Positions 1 through 64,000 of a stretch of 64,000 nt of DNA are shown here, one piece after another; position 1 is the stretch's first letter, and the number at the start of each line of letters is the position of its first letter. The notes beneath the pieces were generated by a model. That model was given only the letters and a program-made list of their open reading frames with translations. It did no database searches and was not told where the DNA came from. The DNA is taken from NCBI RefSeq assembly GCF_024436055.1, contig NZ_JANFNH010000001.1, positions 496,001-560,000 on the forward strand, in the 5' to 3' direction. Source of the DNA: Streptantibioticus rubrisoli (GTDB taxonomy: Bacteria; Actinomycetota; Actinomycetes; Streptomycetales; Streptomycetaceae). The translations under genes and the position numbers were made by a program.

Positions 1-333
1 TTGGATGCGGCCCACCGCCTCGGGGAGCAGGACGTCCGCCAACCACATGGTGTCGGCCCGTTGTTGGGCGAGCCGGGCGTTGAGGGTGGCCTCCTGCTCG
101 GCGAGCCGGTCGCGCAGTACCGCGACCACGCGTCCCCGGCGCGCCGTCTCCGCGGTGACCAGGGCCACCGCCACCGTCGCCACGGCACCGCACCAGGCGA
201 CGAGCCCGCGCGCCTGCGCGGAGGCGACCGCGACGGCGACGGTCGCGCACAAAGCGGTCCCGGCGGCAGGCAGTAACCACGGGACAACCGAGGCGGGCCG
301 GGGGACTCCGGATGACGATCCAGCAGGAACCAT
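1..333 (-). CDS. Sensor histidine kinase, N-terminal part only (cut by window edge)
   Basis: The first 111 residues of a membrane sensor kinase are present; the rest lies outside the window. Two hydrophobic segments (about residues 16-38 and 44-60) are followed by a charged helix with QRADTMWLADVLLPEAVGRI. That phrase is typical of a Streptomyces family of HATPase-containing kinases in which a short membrane anchor leads directly into a coiled coil. The start at 333 is preferred over the in-frame ATG at 339 because GAGG at 343-340 lies six bases upstream of it. Codon 20 is TTA (276-274), rare in this genome type and read by the bldA tRNA. The kinase assignment is inference from the N-terminus; no catalytic domain is visible. 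Confidence 0.6.
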   Translation of the reverse strand, partial: MVPAGSSSGVPRPASVVPWLLPAAGTALCATVAVAVASAQARGLVAWCGAVATVAVALVTAETARRGRVVAVLRDRLAEQEATLNARLAQQRADTMWLADVLLPEAVGRIQ

Positions 334-583
334 CAGCATCCTCAAACCGTCAGCAGACTTGGATGAACGAAAGGCGGATACGGCATCAGCGGCAACCCCA
401 ACAGCACACAGGGGCGACGCGGCGTAACTGCCGCAACACGCTGAGCCGCGAAGCAGCATAGCCATGCTCCGCCTGTGCCTGACGCATAATCATTCTCTTT
501 GCGGCAACTGGCAGTTGGCGCCACGGATTTCTGTATGCTGCTCCCTCGCGGGGCGGCTCCCGGGCCACACCACCGGTGTGCGC
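334..583. other. Intergenic region upstream of the kinase, downstream of glpK
   Basis: No gene is seen here. The stretch is less GC-rich than its surroundings and should hold the promoter of the leftward kinase gene. It contains the inverted repeat CAACT-GGC-AGTTG at 505-517, a possible operator, and a small hairpin CACACC-acc-GGTGTG at 566-580 just past the glpK stop, a weak candidate terminator for glpK. Confidence 0.4.
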
Positions 584-2101
<1,518 letters not shown>

Positions 2102-2114
2102 GGCTGGTCGCCTC

Positions 2115-2978
2115 TCACGCGGTGGGTGGTCCGCTGCCGGGCGGCGTCGGGATCTCGCCGGGTTCCTGGGGCTGGGGGACCGGCAGATAGCGGCTGATGG
2201 ACAGCTTGTAGAAGGCCGCGCCGACCAGCCCGCCGATCAGCGGTGCGACGATGGGCACCCAGAAGTAGAGGTTCCCCCACTGGTCGCGGAAGGCGCCCCG
2301 GTAGCCGGTGATGAAGCTGGCCAGCCGGGGGCCGAAGTCACGGGCCGGGTTGATGGCGTAGCCCGCGTCGGCGCCGAACGCCATGCCGATCACCACCACG
2401 ATCAGGCCGATGACGAACGGCGCCAGGTTCGCGCGGGGGGGCGTGTTGAGCAGATCGGTGACCGCGAGGATCAGCATCATCAGCAGCGCGGTGCCGATCA
2501 CCTGGTCGCGGAAGGCGCCCCACTCGTGGATGCCCGCGGTGAGTGAGCCGTTGCCGGGCAGGGTGGAGAAGACGATCTGGGTCGCGGTGGTGTGTTTGGG
2601 GTCGGCGCGGGCCAGTACCTCGGTGAAGTTCCAGCGGACCAGTAGGGCCGCGACGAAGGCCCCGGCCGTCTGGGCCACCGCGTAGGGCAGCACCTTGGGC
2701 CAGGGGAAGCCCTTGAACGCGGCCAGCGCGAGGGTGACCGCGGGGTTGAGGTGGGCGCCGCTGATGCGTCCCGCCATGTAGACGCCGAACGTCACCCCCC
2801 AACCCCAGGCCCAGGCGATGCTGTCGTGGTTGCCGAGGCCGCCTTTGGGGCTGGTCAGGGCGCCTGCCGCCACCACCTGTGCCACCACGCCGCAGCCGAA
2901 GAGGATCAGCACCATCGTTCCGGCGAACTCCGCGGAGAGCTCGCCGATCAGCCGCGGTTTCGGTGTGGGTTCACTCAT
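2115..2978 (-). CDS. glpF: Aquaglyceroporin (glycerol uptake facilitator)
   Basis: A 287-residue MIP-family channel with about six membrane spans and the two half-helix motifs HLNPAVT and [10 protein letters not shown]. The Asp after the second NPA-R motif is typical of glycerol-conducting GlpF channels rather than water-only aquaporins. The reading frame is open far upstream, but the start at 2978 ([10 protein letters not shown]) is chosen because GAGGAGG lies just upstream and the family begins here. The Pro-rich tail after about residue 265 is probably cytosolic. It leads the glpF-glpK unit and supplies the kinase's substrate by facilitated diffusion. Confidence 0.93.
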
Positions 2979-3090
2979 GGGCGCCCGCCTCCTCAGGGCT
3001 GCGGCTCCGGCACGCAAAGAACCGTGCACCATCTTCCGGCACCGGAAGGGACCCGGCCAGTCGGACTTGACCAGGGCTCGCGCGTGCTGT

Positions 3091-3120
3091 TTAGTTGTAC
3101 ACAACTTAGTTGTGCACAAT
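3091..3120 (+). promoter_or_regulatory. Tandem OhrR-type operator boxes
   Basis: Two 15-base direct repeats lie head to tail: TTAGTTGTACACAAC (3091-3105) and TTAGTTGTGCACAAT (3106-3120). Each contains a palindromic core, TTGTACACAA or TTGTGCACAA. Cores of this kind are bound by OhrR, a MarR-family sensor of organic hydroperoxides, and the position directly before the ohr start fits. The regulator assignment is inference; no ohrR is next to the gene. Confidence 0.65.
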
Positions 3121-3149
3121 GCACATGCCAGGAGTTGAGAGGCTTTCCC

Positions 3150-3563
3150 ATGGACGCGCTCTACACCACAGCCGCCACCGCCAACGGCCGAGAGGGCCGC
3201 ACCGTCAGCTCGGACGGCAGGCTCGACCTCCAGTTGGCGTTCCCGCCCGCGCTGGGCGGGAACGGCAACGGCACCAACCCCGAGCAGTTGTTCGCCGCCG
3301 GATACGCGGCCTGCTTCGCCAGCGCTCTCGGCGCGGTCGGCCGTGAGGCCAAGGTTGACACCAGCGACGCCTCGGTCACCGCCGAGGTGGGCATCGGCAA
3401 GGACACCGACGGCGGCTTCGGGCTGGCGGTGACGCTCCGCGTCGAACTGCCCGAGTCGCTGCAGGGTCCGGCGGGCCGCGAGCTGGTCGAGAAGGCGCAC
3501 GCCTTCTGCCCGTACTCCAAGGCCACCCGGGGCAACATCCCGGTGGAACTGGTGGTGGAGTGA
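3150..3563 (+). CDS. ohr: Organic hydroperoxide resistance protein (Ohr peroxiredoxin)
   Basis: A 137-residue Ohr/OsmC-fold thiol peroxidase that reduces organic hydroperoxides, usually with lipoylated protein as reductant. The two catalytic cysteines are visible: Cys55 in AACFASAL and Cys120 in AFCPYS. The N-terminal GREGRTVSSDGRLDLQL segment is typical of Ohr rather than OsmC. ATG at 3150 follows AGGAGTTGAGAGG. It diverges from glpF, and two OhrR-like boxes lie just upstream, implying induction by peroxides. The repressor gene, often adjacent in other Streptomyces, is absent here and must be encoded elsewhere. Confidence 0.93.
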   Translation: MDALYTTAATANGREGRTVSSDGRLDLQLAFPPALGGNGNGTNPEQLFAAGYAACFASALGAVGREAKVDTSDASVTAEVGIGKDTDGGFGLAVTLRVELPESLQGPAGRELVEKAHAFCPYSKATRGNIPVELVVE

Positions 3564-3687
3564 CAAGTCGCCCGCCCCGGTGAGGAGTTGCGGCACCGCC
3601 TCGCACCGGCCGGAGTGCCACCGCCAGCCGGTCCCGCGGCCCGAACCGTGCCATGCGGCTGATCGCCGGAGGGGCGATAATTGACAG

Positions 3688-6126
3688 GTGCGGCCAAGGG
3701 CGATGAACACTCCCGAGGCGTCCGGCGGCGACACTCGGCGCTGCCCGTTCGACGTCACCGATGCCGCCGTCCTGGTGGTGGATCCCAAGGGCCTGATCCA
3801 GGGGTGGAGTCGCGGCGCACAGGAACTGCTCGGCTACCGGGAGCAGGAGGTCATCGGACGCCCCGCCACGGACCTGCTGGCCACCCCCGGCGAGGGACCG
3901 AAGCTGCGCCACCGCACCGGCAGCGGCTGGCAGGCGTCGCTGTCGGTACGCCACCGCGACGGGCACAGCCTTGAGGTCGGCGCGCAGGCGTGCCCGCTGG
4001 GCGCCGACCGCAAGGGCGCGAGCTGGCTGGTGGTCGCCGCCGACCTGGCCACCACGCAGGCATGGGAGCGCGAGCAGGCGGTGCTGCGCGGGCTGTTCAC
4101 CCAGTCCCCGTTCGGGCTGGCCGTGGTCGACCCGCAACTGCGGTTCCTGATGATCAACCCCGCGCTGGAGCGGATGGACGGCGTCCCGGCGCGGCTGCGG
4201 CTGGGCCGCCGCCTGCGCGACACGTTGCCCGGAGCCGGGGGACCGCTGGCGGAGGAGCGGGCCAGGGAGGTACTGGAGACCGGTGAACCGCTGGTCACCG
4301 TCGAGCAGGTGGACTCCGCGACCGACCCGCACCGGCAGCACGTACGGTCCGGCTCCTCCTTCCGGCTGCAGGACTCGGCCGGGCGCACCGTCGGCGTCGG
4401 ACACGCGGTGCTCGACGTCACCAGCCACCATCGCGCCCGGCAGCGCCTCGCCCTGGTCAACGAGGCCAGCGTGCTGATCGGCAGCACCCTGGACCTCGAC
4501 CGCACGGTCCAGGAACTGGCGGAGGTGCTGGTCCCGCGGGTCGCCGACTTCGTCGCCGTCGACCTGCTGGCCTCCGTGATCTGCGAGCAGGACCCGGAAG
4601 TGGTGCTGGTCTCCGACGCCACCGAGTTGCGCCGCACCGCCCATCGGTCCATCCGGCCGGGCCCGCCGAAGGTCCTGGTGGCGCTCGGTGAACCGGCCCA
4701 CTACCCGCAGGTGTCACCACAGGCCCGCTGCCTGGCCACCGGCCGGCCGGTGCTGGACGCCGTGGTGGACCTGTCCACGCCCTGGCTGCGCAAGGACCCG
4801 CCACGCGCCAAGCACCTGCACGACGTGGGCGTCCACTCCCACATGGTGGTCCCGCTGCGCGCCCGTGGCATCACCACGGGAGTGGCCACCTTGATGCGCT
4901 GGAAGAACGCCGAGCCCTTCGACGCCGACGACCTGCTGCTGGCCGAGGAACTCGCCGCCCGCGCCGCGGTGTGCATCGACAACGCCCGGCGCTTCACCCG
5001 CGAACACCGCGCCGCCCTCACCCTGCAGCGCAGTCTGCTCCCGCAGGACCTGCCCGCCCACACCGCGGTGGAGGCCGCCTACCGCTACCTGCCGGCCGAC
5101 ACCCAGGCAGGGGTCGGCGGCGACTGGTTCGACGTGCTGTCGCTGTCCGGCAGCCGGGTGGCCCTGGTCGTCGGCGACGTGGTGGGCCACGGCATGCACG
5201 CCGCCGCCACCATGGGACGGCTGCGCACCGCCGTGCACACCCTGGCCGACCTCGACCTGCCGCCCGACGAACTCCTCTCCCACCTCGATGACCTGGTGCT
5301 GCGGCTGGCCGCCGAGGAGGACGCCGCGGACCGGCCCGGCACCGGGGTGCTCGGCGCCACCTGCCTGTACGGGGTGTACGACCCCATCTGCCGGTCCGCC
5401 ACCTTCGCCCGCGCCGGGCATCCGCCACCGGCCATCGCCCACCTGGACAAGGCCGTCGAGTTCCCCGACATCCCGGCCGGACCTCCGCTCGGCCTCGGCG
5501 GTCTGCCGTTCGAGGCCGCGGAGGTACCCATTCCCGACGGCTGTGTGCTCGCCTTCTACACCGACGGTCTGATCACCGCCTCCCCGGACCGTGACGTGGA
5601 GACCGGCCTGGAGCGGCTGTGCTTCGCGCTGGCCCACCCCGACCGCCCGCTGGAGGAGATATGCGACGGCATGGTGCGCACCCTGCTGCCGGACCGTCCG
5701 CATGACGATGTCGCCTTCCTCGTCGCCCGCCCGCACGCGCTCAGCGCCGACAACTTCGCCACCTGGGACCTGAGCAGCGAGCCCACCGCGGTCGCGTACG
5801 CCCGGGCCATCACCGGGCGGCAACTGGAGCGCTGGGGCGTGGAGGAGCTGGCGTTCACCACCGAACTGATCGTCAGCGAGCTGGTCACCAACGCGATCCG
5901 CTACGCCTCCGAGCCGATCAGCCTGCGGCTGATCCGCGACGTACACCTGATCTGCGAGGTGTCCGACGGCAGCAACACCTCCCCGCACCTGCGTCGCGCA
6001 CGCTACAACGACGAGGGAGGCCGGGGGCTGTTCCTGGTGGCCCAGTTCGCCCAACGCTGGGGCACCCGCTACACCTCCGACGGCAAGACCATCTGGGCCG
6101 AACAGCCGTTGCCCGGCAGTGCCTAG
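3688..6126 (+). CDS. PAS/GAF/SpoIIE-type serine phosphatase with C-terminal HATPase domain
   Basis: An 812-residue cytosolic regulator in the order PAS (about 15-120), PAS (about 130-245), GAF (about 255-430), PP2C/SpoIIE phosphatase (about 450-665) and HATPase_c (about 690-812). The phosphatase core has GGDWFDV near residue 477 and GDVVGHG. The HATPase part has ELIVSELVTNAIRY near residue 726 and GGRGLFLV, as in RsbW-like anti-sigma kinases. Such proteins act in partner-switching control of sigma factors, dephosphorylating an anti-sigma antagonist in response to a PAS/GAF signal. The start is uncertain: GTG 3688, or ATG 3703 behind AAGGG. No partner genes are adjacent. The 145-bp repeat begins at its stop codon. 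Confidence 0.9.
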   Translation: MRPRAMNTPEASGGDTRRCPFDVTDAAVLVVDPKGLIQGWSRGAQELLGYREQEVIGRPATDLLATPGEGPKLRHRTGSGWQASLSVRHRDGHSLEVGAQACPLGADRKGASWLVVAADLATTQAWEREQAVLRGLFTQSPFGLAVVDPQLRFLMINPALERMDGVPARLRLGRRLRDTLPGAGGPLAEERAREVLETGEPLVTVEQVDSATDPHRQHVRSGSSFRLQDSAGRTVGVGHAVLDVTSHHRARQRLALVNEASVLIGSTLDLDRTVQELAEVLVPRVADFVAVDLLASVICEQDPEVVLVSDATELRRTAHRSIRPGPPKVLVALGEPAHYPQVSPQARCLATGRPVLDAVVDLSTPWLRKDPPRAKHLHDVGVHSHMVVPLRARGITTGVATLMRWKNAEPFDADDLLLAEELAARAAVCIDNARRFTREHRAALTLQRSLLPQDLPAHTAVEAAYRYLPADTQAGVGGDWFDVLSLSGSRVALVVGDVVGHGMHAAATMGRLRTAVHTLADLDLPPDELLSHLDDLVLRLAAEEDAADRPGTGVLGATCLYGVYDPICRSATFARAGHPPPAIAHLDKAVEFPDIPAGPPLGLGGLPFEAAEVPIPDGCVLAFYTDGLITASPDRDVETGLERLCFALAHPDRPLEEICDGMVRTLLPDRPHDDVAFLVARPHALSADNFATWDLSSEPTAVAYARAITGRQLERWGVEELAFTTELIVSELVTNAIRYASEPISLRLIRDVHLICEVSDGSNTSPHLRRARYNDEGGRGLFLVAQFAQRWGTRYTSDGKTIWAEQPLPGSA

Positions 6127-6268
6127 GCGCTCCGCTGGGAGTGCGGCGATGTGCCGTCGATCGTCTACAGCGCCGTTGCGGCTGGTCGCGCCCAGGCGGC
6201 GGAGCCGCACATGAACACAGCCCCGCGGCCCTTCGGGGCGCTACCGGACCGCAGTGGACTTCACCCGC
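6124..6268 (+). repeat. Dispersed intergenic repeat, copy A
   Basis: About 145 bases matching the reverse complement of 18568-18714 over the whole length, with scattered substitutions and a few indels. It begins at the TAG stop codon of the phosphatase gene with TAGGCGCTCCGCTGGGAGTG. It contains two internal hairpins: GCGGC-gga-GCCGC, and GCCCCG paired with CGGGGC around cggccctt. Orientation is the same as the upstream gene. Similar elements containing 'gcggctggtcgcgcc' and 'gcggcggagccgc' are common between Streptomyces genes (recalled, not searched). It may work as a transcription terminator or 3' UTR processing element. Confidence 0.8.
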
Positions 6269-6609
6269 GCTTGGACCAACGACCCTGGCAGGAGCGGGAA
6301 TTGCCGCCGAGGCACCCCAAATTCCGCCCTGTCGCGTTCAGTTCCCGGATGTGACCAATCTGTGAGCTTGGTCGCACACCGCCTCCATAATGCCTGGTCA
6401 GTAACGCTCCGTACGATCTTCAACTGACTTCGCACGCTAGTGTGTGATGTGTCGGCAGATCCTGCCAACACATCGCTTCTCCCTACGCTTCCGCCGTTTT
6501 CGGGACGTTGTGGGATGCCCCGACCGGGCAGCCCATGTCCGTCCGCGGAACGCCTTCCCGTGCACACCAGCGTCGATCCGCCGGTGTGCCATGTCCGTGT
6601 GGAGGTACC
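6269..6609. other. Intergenic leader upstream of the LuxC/LuxE-like operon
   Basis: No convincing gene. This should hold the promoter of the operon that starts at 6610. It has comparatively AT-rich patches around 6345-6450, but I could not settle on a -35/-10 pair with good spacing. The reading frame of the first operon gene is open through part of it, but without a ribosome binding site or protein-like composition. Confidence 0.4.
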
Positions 6610-7752
6610 TTGGCCCTCGATTTCCGCGTCGCGACTCTGGAAGACATCGACGGGTTGCTCCAGCTCTACCGACGGGTCTACGGGCGCGACTACGCGCTGC
6701 CGCTCGGCACCGACCCGGAGGTGATGGCCCGGGAGATCTGCGCACCGCTGACCACCTGGCTGGTCGCCGACGAGCCGGGAACCGGACGGTTGGTGGGGTC
6801 GATCGTGGGCAACCACGACCCGTCAAACGGCTTGGGCAAGCTCCAGGGCCTGGTGATCCACCCCGACGCCCGGGGCTCGGGCGCCGCGCGGCAGGCGGTC
6901 CAGCAACTCAGTGACACCCTGCTCAGCGGCGAGCAGCCCGCCGACTCCGTCTACGCCACCGCGCGCACCAACTCCACCGCACCCCAACGCATCTGCCTGC
7001 GCAGTGGTTTCCACGCCCTGGGCATCTTCCCCAACCTCCGCAAGGCCGCCCGGCACGAGACCATGGTGCTGCTGGCCCGCCACCGCGAAGGCGTGCTCGA
7101 ACGACGCCTTCCGGTGCCCCGGGTCCCGGCCCAACTCGGCGGCCTGGTCCAGGCACTGCGTTCGGCCGGGTTCGCGCTCGACACCGAGGTCACCGACGAG
7201 GTACCGCCGCGCGTCACCGGTGGCCGCCCGGCGGACCGCGCCGTCGAGCTCGTGGACGCGCCCGAGTTCGTCCTGCGCCGCTTCGCCGAGGTCATGCCCG
7301 ACCCCGCCCGGCGCTTCTACCCGTTCCACGCGCCCAACATCATGCTGGCCGCCACCGACGGGGCATACGAGCTGTACGCCCAACTCAGCCGGTCCGACGG
7401 GTACTGCGCGCTGATCGGCACCGCTCCCGGATTCTCCGCCCTCGGTGACGACCTGGAACCGCTCATCGAGCGGCTGGGCGGCTACGGCGCCTCCTACATC
7501 GAAACCCTGGTGCCGCTGGACCGCTACGAAGAACTGTGCCGGTTGCTCGCCCACGGCTTCCTGCCCGCCGCCGCCTACCCGGCGATGCGCCGGGAGGGCA
7601 CACGGTTCCGCGACCACGTCGTGATGGCCCGCACCCTCCAGCCGCTGGACTTCCACGACCTGGCCATCGACATGGCGTTCCAGCCCTTCACCGAGCAGTA
7701 CATCGAGCTGTGGAAGCAGCAATACCTCAACACCTGCGGGGTTTTCCAGTGA
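6610..7752 (+). CDS. GNAT-family N-acyltransferase, first gene of LuxC/LuxE-like operon
   Basis: A 380-residue protein with an N-terminal GNAT acyl-CoA N-acyltransferase fold (about residues 4-150). The acyl-CoA pyrophosphate loop is visible as VIHPDARGSGAARQAV (about 82-97). The C-terminal 200 residues are less clear and may be a second, degenerate GNAT-like half. The likely start is TTG 6610 behind GGAGGT at 6601-6606; spacing is short, so an upstream start is possible. Its TGA stop overlaps the next gene's GTG by four bases, so the two are translationally coupled. In this context it may transfer an acyl group to an amine before or after activation and reduction by the neighbouring enzymes; that is inference. 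Confidence 0.7.
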   Translation: MALDFRVATLEDIDGLLQLYRRVYGRDYALPLGTDPEVMAREICAPLTTWLVADEPGTGRLVGSIVGNHDPSNGLGKLQGLVIHPDARGSGAARQAVQQLSDTLLSGEQPADSVYATARTNSTAPQRICLRSGFHALGIFPNLRKAARHETMVLLARHREGVLERRLPVPRVPAQLGGLVQALRSAGFALDTEVTDEVPPRVTGGRPADRAVELVDAPEFVLRRFAEVMPDPARRFYPFHAPNIMLAATDGAYELYAQLSRSDGYCALIGTAPGFSALGDDLEPLIERLGGYGASYIETLVPLDRYEELCRLLAHGFLPAAAYPAMRREGTRFRDHVVMARTLQPLDFHDLAIDMAFQPFTEQYIELWKQQYLNTCGVFQ

Positions 7753-8921
7753 ACCAGTACCTGGGACCGGTCTCGGTACCCGATCCCGACGCCCTCGCCG
7801 CCGTGCAACGGCTGTGCGACATCGCCGAGCCGTACCTCGCGGGCCCGGACAGCGACCGGCTGTTCGCGCGGGCGATGAACGAGTCCAACGCCTGGCACGC
7901 CGCCCGCTCCCCGTTCTTCGACCGGCTGCTGGCCGCCAGCGCGGCCGCCGACCGTCCGCTGGAGGACGTGGCCGACCTGCACCGGCTGCCGTTCGTGCAC
8001 GCCAACTTCTACAAGGCGCACGAAGTGGTGTCCATCCCCGCCGACGACGTGAAGCTGCACGTCACCTCCTCCGGCACCACCGGCCAGAAGTCGCAGATGT
8101 TCTTCGACGACTTCACGCTGCGCAACGGCCAGCGCATGGTCGCCCGGATCTTCGACCACTACGGCTGGATCGGCGAGAGCGAGCCGGTCAACTACCTGCT
8201 CTCCAACTACCAGCCGCGTCCCGGGCTGAACCTGGGCAGCTCGTTCACCGACGAGTACCTGTGTCACTTCGCACCGGTGCGGTCGGTCGAGTACGCGCTC
8301 AAGCACACCGGCGGCGGCCACGAGTTCGACCCGTTCGGCTGCGTTCGCGCGCTCATCCGCTACGCCGAGGAGGGCGCGCCGGTACGCATCCTGGGGTTCC
8401 CGGCCTTCCTCTCCTTCACCCTCGACCGGATGCGGGAGCTGGGCATCCCGCCGCTGGAGCTCGACCCGCGGTCGCTGGTCGTCTTCGGCGGCGGCTGGAA
8501 GGGCCACGCCGACAAGCAGGTGGCCAAACCCGAGCTGTACCAGCGCATCCACGACCAGTTGGGCATCCCCGACGAACGCATCCGCGACGGCTTCGGCGCC
8601 GCCGAGCACTCCGTGCTCTACATGGAGTGCCCACGGCACCGCCTGCACGTACCCACCTGGTCCAGGATGCTGGTCCGCTCGGTGCGCACGCTGGAGCCGC
8701 TGCCCCACGGGGAGCCCGGCTACGCCCAGTTCATCTCCCCGTACATCACGTCGGTCCCGGCCCAGTCCGTGCTCATGGGCGACCTGGTCACGCAGTACGG
8801 CCCCGAGGAGTGCGGCTGCGGGCTGCCCACGCCCTGGTTCACCGTGCACGGCCGGGCCGGGCTGAGCCGCAACCGCAGCTGTGCCATCGCCGCCGCCGAA
8901 CTGATCAAGGGGAAGTCATGA
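7749..8921 (+). CDS. LuxE/PaaK-like acyl-protein synthetase (adenylate-forming)
   Basis: A 390-residue adenylate-forming enzyme of the LuxE/PaaK group, which activates a carboxylic acid with ATP and passes the acyl group to a thiol. The phosphate loop TSSGTTGQKS is at about 106-115. A Gly-rich VFGGGWKGH, a GFGAAEHSV motif and a Cys pair near the C-terminus (CGCGLPTPWF) follow. Length fits LuxE (about 370). GTG 7749 overlaps the upstream stop as GTGA, and its own stop overlaps the next gene as ATGA. In luminous bacteria LuxE feeds acyl groups to the LuxC reductase; the adjacent LuxC-type gene suggests the same partnership. No luxAB luciferase genes are nearby, so the product is not expected to be light. 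Confidence 0.82.
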   Translation: MNQYLGPVSVPDPDALAAVQRLCDIAEPYLAGPDSDRLFARAMNESNAWHAARSPFFDRLLAASAAADRPLEDVADLHRLPFVHANFYKAHEVVSIPADDVKLHVTSSGTTGQKSQMFFDDFTLRNGQRMVARIFDHYGWIGESEPVNYLLSNYQPRPGLNLGSSFTDEYLCHFAPVRSVEYALKHTGGGHEFDPFGCVRALIRYAEEGAPVRILGFPAFLSFTLDRMRELGIPPLELDPRSLVVFGGGWKGHADKQVAKPELYQRIHDQLGIPDERIRDGFGAAEHSVLYMECPRHRLHVPTWSRMLVRSVRTLEPLPHGEPGYAQFISPYITSVPAQSVLMGDLVTQYGPEECGCGLPTPWFTVHGRAGLSRNRSCAIAAAELIKGKS

Positions 8922-11449
8922 CCAGCGAGTTGCTGCCCGACGGACACTACTGGCAGGGCGAGTGGGTCGACGACGCCGAGGCGGAACGCCGACTCGACGC
9001 GCTGGACGACTACGTCCCCGAGGCGCTGGCCCGCCCCCTCAGCCCACTCCTCGTGATCGCCGCGTGCGACCGCCTGGCCACCGCGCTCAGCGACCCGGAC
9101 GACCCGCACACCCAGCGGCTCACCGCACTGCTGCGCCAGGCCGCGGTGCCCGAGGAGGAGTCGGCACGCACCCTGCGCGACATCGCCGCGGCCCTCGGCC
9201 GGGAGGCCCTGGAGACCAAGCTGACCCGCGAGCTGGGCGGCATCGACCCCGGTCGGCTGGCCCGCTTCGACCTGCGCCGGGAGGTCTTCGAGGCCTGGCT
9301 GCCGGTCGGCCTGCTGGTGCACATCACCCCTGGCAACGCGCCCGCCGCCGGAGCGCTCAGCGTGGTCGAGGGGCTGCTCGCCGGAAACGTCAACGTGGCC
9401 AAGACCAGCGGCGGTTCACGCTTCACCCACGGACTGCTGGCCAGTCTCGGTGAACTCGATCCCACCGGGCAGATCGCCAGTCGGGTGGTCGTGCTCGGCT
9501 TCCCCTCCAGCCGCACCAGCTGGCTGGAGCGGCTGTGCGCCGCAGCCGACGCGGTCGCCGCCTGGGGCGGGGAGGAGGCCATCGCGGGCGTGGCGGCCCT
9601 GGTGCGGCCCGGCTGCCGGCTGGTCGACTGGGGGCCGAAGCTCTCCTTCGCCTACCTCACCGCGGACACCTGGTCCGCCCCCAAGACACTGCGCGCGGTG
9701 GCCGCCGACATCTGCCGCCTCGGCCAGCAGGCGTGCTCCAGCCCGCAGGTCGTCTATCTGGACACCGAAGACACCGACGAGGTCTTCGCGTTCGCCGAGC
9801 GGTTCGCCACCGTACTGGCCGACGCCGTCAGCGAGTCGCGTCCGGCCGAGCCGGAGCTGATGGAGAGCGCGGAGATCACCAACACCGTCCTGGTGGCCCA
9901 GCTGGAGCAGCACCTGGACCTCACCCGGGTGCACGCCGCGCCGGACGGCAGCTGGCACGTACTGGCCGACACCCGTGGCGCGCTGCGGGCCTCACCGCTG
10001 CACCGCACGGTGTGGGTCAAGCCCCTGCCGCGCAAACGGATCGGCGAGGTGCTGCGCCCGATGCGCCGCTACCTGCAGACCGTCGGCCTGGGCGCCGATC
10101 GCCGCGACACCGCCGAACTGGCCACCGCCGTGCTGGCCGCCGGAGCCCAACGGGTCACCGTACCCGGCGAGATGCTGGGCAGCTACAACGGCGAACCGCA
10201 CGACGGCGTCTACGCGCTGCAGCGCTACAGCCGCCGGGTGGACGTGCAACTCGACGCCCGGTTCTCCACCGACGCCTGCCTGGACGACCTGGTCGGCGCG
10301 CGCGAACTGCCGCCGCCCGCCGTGCCGGTCACCGCCAAGGCGGATTTCGAGCAACTGCAAAGCGACCTGAGCCGGGCCGAGGTGTTCTTCCGCAGCGGCG
10401 GCAGCTCCGGCGCGCCCAAGCTGTCCGCGTTCACCTGGGACGACTACCACGAGCACATGCGCCACGGCGCGGAGGGCCTGCTGGCCGCCGGGTTCGAGCC
10501 GCGCACCGACCGGGCCATGAACCTGTTCTTCGGCGGTCTGCTCTACGGAGGTTTCCCCAGCTTCTTCTCGGTGCTGGAGACCCTGAACGCGGTGCAGTTC
10601 CCCATGGCCGCACAGCAGGACCACGCCGCGGTGGCCCGCTCCATCGTGGAACACCGGGTGGACACCCTCCTCGGCATGCCCAACTACCTACTACGGGTGT
10701 TCACCGAGGGCGCCGAGGAACTGCGCGGGTACCGCGGGGTGCGCAAGATCTTCTACGGCGGTGAGCACTTCCCCGAGCGCCAACAGGCCTGGCTGCGCGA
10801 GGAGTTCGGGGTCGAGTTGATCCGCTCGGCCGCCTACGGCAGCGTTGACGCCGGGCCGTTGGGTTACCAGTGCGGTGCGTCACCGGCTCGGGTGCACCAC
10901 CTGTTCAGCGGTCTGCAGACGCTGGAGATCCTGGAACCGGTCGCGGACCGCCCGGCACCGGTCGGCGAGACGGGACGACTGGTGTTCACCGCGCACACCC
11001 GGCGCGGCCAGCGACTGGACCGGTATGAGATCGGTGACCTGGGCCGTTGGGTGCCGGGCGAGTGCTCGTGCGGTCGCCGCACGCCGCGCTTCGAACTGCT
11101 GGGCCGGTTCGGTGACATCTTCCGCAGCGGCAGCCACTTCCTCAACTACCGCAGGTTCGCCGCCGTCGCGGAGGACGCGCTGGGCCACACCGGCGCCGTA
11201 CAGATCCTGCTGGACGAGAACGAGCACGCCGACGAGCGGCTGACCGTACGGCTGGAGGGCGACGCCACCCGGCCCGAGGCCGACGCGGCACGGGTCTTCC
11301 TCGATGAGTACCCCGCGCTGGACATCGCGGTGAACCGGGACCGCATGGTGGAGCTGCGGGTGGAGTGGGCCCCCGTGGAGCGCTTCGAGCAGACCGCCGC
11401 CAGCGGCAAGCTGCTCGCGGTCGTGGACCGCCGGGAACGCAACCGCTGA
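8918..11449 (+). CDS. Fusion of LuxC-like acyl reductase and LuxE/PaaK-like ligase
   Basis: An 843-residue two-domain protein. Residues 1 to about 440 resemble LuxC acyl-CoA/acyl-enzyme reductase, an aldehyde-dehydrogenase-fold NADPH enzyme; the likely acyl-accepting cysteine is Cys273 in GQQACSSPQ. Residues from about 450 to the end form a second adenylation domain with RSGGSSGAPK (492-501), IFYGGEHF, AAYGSVDAGPL and DRYEIGDLGRW. Joining both in one chain would couple acid activation with reduction to the aldehyde, as GriC and GriD do as separate proteins in grixazone biosynthesis of S. griseus (recalled from the literature). The start overlaps the previous stop by four bases. A strong hairpin terminator follows the stop. 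Confidence 0.82.
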   Translation: MTSELLPDGHYWQGEWVDDAEAERRLDALDDYVPEALARPLSPLLVIAACDRLATALSDPDDPHTQRLTALLRQAAVPEEESARTLRDIAAALGREALETKLTRELGGIDPGRLARFDLRREVFEAWLPVGLLVHITPGNAPAAGALSVVEGLLAGNVNVAKTSGGSRFTHGLLASLGELDPTGQIASRVVVLGFPSSRTSWLERLCAAADAVAAWGGEEAIAGVAALVRPGCRLVDWGPKLSFAYLTADTWSAPKTLRAVAADICRLGQQACSSPQVVYLDTEDTDEVFAFAERFATVLADAVSESRPAEPELMESAEITNTVLVAQLEQHLDLTRVHAAPDGSWHVLADTRGALRASPLHRTVWVKPLPRKRIGEVLRPMRRYLQTVGLGADRRDTAELATAVLAAGAQRVTVPGEMLGSYNGEPHDGVYALQRYSRRVDVQLDARFSTDACLDDLVGARELPPPAVPVTAKADFEQLQSDLSRAEVFFRSGGSSGAPKLSAFTWDDYHEHMRHGAEGLLAAGFEPRTDRAMNLFFGGLLYGGFPSFFSVLETLNAVQFPMAAQQDHAAVARSIVEHRVDTLLGMPNYLLRVFTEGAEELRGYRGVRKIFYGGEHFPERQQAWLREEFGVELIRSAAYGSVDAGPLGYQCGASPARVHHLFSGLQTLEILEPVADRPAPVGETGRLVFTAHTRRGQRLDRYEIGDLGRWVPGECSCGRRTPRFELLGRFGDIFRSGSHFLNYRRFAAVAEDALGHTGAVQILLDENEHADERLTVRLEGDATRPEADAARVFLDEYPALDIAVNRDRMVELRVEWAPVERFEQTAASGKLLAVVDRRERNR

Positions 11450-11466
11450 CCGGCTTGCGCGGCACA

Positions 11467-11504
11467 GTCCCTCCGCCGGACCGCCTGGGGTCCGGCGGAG
11501 GGAC
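11467..11504. terminator. Strong bidirectional hairpin terminator
   Basis: A perfect 16-bp stem, GTCCCTCCGCCGGACC (11467-11482) against GGTCCGGCGGAGGGAC (11489-11504), with a six-base loop. It sits between two convergent genes and can serve both. Confidence 0.9.
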
Positions 11505-11510
11505 TCGTCG

Positions 11511-12779
11511 TTATGAGCCCGACATCCGCTCGTCGATGAGCCTGACCAGCTTGCCGGTACGGGGGTTGAGGGTCAGGCCGTCCACATCCACCCACTCGAA
11601 CGCGAGCGGGTGGATCTTGCCCTGGCGTACGTGTTCGTCGAACATCGGCCGCACGCAAGCCAGTCGCTGCGTCAGCGCGTCCTCCAGGGCCTGGCGGTCC
11701 GCGCCATCGCCGCGCCGCGCCGCCAGACGCAGCACCAGCTCGTCCCGGGTCTCCCGGTGCCGGAGCACCACCTGGGTCCCGGCCACCAGACCCCGCTTGT
11801 CCTCGGTCTCGACCAGTTGCCGCAGGTCCTCCAGGTACACGGTGACCACCCCGACCCTGGCCCCCTCCTCGGAGCGGCCGAGCAGCCGCAGGCGCCGCCG
11901 GGGGAAGTCCACCCACTCGGCCATGTCACCGACCGGGTAGCGGATCACCGGCATCAACCGCCGCACCAGGTCCGTTGCCACCACCCGGCCGGGGCGGCCC
12001 GGTTCCTCGATGGGCTCACCGGTCTCCGGGTCGAGCAGCTCCACCACCTTGTCCGGGGTGAACACCTCGTGCACCCGGGGATCCGCCTCCCCGGCGACCG
12101 GCCCGGCCAGCACGCCCGCGTCAACACTGGCGTAGCCGATGGAGCGCACCTCGATACCGGGGAACGCCTGGTCCAGCAACGAGAGTTGATCGCCGTACAG
12201 CGCCTCACCGCTGAACAGCGCCAGCCGGACGCCGGGCAGCGTGCCGACCGTGTTGACCACCTCAAGCGCCAGGCGGCACAGCGAGGTCGGCGGCGCGGCG
12301 ATGACGGTCGCGTCGAAGTCACGCAGCGCGTGCACGGTGAAGTCCAGCGGACTGCCGCCGCCGATCGGCAGCTGTACGGTGGGAACCGGCGCGTCCTGCA
12401 GGCAGTTGAGGGTGAAGACGAAGCTGGAGTACAGCTCCCCGGCGTAGAAGAGGTTGGCCACCCGGTCCCCGGTCCGCAGCCCGGCCGCGGGCAGGCCGTC
12501 CCCGAACCGGCGGCTCATCGCCCGCCACTCGTCCCGGGTGTAGCGGGACACCCGGGGAGCGCCCGTGGTCCCGCCGGTCTTGAAGACGATGCCCTCGGTG
12601 TGCGGTCCGGTCAGCACCTGGCTGACCGGCGCGCCGTGCGCCTTCCAGTACGCGGTGTGATCGACCAGTGGCAGTGCGGTCAGATCGGCCGACTCGGCGG
12701 GTAGCTCGGCATAGAGGTCGCGGTAGTACGGCGAGTTCTGCCGCGCGAAGGATATGAGCTCGGCTAGTTGAGCGTTCAT
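11511..12779 (-). CDS. PaaK-like adenylate-forming ligase
   Basis: A 422-residue member of the phenylacetate-CoA ligase/coenzyme F390 synthetase group. The phosphate loop is KTGGTTGAPR (about 67-76), followed by LFSGEALYGDQ, SIGYASVDAGVL and a VIRYPVGDMAEW adenylate-binding segment. The C-terminus has a small domain ending in NPRTGKLVRLIDE, with a Lys in the position expected for the catalytic A10 lysine. It is the third adenylation unit in 6 kb and converges on the operon across a shared terminator. It could activate a related acid or provide the CoA ester. The start at 12779 follows AGGGAAG. Confidence 0.85.
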   Translation of the reverse strand: MNAQLAELISFARQNSPYYRDLYAELPAESADLTALPLVDHTAYWKAHGAPVSQVLTGPHTEGIVFKTGGTTGAPRVSRYTRDEWRAMSRRFGDGLPAAGLRTGDRVANLFYAGELYSSFVFTLNCLQDAPVPTVQLPIGGGSPLDFTVHALRDFDATVIAAPPTSLCRLALEVVNTVGTLPGVRLALFSGEALYGDQLSLLDQAFPGIEVRSIGYASVDAGVLAGPVAGEADPRVHEVFTPDKVVELLDPETGEPIEEPGRPGRVVATDLVRRLMPVIRYPVGDMAEWVDFPRRRLRLLGRSEEGARVGVVTVYLEDLRQLVETEDKRGLVAGTQVVLRHRETRDELVLRLAARRGDGADRQALEDALTQRLACVRPMFDEHVRQGKIHPLAFEWVDVDGLTLNPRTGKLVRLIDERMSGS

Positions 12780-12940
12780 GTGGTCCAACTTCCCTGTGGG
12801 GCAAGGATTCCAGGGTACTGAACCCGGGTTTGCCGTGGATCCGTAGGTCTGTTGGGGGATGGTGAAATTCGTTCGAATCTGTGGCCCCCGGCCGGTACTG
12901 TCGACCGGTTCGGATACGGGGCTGAAGGATGAGGTGCCAA
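12780..12940. promoter_or_regulatory. Divergent promoter region with small inverted repeat
   Basis: The region lies between the divergent PaaK-like and serine hydrolase genes. It contains ATTCG-TT-CGAAT at 12867-12878, a possible operator, in a locally AT-rich patch. No confident -10/-35 elements were found. Confidence 0.35.
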
Positions 12941-14317
12941 ATGGACGGCGCACCAGAAGAGTTGCTGCCCGCCACACGTCGCGCCCTGCTGCACCGGCTG
13001 GCCGTCGGCCAGGCCGAGGGCCGTACGCCGTCGCTGGTGGGAGCGGTGGTACGGAACGGGCGCACGGCGTGGACCGGGGCGCGCGGCATGCTGGACGACC
13101 ACCAGCCGACCGATGACGTGCAGTACCGGATCGGTTCGCTCACCAAGTCGTTCGTCGCGGTACTGGTGCTGCGGCTGCGCGACGAGGGGCTGCTGGACCT
13201 CGCCGACCCGCTGGAACGGCATCTGCCCGGCACCTCCGTCGGTGAGCTGACGGTACATCAGCTTCTCGCGCATACCTCGGGGCTGGCCGCTGAGACGCCC
13301 GGACCGTGGTGGGAGCGCACACCCGGTGAGTTGCGGCCCGACCTGGCGGATGTGCTGGGGGAGCAGCCGGTGCGCCATCCCGCCGGTCGCCGGTTCCACT
13401 ACTCCAACCCCGGCTACGCCCTGCTGGGCGCGCTGGTGGCCCGGCTGCGCGGTGCGCCGTGGGGCGAGGTGCTCCACCGTGAGGTGCTGGAACCGCTCGG
13501 TATGACGCGGACCACGCTGCTGCCGCAGGCCCCGCACGCCGCAGGGTTCGCGGTGCACCCGTGGGCGGACGTCATGCTGCCCGAACCGCTGGAGGACACC
13601 GGCGTGATGGGGCCCGCGGGCCAACTGTGGTCCACCACGGCCGACTTGTGCCGGTGGGCGGCGTTCCTGGCCGACGGTGACGAGAAGGTGCTCAGCCCGG
13701 CGACGGTCGCGCAGATGCGCCGCCCCACCGCGGAGCCGTACGACCCGCAGTGGACCACCGGCTACGGGCTCGGCCTGCAGATCCTGCGGCGGGACGGGCG
13801 GGAGTTGTACGGCCACGGCGGTTCGATGCCCGGGTTCCTGGCGAGCGTCTGGGTGAGCGAGGCGGACGACGTCGCGGCCGTCACGCTGGCCAATGTGACC
13901 TCGGGGATGAACACCACGGTGATCGCCGCAGATCTCATCCGGATCGTCGCCGAGCACGAGCCGCGCATCCCGCAGCCGTGGCGCCCGCTGCGCGACGTCG
14001 ATCAGGAGCTGCTGGCGCTCACCGGCCCCTGGTACTGGGGCGCCGCCCCGTTCACCCTACGGCTGCGGGCGGACCGCGCGCTGGAACTGACCGCCCTGGG
14101 CGCGGTGGGCCGCAGCTCGCGCTTCCGGGCGGAGCCGGACGGCACGTGGACCGGCCTGGACGGCTACTACACCGGTGAGCGGCTGCGGGTGGTCAGGATC
14201 GCCGACGGCACCGCCAGCCATCTGGACATCGGCAGCTTCGTCCTCACCCGCCAGCCCTACGAGCCCGCCGCCTCGATTCCGGGCGGCGTGGACCCCCGGG
14301 GCTGGCGCGCCAACTAG
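12941..14317 (+). CDS. Serine hydrolase, beta-lactamase class C / EstB-like family
   Basis: A 458-residue penicillin-binding-protein-like hydrolase. The active-site SxxK is SLTK (Ser66, Lys69), the second motif is Tyr154-Ser-Asn, and the third is HGGSMPG near residue 292. The last 110 residues form a C-terminal lipocalin-like domain often found in this family. No signal peptide is obvious, so it is probably cytosolic, with esterase, D-aminopeptidase or beta-lactamase-like activity. ATG 12941 is preferred over ATG 12929 because GGATGAGG sits at the right distance. Its stop codon runs into a hairpin terminator. Whether it serves the divergent ligase cluster is unknown. Confidence 0.85.
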   Translation: MDGAPEELLPATRRALLHRLAVGQAEGRTPSLVGAVVRNGRTAWTGARGMLDDHQPTDDVQYRIGSLTKSFVAVLVLRLRDEGLLDLADPLERHLPGTSVGELTVHQLLAHTSGLAAETPGPWWERTPGELRPDLADVLGEQPVRHPAGRRFHYSNPGYALLGALVARLRGAPWGEVLHREVLEPLGMTRTTLLPQAPHAAGFAVHPWADVMLPEPLEDTGVMGPAGQLWSTTADLCRWAAFLADGDEKVLSPATVAQMRRPTAEPYDPQWTTGYGLGLQILRRDGRELYGHGGSMPGFLASVWVSEADDVAAVTLANVTSGMNTTVIAADLIRIVAEHEPRIPQPWRPLRDVDQELLALTGPWYWGAAPFTLRLRADRALELTALGAVGRSSRFRAEPDGTWTGLDGYYTGERLRVVRIADGTASHLDIGSFVLTRQPYEPAASIPGGVDPRGWRAN

Positions 14318-14339
14318 GGGCCGCCTCGCCTGCGGCCCC
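14317..14339 (+). terminator. Hairpin terminator after the serine hydrolase
   Basis: GGGGCCGC (14317-14324) pairs with GCGGCCCC (14332-14339) across a seven-base loop, starting at the last base of the stop codon. Confidence 0.75.
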
Positions 14340-14417
14340 CGAAGTTGACCTTCACCTTGGGGCAGGCCGCAGCATCGATCGGGCCGGGCGAGGCGCCCGG
14401 TATGAGGAGGAGCGGGC

Positions 14418-14516
14418 ATGGGCTTGCTGACCATCGGGGCCTTCGCCAAGGCGTCCCGGCTCTCACCGAAGGCCCTGCGCCTTTACGACGAGTTGGGACT
14501 GCTGACCCAGCGCTCT
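14418..14516 (+). pseudogene. MerR-family regulator, N-terminal remnant
   Basis: About 33 residues of a MerR winged-helix domain starting at an ATG with a good AGGAGGAG site: [20 protein letters not shown] and then ELGLL. This is exactly the first helix-turn-helix segment of MerR proteins. The homology stops after LLTQ at about 14510, and the frame then runs into sequence belonging to a different gene in another frame. A MerR-style spaced promoter (TTGACC at 14345) precedes it. The effector domain is lost, so this is a broken gene; a very short protein could still be made. Confidence 0.7.
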
Positions 14517-14517
14517 A

Positions 14518-14772
14518 CTAGCAAGGGCGTTGACCGGCGTGGACGAGGCCATCCCCGATGTCCGTCTGCACGAGGCCCGGCCCGGCGACCGCTATCTGCT
14601 CTGCTCCGACGGCCTGTCCGCAGTGGTACCGGCCGAACTCCTGTGCCAGGTCATCGCAGCAGACTTCGGCCCCCAACAGGCGGCACGTGAACTGATCGAC
14701 GAGGCAAACCGCCGCGGCGGCCCCGACAACGTGAGCTGCGTGGTGGCCCACGTCGCGGAGGCGCGGCGGTAG
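14518..14772 (+). pseudogene. PP2C-type serine/threonine phosphatase, C-terminal remnant
   Basis: The last 80 or so residues of a PP2C phosphatase: [13 protein letters not shown], then [15 protein letters not shown] and the metal-binding GGPDNVSCVV near the end. These are the final motifs of bacterial PstP-like phosphatases; the first two-thirds, including the N-terminal metal-binding Asp, is missing. It begins within ten bases of the point where the MerR remnant ends and is in a different frame, so a deletion appears to have joined two genes. Confidence 0.75.
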
Positions 14773-14891
14773 CGGCACCCGTTCCGCAGGCCGAACTCGC
14801 CTAATCAACGGCTGGTTGCAGCCCTTGCCGGACTTCCACGGCAGGGTCACCGGCTCTCAGTGGTTGGTGTCCGTCGTGTACTTCATAGTCG

Positions 14892-14927
14892 GGCCGCATC
14901 GCCCGGGACCTCACCGGCGATGCGGCC
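14892..14927. terminator. Hairpin terminator
   Basis: A perfect 12-bp stem, GGCCGCATCGCC (14892-14903) against GGCGATGCGGCC (14916-14927). It sits just beyond the stop of the leftward DinB gene and after the rightward PP2C remnant. Confidence 0.75.
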
Positions 14928-14935
14928 AGACCCCT

Positions 14936-15442
14936 CTACGCCCCGACCGTGCCGTCGATGGCCTCGCGCAGGAAGTCGGCGTGGCCGTTGTGCCGGGCGT
15001 AGTCGTAGAAGACATGCAGCATCACCAGCCGTAGCGACACGTCCTCGCCCCAACGAGCCTGGTGCCCAACCACATCAAGGGATTCCGCCTCACGCTCGAT
15101 CCGCCGCGCGTGCTCGACCTCCGCCTGCCAGGCGGCGAACGCCTCCGACCGGGTGGACGCGCTCGCGTCGTACGCCACCTGGTAGTCGTCCTCCCGCGAC
15201 CAGACCAGCGGAATGTCCTCGCCGTTGATCACCCGCCGGAACCAGGTGCGTTCCACCTCGGCCATGTGCCGCACCAGGCCGAGCAGCGACAGCGTCGAGG
15301 GCGGTGACGACTGACGGCGCAACTCCTCGTCGCTCAGACCCTCGCACTTCATGGCGAGCGTCGCACGCTGGTAGTCGAGGAAGGCACGCAGCATCTCGCG
15401 CTCCGGCCCGATCAACGGCGGCCCGACGCGTTCTACCGTCAT
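14936..15442 (-). CDS. DinB-family protein (DUF664-like)
   Basis: A 168-residue four-helix DinB/YfiT-type protein. The family pattern is clear: GLVRHMAEVERTWFRR early in the chain and LVMLHVFYDYARHNGHADF near the end, giving the three metal-binding histidines. Actinobacterial members are often mycothiol-dependent transferases, but the substrate cannot be told. Its ATG overlaps the stop of the RNA-ligase-like gene by four bases (ATGA), so the two are translated together. Confidence 0.85.
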   Translation of the reverse strand: MTVERVGPPLIGPEREMLRAFLDYQRATLAMKCEGLSDEELRRQSSPPSTLSLLGLVRHMAEVERTWFRRVINGEDIPLVWSREDDYQVAYDASASTRSEAFAAWQAEVEHARRIEREAESLDVVGHQARWGEDVSLRLVMLHVFYDYARHNGHADFLREAIDGTVGA

Positions 15443-16002
15443 GCCCTGAAGTCCCTCCGCTTGATCTTCGCCATCCGCACTCCGTCTGGATGGTGCCATA
15501 CGATCCCCTCGTACCGCGGGCGGGCCAGCAGCCACTCCCGTAGCCCCTCGAAGTCCCGCGGCGCGGCCGCCACTTCGGCCAGGACCGCTGCGGGCGCCCA
15601 GCCGTGACGTACCAGGGTGTGGGCCTCGAACCCCTCCGGGTTGCCGTTGATCCTCGGACCGACGAGTTCATACGTGCCGGGCGTCCACCCATCACCCAGC
15701 CGCACGGCCTGCGCGTGGAACCCGGCGAACGAGGACTGGGCCATCGGCTCCCAACCCACCGTCTTGCCGGTGGTCTGGTCCGTCTCGACGGGCACGTAGT
15801 TCGCGGGCGCCGCCTTCCCGGCCCGCACCTCGCGCCGTGCCCACCACGCGCCGTGCTCGTCCAGCATCACGCACGTCCCGTCCCACTTACGCGTCGGCAG
15901 GCCCTCACCGGCCACCACCCACGCACAGTCGGGCGCCACCTCAGGCAGCACGAAGCGACGCTCCCGCGGATCGCGCACGAACAGTGTCGGGACCTTACGC
16001 AT
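15439..16002 (-). CDS. RNA ligase-like nucleotidyltransferase
   Basis: A 187-residue protein with the covalent nucleotidyltransferase motifs of the ligase/capping superfamily. Motif I is KWDGT (Lys is the AMP-accepting residue), motif IV is YEGIVW and motif V is AKIKRRDF. No OB-fold or separate DNA-ligase domains follow, so it is a minimal adenylyltransferase like small RNA ligases. The predicted reaction is lysine adenylation followed by transfer to a 5' phosphate, as in RNA nick repair, but activity is unproven. It is coupled to the downstream DinB gene. RNA ligases are unusual in Streptomyces accessory DNA and are sometimes phage- or repair-related. Confidence 0.8.
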   Translation of the reverse strand: MRKVPTLFVRDPRERRFVLPEVAPDCAWVVAGEGLPTRKWDGTCVMLDEHGAWWARREVRAGKAAPANYVPVETDQTTGKTVGWEPMAQSSFAGFHAQAVRLGDGWTPGTYELVGPRINGNPEGFEAHTLVRHGWAPAAVLAEVAAAPRDFEGLREWLLARPRYEGIVWHHPDGVRMAKIKRRDFRA

Positions 16003-16068
16003 GATTCCCCCGGTGTGGCCGTTCCCATCTGGTCGGGGTGTAGTGAACCACCGTCGGGCGTTTGCCTG

Positions 16069-16956
16069 TTACCCATTTACGCCTGGCCGCCCGGGACGGC
16101 GGCAGGCGGGCGCCCCGAAACGCGCCAGGCAGTGCCAGACCTTCTTGAGGTCTTGCGGGTCGTACCGGCCTGTTCGAGCGGCGTCCCCGATGATCCTGGG
16201 ATCGAGTCGGCCGCCGACCGCGATCTCCGCTCCCAGGTCCACATAGCGCTGTCCCCGGTACTCCGGGTGGCGCCGCAGGTGCGGCACGCTGAGCCGAAAG
16301 CCAGGATGCCACTCGATCGGGCACGGTAGCGCGCGGGCCGCGTCCTCCACGGCCGTACCGCGATAGCTGGGATCGAGGACGAGTGCCTCGACATCACGGT
16401 CGAGCCTGACCGGGCCGTGTATCTGCGCTTCGATGTGGCCGTCCAGGTCATCCAGGTCGTCGGCCTCGGCCAGCGCGATGAGCGAGAAGTGATCCGCGAC
16501 GCCGAAGTCGCGGGGCCCGGTGGAACTGTCGGGGTAGCAGAACGTGGCCCGGGCGAGGGTTTCACCGGTGAGCCGGAAGTACGAGGAGCCGAACCGTGGT
16601 GCTCCGCCGACGGGACTGCGGCGGAAGTCCAGCGCTCCGTAGACAGGGCGCTCGGCGTCGGCGGCGTGGTCGTAGGCGCCTGCGAAGATGCGGCTTTCCC
16701 ATCGCCACCGGTCCCCGCCGGGGTGGGCGGTGAGACCGCCGTTGCTGGTGCCCGTCACGAACTGCGAGCGGTAGATTCGGTCCGCGGCCATCTTGCACAG
16801 GATCGGCTGGCCGTCCGCTGACCGGTCGGGGTGGAAGTTCATCGTCAGCCGCAACCGGGGGTCGAGCGGGCCTCCCGAGGACAGGTTGGCGACATGGCGC
16901 AGGGCCTTGTGCTGCGGTGACCAGGCGGGGTCAATTTCCATCGCCGCAGTGTGCAC
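16069..16956 (-). CDS. DUF3626 family protein
   Basis: A 295-residue protein recognised as DUF3626 from LRLTMNFHPDR in the N-terminal part, the ALDFRRSPVGGAPRFGSSYF stretch and the DHFSLIA segment. The function of the family is not established. It has no signal peptide or membrane helix. It reads toward the RNA-ligase/DinB pair with a 66-base gap and may share its transcript. The start is uncertain: GTG 16956 or ATG 16941, neither with a strong ribosome binding site. Confidence 0.75.
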   Translation of the reverse strand: MHTAAMEIDPAWSPQHKALRHVANLSSGGPLDPRLRLTMNFHPDRSADGQPILCKMAADRIYRSQFVTGTSNGGLTAHPGGDRWRWESRIFAGAYDHAADAERPVYGALDFRRSPVGGAPRFGSSYFRLTGETLARATFCYPDSSTGPRDFGVADHFSLIALAEADDLDDLDGHIEAQIHGPVRLDRDVEALVLDPSYRGTAVEDAARALPCPIEWHPGFRLSVPHLRRHPEYRGQRYVDLGAEIAVGGRLDPRIIGDAARTGRYDPQDLKKVWHCLARFGAPACRRPGRPGVNG

Positions 16957-17053
16957 GAACGCCCACCGCTACCACATCCCGATTACGCTCAAGCGACCTT
17001 GCACCGGCCGGCGCCACCGCTACGACCCCCGTCTCCCCGGTCGCCCGCCACCC

Positions 17054-17317
17054 TCAGAGCGCGCCCTCGGTCCGGCGCGCAGCGCCGTTCTGCGGGTGGG
17101 CCTCCGCGATGCCCGCACGTGACACGACCCAGGTCCGGGTGGCGCGGGTGGCCGTACGCTCCGGCTCGGTCGCCAGGGCCTCGGCGTCCTCCCGCTGGTC
17201 AGGGGCGTCGACCGGGTAATCCGCGTAATCCGATTCGTCCACGACCACATCAACGGACGAGACGCCGCCAGGTGACGGTGGGACACCCGCGCGTACCCGA
17301 AGTCGATAACCAGCCAT
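17054..17317 (-). CDS. Small hypothetical protein
   Basis: An 87-residue candidate starting MAGYRLRVRAG, with an acidic middle (DESDYADYPVDAPDQREDAE) and a basic start. It diverges from the gene at 17378. I recognise no family. Composition and placement between two leftward/rightward neighbours make it plausible, but the last 25 residues look like read-through and there is no clear ribosome binding site. Confidence 0.4.
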   Translation of the reverse strand: MAGYRLRVRAGVPPSPGGVSSVDVVVDESDYADYPVDAPDQREDAEALATEPERTATRATRTWVVSRAGIAEAHPQNGAARRTEGAL

Positions 17318-17377
17318 GCTGGCCGCGATAATCGCACGTTCTTGGACTTGCGGCCCAAGTGCCGACACCCTTGGGAC

Positions 17378-18025
17378 ATGGGGAACACAGCGCACCGCAG
17401 GACGACAGCGGAAGTCAGGACCGAAATCGCGGCGGAGCGGCGCGAGTTGGCCGACCTGCTGGACGGTCTGTCAGAGCAGGAGTGGGCCGCGCCGACCCTG
17501 TGCACGGGTTGGCAGGTGCGGCATGTCGCGGCGCACATGTCGATGGGATTCCGGTACTCGTTCGGCAAGACAGCGTGGGAACTCGTCAAGGCGCGCGGCA
17601 ACCTCCACCGGATGACCGACCGGTGCGCCAGGGTGGACGCGGCGGCCCACTCCACACGTGCGCTCGCCGCCTCGCTACGGGACAACGCCGACAATCCGTG
17701 GAAGCCGCCGGTCGGCGGGTACGAGTCGGCGCTGGGGCACGATGTGGTGCACGGCCTGGACATCACGGTCGCGCTGGGGCACGACCGCCGGGTACCGCAG
17801 GACCGCCTGCGGATCCTGCTGGACACCATCAACGCAAGGACCCTGAAGTTCTTCGGCGCCGACCTGCACGGCGTACAACTGCGGGCCAACGACCTCGACT
17901 GGACCTACGGCACCGGAACGCCCATCTCCGGCTCCGCCCAGGACCTGTTGTTGCTCGCCTACGGCCGCAAGGTCCCGCCGGGCCACCTCGAAGGCGAGCG
18001 GTGCGACCGCTTCGTCAGTGTGTGA
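17378..18025 (+). CDS. Maleylpyruvate isomerase-like, mycothiol-dependent family
   Basis: A 215-residue protein of the DinB-fold maleylpyruvate isomerase group. The N-terminal pattern AERRELADLLDGLSEQEW, then TLCTGWQVRHVAAHM, is the classic start of this family; GHDVVHGLDIT supplies the later conserved His-Asp region. Members act as mycothiol S-transferases or isomerases, but many have no known substrate. It is convergent with the SRPBCC gene, six bases away. Confidence 0.85.
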   Translation: MGNTAHRRTTAEVRTEIAAERRELADLLDGLSEQEWAAPTLCTGWQVRHVAAHMSMGFRYSFGKTAWELVKARGNLHRMTDRCARVDAAAHSTRALAASLRDNADNPWKPPVGGYESALGHDVVHGLDITVALGHDRRVPQDRLRILLDTINARTLKFFGADLHGVQLRANDLDWTYGTGTPISGSAQDLLLLAYGRKVPPGHLEGERCDRFVSV

Positions 18026-18031
18026 AGCGAA

Positions 18032-18487
18032 CTACGGCATCCGCCACGGTTCTTGGGGCAGCGGGTTGCCGGTCTCGACGTACGTCTTGAGGTTGGACAG
18101 CACCGCTGCCCACCCGTGGGCCGCCTTTTCCCGTTCGGCATCGCTGGGCAGGTTCTCATGGGTCATGGTCAACCGGACGATCCCGTCGTACGGCTGGATG
18201 TCGAAGGTGACCCGGGAGGCGGCCTCCCCGGTGGGGTCCGCGCCGGGCAGTACCCAGGTGCTCACCAGCCGGGTCGGCGGTGCGCTCTCCAGCACCGTGC
18301 CGACGACATCGGCGGTGCGTGTACCGTCCGTCCGCTGGTGCTCCCAGGTCGAACCCGCCTTCCAGTCGGAGACATTGCTGTGGCCCCAGTAGGCGCCCGT
18401 CGCGTCGGCGTCGGTCAGCGCGTGCCAGACCCGTTCCGCGCTGCTGCCGATGTAGGTCACGTATCTGACTGCGGACGTGTCCGCCAT
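18032..18487 (-). CDS. SRPBCC/AHSA1-type START-like protein
   Basis: A 151-residue helix-grip protein of the activator-of-Hsp90-ATPase-1-like family. It shows the VTYIGSSAERVWHALTD opening, a G-S-T-W turn in the middle and the closing HGWAAVLSNLKTYVETG helix. Such proteins bind hydrophobic ligands and are often stress- or polyketide-associated. ATG 18487 follows GGAGG by five bases, so the GTG at 18499 is not needed. Copy B of the dispersed repeat separates it from the upstream MFS gene. Confidence 0.88.
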   Translation of the reverse strand: MADTSAVRYVTYIGSSAERVWHALTDADATGAYWGHSNVSDWKAGSTWEHQRTDGTRTADVVGTVLESAPPTRLVSTWVLPGADPTGEAASRVTFDIQPYDGIVRLTMTHENLPSDAEREKAAHGWAAVLSNLKTYVETGNPLPQEPWRMP

Positions 18488-18567
18488 GTCGTCCTCCACT
18501 CGTCGTCACCGGGCCAGATGCTCGCAGGCGGACTGGCGCGTCGTCCATCGCGCGGGCCGAGCAGGTC

Positions 18568-18714
18568 GGGTGAAGTCGGCCGCGGTTCGCTAGCGCCCCG
18601 AAGGGGCGCGGGACTGTGTTCATGTGCGGCTCCGCCGCGTGGGCGCGACCAGCCACAGTGGTGCTGCAGACGATCGACGGCGCATCGTCGGCACCACTCC
18701 CAGCGGAGCGCCTA
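18568..18714 (-). repeat. Dispersed intergenic repeat, copy B
   Basis: The reverse complement matches copy A (6124-6268) along its length. Read on the minus strand it also begins at a TAG stop codon, that of the MFS gene (18714-18712), with TAGGCGCTCCGCTGGGAGTG, and ends near CTTCACCCG. It has the same two internal hairpins as copy A. The flanking genes of the two copies are unrelated. Confidence 0.8.
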
Positions 18715-20211
18715 GCGCGGCGAGGCGGCGGCGACGCCCTGGCCGCTTCTGCGTTGCGCGGCGACCAGCGCGGCGGCGGGCAGCAGGCTGCATCCGCTCA
18801 CCCCGATCAGCGCCCAGTACGCCATGTCCACCGCGTGCGCCCGGGAGACCGGGGCGTGGCTGTAGGTGTACGGCATCCGGGCCAGCAGCAGCACCAGCGT
18901 CGCGGAGCCCAGTGAACCGCCCACGTGCTCAAGGGTGTTGAACTGGGTGCTGGCCTGCCCGATGTACGCGGGAGACAGCGACTGGTACGCGGCGGTCATC
19001 GCCTGGGTGTGCGCCAGCCCGACGCCCGCGCCACGCAGCACGGTCGCGGTGATCAGCCACCAGTAGGGAGTGCTGGCCGTCAGGAACGCGAACGGCAGCG
19101 TGGACAGCAGTACCGCACCGGTGCCGACCAGCACCGTCGCACTGCCCAGCCGCTCGAACAACCGCCCTGACAGCCACATCGCGGCAGCCGTGCCCAGCCC
19201 CTGCGGCGCGATCAGCAGACCGGTGCGCCACGGGTCGTCACCGCGTACGGTCTGCAGGTACAGCGGCAGCAGGATCGTTCCACCGAACACCACCGCACCG
19301 ATGACCAGCATCGACTGCGCGGCTGCCCGGAACACCCCGTCGCGGTACAGCCGTAGGTCCAGCAGCGGACTGCTGCCCTGGAGCGACCACACCACGAACG
19401 CCACGATCAGCACGGTGCCGGTGCACAGCGGCACCACCACCGCCGGGCAGCCGAGCCGACCGGATCGACCGGCCTGGGTCAGCGCGTACGTCAGGGCGGC
19501 CAGTCCGGGGGAGACCAGCAGCAGCCCGACCACGTCCAGCGACGAGTTGGTCCGCGGCGGCTTCGGCCCCAGCAACCGGCGCGCCAGCGACAGCGCCACG
19601 ATGCCGATCGGCACGTTGATGAAGAAGATCGCGCGCCATCCCACGTACGCCAGCAGTCCACCGCCCAGCAGCGGCCCGATGACCGCCACCAGCATCACCG
19701 GTAGCCCCAGGGTGCCCATGGCCCTGGGCAGCCGCTTGGGACCAGCGGCGGTGACCAGCATGATCCGGCAGACCGAACTGATCAGCCCGCCGCTGGCGCC
19801 CTGTACGGCGCGGGCGCCGATGAGTTGCCAGGGCACGTGCGCCAGCCCGCACGACACGGTCGCCAGGATGTAGACGCTCATCGCGGTCAGGTACACCCGC
19901 TCCGGGCCGAAGCGCTGCGCCGCCCAGGTACTCGTCGGGATCGCCGCCGCGAAGGACAGCATGTACGCCGAGACGATCCACTGTCCGGCGCTCAACGACA
20001 TGTGCAGACCGGTGGACAGCGGCCGCAGCGCGACATGGACGACGGAGGAGTCGAGGAAGAGGATGACCGCCGCCACCAGGACGACGAGCATCGTCCGGCG
20101 CAACTGCTCCGACCAACGCCCGTCCACTGATGGCGAGTTGGGCTCTGGGAGCGCGTCCGCCGCGGTCCGTCGGGCATGCCGCCCGTGTACGGCGGCTTTA
20201 CGTTTCTTCAT
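18712..20211 (-). CDS. MFS transporter, DHA2-type (14-span) drug exporter
   Basis: A 499-residue membrane protein with about 14 hydrophobic segments, typical of DHA2 proton-drug antiporters. Motif C-like GPLLGGGLLAYVGWRAIFFIN and an early FLDSSVVHVAL are visible. The first 40 residues are basic and cytosolic. The frame stays open upstream to 20508, but the extension is Arg/Ser-rich and not protein-like; no strong ribosome binding site marks the start at 20211 either. The substrate is unknown, and no TetR or MarR regulator is adjacent. The repeat copy B starts at its stop codon. Confidence 0.85.
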   Translation of the reverse strand: MKKRKAAVHGRHARRTAADALPEPNSPSVDGRWSEQLRRTMLVVLVAAVILFLDSSVVHVALRPLSTGLHMSLSAGQWIVSAYMLSFAAAIPTSTWAAQRFGPERVYLTAMSVYILATVSCGLAHVPWQLIGARAVQGASGGLISSVCRIMLVTAAGPKRLPRAMGTLGLPVMLVAVIGPLLGGGLLAYVGWRAIFFINVPIGIVALSLARRLLGPKPPRTNSSLDVVGLLLVSPGLAALTYALTQAGRSGRLGCPAVVVPLCTGTVLIVAFVVWSLQGSSPLLDLRLYRDGVFRAAAQSMLVIGAVVFGGTILLPLYLQTVRGDDPWRTGLLIAPQGLGTAAAMWLSGRLFERLGSATVLVGTGAVLLSTLPFAFLTASTPYWWLITATVLRGAGVGLAHTQAMTAAYQSLSPAYIGQASTQFNTLEHVGGSLGSATLVLLLARMPYTYSHAPVSRAHAVDMAYWALIGVSGCSLLPAAALVAAQRRSGQGVAAASPR

Positions 20212-20636
20212 CGCGGCGGACGCCGCACTCGTCGGCGCTCCGCGTCGTGACCGGCGAGCCCGAACCCGGCTACCGCTGATGCGACGGACATGGCAGCGAT
20301 CCCCCTCCCTTGCACGTGGGGCCCATGAAGGCCAATAGGGTGATTTGTCGCATACGTAGAGTTGCCGAAGCTCGCCGCTCTCATCCCGACACGCCGAACG
20401 GAATTCCTCGAAGGAAGGAAAGTGGCTGGCGTTGATTGACCGTTGGCGCGGTGGCCCCACGCGCCCGGGTGTGCCCGGTTGTCTGTGCGGTAACTGTGAG
20501 CCGGTCAAGTCACTTGACTAGCCAATCACTCCAACGTGTGGCATACAGTGCATCGCGCTCTGGGCAGGATCTTGTCGCCAATACCGGCAAAACAGCAAAT
20601 CCCATTGTGTGTGCCGGTATTGGAGAGAGGAGCGTC
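20212..20636. promoter_or_regulatory. Divergent regulatory region with palindrome and leader hairpin
   Basis: A 425-base region between the MFS exporter and the SH3 protein. It holds the perfect palindrome GTCAAGT-C-ACTTGAC at 20503-20517. It also holds a 12-bp inverted repeat, CCAATACCGGCA (20578-20589) and TGCCGGTATTGG (20612-20623), whose right arm touches the GGAGAGAGGAG ribosome binding site of the SH3 gene. TTGACT (20513-20518) and TACAGT (20544-20549) look promoter-like but are 25 bases apart. No gene is seen. Confidence 0.55.
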
Positions 20637-20993
20637 ATGATGAAACGTCACTCCATCCGCAGGGCCATCACCACGGCCCTGCTCACCGCAGGGGTCGCGC
20701 TGAGCACCGCCACCGGAGCCCAGGCCCTCACCCCCGCCCACCACGGCTTCTGGCACCACCGCGTCGAGGGGCGGGTGGTCTCCCCGCAGCCGGTGACCGT
20801 CCACTACGGCCCCGGTGTCAACCGCTGGGCGACCGGGACGATCAACAACGGAATGCACGTGTGGATCGTGTGCAAGGTCCGGGGCGACCGGGTCGGCACC
20901 AACGACCGCTGGTACAAGCTGGCGGGCGGTCAGGGCTGGATTCCCGCCTACTACGTCAACAACTACCGCTACGTCCGCTGGTGCACGAGGTGA
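20637..20993 (+). CDS. Small secreted SH3-like protein
   Basis: A 118-residue exported protein. The signal peptide has a basic start (MMKRHSIRRA), a hydrophobic core and a probable cleavage after TGAQA near residue 31. The mature part is one bacterial SH3b-like module (VTVHYGPGVN, then DRWYKLAGGQGWIPAYYV) with two Cys that may form a disulfide. SH3b domains usually bind cell wall peptides. ATG 20637 follows GGAGAGAGGAG; ATG 20640 is also possible. A leader hairpin next to the ribosome binding site and an upstream palindrome suggest regulated expression. Confidence 0.85.
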   Translation: MMKRHSIRRAITTALLTAGVALSTATGAQALTPAHHGFWHHRVEGRVVSPQPVTVHYGPGVNRWATGTINNGMHVWIVCKVRGDRVGTNDRWYKLAGGQGWIPAYYVNNYRYVRWCTR

Positions 20994-21014
20994 CACACGG
21001 CTGACGTAAGGTTT

Positions 21015-21045
21015 CGCCCCGCCCGGCACCGCGCCGGGCGGGGCG
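21015..21045 (+). terminator. Strong hairpin terminator after the SH3 gene
   Basis: CGCCCCGCCCGGC (21015-21027) pairs perfectly with GCCGGGCGGGGCG (21033-21045) across a five-base loop. Confidence 0.9.
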
Positions 21046-21290
21046 GGGCGTGCCCACGCTGGAGTTCGGTGAGGAACCACGCGTCCCCCACGGCCAGCCG
21101 CACCGCGTGCCGGGCCAACGCCCCCCGGGAGGAGGAGTGTTCGCCGTAGAGCCTGGCTGGTCCCGGGACACCGATGGCGTGACGGAACGTCTCGGTCGCC
21201 CGCCATCGGGCATCGACAGCCTGGTCGAGGCCACGCCGGGGCCGCGGGCGGAGAAAGGCCAGGGACCGGGCCGGACCGCTGGGACGCCTA
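21046..21290 (-). pseudogene. Possible gene remnant, unidentified
   Basis: On the minus strand this stretch is open and protein-like, reading through ARWRATETFRHAIGVPGPAR and ALARHAVRLAVGDAWFLTEL before running into the terminator region. There is no convincing start codon with a ribosome binding site and no family I can name. It is best seen as the tail of a decayed gene, or a coincidental open frame. Confidence 0.25.
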
Positions 21291-22070
21291 CCGCACCTGG
21301 TTGAGGAATTCCAGGACGAGCGGGCTGGCGATGGCACGGAACTCCTCGAAGTAGCCGTGCCGCGCGCCGGGCACCAGATGCAGCCGCGCGCCGGGGACGC
21401 GGTCAGCCAACAGGTGGGCGTTCGCGGTGGGATTGAGCAGGTCATCGGTGCCGTGCACCACGAGAGTGGGTGCGCTGATGCCGGGCAGCAGGTCCCAGGC
21501 GTCGTGCTGGTCGCTGGCGCGCAGATGGCGCCGCCGGGCGTGCGGCGGCATGCCGGTGTCGCCGAGCGTGGTGTACGGACCGGGGTGGGCGGCGAGCCAG
21601 ACCGGGGTGTACATCAGCTCAAGCAGAACCTGCCTGGCGGCCGTTGGTTCCGGCTGGGCCAGTGCCCTGCGCACGTCGGGGCCGCGCTCGACGCCGTGTC
21701 GGCCACCCGGGGACGTGCAGCCGAGCACCAGGGCGCGTACCCGGTGCGGGTGGTCGGCGGCCAGCCTCTGCGCCACACGGCCGCCCATCGACGTGCCGTA
21801 CACATCGGCGCGTTCGGCACCCAGAGCGTCGAGCACCGCGATCACGTCCCGCGCGAACAGTTCGGTGCTGTACGGATCGTCGGGCTTGTCGCTGTCGCCC
21901 GTACCGCGGTAGTCGAGCGTGATGGTGCGGTGCCCGGTGTGGAAGTCCGCTCGTACCCGGTCCCACCAGTGATGGTTGTTCGCCTGACCGGCGAGCAGTA
22001 CGAGCGGCGCTCCGGCGCCCTGGCACTGGTAGGCGATGCGGACCCCGTCCGCCGCGACGACGTGTGGCAT
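21288..22070 (-). CDS. Alpha/beta hydrolase
   Basis: A 260-residue alpha/beta hydrolase-fold enzyme with a complete triad: Ser in GTSMGG, Asp in HGTDDLL, His in GARHGYF. An oxyanion-hole region follows LVLLAGQANNHHWW, and DYRGTGDSDKP is the typical loop after strand 4. Family members near this sequence are esterases, lactonases or haloperoxidase-like enzymes; the substrate is not evident. It follows zwf by 69 bases on the same strand and may be the last gene of the gnd-zwf transcript. Confidence 0.88.
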   Translation of the reverse strand: MPHVVAADGVRIAYQCQGAGAPLVLLAGQANNHHWWDRVRADFHTGHRTITLDYRGTGDSDKPDDPYSTELFARDVIAVLDALGAERADVYGTSMGGRVAQRLAADHPHRVRALVLGCTSPGGRHGVERGPDVRRALAQPEPTAARQVLLELMYTPVWLAAHPGPYTTLGDTGMPPHARRRHLRASDQHDAWDLLPGISAPTLVVHGTDDLLNPTANAHLLADRVPGARLHLVPGARHGYFEEFRAIASPLVLEFLNQVR

Positions 22071-22139
22071 GTCATGGTCAGCCCGGCCCGCGGCGCCGGT
22101 ATTCCACCGGCCGCCTGTCCAGCGGCCCGTCGGGCTGCC

Positions 22140-23579
22140 CTACTTGCCGTCCGGCAGGTACCAACGGTGCGGCGCGATCAGGTCGTTGATGGCGTCGGGG
22201 CCCCATGAGCCCGGAGCGTACGGTTGTACGTCCGGTGGGGAGTCGAGCAGCGGTTCGGCGACCTGCCAGAGGCGTTCGATGCCGTCGGAGCGGGTGAACA
22301 GGGACTGGTCGCCCGACATCGCTTCCAGGATGAGCCGTTCGTAGGCTTCCAGGCCGTGTGCCTTCTGGAACGAGTCCGTGTAGCGGAAGGTCATCTCCGC
22401 GGGGGCGAGGCGCATGGTGGGGCCGGGTCGCTTCACGAGGAACCGGGACGAGATCCAGCCGGGGTCGTCGAAGTCCACCACGAGCGCGTTGCCCCGGCCG
22501 TCGGCGTCCGGCCGCGCGTCAACCGGGAACATCCGCAAGGGCGGTTCCCTGAAGTGCAGCGCCACCACCTGGCGGCGCTGCCCCAGGGACTTGCCAGAAC
22601 GCAGGTAGAACGGGACTCCGGCCCAACGCCAGTTGTCCACCTCCACGCGCAGCGCGACGAACGTCTCCGTCTGGGACCGCGGATCGACGCCGGGCTCGTC
22701 CCGGTACCCCTCGTACTGGCCGCGCACCACATGCCGTACGTCGAGCGGCCGCATCGCCTCGAAGACCTTGCAGCGTTCATCCCGCAGCGGCCGGGCGGCC
22801 AGTGAGGTCGGCGGCTCCATCGCGACGAAGCCGAGCACCTGGAGCAGATGCGTCACGATCATGTCCCTGAAGGTGCCGGTGCCTTCGAAGAAACCGGCGC
22901 GGCCCTCGATCCCGATGGTCTCCGGCACGTCGATCTGCACATGGCTGATGTGGTCGCGGTTCCACACCGGCTCCAGCAGGCCGTTGGCGAAACGCAGCGC
23001 GAGGATGTTGTCCACCGACTCCTTGCCGAGGAAGTGGTCGATGCGGAACACCCTGGACTCGTCGAAGACGGTGTGGACCGTCTCGTTGAGCGCACGGGCC
23101 GAGGCCAGATCGGTGCCGAACGGCTTCTCGATGATGACCCGGCCGCCTTCCGCCAGCCCCGTGGCGCCCAGCATGCCGATCACGGAACCGAACGCGGTCG
23201 GCGGCACCGCCAGATGGAACAGCCGCCGCGGGCTTCCCCCGACGGCCCGCTCCGCCGCGCCCACCGCGGCGACGAGCGGCCCCGGATCCCCGGCGTCCGC
23301 GGCGCCGAAGCTCAACGCGTCCTCGAACGCCCGCCATGCCTCGCCCACCGGCTCGGCCAGCCCGAACTCGGCGACCGCGTCCCTGGCGTGCTGCCGGAAC
23401 TCCTCGTCGCTCAGCGCGGACGAGGCGGGCGCCGACCCGACGATCCGCCAACTCGACGGCATCAGACCGGCCTTGGCCAAGTGGAAGAGGCCGGGAAGCA
23501 ACTTGCGCCTGGCGAGGTCGCCGGTCGCCCCGAACAGCACGATGACATGGTCGTCGGGCACCGCCGAAGGTTGCGACAT
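22140..23579 (-). CDS. zwf: Glucose-6-phosphate 1-dehydrogenase
   Basis: A 479-residue enzyme that oxidises glucose 6-phosphate to 6-phosphogluconolactone with NADP, the entry step of the oxidative pentose phosphate pathway. The coenzyme loop GATGDLARRKL is near the start, and the active-site motif RIDHFLGKESVDN is at about 180-192. Length is normal (about 480-510). It begins two bases after the gnd stop and is certainly co-transcribed with it. The usual Streptomyces partners (opcA, tal, tkt) are not adjacent, so this is probably an additional copy next to a standalone gnd. Confidence 0.95.
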   Translation of the reverse strand: MSQPSAVPDDHVIVLFGATGDLARRKLLPGLFHLAKAGLMPSSWRIVGSAPASSALSDEEFRQHARDAVAEFGLAEPVGEAWRAFEDALSFGAADAGDPGPLVAAVGAAERAVGGSPRRLFHLAVPPTAFGSVIGMLGATGLAEGGRVIIEKPFGTDLASARALNETVHTVFDESRVFRIDHFLGKESVDNILALRFANGLLEPVWNRDHISHVQIDVPETIGIEGRAGFFEGTGTFRDMIVTHLLQVLGFVAMEPPTSLAARPLRDERCKVFEAMRPLDVRHVVRGQYEGYRDEPGVDPRSQTETFVALRVEVDNWRWAGVPFYLRSGKSLGQRRQVVALHFREPPLRMFPVDARPDADGRGNALVVDFDDPGWISSRFLVKRPGPTMRLAPAEMTFRYTDSFQKAHGLEAYERLILEAMSGDQSLFTRSDGIERLWQVAEPLLDSPPDVQPYAPGSWGPDAINDLIAPHRWYLPDGK

Positions 23580-23581
23580 CG

Positions 23582-24613
23582 TCAGCCCTTCCGCTCCGCG
23601 TGGCCGCCGAACTCGCTGCGCATCGCGGACAGCGCCTTGTCGGCGAACTCACCGCCACCCTGGGACTGGAACCGCTCGATCAGCGCCGCGGTGATCACCG
23701 GCGCCGGAACCCCCTCGTCCACCGCTGCGAGCACCGTCCACCGGCCCTCACCGGAGTCCGACACCCGTCCGGTGAAGTCGGCGAGCTCGGGGGAGCGGGC
23801 CAGCGCGTCGGCCACCAGGTCGACCAGCCACGATCCGACGACCGAGCCGCGCCGCCACACCTCGGCGACCTCGGCGACGTCGATGTCGTACTGGTACGCC
23901 TGCGGATCGCGCAGCGGCGCGGTCTCCGCGTCGACGGTACGGTCCGCCTCGCCGACGTTGGCGTGCCGGATGATGCTCAGCCCCTCGGCGATGGCGGCCA
24001 TCATGCCGTACTCCACCCCGTTGTGGACCATCTTCACGAAGTGGCCCGCGCCGTTGGGGCCGCAGCGCAGATAGCCCTCCGGCGCGGTGCCGTCGGTACG
24101 GGTTCGGCTGGGGGTGGGTTCCGCGCCGCCCCGGCCGGGGGCGATGCTGCGGAAGATCGGGTCGAGCCGCTGGACGGGCTCCCGCGCGCCGCCGATCATC
24201 AGGCAGTACCCGCGCTCCAGGCCCCAGACTCCGCCGGAGGTCCCGCAGTCCAGATAGTGGATGTTCCGCGTGGCGAGTTGCTTCGCGCGGGCGATGTCGT
24301 CCCGGTAGTAGGAGTTGCCGCCGTCGATCACCACGTCATCCGGATCGAGCAGTGCGATGAGTTCGTGGAGCGTGGACTGGACGACACCGGCGGGCAGCAT
24401 CAGCCACACGGCCCGGGGCTTGTCCAGCTTGGCCACGAGGTCCGCCACGGACACCGCGCCCAGGGCGCCTTCGCCCTCCAGTTCCTTCACCGCGCTGTCA
24501 CTGACGTCGTAGACGACGCACCGGTGCCCGTCCCGCGTCAGCCGACGCACCAGGTTCGCACCCATCCGGCCGAGCCCGATCATGCCGAGCTGCATGGGAC
24601 GGTCGGTTGCCAT
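23582..24613 (-). CDS. gnd: 6-phosphogluconate dehydrogenase, decarboxylating (short form)
   Basis: A 343-residue enzyme converting 6-phosphogluconate to ribulose 5-phosphate and CO2 with NAD(P). It shows GLGRMGANLVRRL, the substrate-binding GGNSYYRDD and the active-site KMVHNGVEYGMM. The length corresponds to the short GndA/YqeC-type form, which often prefers NAD, rather than the 470-residue NADP enzyme. A disordered Pro/Arg stretch near residues 165-185 looks like a lineage-specific insert. The start at 24613 follows GAGGAG by eight bases. It leads the gnd-zwf operon. Confidence 0.93.
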   Translation of the reverse strand: MATDRPMQLGMIGLGRMGANLVRRLTRDGHRCVVYDVSDSAVKELEGEGALGAVSVADLVAKLDKPRAVWLMLPAGVVQSTLHELIALLDPDDVVIDGGNSYYRDDIARAKQLATRNIHYLDCGTSGGVWGLERGYCLMIGGAREPVQRLDPIFRSIAPGRGGAEPTPSRTRTDGTAPEGYLRCGPNGAGHFVKMVHNGVEYGMMAAIAEGLSIIRHANVGEADRTVDAETAPLRDPQAYQYDIDVAEVAEVWRRGSVVGSWLVDLVADALARSPELADFTGRVSDSGEGRWTVLAAVDEGVPAPVITAALIERFQSQGGGEFADKALSAMRSEFGGHAERKG

Positions 24614-24740
24614 TTTTGTACTCCTCGCCTGTCTGACCGCGGACGCGCGACGATCATGAGGAGTTCCTACCCTGGGGGCATCGGCGGGAAATAGTCCATA
24701 CAGGGTGATTCCCCCCGGGCTTGTGGACTGTGCCGACTGC

Positions 24741-25367
24741 TCAGCGGTCGTGGGAGGGGTTGCGCCCCATGCGGTGCAGCAGCCGGTCCTGGCGCGACGC
24801 GCCCTGGGGGAGGGGGTCACCGGGAGCGGCGAAGGCCCGGTGGGTGGTGTCGGTGGACACGGGGGTCTCGGCCAGGCCGGAGTAGATCTCGCGGAGATGG
24901 TCGTCGATCCATGCCGCCAGGCCGGTGTCCAACTCGTCATCGGCGCCGATCGCCCGCGTGAGATCCCACGTGTGAATGGCGCTGTCGGTGGTCCGCACCG
25001 CGAGCGCCTGCTCTCCCGTCATCCGGCCGAACGGGTAGTCCAGCACCCGCCGCAGCGCACCGGGCCCGCCGAACGCCGCAGCGCACTCCCGCACGGACCG
25101 GGCGTAGGCGCCGACCGGATCCGCACCCAGCGCGTCGGCATCACGCGCCCGCCAGAACTCCGCGGCGGTCGCACCGCCGAGCAGCGCCACGTAGTTGAGG
25201 TTTCCGCGCGTCATGTGGTTGACCAGTCGCCGAACGTCCCACTCACTACAGGGAGTTGGCCAGTTCCACTGCTCGGAGCGCACCATGCGCAGTCTGCGCT
25301 CGAACCCGGCGCTGGACAGCGCGAACCGGTCAGTGATCCCGTCGAAACAGTCAGTACGGTCAGCCAT
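24741..25367 (-). CDS. TIGR03086-type maleylpyruvate isomerase-like protein
   Basis: A 208-residue member of the DinB-fold mycothiol-dependent group, with the family pattern PTPCSEWDVRRLVNHM and, later, RTTDSAIHTWDLTRAIG. Function within the family is mostly unknown; some isomerise or conjugate small electrophiles through mycothiol. It is the third DinB-fold gene in 10 kb (others at 14936 and 17378). The start is uncertain because no strong ribosome binding site precedes 25367; ATG 25379 is an alternative. Confidence 0.85.
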   Translation of the reverse strand: MADRTDCFDGITDRFALSSAGFERRLRMVRSEQWNWPTPCSEWDVRRLVNHMTRGNLNYVALLGGATAAEFWRARDADALGADPVGAYARSVRECAAAFGGPGALRRVLDYPFGRMTGEQALAVRTTDSAIHTWDLTRAIGADDELDTGLAAWIDDHLREIYSGLAETPVSTDTTHRAFAAPGDPLPQGASRQDRLLHRMGRNPSHDR

Positions 25368-25425
25368 GCGCGGCAGCATGCCCCGCCGCGGTCGGTCCTG
25401 GCTGGCGGACATCGGACGCCGCGGT

Positions 25426-25457
25426 CACGGGGAGGGCGCGGCGGCGCCCTCTCCGTG
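25426..25457 (-). terminator. Hairpin terminator after the secreted HEYAE protein
   Basis: CACGGGGAGGGCGC (25426-25439) pairs with GCGCCCTCTCCGTG (25444-25457), 14 base pairs including one G-U, with a four-base loop. It lies 15 bases past the leftward stop at 25472. Confidence 0.8.
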
Positions 25458-25471
25458 GTGTTCGTTCAAGG

Positions 25472-26476
25472 TCAGCTGGACGACATCGCGCAGCCGCCCG
25501 CGGCGTTGCTCCACGTGGGCTGCATGGCGAAGGAGCCGGTCGGCAGGCTGATCGCGCCCAGGTTCTGCCAGGCGCACAGGTCACCGTTCTCCGAACCATC
25601 CGACGCCACCCAACCGCTGGACGGCTGCGGGTCGGTGGCCGTCTCCGCGTACTCGTGGCCCTCGACGATGCTGAAGCCGTCGAGCTGGTTCTGCACGGAG
25701 TTCGCGCCGCAGCTCGAACCGGCGTCCAGCACATACGGCATGTTGGTGTACGGCACGGTGCCGTTGTAGTCGTGCCAGGCGCAGAAGCCGGAGTTGGGGA
25801 ATCCGTCGGGGGAGGTGCCGCTGGGGCTCAGCACCACGATCTGCACGTCGTTGCCGGAGACGCCGAAGTGCTGGGCGCCGACGGTGGCCTCGGCGGCGAT
25901 GTCCGAGGCGGCGGCGGAGCTGGGCGCGGCCGCTGAGTCGTCCACCCAGGTACCGGCCAGTACCGGTCCGTTGAAGGTCGGCCCCTGGCCTGAGGAGTCG
26001 GTGTACTGGGAGGTGACGGTCGACCAGGTGTCCTGCGAGGTGCCCAGGCCGTTGAAGAGGTTGGTCTCGTAGGCCTGGACGCCGTTGCTGTCGCTGTCCC
26101 ACTGGTTGCCCCAGAAGACCAGGTACACCGCGAGTTGGTGCTGCACCGGCCCGCCGTTGTACTGCAGGGTGCTGCCTGCGGACGGCCGCCGCCGGTCGGC
26201 GGTGCCCGGTGTCCGCGTACCGCGCAGGGTGGGTACGACGCCGAACCGTCCGTGGGTCACCACTCGCACCGTACGGCCGTGGGTGTGGACGTAGCGCACC
26301 TGGCCGGAGCGGTTGGCGGGGGTTGCGTTCGGCGTGCTGGCGGCGGGGGTCGCCGTGCTGGAGGCGGCGGCGCCCAGTACGGCCGTCAGCGCCGCGGCCA
26401 GCACCATCAGGGTGTGCCGGATGCGGTTGGCTGAAGAACGCGTGGAGCTGGTGTTGCGGGATCTGTGGTTGCGCAT
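25472..26476 (-). CDS. Secreted protein with HEYAE motif, putative hydrolase
   Basis: A 334-residue exported protein. The signal peptide spans about residues 1-42 with the hydrophobic core [18 protein letters not shown], and a low-complexity region runs to about 100. The mature domain has [13 protein letters not shown] (HEYAE at 274-278), then [10 protein letters not shown], and four cysteines. Secreted actinobacterial and fungal proteins with H-E-Y-A-E followed by E-N-G-D-x-C are often labelled as proteases or phosphate-induced proteins. The HExxE pattern could bind a metal, but this is inference. The start at 26476 follows GAGGAG. It is divergent from the BNR-repeat protein. Confidence 0.75.
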
Positions 26477-26846
26477 CCCGAACTCCTCAAGCGTTGGTGG
26501 GGGAAGGACGAAGGACTGGGCGGCGGTTCGCGCCACGGCTCAGTCGCTTGTCCGTGTCCAGTCAAGCGCGCTGAAGGAGTGTCAGCAATACTCGGGGCTG
26601 CTGAAAATCGTCGGCGCCGCCGCCCGGTCACTGACGTTGGGTGACGCATCGGCCGGAAGCGCGCGCACCGAGTCCGACATCAGTTCGCGCGCAATCCCCG
26701 CGGCGGCACCTGACGCCATCGCGCCATGTCGACTTCCCGACAGCGCTGTTGTCTTCCCCAGCGGCGGTGGTGGCGCCCACTATCCCGCTGTCCCGTGTCG
26801 GCGACCGTCGACATCCACTGGTACCGCTCTGCATGTCAGGAGAGAC
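26477..26846. other. Divergent promoter region between two secreted-protein genes
   Basis: 370 bases with no credible gene. The frame of the rightward gene is open across it but is rich in Arg/Ser/Ala and lacks an initiation site. Both promoters must lie here; I could not identify specific elements. Confidence 0.45.
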
Positions 26847-29036
26847 ATGTCCAGACTGGCAAGAGGAAGACCCCAACTCCTCGTTGGTGCCCTGGCCGCG
26901 GCGATGGCGTTCGCCACCCCCGCCCTCCCCGCCCAGGCCCTGGTGGCGTCCCCCACCCCGCATGCCACCGCCCTGGCCCAGATCAGCAGTGACCCGTACT
27001 CCGACTCGCAGGCCCAGCACGCCACCGAGGTCGAGCCGGACACCTTCAGCTACGGCACCACCGTCGTCGCCGGGTTCCAGGTCGGACGGGTCTCCGGCGG
27101 CGGCGCGTCCAACATCGGCTGGGCTACCTCCACCGACAGCGGGCAGACCTGGACGCACGGCTTCATGCCCAACTCCACCACGAACACCGGCGGCCCGTAC
27201 TCCGCCGCCAGTGACGCCTCGGTGGCCTACGACGCCAAGGACAACGTGTGGATGGTCTCCTGGCTGGGCATCGGCTCCGGCAACAACGTCGACGTCGACC
27301 TGAGCCGTTCCACGGACGGTGGTCACACTTGGGGCAGCCCGGTCACCGTCTCCACCGGCACGTTCGACGACAAGAACTGGACCGTGTGCGACAACCACCC
27401 GTCCAGCCCGTACTACGGCCACTGCTACACCGAGTACGACGACGCCAACGCCGGTGACGCCGAGCACATGAGGACGTCGACCGACGGCGGCGCGACGTGG
27501 GGTGCGGAGCAGAGCCCGGCCGACAGTCCGAGCGGGCTCGGTGGGCAGCCGGTCGTGCAGCCCAACGGCACCGTCGTGGTGCCGTTCGCCTCGGGCAGCG
27601 AGGACAGCGAGCGGTCCTTCACCTCCGGTGACGGCGGGGCCAGTTGGGGCTCCAGCGTGCAGATCGCCACTGTCTCGCACCACCCGGTCGCCGGGCTGGA
27701 GGACGCCGCCGCCGACATGTCGCGGTTGGACACCCTGCGCGAAGGGCCGCTGCCGTCCGCCGAGATCGACGGCTCCGGCAAGGTCTACGTGGTCTGGTCC
27801 GACTGCCGCTTCCGCGCCAACTGCGCCAGCAACGACATCATTTTGTCGACCTCGACGGACGGCACCTCGTGGAGCTCACCAACCCGTGTGCCGATCGACG
27901 AAGCCACCAGCGCCGCCGACCACTTCGTGCCGGGCATCGGTGTGGACCCCAGCAGTTCGGGCAACTCAGCCCGCATCGGGTTGACTTACTACTACTACCC
28001 GAACGCCTCCTGCACGGACACCACCTGCCAGCTCTACGCGGGCTACGTGTCCTCCGCCAACGGCGGCACCACCTGGACGGCGCCCACCCAACTCGCCGGT
28101 CCCATGACGCTGGCCTGGCTGCCGAACACCACGCAGGGCCGGATGTTCGGCGACTACATCTCGACCTCCGTGCTGTCCGGCGGCAACGCCGTCACCGTGA
28201 TCCCGGTCGCCCACGCCCCCAGCGGCAGCACGTTCGACGTGGGGATGTACGCGCCGACCGGAGGACTGCCGATCGGCGGCGGCCAGCCCGGCGGCAACAC
28301 CGTCACCGTCACCAACCCCGGTGACCAGACCGGCACCGTCGGCACCGCGGCGAGCCTTCAGATCACCGCGACCGACTCCTCGCCGACCGCCAAGCTGAGC
28401 TACAGCGCGACCGGCCTGCCGCCCGGCCTGGCCATCGCCTCCGGCGCCGGCCTGGTCTCCGGCACGCCGACCACCGCCGGTACGTACCAGGTGACCGTTA
28501 CCGCCACCGACGACACCAAGGCCACCGGATCCACCAACTTCACCTGGACGGTCAGTCCGGCGGGCGGCGGTACGTGCACCAGTACCGGCCAGAAGTTCGG
28601 TAACCCGGGCTTCGAGTCCGGCAACACGGTGTGGTCCGCCAGTTCGGGCGTCATCGGGCAGTACGCCTCACAGGGCGAGCCCGCCCGCAGCGGCACGTGG
28701 GACGCCTGGTTGGACGGCTACGGCAGCACCCACACCGACACCCTGTCCCAGTCGGTGACCATACCGTCAGGCTGCAAGGCCGCCTTGAGCTTCTACCTGC
28801 ACGTCGACACCGCCGAGACATCGCGTACGACGGCGTACGACACGCTCACCGTCACGGCGAACGGCACCACCTTGGCGACCTACTCCAACCTTGACGCCGC
28901 CACCGGCTACAGCCAGAAGACCTTCGACGTGTCGTCCCTGGCGGGGAAGACCGTCACCGTCACCTTCACCGGAACCGAGGACCAGTCGCTGCAGACCTCT
29001 TTCGTCATCGACGACACCGCACTCACACTGAGCTGA
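26847..29036 (+). CDS. Secreted BNR-repeat (sialidase-like) protein with Ig-like and C-terminal domains
   Basis: A 729-residue exported protein. A signal peptide ([14 protein letters not shown], then [17 protein letters not shown]) is followed by a beta-propeller with several Asp-box/BNR repeats, for example [24 protein letters not shown] and SGDGGASW. A putative Ig-like domain of the He_PIG type (about 480-565, [19 protein letters not shown]) comes next. The C-terminal 160 residues form a beta-sandwich resembling carbohydrate-binding or peptidase pre-C-terminal domains. The RIP motif and catalytic residues of true sialidases are not evident, so the enzyme class is uncertain. The start follows CAGGAGAGAC. 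Confidence 0.82.
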
Positions 29037-29043
29037 CCCCCGC

Positions 29044-29077
29044 CCGGGGCTGGCCGGCCCGCGCCGGTCAGCCCCGG
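29044..29077. terminator. Bidirectional hairpin terminator
   Basis: CCGGGGCTGGCCGGC (29044-29058) pairs with GCCGGTCAGCCCCGG (29063-29077) with one G-U-type mismatch. It lies between the convergent BNR and universal stress genes and overlaps the stop of the latter. Confidence 0.75.
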
Positions 29078-29610
29078 TGTGCGTGGACCGCCGCCGTCCA
29101 GTCCGGGGCCTCCAGGGCTGGCATGCGCCGCAACGCCCTTGCGGTGAAGCTCAGTTCACGCAGCAGCTCGGGCGGGGGCACGGCGATGACGGGGCACTTG
29201 GCGTGGGCCAGGCAGTAGCGGCTGACCGACTTGTGGAAGACGCGGCGCATCCGGCCGCGGCGGCCGGTGCCGACGACGAGGAGGTCGTCGGGTTCGTCGG
29301 CGATCTGGACCAGGGCGGGTCCGGGAGCGAACCGCACCGGCATCGGGCGGATGTCCAGGTCGGACGGGTAGCCGCCGAAGGACTCCTCGAACGCGGTGTC
29401 CAGGCGCTTGCGGGCGGCCTCGTGCCACTGGCGCATCAGGGCCGGGACAGGGTGCTTGCGGTACGCGGTCTCGCCGCCCGGCGGGGTCCAGGCGAGCACC
29501 GGTACCAGCAGGGCGTCGGTGCGCCGCGCCTCCGCCACCGCCCGGCGCAGCGCCGCCAAGCTGGCCGTCGATCCGCTCACGCCGACGAAGACTCGCTTGC
29601 CCCCGGCCAT
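29068..29610 (-). CDS. Universal stress protein (UspA family)
   Basis: A 180-residue single-domain UspA protein. The ATP-binding pattern G-x2-G-x9-[ST] is present as GTGRRGRMRRVFHKSVS, preceded by DDLLVVGTG. The N-terminus KRVFVGVSGS is the first strand and loop of the fold. About 40 residues beyond the core (LLRELSFTARAL onward) form an extra tail. Its role is general stress survival; no partner is evident. An AT-rich inverted repeat lies 30-70 bases upstream. Confidence 0.9.
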   Translation of the reverse strand: MAGGKRVFVGVSGSTASLAALRRAVAEARRTDALLVPVLAWTPPGGETAYRKHPVPALMRQWHEAARKRLDTAFEESFGGYPSDLDIRPMPVRFAPGPALVQIADEPDDLLVVGTGRRGRMRRVFHKSVSRYCLAHAKCPVIAVPPPELLRELSFTARALRRMPALEAPDWTAAVHAHRG

Positions 29611-29637
29611 GACCGCCTACCCCTTTCCCTCAACGCT

Positions 29638-29680
29638 TAAGATTCATCAGAAGAATAGCAGTTGCGGCAGGAGAATCTTA
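29638..29680. promoter_or_regulatory. AT-rich inverted repeat upstream of the universal stress gene
   Basis: TAAGATTC (29638-29645) and GAATCTTA (29673-29680) form a perfect 8-base inverted repeat with a 27-base spacer, in a markedly AT-rich patch. It could be a paired operator half-site or part of the usp promoter region. Confidence 0.4.
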
Positions 29681-29790
29681 GGCTTCTCGGGGTGAGTTTC
29701 CATACATTCTATGGTCCGTTCACCTGTTGGGGTGACGGCCAACCGGTACGGGGCGATGTGGAGTGAACCCTCGGGCGCGCAGTCGGCATC

Positions 29791-29910
29791 ATGGTGGCCA
29801 TGGACGATCTGCGTGAGCTCTTCGGTGACGACGACAACGACCTGCGGCGCAGCGACGACGAGCGGGACGCGGGATGGGGAGAGGACGACGACGGCGACTG
29901 GGGCAGGTAG
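29791..29910 (+). CDS. Very small acidic protein
   Basis: A 39-codon frame (alternatively 36 from ATG 29800) reading MDDLRELFGDDDNDLRRSDD and then a Trp/Asp/Gly-rich end (WGEDDDGDWGR). About a third of the residues are Asp or Glu. It fills most of the space between the usp upstream region and the flavin reductase stop. Translation is unproven, but the composition is far from random for this GC content. Confidence 0.4.
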   Translation: MVAMDDLRELFGDDDNDLRRSDDERDAGWGEDDDGDWGR

Positions 29911-29934
29911 CGCGACGCCCGGGGCGGACCGGCC

Positions 29935-30594
29935 CTAGTCCTCCGCTCGTTGGGTGACGCCCGCGCCGGTACGGTCCCCCAGGAACTCGTACCACCGGCG
30001 CTGCAGGCAGACGTACCGCGCATCGGCCTCGACGAGGCTGAGGAACGCCTGGACGGTTTCGGTCAACCGCCGCTGCAGACCGGGGTCGGCCAGTCGTCCG
30101 TCCTCGGCGAAGCCGTCGTAGGACCTGGCGAGGCTGAACATGTCCGGATAGACGCGGGTGCCCAGGTGCTCCAGGGGAATCCGCAGCGACCACAGCCCGC
30201 GGTTGCCGCCGAACAGGGAGGGCGACGCGGAGACCAGTAGCGCGTGCTTGGTCTTGAACGGCTGCGGCCGCACCCGGGAAACCCAGTCGATCGCGTTCTT
30301 CAGCACCCCGGGCACCGAACCGTTGTACTCGGGGGAGGAGATCACGAAGGCGTCGCACCGCTCCAGCCGGTCGCGCAGCACCAGCGCGCCGCTCGGCAGG
30401 CCCTCGGCGTCCTCCATGTCGCCGTCGTACAGCGGCATGTCGAACTCCCGCATGGTGGCGAGGTCCACCGAGGCACCGGTGTCGGCGATCAGCCGGGCCA
30501 CAAGTGCGGCCAGGCGGGCGTTTGTTGACTCGGCCCGCAGCGCCGCGCCGAAGACGAGCACCCGCAGCGGACCGGGATGGGAGTCCGTGGACAT
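29935..30594 (-). CDS. NADPH-dependent FMN reductase
   Basis: A 219-residue flavodoxin-like reductase. It has the phosphate-binding opening VLVFGAALRAESTNARLA, the FMN-site SPEYNGSVPGVLKNAIDW and a conserved LVSASPSLFGG region. It reduces FMN, quinones, chromate or azo compounds with NADPH; the physiological substrate is not apparent. The start at 30594 follows GGAAGGAAG. It follows the SDR gene on the same strand by about 100 bases, so the two redox enzymes could be one transcript. Confidence 0.9.
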   Translation of the reverse strand: MSTDSHPGPLRVLVFGAALRAESTNARLAALVARLIADTGASVDLATMREFDMPLYDGDMEDAEGLPSGALVLRDRLERCDAFVISSPEYNGSVPGVLKNAIDWVSRVRPQPFKTKHALLVSASPSLFGGNRGLWSLRIPLEHLGTRVYPDMFSLARSYDGFAEDGRLADPGLQRRLTETVQAFLSLVEADARYVCLQRRWYEFLGDRTGAGVTQRAED

Positions 30595-30691
30595 GGGCAC
30601 TTCCTTCCCGCGCAGCGGGCTCACCGTCTGCGGACCAGTGTGCTGCGAGCACAGCGGATCCGCGACGCGGCGGGCGCCTTCCGGGCGGCGG

Positions 30692-31483
30692 TCAGTACTC
30701 CTGGGCCGTCGGCCGCACCATGATCTCGTTGACCGCGGCGTGCGGCGGCTGGGTGACGACGAAGGTGATGGCGCGGGCGATGTCCTCGGCGCGCAGCCAG
30801 CGGCTCTCCGGCATGCCGCGGGCGGCGGCCACGCCGGTGCCTTCGGTGGTCATCTCCGTACGGGTCACCCCGGGCTCGACCAGACCGACCCGCACACCGC
30901 GACCGGTGACCTCCTGCCGCAACGCCTCGCTGAACGCGCCCACCGCGTGCTTGGTCGCCGAGTAGACACCGTTGCCCACCCGTGCCACCCGGCCCGCCAC
31001 CGAGCTGACGCTCACCAGATCGGCCACCTCGCGCGGACCGTCCCGCGCCGCACACAGCAGATACGGTAGCGCCGCGCGCGAGGTGTGCAGCACGGCCTTG
31101 AAGTTGAGGTCGACCATCCGGTCCCAGTCCTCGGGGTCGCCCTCTTCGAGGGCGCCCATCGCCGCGTAACCGGCGTTGTTGACCAGTACGTCGAGTCGCC
31201 CGAGGAGCTCCACGGCGGCGTCGACGGCCTGATGGGTCTGTGCCGGATCCCGCAGGTCGGCGGTGAGCGGGACGGACGAGCCGCCCTGGTCCGTGATCGC
31301 GGAGGCCAGCTCCGCCAGCCGCTCGGCGCGCCGGGCGACCAGCGCGAGCGCGGCACCCTGCTGGGCCAGCGCCATGGCGGTGGCCGCTCCGATGCCGCTC
31401 GACGCACCGGTCACCAGCGCCACGCATCCGGCCAGCGGTCGCCCGCCGGGCTCTGATTGCCTGTGCTCGGTCATCGGTTCCAT
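30692..31483 (-). CDS. Short-chain dehydrogenase/reductase
   Basis: A 263-residue classical SDR. It shows the coenzyme loop TGASSGIGAATAMAL, the LVARRAERL arginine preferring NADP, VNNAGYAAMG, and the catalytic Ser (SVSSVAGR) and Tyr-x3-Lys (YSATKHAVG). Sequence style is that of the YdfG/serine dehydrogenase-like group with broad 3-hydroxy substrates. Start ATG 31483 or 31474; neither has a strong ribosome binding site. Confidence 0.9.
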   Translation of the reverse strand: MEPMTEHRQSEPGGRPLAGCVALVTGASSGIGAATAMALAQQGAALALVARRAERLAELASAITDQGGSSVPLTADLRDPAQTHQAVDAAVELLGRLDVLVNNAGYAAMGALEEGDPEDWDRMVDLNFKAVLHTSRAALPYLLCAARDGPREVADLVSVSSVAGRVARVGNGVYSATKHAVGAFSEALRQEVTGRGVRVGLVEPGVTRTEMTTEGTGVAAARGMPESRWLRAEDIARAITFVVTQPPHAAVNEIMVRPTAQEY

Positions 31484-31633
31484 CGTCGCGCATCCGTGCC
31501 GGTCCCGCTTCCGCGGGCGCGGGGTGGCGCACACCTCGCTCACAGTCCGTTCAGAGTGAATACACCGTTCCACGGCGCCCGATCCCTAGGATTAACCATC
31601 TCCAAACAGTCAAACGGTTAAAGGCGGTACGGA

Positions 31634-32191
31634 GTGCGCAAAGTCCTCCATCTGACCATCGCCTTCGCCGCGTTCCTCGCGGCGAGCGTCGGCCTGGCCA
31701 TCCCGGCGGTCGCCGGGGGCGACTACGGCGAGAAGATCTTCGAGGTCGGCGACCAGTTCTTCCAAGCCACCGATTCCAACGGGCACTTCACCGCACAGGT
31801 CACCTATGTGGTCGGCGGTCGTCCGTTCCGGGCGAACCCGGTGGCGTTCTCCTTGGTCATCAGCCCGTACCTGCGGTCGATCGCCACCGGAACGATGCAG
31901 TGCAGAGCCTGGCAGTCCAAGAACGGTGCCCTCACCGGCGCGAGCGACTACCACTCCATCCCGCCGGGGTACCTGTGGCACTGGACGTTCCCGGAGAACC
32001 CGATCGGGCCGCACATGCAGGCCAGCGGAAGCTGTGTCTTCCCGGTCAACGCGGGCGGCCGCACCGGGACCGCCAACGTGCGTTTCGTCTTCCGGTACGT
32101 CGTGGACGGCGGGGGCGGCGACGCCGCGACGCACCGGCAGGCGGTGCCCTCCGACAAGCCGGCCCTGGTCAGCAGTGCCTCGATCCGTTAG
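31634..32191 (+). CDS. Secreted hypothetical protein
   Basis: A 185-residue exported protein with a GTG start and the signal peptide RKVLHLTIAFAAFLAASVGL ending near AVA-G28. The mature part is beta-rich, with two Cys (MQCRAW, GSCVF) that could form one disulfide. I do not recognise the family. An AT-rich promoter region (TAGGATTAACC to AACGGTTAAAGG, 31588-31625) precedes it. It is divergent from the SDR gene. Confidence 0.7.
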   Translation: MRKVLHLTIAFAAFLAASVGLAIPAVAGGDYGEKIFEVGDQFFQATDSNGHFTAQVTYVVGGRPFRANPVAFSLVISPYLRSIATGTMQCRAWQSKNGALTGASDYHSIPPGYLWHWTFPENPIGPHMQASGSCVFPVNAGGRTGTANVRFVFRYVVDGGGGDAATHRQAVPSDKPALVSSASIR

Positions 32192-32203
32192 GGGCCGCGC
32201 AAG

Positions 32204-32644
32204 GTGATGTCAGCGCTACGGAAGCTGGCCTCCTGGGAACTGGTCGGTACGCCCACGGAGGGTGTGCCGACCGCCCTGGCGAGGGCCTGCGTACGGGTCG
32301 GACACGACCTGCGGCACGATGCCACGGTGCGCGCGCGCTTGCCCGAACTACGGTGGTGGGCCGGGCGGGAGACGGGCGCCCCGGCGGACTTCCTGGTCGT
32401 GGGACTCGCGACCGCGCAGGGGGCGCTGTTCGGCACCGGCGTCAACTGTGCGGTGGACGAAGCGGAGTTGACCGTCCGCGTCGCCGAGCTCACCCAGGAC
32501 CACCTCATCGGCTATGAGGCGCTGCCCTGGCCGCCCTGCCCGGACCACGACCACCCGATGGCTCCGTGCGCCGACGACGAGCGGGCGTGCTGGTGCTGCG
32601 GCGCCACAGGCCAGGCGCTGTTCACGATCGGACAACTCGCCTAA
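32204..32644 (+). CDS. Hypothetical protein with Cys-rich C-terminus
   Basis: A 146-residue cytosolic-looking protein; GTG 32204 or ATG 32207. The last third has a His/Cys cluster (CPDHDHPMAPCADDERACWC followed by C-G) that could bind zinc. It follows the secreted gene by 12 bases and is probably co-transcribed with it. No family recognised. Confidence 0.6.
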   Translation: MMSALRKLASWELVGTPTEGVPTALARACVRVGHDLRHDATVRARLPELRWWAGRETGAPADFLVVGLATAQGALFGTGVNCAVDEAELTVRVAELTQDHLIGYEALPWPPCPDHDHPMAPCADDERACWCCGATGQALFTIGQLA

Positions 32645-32856
32645 TTCCTTCGCAACGGCCGCACGGCGCCGTTCGCCCTGGTTCACCGGCCCTACGGGAG
32701 GCCGACGAGCGGGCAAGGTCGTCGGCCTCGACGCGGGCACCAGGGAGGAGTGGCGGCCGGTCATCGCGGCGGTCGGCGCGACGCGCCGTATAACGGGCGG
32801 CGGTTGCGGGCCGCGGCCCGGGCGCGGGGCACCGCGCGCCCGTCGGCGGCGCATGT

Positions 32857-34134
32857 TCAGCGCAGCGTTCCCGCCGCCGTGGTGATGATGGCGCGCAGTT
32901 GGGCGAGGATGGCCAGCCGGTTGTGCTCGAAGACCGGATCGGTGATCGCGCCGGTGTTGCCCGGCCCGAACTCCAGGACGGGGGTGTGGACATGGCCACC
33001 CGGCACATCGAGTCCCACCGCGTCCCGCAGCCGCGTCGCGCGGTAGGCGATCTCGTTGGACAGGTAGTCACCGCCGCCGCCCGCGCGCGCCGTCGAGCCC
33101 GGCGTCGGCCCGTCCGGCCTGGTCACCGGGGTGCTCTGCCCGGCGGGCAGCTCGGTGACCTCGGTGTGGTCGTACACCGGGAACGGCCCGGTGTGTGCCG
33201 CCACGATCCGCCGGTACGGCAGCGTGGTGACCGTCCACTGCGGCTGCGGGCGACGGCCCGGCACCCAGGAGGGCAGTGGGATCGTCCCCGTGCGGGAGAG
33301 GTTGTCGTTGTCGGGGTAGCCACCGCGCCACGCGCCGTTCCACCGCTCCACGTCGAAACGGCCCACCCGCCCCTGGCTGACGGTGACGAACATGTCCACC
33401 CGCCGCGGTCCGGGCCTGAAGTACGGCAGCAGGGACCGCTCGACCGTGCCGTCGGCGAAGTCGTCCCAGCGGACCGGGAAGACCACGGTCTCGATCCTGA
33501 CCGGTCCGGCGGCGGTCCGCAGCGTCACCCCGTCCAGCGCCAGCGCGTTGGCGCCCGAGGGGTTGCCGATGCGGATGTCGGTGTCCAGCGTGAACGGATC
33601 GAATCCGGTGACGACGAGCCGCTTGGTGCGACCGCCCGTCGGCAGGTCGATCGAGTCCTCACCGCGCGAGGCACGCTCCAACTGGCCGAGCAGCGCGCCG
33701 CGTTCGCGTTCGCCCAACGGGAAGCGCGGGCGCCACCGGCGAAGGTCCTCGGTCATGCCGAGCCGCGCCCAGTACAGGGGACGGTCATCGCTCCTGTTCA
33801 GGTCCCCGCCAACCGCCCCGCGCCCCTGCGCCCGGTCCACCGCCGCCCGCCATAGCCGCCTGCCGCTGTCGGTGACGACGCGCCGGGCCTGCGCCGTCGT
33901 TCCCGCCGCGCACAACTGCCGTAGGAAGTCGGGTGCCTTGGTGTCGAATCCGCTGCGGCGCAGTATCTCCTGGGGTACGGGCTGGGCCAGGCGCTGCTCC
34001 TCGACGGTGATCGGGGCGGACGCGTTGAGGCAGCCGGGGGCCGCGTGGGCGGCCGGAGCGCTGAGGACGGCGGCCGGGACGGTGAGGGCGGCGGTGGCGA
34101 GCAGGGCGCCCGCGCGGGTGGGTAACCGGGTCAT
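32857..34134 (-). CDS. Secreted pyroglutamyl-peptidase-like protein, catalytic Cys replaced by Ser
   Basis: A 425-residue exported protein. After a signal peptide (about 1-32) and a 140-residue N-terminal extension comes a domain resembling peptidase family C15: VVTGFDPF (about 174-181), NPSGANAL, the Glu region GRFDVERW (Glu263) and GGHVHTPVLE (His381/383). Where pyrrolidone carboxyl peptidases have Y-V-C-N, this protein has DYLSNE, with Ser359 at the nucleophile position. It may be a serine-dependent or inactive relative. Codon 4 is TTA (34125-34123), suggesting bldA-dependent expression. The start follows GGAGGAAG. Confidence 0.75.
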   Translation of the reverse strand: MTRLPTRAGALLATAALTVPAAVLSAPAAHAAPGCLNASAPITVEEQRLAQPVPQEILRRSGFDTKAPDFLRQLCAAGTTAQARRVVTDSGRRLWRAAVDRAQGRGAVGGDLNRSDDRPLYWARLGMTEDLRRWRPRFPLGERERGALLGQLERASRGEDSIDLPTGGRTKRLVVTGFDPFTLDTDIRIGNPSGANALALDGVTLRTAAGPVRIETVVFPVRWDDFADGTVERSLLPYFRPGPRRVDMFVTVSQGRVGRFDVERWNGAWRGGYPDNDNLSRTGTIPLPSWVPGRRPQPQWTVTTLPYRRIVAAHTGPFPVYDHTEVTELPAGQSTPVTRPDGPTPGSTARAGGGGDYLSNEIAYRATRLRDAVGLDVPGGHVHTPVLEFGPGNTGAITDPVFEHNRLAILAQLRAIITTAAGTLR

Positions 34135-34225
34135 ACGCGCTTCCTCCAAACTTGGCGGTTTCATGCCAAACCTTGGCAGGGCGCGGTACCCGGTGACCAG
34201 GCGGCGTCAGGGCAGGCTCAGTAAA

Positions 34226-35974
34226 ATGGGCACCATGGTGCGGCCCAACGAGGAGGTCGCGGCGCTGCTCCAGGAGTACGCCGACCTGCTCTCCGTCACC
34301 GGTGGCGACGCCTTCAAGGCACGCGCCTACGAGAAGGCGGCCCGCGCGGTGGGCGGGTACCACGCTGATGTCTCCCGGCTGGACGCCAAGCACCTGCGCG
34401 AGATCCCCAACGTCGGCGCGTCCATCGCGGAGAAGGTCGCCGAGTACTTCCGCACCGGCCACATCCCGGCACTGGACGAGCGCAGGTCCCGTATCCCGGC
34501 CAGCGTCCGCGAGCTGATCCGGATCCCCACACTCGGCCCGAAGAAGGCCATGGCACTCTACGAGGACCTGCACATCGCCTCCGTCGACGAGCTGGCCGAG
34601 GCCATCCGCTCGGAAAGGCTCCGCGGACTGAAGGGTTTCGGCCCGAAAACCGAGGAGAACCTGCTGCACGGCATCGGCCTGCTGCGACAGGCGGGCGACC
34701 GGATCCTGCTCAACACCGCCATGCAGACCGCGGAGGACGTGCTGGGCAGGCTCACCGAGCTCACCGGCTGCGTCCGCTGCGCCTACGCGGGCTCGCTGCG
34801 CCGGATGCGCGAGACCATCGGCGACGTGGACATCCTCGTCGCGGCGGACGACTCGGCGCCGTTCATGGACGCCTTCCTCAACCTGCCGTACACCGCCGAC
34901 GTCATCGCGCACGGCGGCACCAAGAGCTCGATCCGCACCTCCGAGGGCCTCCAGGTCGACCTGCGGGTCGTACCACCCGACTCCTGGGGCGCTGGCCTGC
35001 TGTACTTCACCGGCTCCAAGGCCCACAACATCCGGCTGCGCACGGTGGCGGTACGACAGCGCCTGAAACTCTCCGAGTACGGGCTGTTCGACGCCGACAG
35101 CGGCGAGCTGATCGTCTCGCGCACCGAGGAGGAGGTGTACGAGCGGCTCGGGCTGCCGTGGATCCCGCCGACACTGCGTGAGGACCGGGGTGAGATCGCC
35201 GCCGCGCTCGCCGGCACCCTGCCGGATCCGGTGGCGGAGAAGGAACTCCGCGGTGATCTGCACACCCACACCGACCTGACCGACGGCCTCGCCCCGCTGG
35301 AGGACATGGTGGCCGCCGCGGCCGAACGCGGCTACGCGTACTACGCGGTCACCGACCACGCCCCCGACCTGTACATGCAGCGCATGACCGACGACAAGGC
35401 GCTCGCCCAGCGCGAGCTGGTGCGCCGACTCGACGGAAAACACCGCAAGTTGCGGCTGCTGCACGGCACCGAGCTGAACATCGGGCGCGACGGTGAGGTG
35501 GACTGGCCCGAGGACTTCCTGGCGGACTTCGACCTGTGCGTCGCCTCGGTCCACTCGTACTTCCAACTCGGCCGCGCGGCCCAGACCCGGCGGCTGATCA
35601 GGGCCTGCGAGAACCCGTACGTCAACATCATCGGCCACCCCACGGCCCGCCAGATCGGCAGGCGCCCGCCCATCGACGTGGACCTGGACGCGGTGTTCGA
35701 GGCCTGCGGCCGGACCGGTACCGCGGTGGAGGTCAACGGTCAGCCGGAACGGCTCGACCTGTGCGACGAGGACATCCTGCTGGCCAAGCGCTACGGGGTG
35801 AAGTTCGCGCTGGACAGCGACGCCCACACCCCGATCCACCTGCCGTACCTGCGCTATGCGACCGGCACCGCGCAGCGCGGCTGGCTGACCGCGGACGACG
35901 TGATCAACACCTGGCCGCTGCGCCGGTTGAGGAGCTTCCTGCGCAAGGGGCACGGGCGAGCGGCGGCGGCGTGA
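34226..35974 (+). CDS. polX: DNA polymerase X (PolX) with PHP phosphoesterase domain
   Basis: A 582-residue family X polymerase acting in DNA repair. The N-terminal helix-hairpin-helix 8-kDa-like region (IPNVGASIAEKVAEY, LKGFGPKTEENLL) precedes the Pol beta nucleotidyltransferase core with GSLRRMRETIGDVDI: Asp200 and Asp202, with Asp245 in VDLRVV. The C-terminal PHP domain (from about 344) shows DLHTHTD, TDHAPD, HGTELN, SVHSYF, IIGHP and DSDAH, the metal ligands of the 3'-5' exonuclease. Such proteins fill short gaps and process 3' ends. Starts at 34226 and 34235 are both possible. It is divergent from the peptidase-like gene. Confidence 0.95.
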   Translation: MGTMVRPNEEVAALLQEYADLLSVTGGDAFKARAYEKAARAVGGYHADVSRLDAKHLREIPNVGASIAEKVAEYFRTGHIPALDERRSRIPASVRELIRIPTLGPKKAMALYEDLHIASVDELAEAIRSERLRGLKGFGPKTEENLLHGIGLLRQAGDRILLNTAMQTAEDVLGRLTELTGCVRCAYAGSLRRMRETIGDVDILVAADDSAPFMDAFLNLPYTADVIAHGGTKSSIRTSEGLQVDLRVVPPDSWGAGLLYFTGSKAHNIRLRTVAVRQRLKLSEYGLFDADSGELIVSRTEEEVYERLGLPWIPPTLREDRGEIAAALAGTLPDPVAEKELRGDLHTHTDLTDGLAPLEDMVAAAAERGYAYYAVTDHAPDLYMQRMTDDKALAQRELVRRLDGKHRKLRLLHGTELNIGRDGEVDWPEDFLADFDLCVASVHSYFQLGRAAQTRRLIRACENPYVNIIGHPTARQIGRRPPIDVDLDAVFEACGRTGTAVEVNGQPERLDLCDEDILLAKRYGVKFALDSDAHTPIHLPYLRYATGTAQRGWLTADDVINTWPLRRLRSFLRKGHGRAAAA

Positions 35975-36040
35975 CACGGAGCCGTTGGCCGACCTCGTAC
36001 GCTTCCCTGGTCTTGACCGGTGTGGGGAAGGAACGAAACT

Positions 36041-37129
36041 GTGCTGCGGGTACTGCTGGGCGTCGCCGGTGCGGTGGTTGTGCTCGGGATCTTCTCCTCG
36101 GTGCTGCGCACCCTGGTGATCCCCCGGCCGACGCGTTCCAGCTTCACCCGGGTCGTGCAACGCTTGGTGCACCGGCCGTTCCAGTGGCTGGCCGACCGCA
36201 CCGACAGCGCCGAGACCAAGGACCGGGTGCTCGCCCCCGTAGCGCCCCTGGCCATCGTGATGACGCTGATCAGCTGGCTGGCCTCCTTCCTGGTCGGCTA
36301 CGCGCTGCTGGAGGCGGCGGTGAGCCAACTGGGCGTCAGGGCCGCGCTGACCGAGGCCGGTTCGTCGCTGTTCACGCTCGGCTTCGCCAGCGGGAACCGG
36401 GCGTCGCTCAACGTCATCGACTTCTGCGGCGCCGCCACCGGCCCGATCGTGATCGGCCTGCAGGTCGGCTACCTGCCCGCCCTCTACACCGCCTACCAGC
36501 GCCGGGAGACCGAGGTCACGCTGCTGGAGGCACGCGCCGGGAGCCCGCCGTGGGGGCCGGAGATCCTCGCCCGGTACGCCCAGGTCGAGCTGCTGGACGA
36601 CCTCACCGAGCTGTTCCGCGACTGGGAGCGGTGGAGCGCCGGTCTAAGCGAGAGTCACACCACCTACCCGGTCCTGATCCAGTTCCGGTCCACCAAGGCG
36701 GTCCGCAACTGGCTGATCGCCCTGCTGTCGGTGATGGACGCCGCCGCGCTGTGGCTCTCGTTCAACCCCTCCCGGCAACGGGCCGAGGTACGGATGGCGC
36801 TGCGCGCGGGCTTCGTCTGCCTGCGCGACATCGCCGACAGCCGCGGCATCCGCTACGACCCCGACCCACGCCCCGACGACCCGCTACAGCTGACGTACGA
36901 GGACTTCCTCCAGGGCGTGGCACGGATGACCGAGCAGGGCTATCCCATGGAGCGCACCCCGCAGGAGGCGTGGCCGCACTTCCGTGGCTGGCGGGTGAAC
37001 TACGAGGCGTTGGCGTACCGGCTGGCGCGGGACATCGACGCGGTCCCGGCGCCCTGGTCGGGGCCGCGCCGTACGCCGGTGGTGATCCGCACCCCGCTCA
37101 CCCCGATCGACCGCCGCCCCGTGGGCTGA
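36041..37129 (+). CDS. Potassium-channel-like membrane protein with degenerate selectivity filter
   Basis: A 362-residue protein with three hydrophobic segments (about 3-28, 65-92 and 125-152) and a short re-entrant-looking stretch SSLFTLGFASG (108-118) between the second and third. The pore helix plus TLGFASG stands where two-span ion channels have TVGYGD, so this appears to be an ion-channel fold with a changed filter. The remaining 210 residues are cytosolic and helical. GTG 36041 is preceded by GGGGAAGGA. It follows polX by 66 bases but probably has its own promoter. Confidence 0.65.
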   Translation: MLRVLLGVAGAVVVLGIFSSVLRTLVIPRPTRSSFTRVVQRLVHRPFQWLADRTDSAETKDRVLAPVAPLAIVMTLISWLASFLVGYALLEAAVSQLGVRAALTEAGSSLFTLGFASGNRASLNVIDFCGAATGPIVIGLQVGYLPALYTAYQRRETEVTLLEARAGSPPWGPEILARYAQVELLDDLTELFRDWERWSAGLSESHTTYPVLIQFRSTKAVRNWLIALLSVMDAAALWLSFNPSRQRAEVRMALRAGFVCLRDIADSRGIRYDPDPRPDDPLQLTYEDFLQGVARMTEQGYPMERTPQEAWPHFRGWRVNYEALAYRLARDIDAVPAPWSGPRRTPVVIRTPLTPIDRRPVG

Positions 37130-37254
37130 TCGACTTCCGGCGTTCACTCTGACGGCCTAGCTCCGATGGTCCATTCGGGGGCCCGGCGTTTCGATGGATC
37201 CGCGGGCGGGCCGGGGCTGCTCGGCCCGCTGGGACATCAGCCAGGGAGAGGCCA

Positions 37255-37524
37255 ATGTACGAGATGCGCGCCGAATTCGACCCGGATGCGACCGGCGGCC
37301 TGGAAAACACTTCTAGCAGCTTGGCGCTGTTGTGGCATGTCATCTCCAAGGAAGACAGCCGGATGGCCCTGTGCGGTCAGCAACTCGTCGAGACGGTGCA
37401 CGATCGCCTGGTGGCCGCGGGCCACGCCGCGACGGAACGCTGCTGCTCACCCTGCCTGGCCGTGGTTCGCGCCACCATGCAGGCCGAGGACGCCCGGGTG
37501 GGAGCCGACCAGGCGGCGGTGTAG
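37255..37524 (+). CDS. Small hypothetical protein with C-x2-C motif
   Basis: An 89-residue protein, ATG 37255 after GGGAGAGG. It is helical, with CCSPC near residue 63 and a conserved-looking TERCCSPCLAVVRATM stretch. Small Streptomyces proteins of this shape are annotated as hypothetical; metal or redox function is possible but not shown. No signal peptide. Confidence 0.65.
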   Translation: MYEMRAEFDPDATGGLENTSSSLALLWHVISKEDSRMALCGQQLVETVHDRLVAAGHAATERCCSPCLAVVRATMQAEDARVGADQAAV

Positions 37525-37693
37525 TGACCGCACGCTCGCCAGGCACCACAGTGAGGCGATCAGGCGGTGGCGCCCCTCGGTGTCGAAGCGGACCGCGGAC
37601 CAAGGGAGTTGACGGCGTACCTCGACGACGAGGAGGCGAGGCCGCTGCCCGTGCTGGCGCGAATGCCGGGCTCTTCGGTGGCGCCCGCCTGGA
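37525..37693. other. Intergenic, nothing recognised
   Basis: About 170 bases between convergent genes. Open frames here are shadows without initiation sites, and no clear hairpin was found. Confidence 0.4.
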
Positions 37694-38938
37694 TCACGAG
37701 GGCTTGTGCGAGCTCGCGTTCGGCGCGGTGGCGTCCACCTGCCGCCGCCAGGGCCGCGGCAGGCGCCGCCGCACGGGCGCCGCCACGTGGACACCCCTGC
37801 CCTCGTCACGCCGCCGTCGCGCCAACTCGGCCACCACGTGCGCGGCCTGCTGGTGCGCGGGCACCACCGGTAGCCGCACCCGGCCCCGCGCGGTCTGCTC
37901 GGCCAGGGCCTCGGCCAGCCCGGCCGGGGTGCGCGGCCAGGGGGCGAGCCCGGCGCGGGCGAGGGTGGCCGCGTTGGCCCGGCCGTGGCCGGACAGCACC
38001 TCGTAGCTGACCGCGGGCAGCCCCGCCACCAGCGCCTCGGTCAGCGACAGCCCGCCCGCGTTGTGCACCAGCACATCGGCGGCGGACATCAACCGCGGCA
38101 CGTCATCGCGCCACCCCAGGGCGACCACGCCCGGCAGCCCCGCGACACGCTGCCGCAGCCGTTGGTTCCTGCCGCACAGCACGACCGGCACCGTACCCGG
38201 CGCCGCGCGCACCGCGCGCACGCTGGCCATCACATCGCCGAGCCCCATCGAGCCGGTGACCAGCAGGGCCATCCGCCGGTCCGCCGGTACGCCGAGCTCG
38301 GCGCGCAGCGCCCGCCGGTCCGCCGGGTCGACCGGCGTGCCGAACACCTCAGGGGCCAGCGGTCCGGCGGCCGTCATCGGCACGCCGTAGCGCGCGCTGC
38401 CCTCGGCGGCCGTGGCCTGGGTGACGGTCAGGTGCGCGTCGAGGCGGGGGTGCACCCACAGCCGGTGCGGCGCGGGGTCGGTGAGGTAGCACACCGCGGG
38501 CGCGGTCAGCGTGCCGTCCTCCTTGAGCATGCCCAGGCTCTGCGCGGCGAACGGGAACGTGGTCACCACCACGTCGTACTCCTGGCCGAGCCAGCGCGCC
38601 AGCTCGCGGCAGGCCAGGCGGCACAACCGCATGGTGAGCGCACGCACCGTGGAGTCCCGTTCCTCGCTGCGGAACAGCCAGTCGAAGGCCCAGGGCGCGC
38701 GGGTCGCGCTGAAGGCGTAGCCGTCGCGCAGCAGACGGCGGTAGCGGCGCGGCAGCGCGTCGAGGTAGTCACGGTAGGTGGCCTCGATGCCGTGCGCGGC
38801 CAGCCGACGCACGAGTTCCGTGGCGGCGCCGTTGTGGCCCGCGCCGACGCTTCCAGTGATGACCAGTGCGCGTAGCGGCGGCTGGGGCCTGGAGTCTTGG
38901 TGGGCGTGGTCGGGGGAGGCGTGTTGCAGGACGTCCAT
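37694..38938 (-). CDS. MGDG synthase-like glycosyltransferase (GT28)
   Basis: A 414-residue GT-B enzyme with an N-terminal monogalactosyldiacylglycerol-synthase domain (ITGSVGAGHNGAATELVRRL) and a C-terminal MurG-like donor-binding domain (LLVTGSMGLGD, GWRDDVPRLM, VHNAGGLSLTEAL). It probably transfers a sugar from a nucleotide donor to a lipid. The last 40 residues are basic and low-complexity. It lies 159 bases downstream of a GT-C mannosyltransferase on the same strand, so the two may contribute to the same glycolipid or cell-envelope glycan. Confidence 0.85.
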   Translation of the reverse strand: MDVLQHASPDHAHQDSRPQPPLRALVITGSVGAGHNGAATELVRRLAAHGIEATYRDYLDALPRRYRRLLRDGYAFSATRAPWAFDWLFRSEERDSTVRALTMRLCRLACRELARWLGQEYDVVVTTFPFAAQSLGMLKEDGTLTAPAVCYLTDPAPHRLWVHPRLDAHLTVTQATAAEGSARYGVPMTAAGPLAPEVFGTPVDPADRRALRAELGVPADRRMALLVTGSMGLGDVMASVRAVRAAPGTVPVVLCGRNQRLRQRVAGLPGVVALGWRDDVPRLMSAADVLVHNAGGLSLTEALVAGLPAVSYEVLSGHGRANAATLARAGLAPWPRTPAGLAEALAEQTARGRVRLPVVPAHQQAAHVVAELARRRRDEGRGVHVAAPVRRRLPRPWRRQVDATAPNASSHKPS

Positions 38939-39097
38939 TGCTTCCGCTCCAGGTCAGCGCACGGCCGGGTGCGGCGTGCGGGGCTTCCGCTCGTGTTCGC
39001 GCCGTACCGTAGGGGCGGCCGGTCCCGGTCCGCCGCTCGCGGACATGAGCGGCAGACGGCGGCTTGGTGAACTTCACCGCCCGCGTGTGCGGGAGCG

Positions 39098-40591
39098 CTA
39101 CCAGGTCCAGCCGTGGCCGCCGCTGTTGTGGCTGAAGGCGAGTACGGACGTGGTCAGGATCAGCCAGCGGATCAGCGGGCCGCGTGGCAGCAGCGCCGCC
39201 GTGGCCCAGACGGTCGCGGTGTACCAGGGCATCGACCAGGGGGCCGCCAGGATCCAGGCGAAGCCCAGGGCGAACGGCACGGAGGCGGCCAGCGACGCCT
39301 GCGCCGGGATGCGGCGGTGCAGCAGCCAGGCGAGTACGAGCATCACCACGGGCCAGGCGAGGCTGATGACGGTGCTGGTCACGGCCGATCCCAGGACGCC
39401 GAGGCCGAGTTGTTGCACGGCCGCCCACAACGAGGGTACGGAGACCAGCCGTGCGGCGGACGACAGCGGCGCCAACGCGTGCAGACCGAACGGGTAGTAG
39501 CCCGCCAGCGACACGGCCGCGAAGGCGGAGGTCTGCCGGGCCGCCCGCGCCCAGGCGCGGTCCCGCAGCAGCGGCCACAACAAGCCGACGCCCAGCAGCA
39601 CCGCGCTGATCTTGAGGCCGCAGGCCACGCCGACGAGCAGTCCCACCAGCAGGTCGTCACGCGGCCGGGTGGCCCGGCGGGAATGGTGGACGGCGCAGAC
39701 CGCCAACGCGGCGATGAGGGTGTCCAGATGACCGCCCGCGACCAGCAGCACGATCAGCAACGGATTGGCGACCCACAGCAGCGCGGCGCGGACCGGGTCG
39801 TCGGCGGTGCGTATCAGCAGGTATCCGGCGGCGAGGAACGCGGCGCCGTTCACCAGCATCAGCAGCCAGATGGTCAACCACGGCCGCTGGCCGCCGATCT
39901 GCGCCGCAGCGGCCTGCAACCAGGTCGCCACCGGCCCGTACACCGAGGGGGTACCCAGCCACACGCCGCTCACCAAGTGCGCGTAGCCGCCGCCCAGTTG
40001 GCCTGGTGTGGTGACGTAGGGATCGCCGCCGAGCGCGGCTATTCGTCCGTAGGCGGCATAGCTGGCGGTGTCGGAGGAGCCGACCGGAGTCAGATTGGTG
40101 ACGATGGCCACGGTGGCCGCACCGACGCAGAACAGCCCGCGCGGTCTTGGGCGCCAGCCGCGGTCGTTGGCGCCGAGCAGTCCGAACAGCCCCAGGCAGC
40201 AAAGCGCTGTCGATGTGTAGACGGCGATCGTGGAGACGCCCCCCGGCATGGGTGCCAGCAGGGGCAGTGGAAGCGGTGCCCGCAGCGTGTGGTTGTTGGG
40301 TGCGCTGGCGCCGACCAGCACCAACAGCACCATGCCGAGCACCGATACGCCGACGGCCGCCCTCGGCCGGGTGAGCGTGTCGCCGATGCGGTCCTTGAGC
40401 GTGGCCCCGAGGGCGTCCGGTGGGGCCGCGACGCACGCGTGGCCGCCGTCCAGCGCGACCCGGGGGACCGGTGGCATCAGCGGCCCGGCCGCAGCCCGTT
40501 GGCGCCCATCGGACGCCCCTGACCCGCGTACGGCCTGGCGTGTCGGTCTCGCGGTGGGCGCGAGCGTCGGCGTTCGATCGTCGGTCGTCAC
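39098..40591 (-). CDS. GT-C membrane glycosyltransferase (MptB-like mannosyltransferase)
   Basis: A 497-residue polytopic membrane protein with about 11-12 spans after a 75-residue disordered N-terminus. The first large outer loop has TPVGSSDTASYAAYGRIAAL, in the place of the catalytic acidic motif of polyprenyl-phosphate-dependent GT-C enzymes, followed by GGDPYVTTPGQL. This matches the actinobacterial polyprenol phosphomannose alpha-1,6-mannosyltransferase group. It probably uses polyprenyl-phosphate-mannose to extend a lipid-linked or envelope glycan. GTG 40591 follows CAGAGAG. Exact sugar and acceptor are unknown. Confidence 0.78.
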   Translation of the reverse strand: MTTDDRTPTLAPTARPTRQAVRGSGASDGRQRAAAGPLMPPVPRVALDGGHACVAAPPDALGATLKDRIGDTLTRPRAAVGVSVLGMVLLVLVGASAPNNHTLRAPLPLPLLAPMPGGVSTIAVYTSTALCCLGLFGLLGANDRGWRPRPRGLFCVGAATVAIVTNLTPVGSSDTASYAAYGRIAALGGDPYVTTPGQLGGGYAHLVSGVWLGTPSVYGPVATWLQAAAAQIGGQRPWLTIWLLMLVNGAAFLAAGYLLIRTADDPVRAALLWVANPLLIVLLVAGGHLDTLIAALAVCAVHHSRRATRPRDDLLVGLLVGVACGLKISAVLLGVGLLWPLLRDRAWARAARQTSAFAAVSLAGYYPFGLHALAPLSSAARLVSVPSLWAAVQQLGLGVLGSAVTSTVISLAWPVVMLVLAWLLHRRIPAQASLAASVPFALGFAWILAAPWSMPWYTATVWATAALLPRGPLIRWLILTTSVLAFSHNSGGHGWTW

Positions 40592-40800
40592 GGTCGCTCT
40601 CTGGGTCGCGTACGGGGACGGGGCAACGCGCCAGGTAAGCTACTACAACGTGTAGACGATCGGTCGTGGGTGCTCTGCCGGGCACCGTCCGAACCCCTCA
40701 GATATCCCACCGTTCGGTGCACCGCACATGTCCGGAACCGGAACGGAGGGTGGCGGGCGGCCATCGAGTAGGCTGCGGGTCATCACGGTTTGGGGGACGG

Positions 40801-41655
40801 GTGGCCAACGTGCAACGCATCGCCTCGCGCAACGCGCGGTTCCAGCAGTGGCAGGCGCTGCTGGGCAACCGCAACAAGCGCCAGCGGGCAGGGGAGTTCC
40901 TGGTCCAGGGAGTTCGGCCCATCACGCTGGCCGTGCGGTACGGCTGGCCGGTGCGCGCGCTGATCCACGACGGGCAACGGAAGTTGTCGCGGTGGGCCGA
41001 GGAACTGCTGCGTACCGTACCGGCCGAGCACATCGCCATGGCCTCCGACCTGATGGCCGACCTCGGCGAGAAGAACGAGTCCGCCCCGGAGGTCGTCGCC
41101 GTGGTGCGGATGCCCGCCGACGACCTCGACCGCATCACGATCGAGGATGACTTCCTCGGTGTGCTCTTCGACCGGCCGACCAGCCCGGGCAACATCGGCA
41201 GCATCATCCGCTCCGCCGACGCCTTCGGTGCGCACGGCCTGATCGTCGCCGGGCACGCGGCGGACGTCTACGACCCCAAGTCGGTGCGGGCCAGCACCGG
41301 TTCGCTGTTCGCACTACCCGCGGTACGGGTCGCCTCGCCCCGCGAGGTGACCGACTGGGTGGCCGCGCGACGGGCCGCGGGTCAGCCGGTGGTGCTGGTG
41401 GGCACCGACGAGCGCGGTGACCGCGATGTCTTCGACTTCGACTTCACCCAGCCGACGTTGCTGCTGGTCGGCAACGAGACCAGCGGACTGAGCAACGCAT
41501 GGCGCGAGGTGTGCGACCATATGGTGCGCATCCCCATGACCGGTGCGGCCACCTCCCTGAACGCGGCCAACGCCACCACGGCGGTGCTCTACGAGGCGGC
41601 CCGCCAGCGCATCGCCGCCGGGGCCGGGCGGACCGAGCGGGTGGCCGTTCGCTGA
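40801..41655 (+). CDS. SpoU/TrmH-family RNA 2'-O-methyltransferase
   Basis: A 284-residue SPOUT methyltransferase that adds a methyl group to a ribose 2'-hydroxyl of rRNA or tRNA using SAM. Motif 1 is RPTSPGNIGSIIRSADAFG, motif 2 LLVGNETSGLS and motif 3 PMTGAATSLNAANATTAVLY, together forming the trefoil-knot active site. The N-terminal 100 residues (RNARFQQWQALL, EFLVQGVRPITLAV) are an RNA-binding domain as in 23S rRNA methyltransferases of the RlmB/TsnR type. GTG 40801 follows GGGGGACGG. It could be a housekeeping or antibiotic-resistance methylase; no antibiotic cluster is adjacent. Confidence 0.9.
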   Translation: MANVQRIASRNARFQQWQALLGNRNKRQRAGEFLVQGVRPITLAVRYGWPVRALIHDGQRKLSRWAEELLRTVPAEHIAMASDLMADLGEKNESAPEVVAVVRMPADDLDRITIEDDFLGVLFDRPTSPGNIGSIIRSADAFGAHGLIVAGHAADVYDPKSVRASTGSLFALPAVRVASPREVTDWVAARRAAGQPVVLVGTDERGDRDVFDFDFTQPTLLLVGNETSGLSNAWREVCDHMVRIPMTGAATSLNAANATTAVLYEAARQRIAAGAGRTERVAVR

Positions 41656-41917
41656 CCACCGGTCACCCGGTGCCGCTGCCCAGCGGTGCCGGGCGGCGCC
41701 ACCAATCGTGCTCCGCCAGCGGGATGAATCACCGCCGTCCGGTCACCGTGGTAACCACCGGGAACGGGCTCCGGCTGCTCCGGCGGGGTGACTGCCGGTC
41801 ACTGGCCCGGGCTGCGACACCGGCCGAATGGCCTTTAGCTCGTAGTGAGGGTGCGGATCTTCCGAACGTTCAGCAGCAGCCACGTGCCTGCGTCCGCCGC
41901 CCGAGGAGGTCTTCGCC
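41656..41917. other. Intergenic, possible terminator hairpins
   Basis: Just past the methyltransferase stop are small hairpins (CACCGG-tca-CCCGGTG and CCGCTG-cc-CAGCGG, within 41659-41690). The rest up to the next start shows no gene; an AT-richer patch at about 41830-41870 may hold the promoter of the secreted gene. Confidence 0.4.
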
Positions 41918-42391
41918 ATGAGCCTTCGTAGGTGGGCCACCGCTCCGCTGGCAGGTGCGGTCATCGCCCTCGCCGCGCCGATCGCGGCCGATGCCGCCCC
42001 GGTCCCCGCACCCGTCCCGCACCCCGCAGCCGGTGCCCTGGTTCACCGCACCGGGCACGGCCCCGTGGCCCCCGACCGGCGCCGCGGCCGCCGGGTGGCC
42101 CTCGGCGGCGGGCCCCACCACTACCACTGTCCCACCCGCACTCCGCTCCTCTACAAGGGTGTCAGGGCGATCCTGAAGAACTGCCGACGCGGGCCGGAGG
42201 CCATCATCAAGTCCACCCAGGACGGTTCGGTGTTGACGTTCCTCGACGTCAACATCCCGTTCAACACCTCCGGTAGCCACCAGTTCCGGATCGTCGGCTT
42301 CTACCGCCGCCACCCGGCGCTGCTGGTACAGAACTTCGACCGCCGCCCCCGGTGGTTCTACTTCCCGCCCAGCCGCTGGCGCTACCGCTGA
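41918..42391 (+). CDS. Secreted hypothetical basic protein
   Basis: A 157-residue exported protein. Signal peptide: MSLRRWATAPLAGAVIALAA, with cleavage near ADA-A27. The mature part is Arg/His/Pro-rich with two Cys (HYHCP, KNCRR) and an aromatic C-terminus (RRPRWFYFPPSRWRYR). ATG 41918 is behind GAGGAGGT at an ideal distance. Family not recognised. Confidence 0.7.
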   Translation: MSLRRWATAPLAGAVIALAAPIAADAAPVPAPVPHPAAGALVHRTGHGPVAPDRRRGRRVALGGGPHHYHCPTRTPLLYKGVRAILKNCRRGPEAIIKSTQDGSVLTFLDVNIPFNTSGSHQFRIVGFYRRHPALLVQNFDRRPRWFYFPPSRWRYR

Positions 42392-42576
42392 CGGTTCAGG
42401 AAACGATTCCCCGTGTGCCGTTGACGACGGCGCTGGCCACGGCACTCGGACCGCGGTCGGCGGGTCGCGGCTGACAGACGGCTCGGACGCAACCGGAGCG
42501 CGCCTTTCCGGCGTACTACGCTCTGGAGCGGCACAGTGCCGTCGACTTGCAGCAACGACCTGAACGGGGTTTTCCC

Positions 42577-43080
42577 ATGCGCTACCTGGTACGCGATCGC
42601 ATGCTGGCCTTCCACGAGGAGGCATGGATCGAGACCGAGCACCGGGAGAAGGTCTTCAAGGTCAACCGGAAGTTCCTCCGGCTGCGCCGCACCTTCGACC
42701 TCGTCGACGCGCAGGGCAACCAGGTGGCCAGCATCGTCAAGAAGGCGTTCACCCTGCACCACACCATCCTGATCAAGCGGGACGGCCAGCTGGACGGATG
42801 GATCAGCAAGCGGATGTTCAGCCTGTTCGGTGACCGCTTCAAGGTCAGCCTGCGGGACGGGCGACGGCTGCGGATAGTGGGCAACTTCTGGGACCGCGAG
42901 TTCGACATCCAGCACGACGGCAACACCCTGGCGCACATCTCCCGACGCTGGTTCACCGTTCGTGACGCCTACGCGGTGGACGTGATGAGCGAGCGGGACA
43001 CGCTGATGCTGCTCATCCTGGCGGTATGCGTCGACCACACGCTTCAGGACATGAAGGGCGACAAGCTCACCAACCTCTGA
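42577..43080 (+). CDS. LURP-one-related (scramblase-like) protein
   Basis: A 167-residue protein with the tubby/scramblase-like beta-barrel pattern of LURP-one-related proteins: YLVRDRMLAFHEEAWIE, then RLRRTFDLVDAQGNQVASI, then VVGNFWDREFDIQ in slightly varied form, and a C-terminal hydrophobic helix (LMLLILAVCVDHTL). Function is not established; plant members are linked to defence, bacterial ones are uncharacterised. ATG 42577 has a modest GGGG upstream. Confidence 0.85.
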   Translation: MRYLVRDRMLAFHEEAWIETEHREKVFKVNRKFLRLRRTFDLVDAQGNQVASIVKKAFTLHHTILIKRDGQLDGWISKRMFSLFGDRFKVSLRDGRRLRIVGNFWDREFDIQHDGNTLAHISRRWFTVRDAYAVDVMSERDTLMLLILAVCVDHTLQDMKGDKLTNL

Positions 43081-43102
43081 GCACGGCCGCGGCCAGCGCG
43101 CT

Positions 43103-43136
43103 CACGGTGCCCCGCGTGTGGCGGGGCAGTGCCGTG
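43103..43136 (+). terminator. Hairpin terminator after the LURP-one gene
   Basis: TGCCCCGC (43108-43115) pairs with GCGGGGCA (43121-43128), and outer arms CACGG (43103-43107) and CCGTG (43132-43136) extend the stem past a three-base bulge. Confidence 0.75.
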
Positions 43137-43177
43137 GGCGGTCTCGCTGGGCCGAATGGCGATGCCCCGATTTGTCG

Positions 43178-43243
43178 TTGTGGATCATGAGGGTGCATCG
43201 TACATTCGGTTGCCTTGGGCAACCCTATGGGTTCCTAGGAGGA
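43178..43243 (+). promoter_or_regulatory. Promoter and structured leader of the acyl-CoA ligase gene
   Basis: TTGTGG (43178-43183) and TACATT (43201-43206) are separated by exactly 17 bases, a plausible -35/-10 pair. The leader then holds two adjacent small palindromes, GTTGCC-ttg-GGCAAC (43209-43223) and AACCC-tat-GGGTT (43221-43233), just before the GGAGGAG ribosome binding site. Confidence 0.5.
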
Positions 43244-43250
43244 GTTATAG

Positions 43251-44798
43251 ATGTCTGCCGCCGCCGACGACGGTTTCCGTACTTACGTGGAGGACAACCT
43301 CGACGCGCTGGGGACTGATCCCGGGCGGGAAGCCCTCGTACACGACGGGCGACGCATGACCGCGGGCGAACTGCGCGACCTGGTCTACCGGATGGCGCGC
43401 GCCCTGCGCGCCCGGGGCATAGGCCGCGGCCAGACGGTCACGTTGCTGTGCGGGAACCTGCCGGAGACCGTCGCCGCCCGCTACGCCGCCAATCTGATCG
43501 GATGCCGGGTCAACCACCTTTACAACAAGCTTTCGGCCGAGGTCCAGGCCACCATCGTCGACGACGTGGAGACGCGTGCGCTGATCGTCGACCCGCGTCT
43601 GGCCGGACGTGCCGCTGAGGTCGTCGGCCGGGTGCCGGTGAAGGACGTACTGGTCCTCGGGTCCGCGTCCGTCGGCTCCGACCTGCTGGCGCTGGCGGCC
43701 GAGCAGTCCGCCGAGCCGTTCCCCAGCCAGGCCCAGCCGCAGGACATCTGCACCATCCGGCACACCGGCGGCACCACCGGCCACCCCAAGGGCATATGCA
43801 CCTCGTTCGGCCAGATGCGGAACCTGCGCGGACGGCTGCCGGAGAACCGGGGCGACCAGCGTCGGCAGCTGGTGTGCACCACCCTGGCCCACGCGGCCGG
43901 ATTCCTGGTCGACTCCACGCTCAACTCCGGTGGCTGCGCGGTGCTGTTGGAGGACTTCGACGCGCAGACCGTGCTGGCCACCATCGAGCGCGAGCGCATC
44001 ACCCATCTGTTCCTGCTGCCGCCGCTGCTCTACCACTTGATGGACCACCCGGACGCGGCCCGCACCGACACCTCCAGCCTGACCAGCGTGGTGTACGGCG
44101 GTTGCCAGGCGTCGCCCACCCGCATCGCCGACGCGGTGCGGCGCTTCGGCCCGGTGCTGATGCAGTTCTACGGGCAGAACGAGGCCGGTGGCATCAGCGT
44201 GCTCAAGGCCGAGGACCACGACGTGGCGCGGCCGGACCGGCTGCGGTCCGCGGGCAAGATCCTGGACGGGGTCGAGGTCGCCGTCCGCGACGAGTCCGGA
44301 CGCGACCTGCCCCCGGGCGAGCACGGCGAGATCTGCGTGCGCTCCGACCAGATCATGACCGGCTACTGGAAGCAGCCCGAACTGACCGCCGAGGTGCTCA
44401 GGGACGGCTGGCTGCACACCGGTGACATCGGCTACCTGGACGCCGACGGCTATCTGACCATCGTCGACCGGATCAAGGACATGATCGTCGTGGTGGGCGG
44501 CCATGTGTACACCACGGAGCTGGAGGACCTGCTCAACTCGCATCCGCAGGTGCTGCACAGCGCCGTCTTCGGCGTACGGGACGAGGACCGGATGGAGCGG
44601 GTGCACGCGGCCGTCGTCCGCGTGCCCGGTGGCGATGTCGACGAGCGGCAACTGCGCGAGATGGTGCGCGGCGAACGCGGCGCGATGTACGAGCCCGCGC
44701 GGATCACCTTCGTTGACGCCCTGCCACTGACCGACGCGGGCAAGCCGGACAAGAAGCAGCTGCGGCTGCGGGCCGAGCAGGCGGCCACCCCGGCCTGA
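43251..44798 (+). CDS. AMP-dependent acyl-CoA synthetase/ligase
   Basis: A 515-residue class I adenylate-forming enzyme that makes acyl-CoA or acyl-AMP from a carboxylate, ATP and CoA. The phosphate loop is HTGGTTGHPK (171-180). FYGQNEAGG (A5), GYWKQPELTAEVLRDGWLHT with GD (A7), DRIKDMIVVVGGHVY (A8) and the C-terminal GKPDKKQLR with catalytic Lys (A10) are all present, so it looks active. The sequence style is FadD-like, possibly for medium-chain or aromatic acids. The strong ribosome binding site CTAGGAGGAG and a structured leader precede it. It stands alone between convergent terminators. Confidence 0.9.
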   Translation: MSAAADDGFRTYVEDNLDALGTDPGREALVHDGRRMTAGELRDLVYRMARALRARGIGRGQTVTLLCGNLPETVAARYAANLIGCRVNHLYNKLSAEVQATIVDDVETRALIVDPRLAGRAAEVVGRVPVKDVLVLGSASVGSDLLALAAEQSAEPFPSQAQPQDICTIRHTGGTTGHPKGICTSFGQMRNLRGRLPENRGDQRRQLVCTTLAHAAGFLVDSTLNSGGCAVLLEDFDAQTVLATIERERITHLFLLPPLLYHLMDHPDAARTDTSSLTSVVYGGCQASPTRIADAVRRFGPVLMQFYGQNEAGGISVLKAEDHDVARPDRLRSAGKILDGVEVAVRDESGRDLPPGEHGEICVRSDQIMTGYWKQPELTAEVLRDGWLHTGDIGYLDADGYLTIVDRIKDMIVVVGGHVYTTELEDLLNSHPQVLHSAVFGVRDEDRMERVHAAVVRVPGGDVDERQLREMVRGERGAMYEPARITFVDALPLTDAGKPDKKQLRLRAEQAATPA

Positions 44799-44803
44799 CC
44801 GCT

Positions 44804-44838
44804 GTTCCGGGCCGGACCGCCCTGGCCCGGCCCGGAAC
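44804..44838. terminator. Bidirectional hairpin terminator
   Basis: GTTCCGGGCCGG (44804-44815) pairs perfectly with CCGGCCCGGAAC (44827-44838) across an 11-base loop, between the convergent ligase and methyltransferase genes. Confidence 0.88.
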
Positions 44839-44845
44839 GGTGCGC

Positions 44846-45487
44846 TCACCGCGGCTCGGCCAGCCGCCGGATCTTGACGGTGTTGTCGGTGCGGGTGATC
44901 GACTGGCCGTCCGGCAGCGTCTGGATCCGCTCGTGCTCCTCGCTGAGCAGCACCTCCCACTGCCCGTCCGGCAGGTGCAGCGCTTCGATGACCTCCTCCG
45001 GGGTGGGCAGCGGCACGCTGGGGTGGGAGTGGTCCTCCCACGTGGGAAGGCCGCAGTGCCCCTCGATGAGCAGCACCCCGCCGGGCGCGACCGCCGCCGC
45101 TGCCTTCCGCAGGATCTCCTCTCGCGGGATGTCGCCGAAGGAGTGCAGGAACTGGGCCGACACCAGGTCGAACTCGCCGGTGGGAAAGGAGGTCGCGAGG
45201 TCGTGCCACTGCCAGTCGATCCGGTCGCCGACGCCCGCCGCCCGCGCGTGCCGGGCCGCGCGGTCCAGGGCGACGCGGGAGATGTCGGCCGCGGTGACCC
45301 GCCAGCCCTGCCCGGCGAGCCAGATCGCGTCGCCTCCCTCACCGCATCCCAGGTCCAGCGCTCTGCCCGGCTGGAGGCCGGATGCCTCCCGGAACAGGAC
45401 GGTGTTGGGCTTGCCGCTCCAGATCCGCTCGCTTTCGCGGTAGCGGGCGTCCCAGAGCTCGGCGGTCGAGTGGGTGTGTTCGGTCAT
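44846..45487 (-). CDS. Class I SAM-dependent methyltransferase
   Basis: A 213-residue Rossmann-fold methyltransferase similar to TehB/thiopurine-type enzymes. Motif I is ALDLGCGEGGDAIWLA, the acidic end of strand 2 is VTAADIS, and FDLVSAQFLHS forms motif II. The WDARYRESERIWSGKPN opening is shared with small-molecule methyltransferases of the tellurite/thiopurine group. It starts behind GGAAGGAAA and diverges from an XRE-cupin regulator, which probably controls it. Confidence 0.88.
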   Translation of the reverse strand: MTEHTHSTAELWDARYRESERIWSGKPNTVLFREASGLQPGRALDLGCGEGGDAIWLAGQGWRVTAADISRVALDRAARHARAAGVGDRIDWQWHDLATSFPTGEFDLVSAQFLHSFGDIPREEILRKAAAAVAPGGVLLIEGHCGLPTWEDHSHPSVPLPTPEEVIEALHLPDGQWEVLLSEEHERIQTLPDGQSITRTDNTVKIRRLAEPR

Positions 45488-45584
45488 CTGCCGTTTCCTT
45501 CCGGCGGTTTGGGGTGCTGGCGGGAGCGCCGCCCTCGATCCGTGGGCCGCGCACACCGCAGAGCCTCGCCCCGGGCCGACCGGC

Positions 45585-45612
45585 TTGACAAACATTCTTG
45601 CCGAATCGGCAA
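45585..45612. promoter_or_regulatory. Promoter with 15-bp palindromic operator
   Basis: TTGACA (45585-45590) is a perfect -35 element. The palindrome TTGCCGA-A-TCGGCAA (45598-45612) covers the region where the -10 of the XRE-cupin gene should be, so binding there would block transcription. It lies between the divergent methyltransferase and regulator genes and may serve both. Confidence 0.65.
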
Positions 45613-45620
45613 ATGGATCC

Positions 45621-46211
45621 ATGGCTGACGACGACCTGGCGAGCGTGTTGACCGCCGTAGGCCCGCGACTGCGGGCGCTGCGGCAGGACCGCGGCACCAC
45701 CTTGGCCCAGCTGAGCGAGCAGACCGGAATCTCGCTGAGCACCCTGTCCCGGCTGGAGTCTGGACGGCGCAAACCCACCCTGGAACTGCTGCTCCCGCTG
45801 GCCAAGGCCCATGGTGTGCCACTGGACGACCTGGTCGGGGCGCCCGCCACCGGTGACCCCCGCATCCACCCGCGCCCCATCAACCGGCATGGTCAGACCC
45901 TGGTGCCGCTCACCCGCTACCTCGGCGGTATGCACGCCTACAAGCACATCATGCCCGTCGGGCTGACCAGGCACCCGCGGCCCGAACTCACCGTGCACGA
46001 GGGCTATGAGTGGCTCTATGTCCTGTCCGGCCGACTGCTGCTGTACCTGGGCGAGCAGGACCTCGTGCTGACCGCGGGAGAGGCCGCCGAGTTCGACACC
46101 CGGCTCCCGCACGGCTTCGCCAACGCCGGATCACAACCCGTCGAGTTCCTGAGCCTGTTCGGGCCGCAGGGCGAACGGATGCACGTACGCGCCCGCCCCA
46201 CTAACGAGTGA
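45621..46211 (+). CDS. XRE-family regulator with C-terminal cupin domain
   Basis: A 196-residue regulator. An N-terminal helix-turn-helix (RLRALRQDRGTTLAQLSEQT, GISLSTLSRLESG) is joined to a cupin sensor domain (HEGYEWLYVLSGRLLLYLGE, RLPHGFANAG). Family members sense small metabolites through the cupin and control an adjacent enzyme or transporter. ATG 45621 is in frame; the ribosome binding site is weak. A palindrome overlapping its promoter suggests autoregulation and control of the divergent methyltransferase. Confidence 0.9.
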   Translation: MADDDLASVLTAVGPRLRALRQDRGTTLAQLSEQTGISLSTLSRLESGRRKPTLELLLPLAKAHGVPLDDLVGAPATGDPRIHPRPINRHGQTLVPLTRYLGGMHAYKHIMPVGLTRHPRPELTVHEGYEWLYVLSGRLLLYLGEQDLVLTAGEAAEFDTRLPHGFANAGSQPVEFLSLFGPQGERMHVRARPTNE

Positions 46212-46216
46212 CCTGT

Positions 46217-46435
46217 TCAGTCCGCCAGACCGGGCAGCACGTCCTGCTCGACCTCCGTGCGCGGCGGCCGCGGGGCGCCGCGCTCCGCCAGCTTGGCGCG
46301 GCAGCCGTCGCCCAGTCCCCACAGGCGCGCCTCCCGGCCGGTCAACGGCCGCCCGCACAGGCGGCAGTTGACGCGCCGACGTTCCTCCGGCTCGTCGCCC
46401 TCCGCAAGCGGCAGGGGCGGATGCGGCGCGGTCAC
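46217..46435 (-). CDS. Small zinc-ribbon-like protein (DUF6011-type)
   Basis: A 72-residue protein with CRLCGRPLTGREARLWGLGD followed by GC, a treble-clef/zinc-ribbon pattern with two CxxC-like pairs. It begins with GTG 46435, which overlaps the stop of the Smr gene by four bases (GTGA), so it is translated by coupling. Small proteins with this finger are common near nucleic-acid enzymes; function unknown. Confidence 0.7.
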   Translation of the reverse strand: MTAPHPPLPLAEGDEPEERRRVNCRLCGRPLTGREARLWGLGDGCRAKLAERGAPRPPRTEVEQDVLPGLAD

Positions 46436-46686
46436 CGGGCTGGCCTGAAGTGGACCAGGAGACGGCCCGGGTTGTCCGGGTCGGCCTCGACCCGGTCGTA
46501 CAGCTTCTTGATGTGCTTCTGGCCGAGGAACGCCAGAGCGCGCCGCTTGAGCTGCCCCGATCCCTTGCCGGGGATGATCTCCACGACGGTCTCGCCGGTT
46601 CGGGCGGCCTTGAAGATGGTCTGCCGGAGGGCGAGTTCGATGTCGCGGTTGTTCCGGAAGATCGGGTGAAGGTCGAGGGTCAGCAA
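46432..46686 (-). CDS. Small Smr-domain protein
   Basis: An 84-residue protein that is essentially one Smr domain: LDLHPIFRNNRDIELAL opening with the DLH motif, then VVEIIPGKGSGQLKRRAL in which GKGSG replaces the usual GKGxHS, and a KHIKKLYDRVEADP tail. Smr domains nick DNA or RNA or cleave mRNA on stalled ribosomes. The TTG start at 46686 sits six bases after AGGAGGGG. The frame is open upstream but its composition is not protein-like. Coupled to the zinc-ribbon gene. Confidence 0.82.
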   Translation of the reverse strand: MLTLDLHPIFRNNRDIELALRQTIFKAARTGETVVEIIPGKGSGQLKRRALAFLGQKHIKKLYDRVEADPDNPGRLLVHFRPAR

Positions 46687-46925
46687 CGTCAACCCCTCCT
46701 GTCGGTTCCGGCACGGCCCAGCCCGAGTCTGCCATGCCCCCGCACGGGCGACACCCGGCGGGTGTGCCGTGCTCGCGGCGGACCCGCCGGTTCGGTGGGG
46801 CCTTGCGTGCGCCAGCGGTGTGAGATGACAGCGCATCGGTTTGACGCCGGTCAGGAACGGTTAGCCCGAAACGCTGTGCCGATGTGTTGCTCCGCGGAAC
46901 CGCACGCACCGGAAGGAGACGAGCC

Positions 46926-47441
46926 ATGGGTGCCATGACCGCGGTCACCCTGAACGTCAACGGCGAGCGGTTCTCACGTGAACTCGACAACCGCACCACG
47001 CTGTTGGACCTGCTGCGCGAACACGCGCACCTGTCCGGGGTGAAGAAGGGCTGCGACCACGGACAGTGCGGAGCCTGCACGGTCCTGCTCGACGGCCGTC
47101 GGGTCAACTCCTGTCTGCTGCTGGCGGTCGCCATGGACGGAACCGAGATCACCACCATCGAGGGGCTGTCCGACGGCACCACCTTGCACCCGCTCCAGCG
47201 GGCGTTCGTGGACCACGACGCCTTCCAGTGCGGCTTCTGCACGCCGGGCCAGATCTGCTCGGCGGTCGGCGCGATCGCCGAGGCGCGCGCCGGATGGCCC
47301 AGTGCCGTCACCGCCCACGACGCTCCGCCGGGTCCGGTCGAGCTGACCGTCCCGGAGGTCCGCGAGCGGATGAGCGGCAACCTGTGCCGTTGCGGCGCCT
47401 ATGTGAACATCGTCAGTGCGGTACGGGAAGTGGCTAGGTGA
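46926..47441 (+). CDS. Aldehyde oxidoreductase, [2Fe-2S] subunit (PaoA-like)
   Basis: A 171-residue iron-sulfur subunit of a xanthine-oxidase-family enzyme. The plant-type [2Fe-2S] cluster is bound by CDHGQCGACTVL with a downstream Cys; the second by CGFCTPGQ and CRCG near the C-terminus. It passes electrons between the molybdenum centre and the flavin subunit. No twin-arginine signal is present, unlike periplasmic PaoA, so the enzyme is likely cytosolic. ATG 46926 follows GGAAGGAGACGAG. Its stop overlaps the next gene's start. Confidence 0.92.
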   Translation: MGAMTAVTLNVNGERFSRELDNRTTLLDLLREHAHLSGVKKGCDHGQCGACTVLLDGRRVNSCLLLAVAMDGTEITTIEGLSDGTTLHPLQRAFVDHDAFQCGFCTPGQICSAVGAIAEARAGWPSAVTAHDAPPGPVELTVPEVRERMSGNLCRCGAYVNIVSAVREVAR

Positions 47442-48439
47442 AGGAATTCCGGTACGAACGGCCGACCGACGCCGACTCGGCCGTCGCTTTGCTGACCGAC
47501 GCTCCTGGCGCCGCCTACCTCGGTGGCGGCACCAATCTGGTGGACCTGATGAAACTCGGCGTGGCCGCCCCTGACCTGTTGGTCGACGTCAGCCGGCTGC
47601 CGTTCGAGGAGGTCGAGGAGACCGACGGCGGCGGGCTGCGGGTCGGCGCCGCGGTACGCAACAGCACCCTCGCCGCCCGCAGGATGGTGCGCGAGCGCTA
47701 TCCGATCGTCTCCGAGGCACTGCTGTCCGGCGCCTCGGCGCAGCTGCGCAACGCCGCTACTGTCGGCGGCAACCTGTTGCAGCGCACCCGATGCCTGTAC
47801 TTCCAGGACGTCGGCAAGCCGTGCAACAAGCGTCGGCCGGGCTCCGGCTGCCCCGCCCGAGAGGGCGTCCACCGGGACCTGGCGATCCTCGGCGCGTCGG
47901 AGCACTGCGTCGCCACCCATCCGTCCGACCTCGCCGTGGCGCTGGCCGCACTGGACGCGATGGTGCACCTGGTCTCGGCCGCGGGCCCGCGTTCGCTGCC
48001 GCTGACCGAACTGCACCGGCTGCCGGGCGACGAACCGCACCGCGACACCGTCCTGCGGCACGGTGAACTCATCACCGCAGTGGAGCTTCCGCCGCCGGTG
48101 CCCGAGGCCCGCTCGGCCTACCGCAAGGCCCGTGACCGGGCCTCGTACGCCTTCGCGCTCGCCTCCGTCGCGGCCGTGCTCCAGGTGCGCGGGGGAATGG
48201 TGCACCATGTGCGGATCGCCTTCGGCGCGCTGGCGGCCAGGCCCTGGCGGGCCCGGACCGCGGAAGAGGCGTTGCTGGGGCAGCCCGCGACCGAGGAGGC
48301 CTTCGGGGAAGCGGTCGACCGGGAGCTGGCCGCCGCCCGGCCGCTGCGGGACAACGGCTACAAGGTCCCCCTCGCCCGCCGCCTCGCCGTCAGCGTGCTC
48401 ACCGACCTGGCGGCGCCGGACGCCGGGGGCCAGCGATGA
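47438..48439 (+). CDS. Aldehyde oxidoreductase, FAD/[4Fe-4S] subunit (PaoB-like)
   Basis: A 333-residue FAD-binding subunit of the CO/xanthine dehydrogenase medium-chain family. The FAD loops AYLGGGTNLVDLMK and NAATVGGNLLQ are present. A stretch with CLYFQDVGKPCNKRRPGSGC supplies the extra cysteines that bind a [4Fe-4S] cluster in E. coli PaoB and 4-hydroxybenzoyl-CoA reductase; classical xanthine dehydrogenases lack it. GTG 47438 overlaps the upstream stop (GTGA). It accepts electrons and passes them to an external acceptor. Confidence 0.92.
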   Translation: MKEFRYERPTDADSAVALLTDAPGAAYLGGGTNLVDLMKLGVAAPDLLVDVSRLPFEEVEETDGGGLRVGAAVRNSTLAARRMVRERYPIVSEALLSGASAQLRNAATVGGNLLQRTRCLYFQDVGKPCNKRRPGSGCPAREGVHRDLAILGASEHCVATHPSDLAVALAALDAMVHLVSAAGPRSLPLTELHRLPGDEPHRDTVLRHGELITAVELPPPVPEARSAYRKARDRASYAFALASVAAVLQVRGGMVHHVRIAFGALAARPWRARTAEEALLGQPATEEAFGEAVDRELAAARPLRDNGYKVPLARRLAVSVLTDLAAPDAGGQR

Positions 48440-50550
48440 CCACCACCAAGCCCCTGCTCGGGGCGCCCACGGCCCGGCTGGAGGCCCGCGAGAAGGTCAC
48501 CGGCACCGCCCGCTACGCCACCGACTACCCCACCGACCGGACCGCGTACGCCTGGCCGGTGCCCGCCACCGTCGTGCGCGGCGAGATCACGGCGATCGAC
48601 GCCACCGCGGCCCTGGCCGACCCGGCCGTGCTCGCCGTCCTCAGCCACCAGAACGCCCCGCGGCTGCGCGAGACCGACGACCCGTTCGTCACCGTGCTGC
48701 AGAGCCCACGCATCAACCACCGCGGCCAGTACGTCGCGCTCGCCGTCGCCACCTCACTGGAGGCCGCACGCGCGGCCGCCGAAGCGATCCGGGTGACCTA
48801 CCGCTGCGAGCCGCACGATGTCGTGCTGACCCCCGACCACCCCGGTCTCTACAAACCCGACGAGGTTGGCGTGGGCATGCCCGCCGACCGGGAGCACGGT
48901 GACTTCGACACCACCTACGCCAACGCGCGGGTGCGCATCGACGTGGTCTACGAGACCCCGGCGCTGCACAACCACCCGATGGAACCGCACTCGGCCACCG
49001 CGTTGTGGGACGGCGACGAGCTGACGGTCTACGACTCCAACCAGGACTCCTCAGGTGTCCAGCAGGCCCTCGCCCGGCTGTTCGGACTGGCGGCCGACAA
49101 GGTGCACGTGGTCAACGAGCACGTCGGCGGCGGCTTCGGGTCCAAGGGCTCCGCCCGAGCTCCCGTCGTGCTCGCCGCGATGGCCGCCCGCACCGTGCGC
49201 CGCCCGGTCAAGCTCGCCCTGCCGCGCAACCAGCTCGCCGCCACCATCGGCTACCGCGCCCCCACTATCCAACGGATCCGCGTCGGCGCCGACGCCGAAG
49301 GGCACATCCACGCGCTCGCCCATGAGTTGGTCACCCAGACGGCCACCGTCGGCGAGTTCGTGGAGTTCGCCGCGGTGCCCACCCGCACCATGTACCACGC
49401 TCCGCACAGCCGCACCACCCACCGGGTCACCCGCCTTGACGTGCCCGCCCCCTCGTGGATGCGCGCCCCAGGCGAGTGCCCGGGGATGTTCGCCCTGGAG
49501 TCGGCGATGGACGAACTCGCCCTGGCCTGCGGGCTCGACCCCGTCGAACTGCGGCTGCGCAACGAGCCGACGGTCGAGCCGGACACCGGCCTGCCGTACA
49601 GCAGCCGCCACCTCGTGGAGTGCCTGCGGGAAGGCGCCCGCCGGTTCGGCTGGCACGACCGGGACGCCCGGATCGCCACCAGCCGCGAGGGCCGGTTCCT
49701 GATCGGCAGCGGAGTCGCCGCTTCCACTTACCCGGCGTTCGTCATGCCCTCGCACGCCGAGGCGCACGCCGCCGCCGACGGCGGTTACGAGGTGCGCGTC
49801 AGTGCCAGCGACATCGGCACCGGCGCCCGTACCGTGCTCGCCCAGATCGCCGCCGAGGCCCTGGGCGTGCCGTTGGACAGCGTCCGGGTGCGCGTCGGCA
49901 GCAGCGATCTGCCGCCCGCCTCGGTGGCCGGAGGCTCCTCCGGTACGGCCTCCTGGGGCTGGCCGGTGCACAAGGCCTGCACCGAGTTGCGGCGCCGCCT
50001 GGCGGAGTGCGGGCACGCGGTGCCCGAGCAGGGCATCACCGTCGCCGCGGACATCGCCGAAGAACTGGACGACCGGGAGGACTTCGCCCGCCACGCCTTC
50101 GGCGCGCAGTTCGCCGAGGTGCAGGTCGACCCGGTCACCGGTGAGACCCGGGTGCGCCGACTGCTCGGCGTCTTCGCGGCGGGCCGGATCCTCAACCCCC
50201 GTACCGCGCGCTCCCAGTTCATCGGCGGGATGACAATGGGTTTGGGAATGGCGCTACTTGAGGGCAGCACCATGGACCGGGAGTTCGGCGACTACGCGGA
50301 ACGCGATCTGGCCTCCTACCACGTACCCGCCTGCGCGGACGTACCGGAGATCGACGTCCACTGGATCGACGAGGAAGATCCGCATCTCAACCCCATGGGC
50401 TCCAAGGGCATCGGCGAGATCGGCATCGTCGGGACCGCGGCGGCGATCGCCAACGCCGTCCACCATGCCACCGGGGTACGGCTGCGCGCGCTGCCCATCC
50501 ACCCCGATGCGCTGCTGACCCGGCTGGCCGACCAGCTAGGTCTGGCATAG
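48436..50550 (+). CDS. Aldehyde oxidoreductase, molybdenum cofactor subunit (PaoC-like)
   Basis: A 704-residue catalytic subunit. It has the family opening TARLEAREKVTGTARYATDY, the cofactor loop VGGGFGSKG, GASTYPAFVM and the active-site base in GSKGIGEIG near the C-terminus. It oxidises aldehydes or N-heterocycles by hydroxylation from water. The ATGA overlap with PaoB shows tight co-translation. No XdhC/PaoD-type cofactor-insertion protein follows within the window, so maturation must come from elsewhere. Substrate unknown. Confidence 0.92.
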   Translation: MTTTKPLLGAPTARLEAREKVTGTARYATDYPTDRTAYAWPVPATVVRGEITAIDATAALADPAVLAVLSHQNAPRLRETDDPFVTVLQSPRINHRGQYVALAVATSLEAARAAAEAIRVTYRCEPHDVVLTPDHPGLYKPDEVGVGMPADREHGDFDTTYANARVRIDVVYETPALHNHPMEPHSATALWDGDELTVYDSNQDSSGVQQALARLFGLAADKVHVVNEHVGGGFGSKGSARAPVVLAAMAARTVRRPVKLALPRNQLAATIGYRAPTIQRIRVGADAEGHIHALAHELVTQTATVGEFVEFAAVPTRTMYHAPHSRTTHRVTRLDVPAPSWMRAPGECPGMFALESAMDELALACGLDPVELRLRNEPTVEPDTGLPYSSRHLVECLREGARRFGWHDRDARIATSREGRFLIGSGVAASTYPAFVMPSHAEAHAAADGGYEVRVSASDIGTGARTVLAQIAAEALGVPLDSVRVRVGSSDLPPASVAGGSSGTASWGWPVHKACTELRRRLAECGHAVPEQGITVAADIAEELDDREDFARHAFGAQFAEVQVDPVTGETRVRRLLGVFAAGRILNPRTARSQFIGGMTMGLGMALLEGSTMDREFGDYAERDLASYHVPACADVPEIDVHWIDEEDPHLNPMGSKGIGEIGIVGTAAAIANAVHHATGVRLRALPIHPDALLTRLADQLGLA

Positions 50551-50638
50551 CGGAACAAAGTGCGACAGAGTTGAGACAAGGCATGGCGGGCAGGAGTCTG
50601 AGTGGTACAGCGGCTCACCCGGTGGTGAGGAGAATCCC

Positions 50639-51124
50639 ATGTCGGACGAGATGTGGGCCAACGAGGTCTACCAACCCGACGGGTCGGAGGTCCAGGACGA
50701 CTGCGGGGTCCTCGACCCGGAGGACACCCTGGACGACCGCGGCGTCCGCCCGGCCATCGACGAGGGGTACTCACCGCCGGAGCGGCCCCTGGCAGTGGAG
50801 CGGTTCGGCGTCACCGGCAGCGAGCAGCGCCGGGGCGAGTCGCTCGAACAGCGGCTCGCGGAGGAGGTACCGGACGTGGGCGAGCCCCCGGGGGACGGCG
50901 TCGGAGACCTGCCCGGCGGCAACGGGGAGCTGATCGACCGCGAGGTCGGCGACGCCCGCTCGGGGCGCCTGGTGGGCGTCGACGAGGGCGTGCCGCACGG
51001 TGCGGAGCAGGCCGACGACATCGCGGCCTACGACGTGGGGATCGCGGGCGGCGCCGCGTCGGCCGAGGAGGCGGCGATGCGCATCGTGGAGGAAGGTCAG
51101 GAGCCGGGCTCCGAGGAACTGTGA
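50639..51124 (+). CDS. DUF5709 protein
   Basis: A 161-residue highly acidic protein recognised by EVYQPDGSEVQDDCGVLDPE, then DTLDDRGVRPAIDEGYSPPE and RPLAVERFG, the hallmark of DUF5709. Function is not established; similar actinobacterial proteins look intrinsically disordered and stress-associated. It follows AGGAGAATCCC. The promoter lies in the 88 bases after the oxidoreductase operon. Confidence 0.9.
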   Translation: MSDEMWANEVYQPDGSEVQDDCGVLDPEDTLDDRGVRPAIDEGYSPPERPLAVERFGVTGSEQRRGESLEQRLAEEVPDVGEPPGDGVGDLPGGNGELIDREVGDARSGRLVGVDEGVPHGAEQADDIAAYDVGIAGGAASAEEAAMRIVEEGQEPGSEEL

Positions 51125-51186
51125 GGCGTCGCCGCGGGCGCCGTCCGCCGACGGGGAACGGCGCGCTTCGCCTGGCAACTCCCTTG

Positions 51187-51209
51187 CGGGGCCCTGATAT
51201 TGGGCCCCG
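51187..51209. terminator. Bidirectional hairpin terminator
   Basis: CGGGGCCC (51187-51194) pairs perfectly with GGGCCCCG (51202-51209) around tgatatt, between the convergent DUF5709 and secreted-protein genes. Confidence 0.85.
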
Positions 51210-51212
51210 ATC

Positions 51213-51647
51213 TCACTTCACGTGGACCGTTGCCGTCCAGTGCAGCACGGTGTGCGGGCAGATGTGGCCGCGTGCGGCGGCGCACCGCTCGTCGGCGGTG
51301 ATGGTCGCGGTGCCGTCGGCGTTCGCGTGGAAGACGGCCCTGGCGCTGCCGCCCCGGGAGGTGGCCTGGAGGGTGCGCTGGAGCACATGCTGATCGCTGG
51401 CGCTCGGCGCGCTCCACATCCATGTCTCTCCGTCCGCCTGGCGGCCGGAGAGACGGACCGTGATGACCGCTCCCCGCCGTACGGTCACGGAGTGGCCGTT
51501 GTCCGTGTTCGTCAGGGTGAGGCGGGCGGCTGTTACCGACCGGTTCGTATGCGGTGCGGCGGAGGCCGGTGCGGGTGCGCAGATCGCGGCGGTGGACAGC
51601 GCCAGCCCGACCGTGAGCGCGGTGACGGGGAATTTCGGGTATCTCAT
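51213..51647 (-). CDS. Secreted hypothetical protein, possibly chagasin-like
   Basis: A 144-residue exported protein with a signal peptide (MRYPKFPVTALTVGLALSTA, cleaved near ASA-A32). The mature domain is beta-rich with two Cys (DERCAA, HICPH). The GAVITVRLSGRQADGETWMW stretch recalls I42/chagasin-type cysteine-protease inhibitors, but the diagnostic NPTTG loop is not clear, so that is only a possibility. The start at 51647 follows GGAGAAC. Confidence 0.65.
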   Translation of the reverse strand: MRYPKFPVTALTVGLALSTAAICAPAPASAAPHTNRSVTAARLTLTNTDNGHSVTVRRGAVITVRLSGRQADGETWMWSAPSASDQHVLQRTLQATSRGGSARAVFHANADGTATITADERCAAARGHICPHTVLHWTATVHVK

Positions 51648-51791
51648 GTTCTCCACTGTCGCTCCCGGCGGCGCCAGCCGCTCGCGAGCGCCGCACGATT
51701 CACTCCTTCGAGGCGGTCAGCGCCTGGAGATGCGGACCGTGCCCTGTGCGGTGACCCTGGAGGGAGGGCCACACAGCCAAGGAGGACCACC

Positions 51792-51980
51792 ATGTCTGTG
51801 CTGGACAAACTCAAGCAGATGCTGAAGGGCCACGAGGAGCAGGCCGGAAGGGGCATCGACAAGGGGGACGACATCCTGGACGAGCGGACGCAGGGCAGAT
51901 ACAGCGGCCAGATCGACACCGCCCGGGACAGGCTCAAAGAGCAACTCGGCAGGGACGAGGGGGATCCGCCGCAGGCCTGA
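51792..51980 (+). CDS. MT0933-type antitoxin-like small protein
   Basis: A 62-residue protein beginning MSVLDKLKQMLKGHEEQAGR with GRYSGQIDTARDRLKEQLG near its end, the conserved pattern of the MT0933/Rv0909 antitoxin family. In mycobacteria such genes pair with a toxin, but no toxin gene is adjacent here, so it may be an orphan or have another role. ATG 51792 follows GGAGG. Confidence 0.8.
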   Translation: MSVLDKLKQMLKGHEEQAGRGIDKGDDILDERTQGRYSGQIDTARDRLKEQLGRDEGDPPQA

Positions 51981-52419
51981 CGGCGCCCACGCGGATCACC
52001 AGGGCGTTTGTGTGGTGCTGGCGCACCGGGGGAGACGCCCCGGCCGCCCGCCAACCGTACGAAGACGGCAGGCGCCCGCCGCGTCCCCGACATCTCCAGC
52101 CCACAGGCGTCATTCGCACCGGAATTCGGCAGAGCCGAACAGAAGTGCTTAGCGGAATCCAGCTTGGAGAGCGGTCACTCGACCGGAAAAAATCCATAAG
52201 GCTCCTTCGCGTAAGGCGATACAGCGCTTATGTGGGTTGTTTCCACGGCGGCGACATATCGAGCGGTCAAAGTCGGCGAGTTGGGCATGGCTCTCCCGCC
52301 TGCTGTCAACCGACCCTGCCGCACCGTGAATTGAACCCCGACGCGCGCCCGTACGTGTGGAGGGCGGTCCGGCCGTTCGACGGCGGGCCGACCGAACCAC
52401 GAAGATCGGAGCCGGATAC
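51981..52419. other. Intergenic region with AT-rich patch
   Basis: 439 bases without a credible gene. A patch at about 52130-52260 is much less GC-rich than the surroundings and includes a run of A (GGAAAAAATCC, 52187-52197) and a CATAAG/CTTATG inverted repeat. It probably contains the promoter of the secreted gene at 52420. Confidence 0.45.
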
Positions 52420-54024
52420 GTGTCGCACATACGCACCGAGAAGTCCCGAAGGACCTTGCGACGGCAACGGGTGCGTCGTCGAAGGATCTCCAAGCTGACG
52501 CTCACCCTCGCGGGCGTGCCGCTGGCCATGGGCGTGCTCGCCGGAACCGTGTTCGCCGCCGTCGGGGGCCATCACCGCGCCGCCGGAGCGGCTCCCGCCG
52601 CCAGCGCTCCCGCCAAGGCGGCCGCGGCCGCAGCCGCCGCCAACCCCAACTGCACCCTGATCGTCCCCGCCAACCCGTTGAGCGCCCAAGGCCTGGCCAC
52701 CCCTTACCAGTTGACGGCGACCAACCCCGCGATGGGCCCGTGCAACGAGGCCAACGCCAACCAGTCGGCGTTCGTCGAGGCGGCGATCATGGGCAACAAC
52801 GGCCAACTGACGCTGTACAACCCGCTGGTGATCGACAAGGGCACCCAACCGGCCGCGACCCCGGCGGCCGCGCAGGTCCCGGCGGGATCCACGGTCGGCA
52901 TCTGGTTCGGGTTCAACGGCACCAACCTGACGCTGAAGTCGGCCGCGGGGGCCAACAGCCTCACCCAGGGCAAGTGCGTCAACGGGCTGAACGGCTCGGT
53001 CTTCGGGGAGTTCGCGCAGTGCAACGCCCCCGCGTTCTTCAAGGCCGCCAACGCCCAGATCGCCAACAAGCAGTTGCAGGTCCCGGCGGTGGGCACCGCG
53101 AAGGACGGCATGCCGTGTCCCACCACGCGTGACTTCTCCGTGGTGGACCAGGACCAGAGCGACAACGTGGTGACCCACTACCTGGCCAACGCCAAGGGGC
53201 AGACCGCCCAGAACAACGCCGCGGGCATGGCCGCCGTGCCGAACGCCACCGACCTGGCCAACGCCAGCGACAACCTCCTGATCAGCAAGTTCATGGACCC
53301 GGCCCTGGGCTGCACCCCGTGGACCGTGCCGGACCAGTCCAGCGGCAACCAGCCGAGCGCCGCCCTGCCGTTGGACGAACTGTCCGCCGCGGCCAACCAG
53401 AAGGCCCCGATCGCCCTCGTGCCGCTCAACGACCCGATGACGCTGAACAACGCCAACGCCAGCCAGACCAAGACCAACCTGTACCGCGCCGGAGTCGACC
53501 AGCCCCCGATCGGCGCCGCCGACAACGGCAACGGCAAGACCTACTGCCAGAACATGTTCAACAACCCGATGGGCGTACAGCGGATCTTCAAGGACCAGGC
53601 GATGTTCGCCAACGCACCCTCCCCGGACGCCGCGATGGCCACCAACCTGTTCACCTTCCTGGGGATGCGGGCGAACCAGAGCTTCACCAACCTCGGTTGC
53701 GGCAAACTCCTCAACGCCGCCAACCCGATCACGTTGACGACCAACGGCAACGGTGTGGTCACCGCCGCCGCCCTCGCCCCGCTCGGCAAGACCCCGCCGT
53801 CCGCCGCGCCCTCGGCCCCGGCCATGCCCTCGGGGATGCCCTCCGGTTCGGCGATGCCCAGCGCGCCCACCGGTACCGGCGGTATGCCGCCCACCGCGTC
53901 CGCCTCCGCCCCGGCGCCCGGCGCCAGCGCGAGCGCCACCGCCCCGGCGGGCGGCACCATGGGCAACAGTCCCACCCCGGCGCCCAGCAAGTCGTGCCGT
54001 CCGCCGAAGAAGGTCCGTTGGTGA
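52420..54024 (+). CDS. Large secreted protein with Pro/Ala/Ser-rich tail
   Basis: A 534-residue exported protein. The Arg-rich N-terminus (RTEKSRRTLRRQRVRRRRIS) is followed by a hydrophobic signal core. The mature region is Asn/Ala-rich with about eight Cys and no recognised domain. The last 90 residues are a low-complexity PSAAPSAPAMPSGMPSG-type tail, which may act as a wall-spanning linker. GTG 52420 follows GGAG. It is convergent with the polysaccharide deacetylase, 17 bases away, with no room for a terminator. Family not recognised. Confidence 0.7.
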   Translation: MSHIRTEKSRRTLRRQRVRRRRISKLTLTLAGVPLAMGVLAGTVFAAVGGHHRAAGAAPAASAPAKAAAAAAAANPNCTLIVPANPLSAQGLATPYQLTATNPAMGPCNEANANQSAFVEAAIMGNNGQLTLYNPLVIDKGTQPAATPAAAQVPAGSTVGIWFGFNGTNLTLKSAAGANSLTQGKCVNGLNGSVFGEFAQCNAPAFFKAANAQIANKQLQVPAVGTAKDGMPCPTTRDFSVVDQDQSDNVVTHYLANAKGQTAQNNAAGMAAVPNATDLANASDNLLISKFMDPALGCTPWTVPDQSSGNQPSAALPLDELSAAANQKAPIALVPLNDPMTLNNANASQTKTNLYRAGVDQPPIGAADNGNGKTYCQNMFNNPMGVQRIFKDQAMFANAPSPDAAMATNLFTFLGMRANQSFTNLGCGKLLNAANPITLTTNGNGVVTAAALAPLGKTPPSAAPSAPAMPSGMPSGSAMPSAPTGTGGMPPTASASAPAPGASASATAPAGGTMGNSPTPAPSKSCRPPKKVRW

Positions 54025-54041
54025 CTGATGCCGACGACCGG

Positions 54042-54830
54042 TTATTCGCCGTCGCTGTCTTCGGCCGCGGAGACGGGTGTGGTGAAACGGTAGCCCGCGG
54101 CGAGCAGCTTCGGCAGGTAGCTGCGCACGGCCGCCAGGGTCTGCGAGCGGTCGCCGCCGCCGTCATGGTTGATGATGATCGCTCCGGTGCGGGTGCGGTT
54201 CAAGACGGTGGCGGCTATCCGCGCACTGCCCGGACGGGACCAGTCACGCGGGTCCACCGACCAGGCCAGCGGCCGCAGGTCGTACTCCGAGCAGGCGGCC
54301 AGCACCTCTGGTGTGAACGTTCCGAAGGGGGCACGGAACAGCCCTGGGCGGTCGCCCCCGGAGGCCGACTCGATGGCGTCGGCGGCCTGTTCTATCTGGT
54401 CGCGTATCTGCGCCGGACGCATATGCCGCAGATTGGGGTGCGACCAGGTGTGGTTGGCCAGTGTGTGCCCCTCTTCGGCGGCGCGGGCCACCAACTCCGG
54501 GTGCTTCGCGGCGTGTTCGCCGATCACGCAGAACGTGGCGGTGACCCGGTGGCGCCGCAACTCGTCGAGTATGTGCGGGGTGTAGCGGGGGTCGGGGCCG
54601 TCGTCGAAGGTGATGGCGATGGTCTTGGGGCCTGCGTCCACGTGGTACAGCGGCCCGCGCTCGCCTTCTTCCCCGCTCCGCGCGGGCCCGGGGGTGGGAA
54701 ACCGGGACCGGGTCCGCGCCCCGGTGGCACCGTGCCAGGGCGGATCGACCAGCAGGCCCCATCCACTCACCGCCGCGGCCACCAGACCGCCGGTGTACAG
54801 CACAGCCCGCCGAGGCACGCTCACCGTCAC
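54042..54830 (-). CDS. Polysaccharide deacetylase (NodB-like)
   Basis: A 262-residue exported carbohydrate esterase 4 enzyme. An N-terminal membrane anchor or signal (about 7-30) is followed by the NodB domain: motif 1 TFDDGPD, motif 2 HTWSHP (metal ligands), motif 3 RAPFG, motif 4 near LAWSVDPRDW and motif 5 INHDGGG. All expected metal-binding and catalytic residues are present. It removes N-acetyl groups from peptidoglycan, chitin or a related glycan. GTG 54830 follows GAGGGAGACG. Confidence 0.93.
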   Translation of the reverse strand: MTVSVPRRAVLYTGGLVAAAVSGWGLLVDPPWHGATGARTRSRFPTPGPARSGEEGERGPLYHVDAGPKTIAITFDDGPDPRYTPHILDELRRHRVTATFCVIGEHAAKHPELVARAAEEGHTLANHTWSHPNLRHMRPAQIRDQIEQAADAIESASGGDRPGLFRAPFGTFTPEVLAACSEYDLRPLAWSVDPRDWSRPGSARIAATVLNRTRTGAIIINHDGGGDRSQTLAAVRSYLPKLLAAGYRFTTPVSAAEDSDGE

Positions 54831-54973
54831 GGGACATCGTCTCCCTCGTAGCGGTTGCCCCCACCACGGCGGCCACGGGCGCTGACGCCCGCTACCGCGT
54901 TACACCGCCACCCTGGCACCGGGCCGCCTCCCCGGCAGTCGGGACTACGCCATTAGCATGAACGCCCCCGGGG

Positions 54974-56230
54974 TCACGCCAGGCCGTGGGCCTGCTGGGA
55001 GCGCCGGGAGAGCGAGTCCAGCACCACGGCGGCGAGCAGCACCCCTCCGGTGATCATGTACTGCACCGTGGTCTGGATGCCCATGAGCAGCATTCCGGAC
55101 GCGATCGACTGGATGACGAGGATGCCGAGCAGCGCGGACCACGGCCTGCCGCGCCCGCCGAACAGGCTCGCCCCGCCGATGACGGCCGCGGCGACGGAGT
55201 TGATCATCAGGATGCTGGAGCCCGAGGTCTGGCCCACCGAGTCCACCCGCGAGGCCAGGAAGAGCCCGCCGAGTGCGGCCAGCGTTCCGGAGATCGCGAA
55301 AACCGAGACCCGCACCCGCGCCACGTTGATGCCCGCCCGCCGGGTCGCCTCGGCACCGCCGCCGATCGAGCAGATCCGCCGTCCGTACTTCGTACGGCGC
55401 TGCACGAAGTCCAGGCCGACCACGAGGACCAGGAAGATCAGCAGGGCGAGCGGCAGGCCCTCGAACTGGTTGAGCACATAGGCGGCGCCGAACGCGACCA
55501 CCGCGACCACGGCGCTGCGCAGCGCGAGCTCGCCGAGCGGCCGGTACGGCACCTCGGCGGCCCTGCGCCGCCGCCGGTCCTGGTAGGAGGCGAGGAAGAA
55601 CATCACCACCCCGAGCGCGGCCAGCCCGTAGGCCGCGGCCGTGTTGTGGAAGTACTGGTTGGTCAGGGCGTAGACCAGGCCCTGGTCATGGAGGTTGATG
55701 GTGCCGCTCGCGCCCAGGACGTGCAGCATCAGCCCGTTCCAGGCCAGCAGCCCGGCCAGGGTGACCACGAAGGAGGGCACACCGACCCGGGCGAAGAAGA
55801 ACCCCTGGAGGCCGCCGATCGCGGCGCCGACGAGCAGCGCGGCGACGATCGCCACCCACTCCGGCAGGCCGTCGTTGATGTTCAGCACGGCGAACACGGC
55901 CGCCGTCAGCCCGCTGACCGAGCCGACCGAGAGATCGATCTCGCCGAGCAGCAGCACGAAGATGATGCCGACCGCGATCAGTCCCGTACCGACGAGGTCC
56001 ACACTGAGGTTGGACAGGTTGCGCGGGGAGAGGAACTGGTGGTCCAGGATCTGGAAGACGGTCCAGATCACCGCGGTGCACAACACGCCCGGCAGCGAGC
56101 CCAGTTCGCCGCCGCGCAGCCTGCGGGTGAACTCGCCCAGACGGCCTTGCGGTTCCCGGACCGGCTCGTTGCGGCGCCGTTCGGCGGTGACCTTGGTGGG
56201 ATCGGGATCCGAAGCTTCCGGGGTGCTCAC
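54974..56230 (-). CDS. Sugar ABC transporter permease (XylH/RbsC type)
   Basis: A 418-residue inner-membrane permease of the ribose/xylose branch with about 10-12 spans after a 45-residue charged N-terminus. The family signature GLIAVGIIFVLLLGEIDLSV and a late AAAVIGGASLFGGRG are visible. GTG 56230 overlaps the stop of the ATPase gene (GTGA), so the two are co-translated. It forms the channel for the monosaccharide bound by the lipoprotein encoded two genes upstream. Confidence 0.92.
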   Translation of the reverse strand: MSTPEASDPDPTKVTAERRRNEPVREPQGRLGEFTRRLRGGELGSLPGVLCTAVIWTVFQILDHQFLSPRNLSNLSVDLVGTGLIAVGIIFVLLLGEIDLSVGSVSGLTAAVFAVLNINDGLPEWVAIVAALLVGAAIGGLQGFFFARVGVPSFVVTLAGLLAWNGLMLHVLGASGTINLHDQGLVYALTNQYFHNTAAAYGLAALGVVMFFLASYQDRRRRRAAEVPYRPLGELALRSAVVAVVAFGAAYVLNQFEGLPLALLIFLVLVVGLDFVQRRTKYGRRICSIGGGAEATRRAGINVARVRVSVFAISGTLAALGGLFLASRVDSVGQTSGSSILMINSVAAAVIGGASLFGGRGRPWSALLGILVIQSIASGMLLMGIQTTVQYMITGGVLLAAVVLDSLSRRSQQAHGLA

Positions 56231-57021
56231 AGCATCGCCTCCCACGCCCACGTCCTGCGGTGGGTCACGGCGTTGTCGGTGGCCCCGGTGATGGAGGAGA
56301 CGATCTGCTCCTGGGACGTGGTCAGTACGTCGAAGAAGCCGTTGTTGCGGCCGAGGCGCAGCACCGCGACCTGGTCCGCGACCGCCTTGACATCGCCCAG
56401 GTTGTGACTGATGAGCAGCACACCGATGCCGCGTTCGCGCAACCGGTCGATGAGGTCGAGGAAGTGGGCGGTCTGCTCGACGCCCAGGGCGGCGGTGGGC
56501 TCGTCCAGGATGAGGACCTTGGGTTCGCTCAGCAGCGCGCGGGAGATCGCGACCGTCTGCCGCTGGCCCGCGGACAGTGACGCGACGGGGACCCGCACAC
56601 TGGGGATGCGGATGGACAGGGTGTCCATCAACTCCAGTTGCCGGGTGCGGCGTTCCATGGCCACCTCGTCGAGGACACCGCCCTTGCACAGTTCATGGCC
56701 GAGGAAGACGTTCCCGACCACATCGAGGGTCTCGCACAGCGCCAGGTCCTGGTAGACGCCCGCGATGCCCAGGGACTGGGCGTCATGGGGGCGGCTGATG
56801 CGCACCGGTCGGCCGTTCCACTCGATGACACCCTCGTCCGCGGGACCGACACCCGTGATCACCTTGACGAGGGTGGACTTCCCGGCGCCGTTGTCACCGA
56901 CCAGCGCGACCACCTCACCGGCGTGGATCTCCAACTCCACGTCCGTGAGCGCGCGGACGGCCCCGAACCGCTTGCAGATTCCGCGCAGGGCCAGCACGGG
57001 CGTGGTGGACACATCGACCAT
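56227..57021 (-). CDS. Sugar ABC transporter ATP-binding protein (single cassette)
   Basis: A 264-residue ATPase with Walker A GDNGAGKST, a Q-loop (YQDLALCETLDVVGN), signature LSAGQRQ, Walker B VLILDEPTAAL and the H-loop (LLISHNL). Unlike RbsA/XylG, which carry two cassettes, only one is present, as in FrcA-type systems. The ribosome binding site AAGGAG abuts ATG 57021 directly, so the GTG at 57012 may be the real start. Energises sugar uptake. Confidence 0.93.
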   Translation of the reverse strand: MVDVSTTPVLALRGICKRFGAVRALTDVELEIHAGEVVALVGDNGAGKSTLVKVITGVGPADEGVIEWNGRPVRISRPHDAQSLGIAGVYQDLALCETLDVVGNVFLGHELCKGGVLDEVAMERRTRQLELMDTLSIRIPSVRVPVASLSAGQRQTVAISRALLSEPKVLILDEPTAALGVEQTAHFLDLIDRLRERGIGVLLISHNLGDVKAVADQVAVLRLGRNNGFFDVLTTSQEQIVSSITGATDNAVTHRRTWAWEAML

Positions 57022-57025
57022 CTCC

Positions 57026-58126
57026 TTAACCGATGAGACCCGCCTTCTGGCAGGCGGCCCTGTACTGGGGCGTGCAGATCTGGCTGACCGTGTAGGGACC
57101 GTGGTCGACGACGGTCTGCCGGATGGTGTGCACGGTCACCGGCGCCAGGGTGCCCAGTACGGCCGGGATGTCGTTGCTGGTGTCGTTGCTGACCCGGGCG
57201 TTGGCGATACCGTGCAGCGTCTGGCCGCGGCCCAGGGCGACGGCCATCTCGGCGGCGGCCTTGGCCTCCGAGACGAAGGACTTGTAGACGGTGACGGTCT
57301 GTTCGCCGGTGAGCAGCCGCTGTACGGCGGCGAGGTCGGCGTCCTGGCCGGTGATTGGCGGCAGCGGTGTGACATCGGCGGCCTTGAGGGCGTCGACCAC
57401 GCCGGAAGCCAGGCCGTCGTTGGCGGACACCACGCCGTCGATCCGGTTCGGGCCCAGTTCGGCGATGGCGGCGGACATGTTGTTGAACGCGTTCTCCGGG
57501 ATCCAGCCGCCGGTGTAGTACGTCGCGTCGATGCTGGCCCTGCCCTTGAGGACGGACAGTGCGCCGTCCTTCAGCGCCCCGGTGTTGGGGTCGGTGGGGT
57601 CGCCGTTCATCATGACGATCTGCGGGTCCTTGCGGCCGATGGCTGCCAGGAGGGCTTCGGCCTGGATGCGGCCGATCTGCCGGGAGTCGTAGCTGGAGTA
57701 GGCCGAGACCGGGCCCTGGACCAGCCGGTCGTAGGAGACGACCGGGATGTGCGCGTCATGTGCCCTGATGACGGAGGCGCGCAGCGCCTTGTTGTCGACC
57801 GGGTCGATGACCAGCACCCGGACGCCGTTGGCGATCATCGAGTCGATCTGCTGCTGTTGGGTCGCCACGTCCGCGGAGGCATTGGCGTAGTGCACCGTGC
57901 AGTCATGGCACAGCTGCTTGATCTTCTGCTCCATCAGCGGCTTGTCGGAGGTGGCCCAGCGGGCGGTGTGGGTGTCGGGGAAGAGCAGGCCGATCGTGAA
58001 GCCGCCACCGCCGCCTGCCGGGGCGCTGGTGTTGAGGGGGCCGCGGGCCGTTCCGCACGCGGCGAGGACGGCGGCCATCGACACCGCCGTCACGGCAACC
58101 GCAGCGCGGCCCAGAGAACTCTTCAT
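57026..58126 (-). CDS. Sugar-binding lipoprotein (XylF type)
   Basis: A 366-residue periplasmic-type binding protein anchored as a lipoprotein through Cys24 in the lipobox LAAC. The mature protein has the type 1 fold of ribose/xylose binders: GLLFPDTHTARW, VRVLVIDPVDN, VSYDRLV and VVSANDGLA. The sequence looks closest to xylose-binding proteins. Its TAA stop overlaps the ribosome binding site of the ATPase gene; order is binder-ATPase-permease. No xylose isomerase or kinase is adjacent, so the sugar is inferred, not shown. Confidence 0.92.
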   Translation of the reverse strand: MKSSLGRAAVAVTAVSMAAVLAACGTARGPLNTSAPAGGGGGFTIGLLFPDTHTARWATSDKPLMEQKIKQLCHDCTVHYANASADVATQQQQIDSMIANGVRVLVIDPVDNKALRASVIRAHDAHIPVVSYDRLVQGPVSAYSSYDSRQIGRIQAEALLAAIGRKDPQIVMMNGDPTDPNTGALKDGALSVLKGRASIDATYYTGGWIPENAFNNMSAAIAELGPNRIDGVVSANDGLASGVVDALKAADVTPLPPITGQDADLAAVQRLLTGEQTVTVYKSFVSEAKAAAEMAVALGRGQTLHGIANARVSNDTSNDIPAVLGTLAPVTVHTIRQTVVDHGPYTVSQICTPQYRAACQKAGLIG

Positions 58127-58188
58127 CCGCGGGCACTTCCCGTCGTGGTTTCCTCATCGACAATAGCCGCAATACGTAAAAATCGGAC

Positions 58189-60672
58189 TCAAGGTCGATG
58201 GGTCTCCTCCGGTGTCAGCATGATCTCCCCCCAAACCTGCTTGCCACCGCTGAGCGGCACCGCGCCCCACGAGCACGACAAGGCCTCCACCAGCAGCAGC
58301 CCCCGGCCGCCGGTCACCTCCCAGTCCACGGTCCTCGGCTTGACCGGTGCGCGCGGCGAGGAGTCGCTGACCGCCACCCGCAGCCGCTCCCCGGCGAGGG
58401 TGAGGTCGAGCCGCACCTCGCCCTGGGTGTGCACCAGGGCGTTGGTGACCAGCTCGGAGACGATCAGCAACGCCGCGTCCGTCTGCTCGGTCACGTTCCA
58501 CGAGCGCAGGATCCGCGCGGTGAACCGGCGGGCGTGCATGACGGCGTCGGGTAGCCGCCACACCGCCCAGCCCGCGCGCAGCGGTCGGGTCCGCAACCCG
58601 TCGTAGCGCAGCAGCAGCACCGCGACGTCGTCCTCACGCTGGTCGGCGCCGCCGATCAGCGCGTCGGCCAGCCGGTCCACGTCGGACGGGTCGGTGGCCG
58701 AGAGCACCTCGCACGCCCGTCGCACACCGTCGTCCAGATGCAGACTGGACGACTCCACCAGGCCGTCGGTCAGCAGCGTGAGGACGCTTCCGGTGGCCAG
58801 GCCGACCACGGTCAGCGGGAACTCCGCCTCCGCCAGCACCCCCAGCGGCGGCCCGCCCTCCGCCTCCACCTCGCCGGTGTTGCCGTCGGGGTCGCGCAGC
58901 AGTGGCGGCAGATGACCGGCCCTGACGATCCAGGCGTCGCCTTCCTCGGTGTCCAGGGCGACATAGCAGCAGGTGGCGAACGCGTCCGTCTCCATGCCGA
59001 CGAGCAGCCGGTTGGCGTGCGAGACCACCACGTCCGGCGGATGGCCCTCCACGGCGTAGGCCCGGATGGCGGTGCGGATCTGGCCCATGATCGTCGCGGC
59101 CTCGGCGCTGTGCCCCTGCACGTCCCCGATGACCAACGCCACATGCCGGTCTGTGAGGGGAATGACGTCGTACCAGTCGCCGCCCACCTCGAGCCCGGCC
59201 GTGGCGGGCAGATAGCGGGCGACCGCCGCACAGCCGGACAGCTCGGGCAGCTTGCGCGGCAGCAGGCTGCGCTGGAGCATCGCGGCCAGCTCGTGCTCGG
59301 CGTCGAAGGCACGGGCCCGCATCAGGGCCTGCCCCACCAGGCCCGCGGTCGCGGTCAGCAGCGACCGCTCCTCGGTGCCGAACTCGTGCGGCTCGTCCCA
59401 GCCGAGCAGGCAGGCGCCGACCAGTCGGCCGTCGGCGGGCAGCGGCAGCACCGCCAGCCCGCCACGGCCGATGTCGGCGAGCCCCGGCTCAAGGCCGGTG
59501 CTGGTGGTCCACAAGCTGGTGCGGCCCTCGCGCAGCGCGGCCTCCAGCGTGGGCAGCGCACGGGCCGGGGCATCGGGCCACTCCGAACGCCACTGGGAGC
59601 GCCAGATCTCCGGCCATGCCGACGGCTCCGGCGGATCGAGGACGGTGACCACCAGTCGGCTGGCGTGCAACTCCGACAGCGCCATCCGGTCGGCGCCCAG
59701 GGGTTCACGCAGGGCGGCCACCACGCCCCGGCTGACGTCCCGCACGCTCATCGCGTTGGCCAGGATCGCCGACAGCCGCTGCACCCGGGCGACCTCGTCC
59801 GTGCTGGGCCGCAGATGCGAGGCCTCGGCGAGCACACCCAGCATCCGCTCCGGCCTGCCGCCCGCGTCAGCCAGTACCCGGCAGCGCAGCCGCAGCCAGC
59901 GCAGCTCACCGGACGGCCAGCGCACCCGGAACTCCAACTCCCGTGAGCTGGGCGCCAGATGGCCCGGTTCGACGACGGACATCAGCGCGGGCAGGTCCTC
60001 GGGAACGGTGTGCGCCAGCAGGGTCTCCACGCGTCCGTCGAACTCGTTCTGACCGATCCCGGCCAGTTCCAGCACCTGTGCGTCGGCGTCTATCTGTCCG
60101 GTGGCCAGCAGCAGGGTGAACGAGCCGACGCGCATGTGCCGCAGGGCGGCGTCCGGTGGTGTACCGCCACAGGCGGCGTTGGCGGCGTCGAGGAGCACGC
60201 CGACCTGGTCCGCGTACAACTCCAGGAGGCTGCGCCGCACGGCATCGAAGCCGTCCCCGGCGCGGTCCACCACGACCAGGCAGCCCAGCCGCCTGCCGTC
60301 GGCGCCCAGCGGCAGGGCGCCCAGCCAGACGGCGGCCTGCCCGGCACCGTGCCCGGTCACCTCCGCCGGGTCCAGCCACCGCGGCTGGCCGGTACGGAAG
60401 GCGTCGGCCACCGGCGAGCTGCCGGACAAGGGGTAGCGGGACGACAGCCCGTAACAGGCGCCGGGACCTTCCCCCACCGTCTCGGCCTGCCGTAGCTCGT
60501 CCGCGTCCTCGTCCAGCACGTAGACGGCGGCGAGCGCCGCCCCGGCGAACACCACGCTCCGCTCCGTCACGATCCGCAGCGTCCTCATAGCAGAGAGTCG
60601 ACTCGGTACCCGGAACCGTTCAGGTTCCGCGGCATCAGGGCCGCCGCATTCCGGCCCTTTATCATCACACAT
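58189..60672 (-). CDS. GAF/PAS/SpoIIE-type phosphatase with HATPase domain
   Basis: An 827-residue regulator in the order GAF (about 30-165), PAS-like (about 175-285), GAF (about 295-440), PP2C/SpoIIE (about 465-690) and HATPase_c (about 700-820). The phosphatase core has GGDWYDVIPL near residue 494 and VIGDVQGHS; the HATPase part has VSELVTNALVH near residue 735 and GGRGLLLVEAL. Like the protein at 3688 it should act in partner-switching sigma-factor control. The start is uncertain: ATG 60672 or ATG 60588. Confidence 0.9.
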   Translation of the reverse strand: MCDDKGPECGGPDAAEPERFRVPSRLSAMRTLRIVTERSVVFAGAALAAVYVLDEDADELRQAETVGEGPGACYGLSSRYPLSGSSPVADAFRTGQPRWLDPAEVTGHGAGQAAVWLGALPLGADGRRLGCLVVVDRAGDGFDAVRRSLLELYADQVGVLLDAANAACGGTPPDAALRHMRVGSFTLLLATGQIDADAQVLELAGIGQNEFDGRVETLLAHTVPEDLPALMSVVEPGHLAPSSRELEFRVRWPSGELRWLRLRCRVLADAGGRPERMLGVLAEASHLRPSTDEVARVQRLSAILANAMSVRDVSRGVVAALREPLGADRMALSELHASRLVVTVLDPPEPSAWPEIWRSQWRSEWPDAPARALPTLEAALREGRTSLWTTSTGLEPGLADIGRGGLAVLPLPADGRLVGACLLGWDEPHEFGTEERSLLTATAGLVGQALMRARAFDAEHELAAMLQRSLLPRKLPELSGCAAVARYLPATAGLEVGGDWYDVIPLTDRHVALVIGDVQGHSAEAATIMGQIRTAIRAYAVEGHPPDVVVSHANRLLVGMETDAFATCCYVALDTEEGDAWIVRAGHLPPLLRDPDGNTGEVEAEGGPPLGVLAEAEFPLTVVGLATGSVLTLLTDGLVESSSLHLDDGVRRACEVLSATDPSDVDRLADALIGGADQREDDVAVLLLRYDGLRTRPLRAGWAVWRLPDAVMHARRFTARILRSWNVTEQTDAALLIVSELVTNALVHTQGEVRLDLTLAGERLRVAVSDSSPRAPVKPRTVDWEVTGGRGLLLVEALSCSWGAVPLSGGKQVWGEIMLTPEETHRP

Positions 60673-60787
60673 TCCCGTTAAGGGCGGGATTGATCCGAAT
60701 CACCCTCGTACAAGCTTGCGCAACCATGCAAGTGGCGTGGCTACGATTGGCCAGCCCGAACGCAGCGGAACCCCAGGGGAGGGCCCA

Positions 60788-61234
60788 ATGAGCACGGAAT
60801 CCCACGCCGTCACCGACGAGCGGCCGACTGACCCGGCAGCGCGGCCGGTGGAGTCACTGACCGGGATAGCGCACCCGGGACACACCTTCGACCGGATCCT
60901 GGCCTGGGTGCCGCGCGCCCTGTCCAGCAAGGCGCACGTCGTCTTCCTGGTCGCGCTCGGGACCTATCTGGTCCTGCTGCCGCTGGTCCACGTCCTCACC
61001 CCGAGCGCCACCGCGGAGCTCATCGGCGGCAACTACACCAACGTGACCAGCGACGTGGGTGCGTGCATCGCCGCCGGCGGCACTTTGCACCTGGTGCGCG
61101 CCAATCGCCGGCGCACCCGTATGGAGGAGGAGCGGTTGCGCCTCGCCCGGGAGACGCACCGGCTGCTGCACCACGTCCACGCCGATCACGCCCGTCTGCT
61201 CGGCCACGAGGTGCTGGAGGCCGACCAGGGCTAG
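60788..61234 (+). CDS. Hypothetical membrane protein
   Basis: A 148-residue protein with two hydrophobic segments (about 48-70 and 82-100, HVVFLVALGTYLVLLPLVHV in the first) and a basic C-terminal helix rich in His and Arg (TRMEEERLRLARETHRLLHH). ATG 60788 follows GGGGAGG. Family not recognised; it could be a small membrane anchor. It diverges from the phosphatase gene. Confidence 0.7.
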   Translation: MSTESHAVTDERPTDPAARPVESLTGIAHPGHTFDRILAWVPRALSSKAHVVFLVALGTYLVLLPLVHVLTPSATAELIGGNYTNVTSDVGACIAAGGTLHLVRANRRRTRMEEERLRLARETHRLLHHVHADHARLLGHEVLEADQG

Positions 61235-61253
61235 GGGCCGTCAGTTCCCGGGC

Positions 61254-61646
61254 TCAGCGGTCGATGTGGACGTTGGTCGACTTCACGCGGGCGGTGGCCT
61301 GCATCCCGACCTCCAGCCCGAGTTCCTCGACGGCCTCCCGGGTGAGCAGCGAGACCAGCCGGTGCGGCCCCGCCTGGATCTCCACCTGTGCGGCGACATC
61401 GCCCAGCTTGACCGCGGTGACGATGCCGGGGAAGGCGTTGCGGGCCGTGGTGTAGGAGGCCTCCTCGTCGCCTCCAGTGCTCTGCGCCAGTTCCACGGAG
61501 AACGCGGCCAGGTCCTTGCCGTCGATGAGACGGCGACCGGCCTCGTCGCGGTGCGTGCGGATACGGCCGCCGTCTGCCCAGCGGCGGGCGGTGTCCGGGC
61601 TGACGCCGAGCAGGCGCGCCGCCTGGCCGATCGTGTAGGACTGCAT
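61254..61646 (-). CDS. TOBE/Mop-domain molybdenum-responsive DNA-binding protein
   Basis: A 130-residue two-domain protein. The N-terminal 60 residues are an excisionase/MerR-like winged helix (YTIGQAARLLGVSPDTARRW), the C-terminal 65 a TOBE/Mop oxyanion-binding domain (ARNAFPGIVTAVKLGDVAAQ, SLLTREAVEELGL). Such proteins bind molybdate or tungstate and regulate transport or use of molybdenum. The molybdenum oxidoreductase operon lies 11 kb away in this window; no modABC is seen. ATG 61646 follows GTGAGG. Divergent from the winged-helix gene. Confidence 0.88.
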   Translation of the reverse strand: MQSYTIGQAARLLGVSPDTARRWADGGRIRTHRDEAGRRLIDGKDLAAFSVELAQSTGGDEEASYTTARNAFPGIVTAVKLGDVAAQVEIQAGPHRLVSLLTREAVEELGLEVGMQATARVKSTNVHIDR

Positions 61647-61724
61647 GTGCCTCACGATAGTGGCCCTTTGCGCGGCGATTGCGACGGGTCGCCGCCCTCC
61701 GCGGCCAGGGCTGCCCCGGTAAGG

Positions 61725-61739
61725 TGAAAATGAATTTCA
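61725..61739 (+). promoter_or_regulatory. Zur-like zinc-responsive operator
   Basis: TGAAAATGAATTTCA is a near-palindromic 15-mer (7-1-7) and resembles the actinobacterial Zur box, whose recalled consensus is TGAAAATGATTTTCA. It lies 44-58 bases before the start of the winged-helix gene, in an otherwise GC-rich stretch, with a possible -10 element (TAGGCT) downstream. This predicts repression of that gene in zinc-replete cells. Confidence 0.65.
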
Positions 61740-61782
61740 ATTGCGATAGGCTGGCGGCCCTGGTCGACGCCAAGGAGGGGCC

Positions 61783-62184
61783 ATGCTGGTTCGCTATCCC
61801 CGCACGCGGTACTCGAGACACCCCAACTGCCTGTACGCACGGCCGGATCGGGAGCGGTCGGCGCCCGCGGCCGACGTGGCTGCCGAACCCGCGGCATCCC
61901 CGCAGGGTGTGGTCATCGACCGGGAGCGGCGTACGGCATCGGTCGACGGGCGGCCGATCTCCCTGACGTATCTGGAGTTCGAACTCCTCGCCCGTCTGGT
62001 AACGGCCCCGCGGCGGGTGCACACCCGGACGCAGTTGATCAACGAGGTGTGGCGGCAACCGTCCGTCGGCGACACCCGCACCGTGGACGTCCACGTCGCC
62101 AGACTCCGCCGCAAGCTGGGCCCGGCGCACCGCTCGCTCATCGCGACCGTACGCCAGGTCGGCTACACATACCGTCCGGCGTGA
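61783..62184 (+). CDS. Receiver-less OmpR-type winged-helix regulator
   Basis: A 133-residue protein with a C-terminal Trans_reg_C winged helix (RRTASVDGRPISLTYLEFEL, TRTVDVHVARLRRKLG, VRQVGYTYRP) but no phospho-receiver; the N-terminal 40 residues are unstructured and basic. Such stand-alone effector domains bind DNA without a partner kinase. ATG 61783 follows AAGGAGGGG. The Zur-like box upstream suggests zinc control. It is convergent with the arsR gene, two bases between stops. Confidence 0.88.
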   Translation: MLVRYPRTRYSRHPNCLYARPDRERSAPAADVAAEPAASPQGVVIDRERRTASVDGRPISLTYLEFELLARLVTAPRRVHTRTQLINEVWRQPSVGDTRTVDVHVARLRRKLGPAHRSLIATVRQVGYTYRPA

Positions 62185-62186
62185 TG

Positions 62187-62573
62187 TCACGCGTGCGCGG
62201 ACGCCGAACCGGGCGTTGCCGAAAGTGCCTTGAGCAGTTCCACGATCTCGGGATCGCGCAGGCGGTAGCGGACCACCCGGCCGTCCCGGTCGGCCCACAC
62301 GGCGCCCGAGGTGCGCAACAGCCGCAGCGCCTGGGAGACCGCCGTGTCCCGCATACCGGTGGCGAGCGCCAGATCGGAGACCGCGGTGGGGCCCGCCCGG
62401 TACAGCGCGAGCAGCAGCGAGAGGCGGCCTGGGTCGGCGAGCAAGGCGAAGCGCTCGGCCCAGGTGCGCACCCGCTGGGGGTCGCCGATCCCCTCGATGG
62501 CATCGCACACCGTGTGCTCGTCGATGGCGCGCTGGTGCGCGCGCTGCGGGGGAACCAAGTGCATGGGTGGCAT
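62187..62573 (-). CDS. ArsR-family metal-responsive repressor
   Basis: A 128-residue ArsR/SmtB winged-helix protein: FALLADPGRLSLLLALYRAG, DLALATGMRDTAVSQALRLL recognition helix and VVRYRLRDPEIV wing. His and Cys in the N-terminal part (MHLVPPQRAHQRAIDEHTVC) could form a metal site like those of nickel/cobalt sensors. Starts 62573 or 62564. It diverges from the nickel/cobalt permease, and a palindrome lies between them, so it probably represses both. Confidence 0.9.
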   Translation of the reverse strand: MPPMHLVPPQRAHQRAIDEHTVCDAIEGIGDPQRVRTWAERFALLADPGRLSLLLALYRAGPTAVSDLALATGMRDTAVSQALRLLRTSGAVWADRDGRVVRYRLRDPEIVELLKALSATPGSASAHA

Positions 62574-62593
62574 TCTCGCCCCACTCCGCGCTG

Positions 62594-62622
62594 TTGACCA
62601 ACACACCTGCACACCTGTGCAG
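62594..62622. promoter_or_regulatory. Promoter with ArsR-type palindromic operator
   Basis: CTGCACA-CC-TGTGCAG (62607-62622) is a perfect inverted repeat of the kind bound by ArsR/SmtB repressors. TTGACC at 62594-62599 could be the -35 of the permease transcript, so that bound repressor would cover the spacer and -10. It lies between arsR and the riboswitch. Confidence 0.7.
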
Positions 62623-62637
62623 ACTTGAAGCCACCAT

Positions 62638-62663
62638 GGCTGGACATCTACCGTTGTCCAGCC
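62638..62663 (+). other. Hairpin preceding the riboswitch
   Basis: GGCTGGAC (62638-62645) pairs with GTCCAGCC (62656-62663) around a ten-base loop. Its right arm overlaps the first bases of the riboswitch P1 stem, so the two structures could be mutually exclusive. Confidence 0.5.
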
Positions 62664-62829
62664 GTGGTGTTCGGGAAGACCGGTGCGAAGCCGGAGCGGC
62701 CCTCGCCACTGTGATCGGGGAGTTGGCATACCTCCGCCACCACCAGGCGGTACGCCACTGGGGCCTTCGGGTGCCGGGAAGGTCGGGTACGTCGGCGTTC
62801 GACCCGTCAGCCAGGAGACCGGCCACGGC
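62661..62829 (+). ncRNA. Cobalamin (B12) riboswitch
   Basis: The leader of the nickel/cobalt permease matches the cobalamin riboswitch consensus: GGGAAG (62673), GCCACTG (62705-62711), a second GCCACTG (62754-62760), GGGAAGG (62776) and the B12 box AGCCAGGAGACCGGCC (62809-62824). The ends pair as P1: GCCGTGG (62661-62667) with CCACGGC (62823-62829). It ends 46 bases before the permease start. Cobalamin binding is expected to lower permease expression, by hiding the ribosome binding site or ending transcription. Confidence 0.93.
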
Positions 62830-62875
62830 ACCGCACGCGACCTACGTCCACGAGGTGCTGGAGAGGCTCCCTGAG

Positions 62876-63994
62876 ATGACCCTGTCTGAAAACTCCGCCT
62901 CGGCCGTGGCCGTTCCGGCCACGCCGCTGATCCGCTGGGAACGCAAGGACTGGATACGCACCGGCGGGCTGCTGGCGGTGATAGCCGCCCTGCACGTCGT
63001 CGCCTTCGCCATCCTGGTGACGATGGTCGCCCCCCACCACTACACCGTCGGCAAGCAGGTCTTCGGCCTCGGTCTGGGCGTCACCGCGTACACCCTGGGC
63101 ATGCGCCACGCCTTCGACGCCGACCACATCGCCGCGATCGACAACACCACCCGCAAGCTGATGGCCGATGGCAAACGTCCCATCTCGGTGGGCTTCTGGT
63201 TCGCCCTCGGCCACTCCTCCATCGTGATCGTCCTCGCCGGGGGCATCGCGGCCGGTGCGCACTTCGCCACCACCTTGACCAACGACAACTCCAGCACCCG
63301 CCAGACCCTCGGCGTGGTCAGCACCAGCGTCTCCGGTGGCTTCCTCTATCTGATCGCCGCCCTCAACCTGCTCTCGCTGGCCGGGATCTACCGGGTCTTC
63401 AAGGCCATGCGGGCAGGCCAGTTCGACGAGCACGAACTGGAGAAGCACCTGGACTCCCGTGGCTTCCTCAACCGCGTCCTGGGACGGCTGACCAAGTCCA
63501 TCACCCGCCCCGGCCAGATGTACCCGGTGGGCCTGCTGTTCGGCATCGGCTTCGACACCGCCACCGAGGTCACGCTGATGGTGATGGCGGGCTCCGGCGC
63601 CGCCGCCGGACTGCCCTGGTACGCGATCCTTTGCCTGCCGCTGCTGTTCGCCGCCGGAATGAGCCTGTTCGACACGCTTGACGGCACCTTCATGAACTTC
63701 GCCTACCACTGGGCGTTTTCCAACCCGGTGCGCAAGGTCTACTACAACCTCACCATCACCGGCCTGTCCATCGCCGTCGCCTTCCTCATCGGCACCATCG
63801 AACTGGTCGGCGTCCTGCACGACCAACTCAGCCTCGACGACGCCGTCACCAACTGGATCTCCGGCATCGACCTCAACAACGTGGGCTTCGTCATCGTCGG
63901 TCTGTTCGTGGTGGTGTGGGTCTGCGCGTTGACCTACTGGCGGCTGGCCAAGGTCGAGCGCCGCTGGCCCGTGCCGACGGCCGAAGCCGACTGA
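62876..63994 (+). CDS. Nickel/cobalt permease (NiCoT family)
   Basis: A 372-residue permease with eight spans. The NiCoT signature is in span 2, RHAFDADHIAAIDN, the metal-selecting HX4DH type motif (His78, Asp83, His84). FALGHSSIV, LFGIGFDTATE and GMSLFDTLDG are the other conserved segments. It imports Ni2+ and/or Co2+; the cobalamin riboswitch in its leader argues that cobalt for B12 is the main cargo. ATG 62876 follows GGAGAGG; the open frame upstream runs through the riboswitch and is not coding. Its stop lies six bases before the window end. Confidence 0.95.
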   Translation: MTLSENSASAVAVPATPLIRWERKDWIRTGGLLAVIAALHVVAFAILVTMVAPHHYTVGKQVFGLGLGVTAYTLGMRHAFDADHIAAIDNTTRKLMADGKRPISVGFWFALGHSSIVIVLAGGIAAGAHFATTLTNDNSSTRQTLGVVSTSVSGGFLYLIAALNLLSLAGIYRVFKAMRAGQFDEHELEKHLDSRGFLNRVLGRLTKSITRPGQMYPVGLLFGIGFDTATEVTLMVMAGSGAAAGLPWYAILCLPLLFAAGMSLFDTLDGTFMNFAYHWAFSNPVRKVYYNLTITGLSIAVAFLIGTIELVGVLHDQLSLDDAVTNWISGIDLNNVGFVIVGLFVVVWVCALTYWRLAKVERRWPVPTAEAD

Positions 63995-64000
63995 ACCGCG

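Follow-up and report, generated by a model that had tools for sequence, protein, structure and literature searches.

The LuxC/LuxE-like pair GriC and GriD of grixazone biosynthesis consists of separate proteins without a PaaK fusion and acts on an aryl acid, and the LuxC and LuxE proteins of luminous bacteria form a fatty acid reductase (7xc6). For the leup genes, the primary paper is reportedly that of Li et al. 2020. In Klebsiella oxytoca/michiganensis and Xenorhabdus bovienii, leupeptin biosynthesis is attributed to the leupABCD genes, which work independently of nonribosomal peptide synthetases (NRPS) (PMC11480411, PMC8283571); leupeptin of X. bovienii is ascribed to AMP-dependent ligases and a reductase (PMC11212599), and leup loci elsewhere in bacteria are stated to yield lysine and homoarginine variants (PMC11480411). 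For Streptomyces, the leupeptin detected by mass spectrometry in strain LN699 is assigned to an antipain-type NRPS cluster (PMC11212599), and peptide aldehydes including leupeptin are presented as NRPS products, with livipeptin as an NRPS-like product (PMC10548850); S. roseus ATCC 31245 is a leupeptin producer named in PMC10548850. In the portions of the literature surveyed, leup genes in Streptomyces were not named, and Li et al. 2020 may mention homologues.

We analyzed a stretch of 64,000 nucleotides (the window) from Streptantibioticus rubrisoli (assembly GCF_024436055.1, contig NZ_JANFNH010000001.1, forward-strand positions 496,001 to 560,000), and all coordinates given here are positions within this window. 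Three genes on the plus strand encode a GNAT protein of 380 amino acids (6610 to 7752, TTG start), a LuxE protein of 390 amino acids (7749 to 8921, GTG start), and a LuxC-PaaK fusion of 843 amino acids (8918 to 11449, ATG start), joined by the 4-base overlaps GTGA and ATGA that the first-pass annotation had noted. The start codon of the GNAT gene is uncertain, with in-frame alternatives at 6586, 6535, and 6508. A fourth gene, encoding a PaaK protein of 422 amino acids (11511 to 12779, ATG start), lies on the minus strand. This ligase had been described as facing the fusion gene across a shared terminator; the convergent arrangement stood, and a 17-bp perfect inverted repeat at 11466 to 11505 gives a strong hairpin (z = −6.6, from folding of an 81-nt stretch), but the hairpin has no T run and a terminator scan returned no terminator. 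A bidirectional terminator at this hairpin is possible.

The window proteins matched LeupA to LeupD of K. michiganensis one to one (4/4), with identities of 22 to 50%. The published leupA/leupB primers, leupA_f and leupB_r (PMC8283571), bind in K. michiganensis DSM 25444 with 0 mismatches and with a spacing of 1,235 bp, as published, and their sites fall within the LuxE gene and where the LuxC-PaaK gene begins; on a Salmonella plasmid locus, they gave no matches with up to 3 mismatches allowed. The leupABCD genes and the window locus encode a common set of four proteins, a LuxC-PaaK fusion and a stand-alone PaaK protein among them. The window locus differs in gene order (A-B-C-D in leup, D-A-B with a convergent C in the window), in the length of the GNAT protein (294 to 307 amino acids in leup, 380 in the window), and in having no MFS match beside it. 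The gene order, the lack of an adjoining exporter match, and the weak similarity of the GNAT protein to LeupD (22 to 28%, N-terminal part only) count against a leup reading, as do the NRPS assignments made for Streptomyces in PMC11212599 and PMC10548850.

The fusion consists of a LuxC reductase domain (residues ∼1 to 455; Pfam LuxC, 4.2e-84, residues 46 to 439) and a PaaK-like adenylation domain (∼460 to 843), thus bearing out the fused reductase claimed earlier. The Pfam AMP-binding matches of the fusion (1.5e-5, residues 559 to 690) and of the stand-alone PaaK protein (6.9e-6) both lie below the Pfam cut-off, and NCBIfam PaaK-type models matched both parts at 1e-22 to 1e-10, under their curated cut-offs. 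Cys273 of the LuxC domain (codon 9734 to 9736, plus strand; context QQACSSPQ) aligns with the Cys in the DQQAC motif of LuxC in 7xc6 and is invariant in two alignments of fusions (n = 15 and n = 24). Over 842 columns, the fusion is 38% identical to K. michiganensis LeupB. The fused PaaK domain preferred LeupB, and the stand-alone PaaK protein matched LeupC (38%, 236 bits) rather than LeupB (28%, 92 bits), so that, judged by sequence similarity, the fusion is the LeupB counterpart and the stand-alone ligase the LeupC counterpart. A structure model of the fusion was moderate (pLDDT 77.7, pTM 0.56, with most of residues 448 to 500 below 50) and was consulted for domain folds alone.

The LuxE protein (Pfam LuxE, 5.5e-22) is 50% identical to K. 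michiganensis LeupA over 377 columns, and the sole PDB match of its profile was LuxE of 7xc6. It is the LeupA counterpart, a LuxE-like acyl-adenylate/acyl-Cys enzyme, in which the C-terminal Cys378, invariant in 12/12 aligned sequences, is the proposed acyl carrier. The GNAT protein (Pfam Acetyltransf_1, 2.5e-6) was matched by BLAST, in its N-terminal part only, to the X. bovienii D protein (28% identity, E = 1e-8) and to K. michiganensis LeupD (22%, E = 1e-4). Its structure model (pLDDT 88.8) had the tandem GNAT 2wpw as top Foldseek match, with a whole-length TM score of only 0.39, suggesting that the protein may be a double GNAT acyltransferase, and phosphinothricin and histidine acetyltransferases came next. 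Its fold neighbors thus include amino acid acetyltransferases. The protein is the LeupD counterpart, which we propose would N-acylate the first amino acid; the amine-acylation step put forward in the first-pass annotation is likely such an N-acylation.

The presence of the four genes with their domains and catalytic residues upheld the view of a locus for carboxylic acid reduction that has a fused reductase and three adenylating ligases. That the pathway is an unassigned one was not supported, because the architecture is already assigned, to leupABCD of Klebsiella and Xenorhabdus, and neither was the comparison with aryl-acid reduction by GriC/GriD. It is highly likely that the window carries an actinobacterial leup locus, that is, an NRPS-independent pathway to a leupeptin-type peptide aldehyde; given how closely the four-gene set matches the leup genes, the product is very probably leupeptin or a close relative or analogue. 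The match also makes an acyl-peptide acid the most likely substrate and amide bond formation the most likely role of the PaaK parts. We infer the following order of steps and pairing of ligases with residues. An amino acid, leucine in leupeptin, would be acylated by the GNAT protein; the LeupC-type PaaK protein would then adenylate the acyl-amino acid and couple a second amino acid, and the PaaK domain of the fusion would add the third, arginine in leupeptin. The LuxE protein would adenylate the peptide acid, hold it on Cys378, and hand it on to the LuxC domain at Cys273, and NAD(P)H would there reduce it to an aldehyde able to trap serine and cysteine proteases. These roles of LuxE and LuxC fit the reduction of leupeptin acid with NADH by a leupeptin acid reductase, supported by ATP hydrolysis, as reported in PMC7714073, where this reduction is discussed in Streptomyces. 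Antipain and livipeptin, from NRPS-type and NRPS-like systems of Streptomyces according to PMC10548850, have the proposed product class in common with the window locus, yet none of the four window proteins had a Pfam or NCBIfam match to a carrier protein, condensation, or NRPS reductase domain.

A search for homologues of the fused protein and their neighbors, which the earlier reading had called for, recovered the same architecture, and in profile searches all four genes were present at 115/115 examined fusion-bearing loci, which argues that their association is not due to chance. The order A-B-C-D was found at 80/80 kept genome_contigs loci, and the four genes were present at 34/34 actinobacterial loci. 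The fusion occurs in 73/394 Streptomycetaceae genomes and falls into two clades, A (that of the window) and B. Clade B operons of Streptomycetaceae encode the same four proteins, but in the order C-MFS-D-A-B on one strand (14/14 examined), unlike the D-A-B with convergent C of the window; no MFS exporter match was found at clade A loci. Examples of clade B are a second leup-like locus in the S. rubrisoli genome (G000:C27), whose proteins are 44 to 66% identical to those of the window, and a locus on pSCATT of Streptantibioticus cattleyicolor. In a tree of the LuxC domain (58 rows, including 19 gamma/beta rows selected from 81; midpoint root), the gamma/beta rows formed one group (100/100) that joined the clade B side (91/99), so that under this root, and with very long outgroup branches, the actinobacterial rows do not form a single clade.

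Within the leup reading, the product could be a peptide aldehyde clearly unlike leupeptin in its residues or N-acyl group, such that loci of the two clades in one genome would make two different inhibitors; we regard this as plausible, although somewhat short of an even chance. It is favored by the divergence of the clades, whose fusions are 56 to 60% identical and which coexist in three genomes of the genus, by the lysine and homoarginine variants described from other leup loci in PMC11480411, and by clade-specific motif residues in the LuxE and PaaK parts. The LuxE core motif is GA.EHSVLYMEC in clade A and mostly VEH.VPY.EC in clade B and proteobacteria, and such residues mean that the substrate may differ from Ac-Leu-Leu-Arg. 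However, the fused PaaK domain of clade A retains the proteobacterial YGSVDAGPLG, whereas clade B has YGSTDLGPLG, and leupeptins have been described from actinomycetes, to go by the titles of cited references. One reading, at less than an even chance, is that streptomycetes hold two NRPS-independent peptide aldehyde lineages, in some cases both in a single genome, and that the window's lineage, marked by a separately placed PaaK ligase, the lack of an exporter match, and a LuxE signature of its own, makes a product distinct from both leupeptin and the clade B product. The window locus and its relatives are candidates for the genes behind leupeptin in streptomycetes, and the clade differences offer a route to new protease inhibitors.

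That the locus is a decayed or silent leup relic, and inactive, seems improbable. Signs of decay occur elsewhere: the fusion in this genome's clade B copy matches only to residue 798 of 843, after which the frame continues into unrelated sequence, and a word search in three frames did not find the usual C-terminal tail, which may be lost, out of frame, or misassembled; in two other clade A loci, the fusion was matched in two pieces. In the window, by contrast, all four frames are open with intact catalytic residues, the genes have a GC3 of 0.91 to 0.95 and no TTA codons, and the four proteins are 91 to 95% identical to those of a congener. Equally hard to credit is a locus that reduces aryl or fatty acids as GriC/GriD or LuxC/LuxE do, with the GNAT protein acylating an amine, although the LuxC and LuxE parts, including the LuxC catalytic Cys, resemble fatty acid reductase 7xc6 and aryl acids are the substrates of several PaaK relatives whose structures have been solved with ligands. 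Unlike the 7xc6 system, the window has an additional PaaK domain and PaaK protein and likely a peptide acid substrate, and the full set travels as a unit that matches leupABCD one to one, on which ground acid reduction of this kind was rejected as the main reading. The absence of a luciferase, already remarked on in the first-pass annotation, agreed with a Pfam scan that found no luciferase family among 15 predicted genes between 584 and 20091 (the four included, a few small predicted genes left out).

We also compared the neighborhood of the window locus with those of 14 related loci for families present in at least 3 loci and shared beyond the genus. Such families comprised the core set of four, an MFS gene confined to one clade, and five scattered three-member families (C10 and C12 to C15), and no additional gene family was conserved beside the locus in the window's clade. 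A larger hidden cluster was rejected on this comparison. The adjoining SpoIIE and beta-lactamase-like proteins had close matches (86 to 92%) within the genus only; outside it, SpoIIE matches were weak (31 to 36%).

The locus comprises genes for a GNAT (6610-7752), a LuxE (7749-8921) and an 843-residue LuxC-PaaK fusion (8918-11449) on the plus strand, joined by two overlaps of 4 bases, and a convergent gene for a stand-alone PaaK (11511-12779, minus strand). The genes lie where the first-pass annotation had placed them, and domain searches of the four proteins agreed with the gene assignments, the PaaK-type matches lying below the curated cut-offs. The terminator proposed there for both convergent genes stood only in part: a perfect 17-bp hairpin (11466-11505) is common to the fusion and PaaK gene ends, but it lacks a T tract, and a scan for consensus terminators was negative. 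Just upstream (3703-6126) lies a gene for a PAS-PAS-GAF-SpoIIE-HATPase protein of the stress-regulator type, closely conserved at this site only within the genus.

When the window was compared with 14 related loci (15 entries, with L033 and L047 being overlapping stretches of one replicon), genes for the LuxC-PaaK fusion, LuxE, GNAT and PaaK were present in all 15 and an MFS gene in 10; the only other shared genes were genus-level neighbors and five scattered three-member families. A Salmonella enterica plasmid likewise carries the four genes in a cluster, under the annotations acyl-protein synthase, AMP-binding protein, phenylacetate-CoA ligase and GNAT, and this constancy suggested a self-contained pathway of four enzymes. 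The LuxC-PaaK fusion is also present on plasmid pSCATT of Streptantibioticus cattleyicolor.

Such an architecture is already assigned, to the leup genes. A passage of PMC8283571 places the leup cluster of Klebsiella oxytoca CAV1374 at 315,353-321,183 and gives a product of 1,235 bp for primers leupA_f and leupB_r. Both primers match Klebsiella michiganensis DSM 25444 without mismatches and span 6924-8158 of that locus (1235 bp), with leupA_f inside the LuxE gene and leupB_r where the LuxC-PaaK gene begins; LeupA is therefore LuxE-like and LeupB the fusion, and gene order suggests that the PaaK corresponds to LeupC and the GNAT to LeupD. The window proteins are 50% (LuxE), 38% (fusion, 842 columns) and 38% (PaaK) identical to K. 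michiganensis LeupA, LeupB and LeupC, and the GNAT is 22% identical to LeupD and 28% to the Xenorhabdus bovienii counterpart. The stand-alone PaaK is closer to LeupC than to LeupB, and the fused PaaK domain is closer to LeupB than to LeupC, so that the match is one-to-one rather than a matter of general resemblances. The earlier reading of a real, well-organized locus for acid reduction and acylation was right, but homologues with this architecture and an assigned pathway, which it had named as a refutation, exist in the leup genes. The locus thus belongs to the leup family as an actinobacterial representative and does not define a new kind of pathway.

According to excerpts of the literature, the K. 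oxytoca genes yield leupeptin, a lysine analogue and derived pyrazinones (PMC11480411), and X. bovienii leupeptin arises by a non-NRPS pathway, with amide bonds made by separate AMP-dependent ligases and the aldehyde by a reductase (PMC11212599, citing Li et al. 2020). Leupeptin in a Streptomyces strain is ascribed there to an antipain-type NRPS cluster (PMC11212599), and Streptomyces peptide aldehydes are described as NRPS products (PMC10548850); as far as these excerpts go, both assignments count against leup genes as the source in those strains. For the source strain of the window we infer a leupeptin-type product, and the locus supplies candidate genes for such compounds in the bacterial group where leupeptins were described. 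In PMC7714073, leupeptin acid reductase is described as reducing leupeptin acid with NADH while ATP is hydrolyzed, a reaction that the paper also mentions for Streptomyces; a pair of LuxE (adenylation) and LuxC (reduction) would be an enzyme of this type.

In the LuxC domain, Cys273 aligns with the Cys of DQQAC in the LuxC of 7xc6, a LuxC/LuxE fatty acid reductase. LuxE Cys378, which we take from LuxE biochemistry to be the acyl carrier, is invariant across all 12 sequences aligned, and alignments show glycine-rich P-loops and the C-terminal SGK/TGK lysine retained in both PaaK parts. The GNAT model (pLDDT 88.8) first matched a tandem GNAT of clavulanic acid biosynthesis, with a low whole-length TM of 0.39, followed by phosphinothricin and histidine acetyltransferases; in sequence, LeupD matches its second half poorly.

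Fusion matches occurred in 73 of 394 Streptomycetaceae genomes, from 6 of 17 genera (E <= 1e-100), and in a phylum-wide draw in 2 of 396 (E <= 1e-60), namely the window's genome and a second one from its family. The LuxE, fusion, PaaK and GNAT counterparts (A, B, C and D) were all present in 34 of 34 actinobacterial loci (32 from 29 of the 73 genomes, plus two plasmid records). In L169 and L170 the fusion match is split into two pieces. Clade A, the window's lineage (20 loci, window included), has D-A-B with C convergent or co-directional, and none of these loci showed a match to the MFS of clade B; clade B (14 loci) has C-MFS-D-A-B. The best 80 of 427 relatives, gamma- and betaproteobacterial by design because similarity to the Salmonella protein set the ranking, all have A-B-C-D in that order, and 52 also show an MFS match within the stretch. 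Profiles built partly from the same sequences found all four genes in 115 of 115 loci (20 clade A, 14 clade B and 81 gamma/beta), a set from which L049, the second plasmid from Salmonella, is absent. Leup-like loci occur widely across Pseudomonadota (L052-L131), e.g., in Pseudomonas, Erwinia, Morganella, Pantoea, Burkholderia, Chromobacterium, Rugamonas, Xenorhabdus, Photorhabdus and Klebsiella; the cited excerpts name only the last three.

The fused PaaK domain reads YGSVDAGPLG in clade A and proteobacteria versus YGSTDLGPLG in clade B, whereas LuxE reads VEH.VPY.EC in clade B and proteobacteria versus a distinct EHSVLYMEC in clade A; judged from these motifs, the substrates of the two clades may therefore differ. 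Of further interest, both clades meet in one genome: the source assembly (103 contigs, 7.26 Mb in sum) also carries a clade B operon of PaaK, MFS, GNAT, LuxE and LuxC-PaaK genes (G000:C27:113387-121722; L037:7388-15723). Its fusion match breaks off at residue 798, beyond which the open frame runs into unrelated sequence, through either a genuine change or an error of assembly.

Among plasmids, a Salmonella enterica replicon typed as conjugative IncF carries a full leup-like set (CP054717.1, L034 13869-19627), and L049 (CP053580.1) has no GNAT annotated after its PaaK gene. On a Chloroflexota plasmid (CP069395.1, L050 6868-9269), a LuxE-LuxC pair lacks the PaaK fusion and lies ~3 kb from a heliorhodopsin gene. 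Streptomyces europaeiscabiei plasmid NZ_CP109155.1 (L051 886-9344) has a LuxE-LuxC pair without PaaK next to a YcaO-like gene and genes for a DUF692 multinuclear iron protein and an MBL-fold protein; this group may encode a RiPP with a reduced C-terminus.
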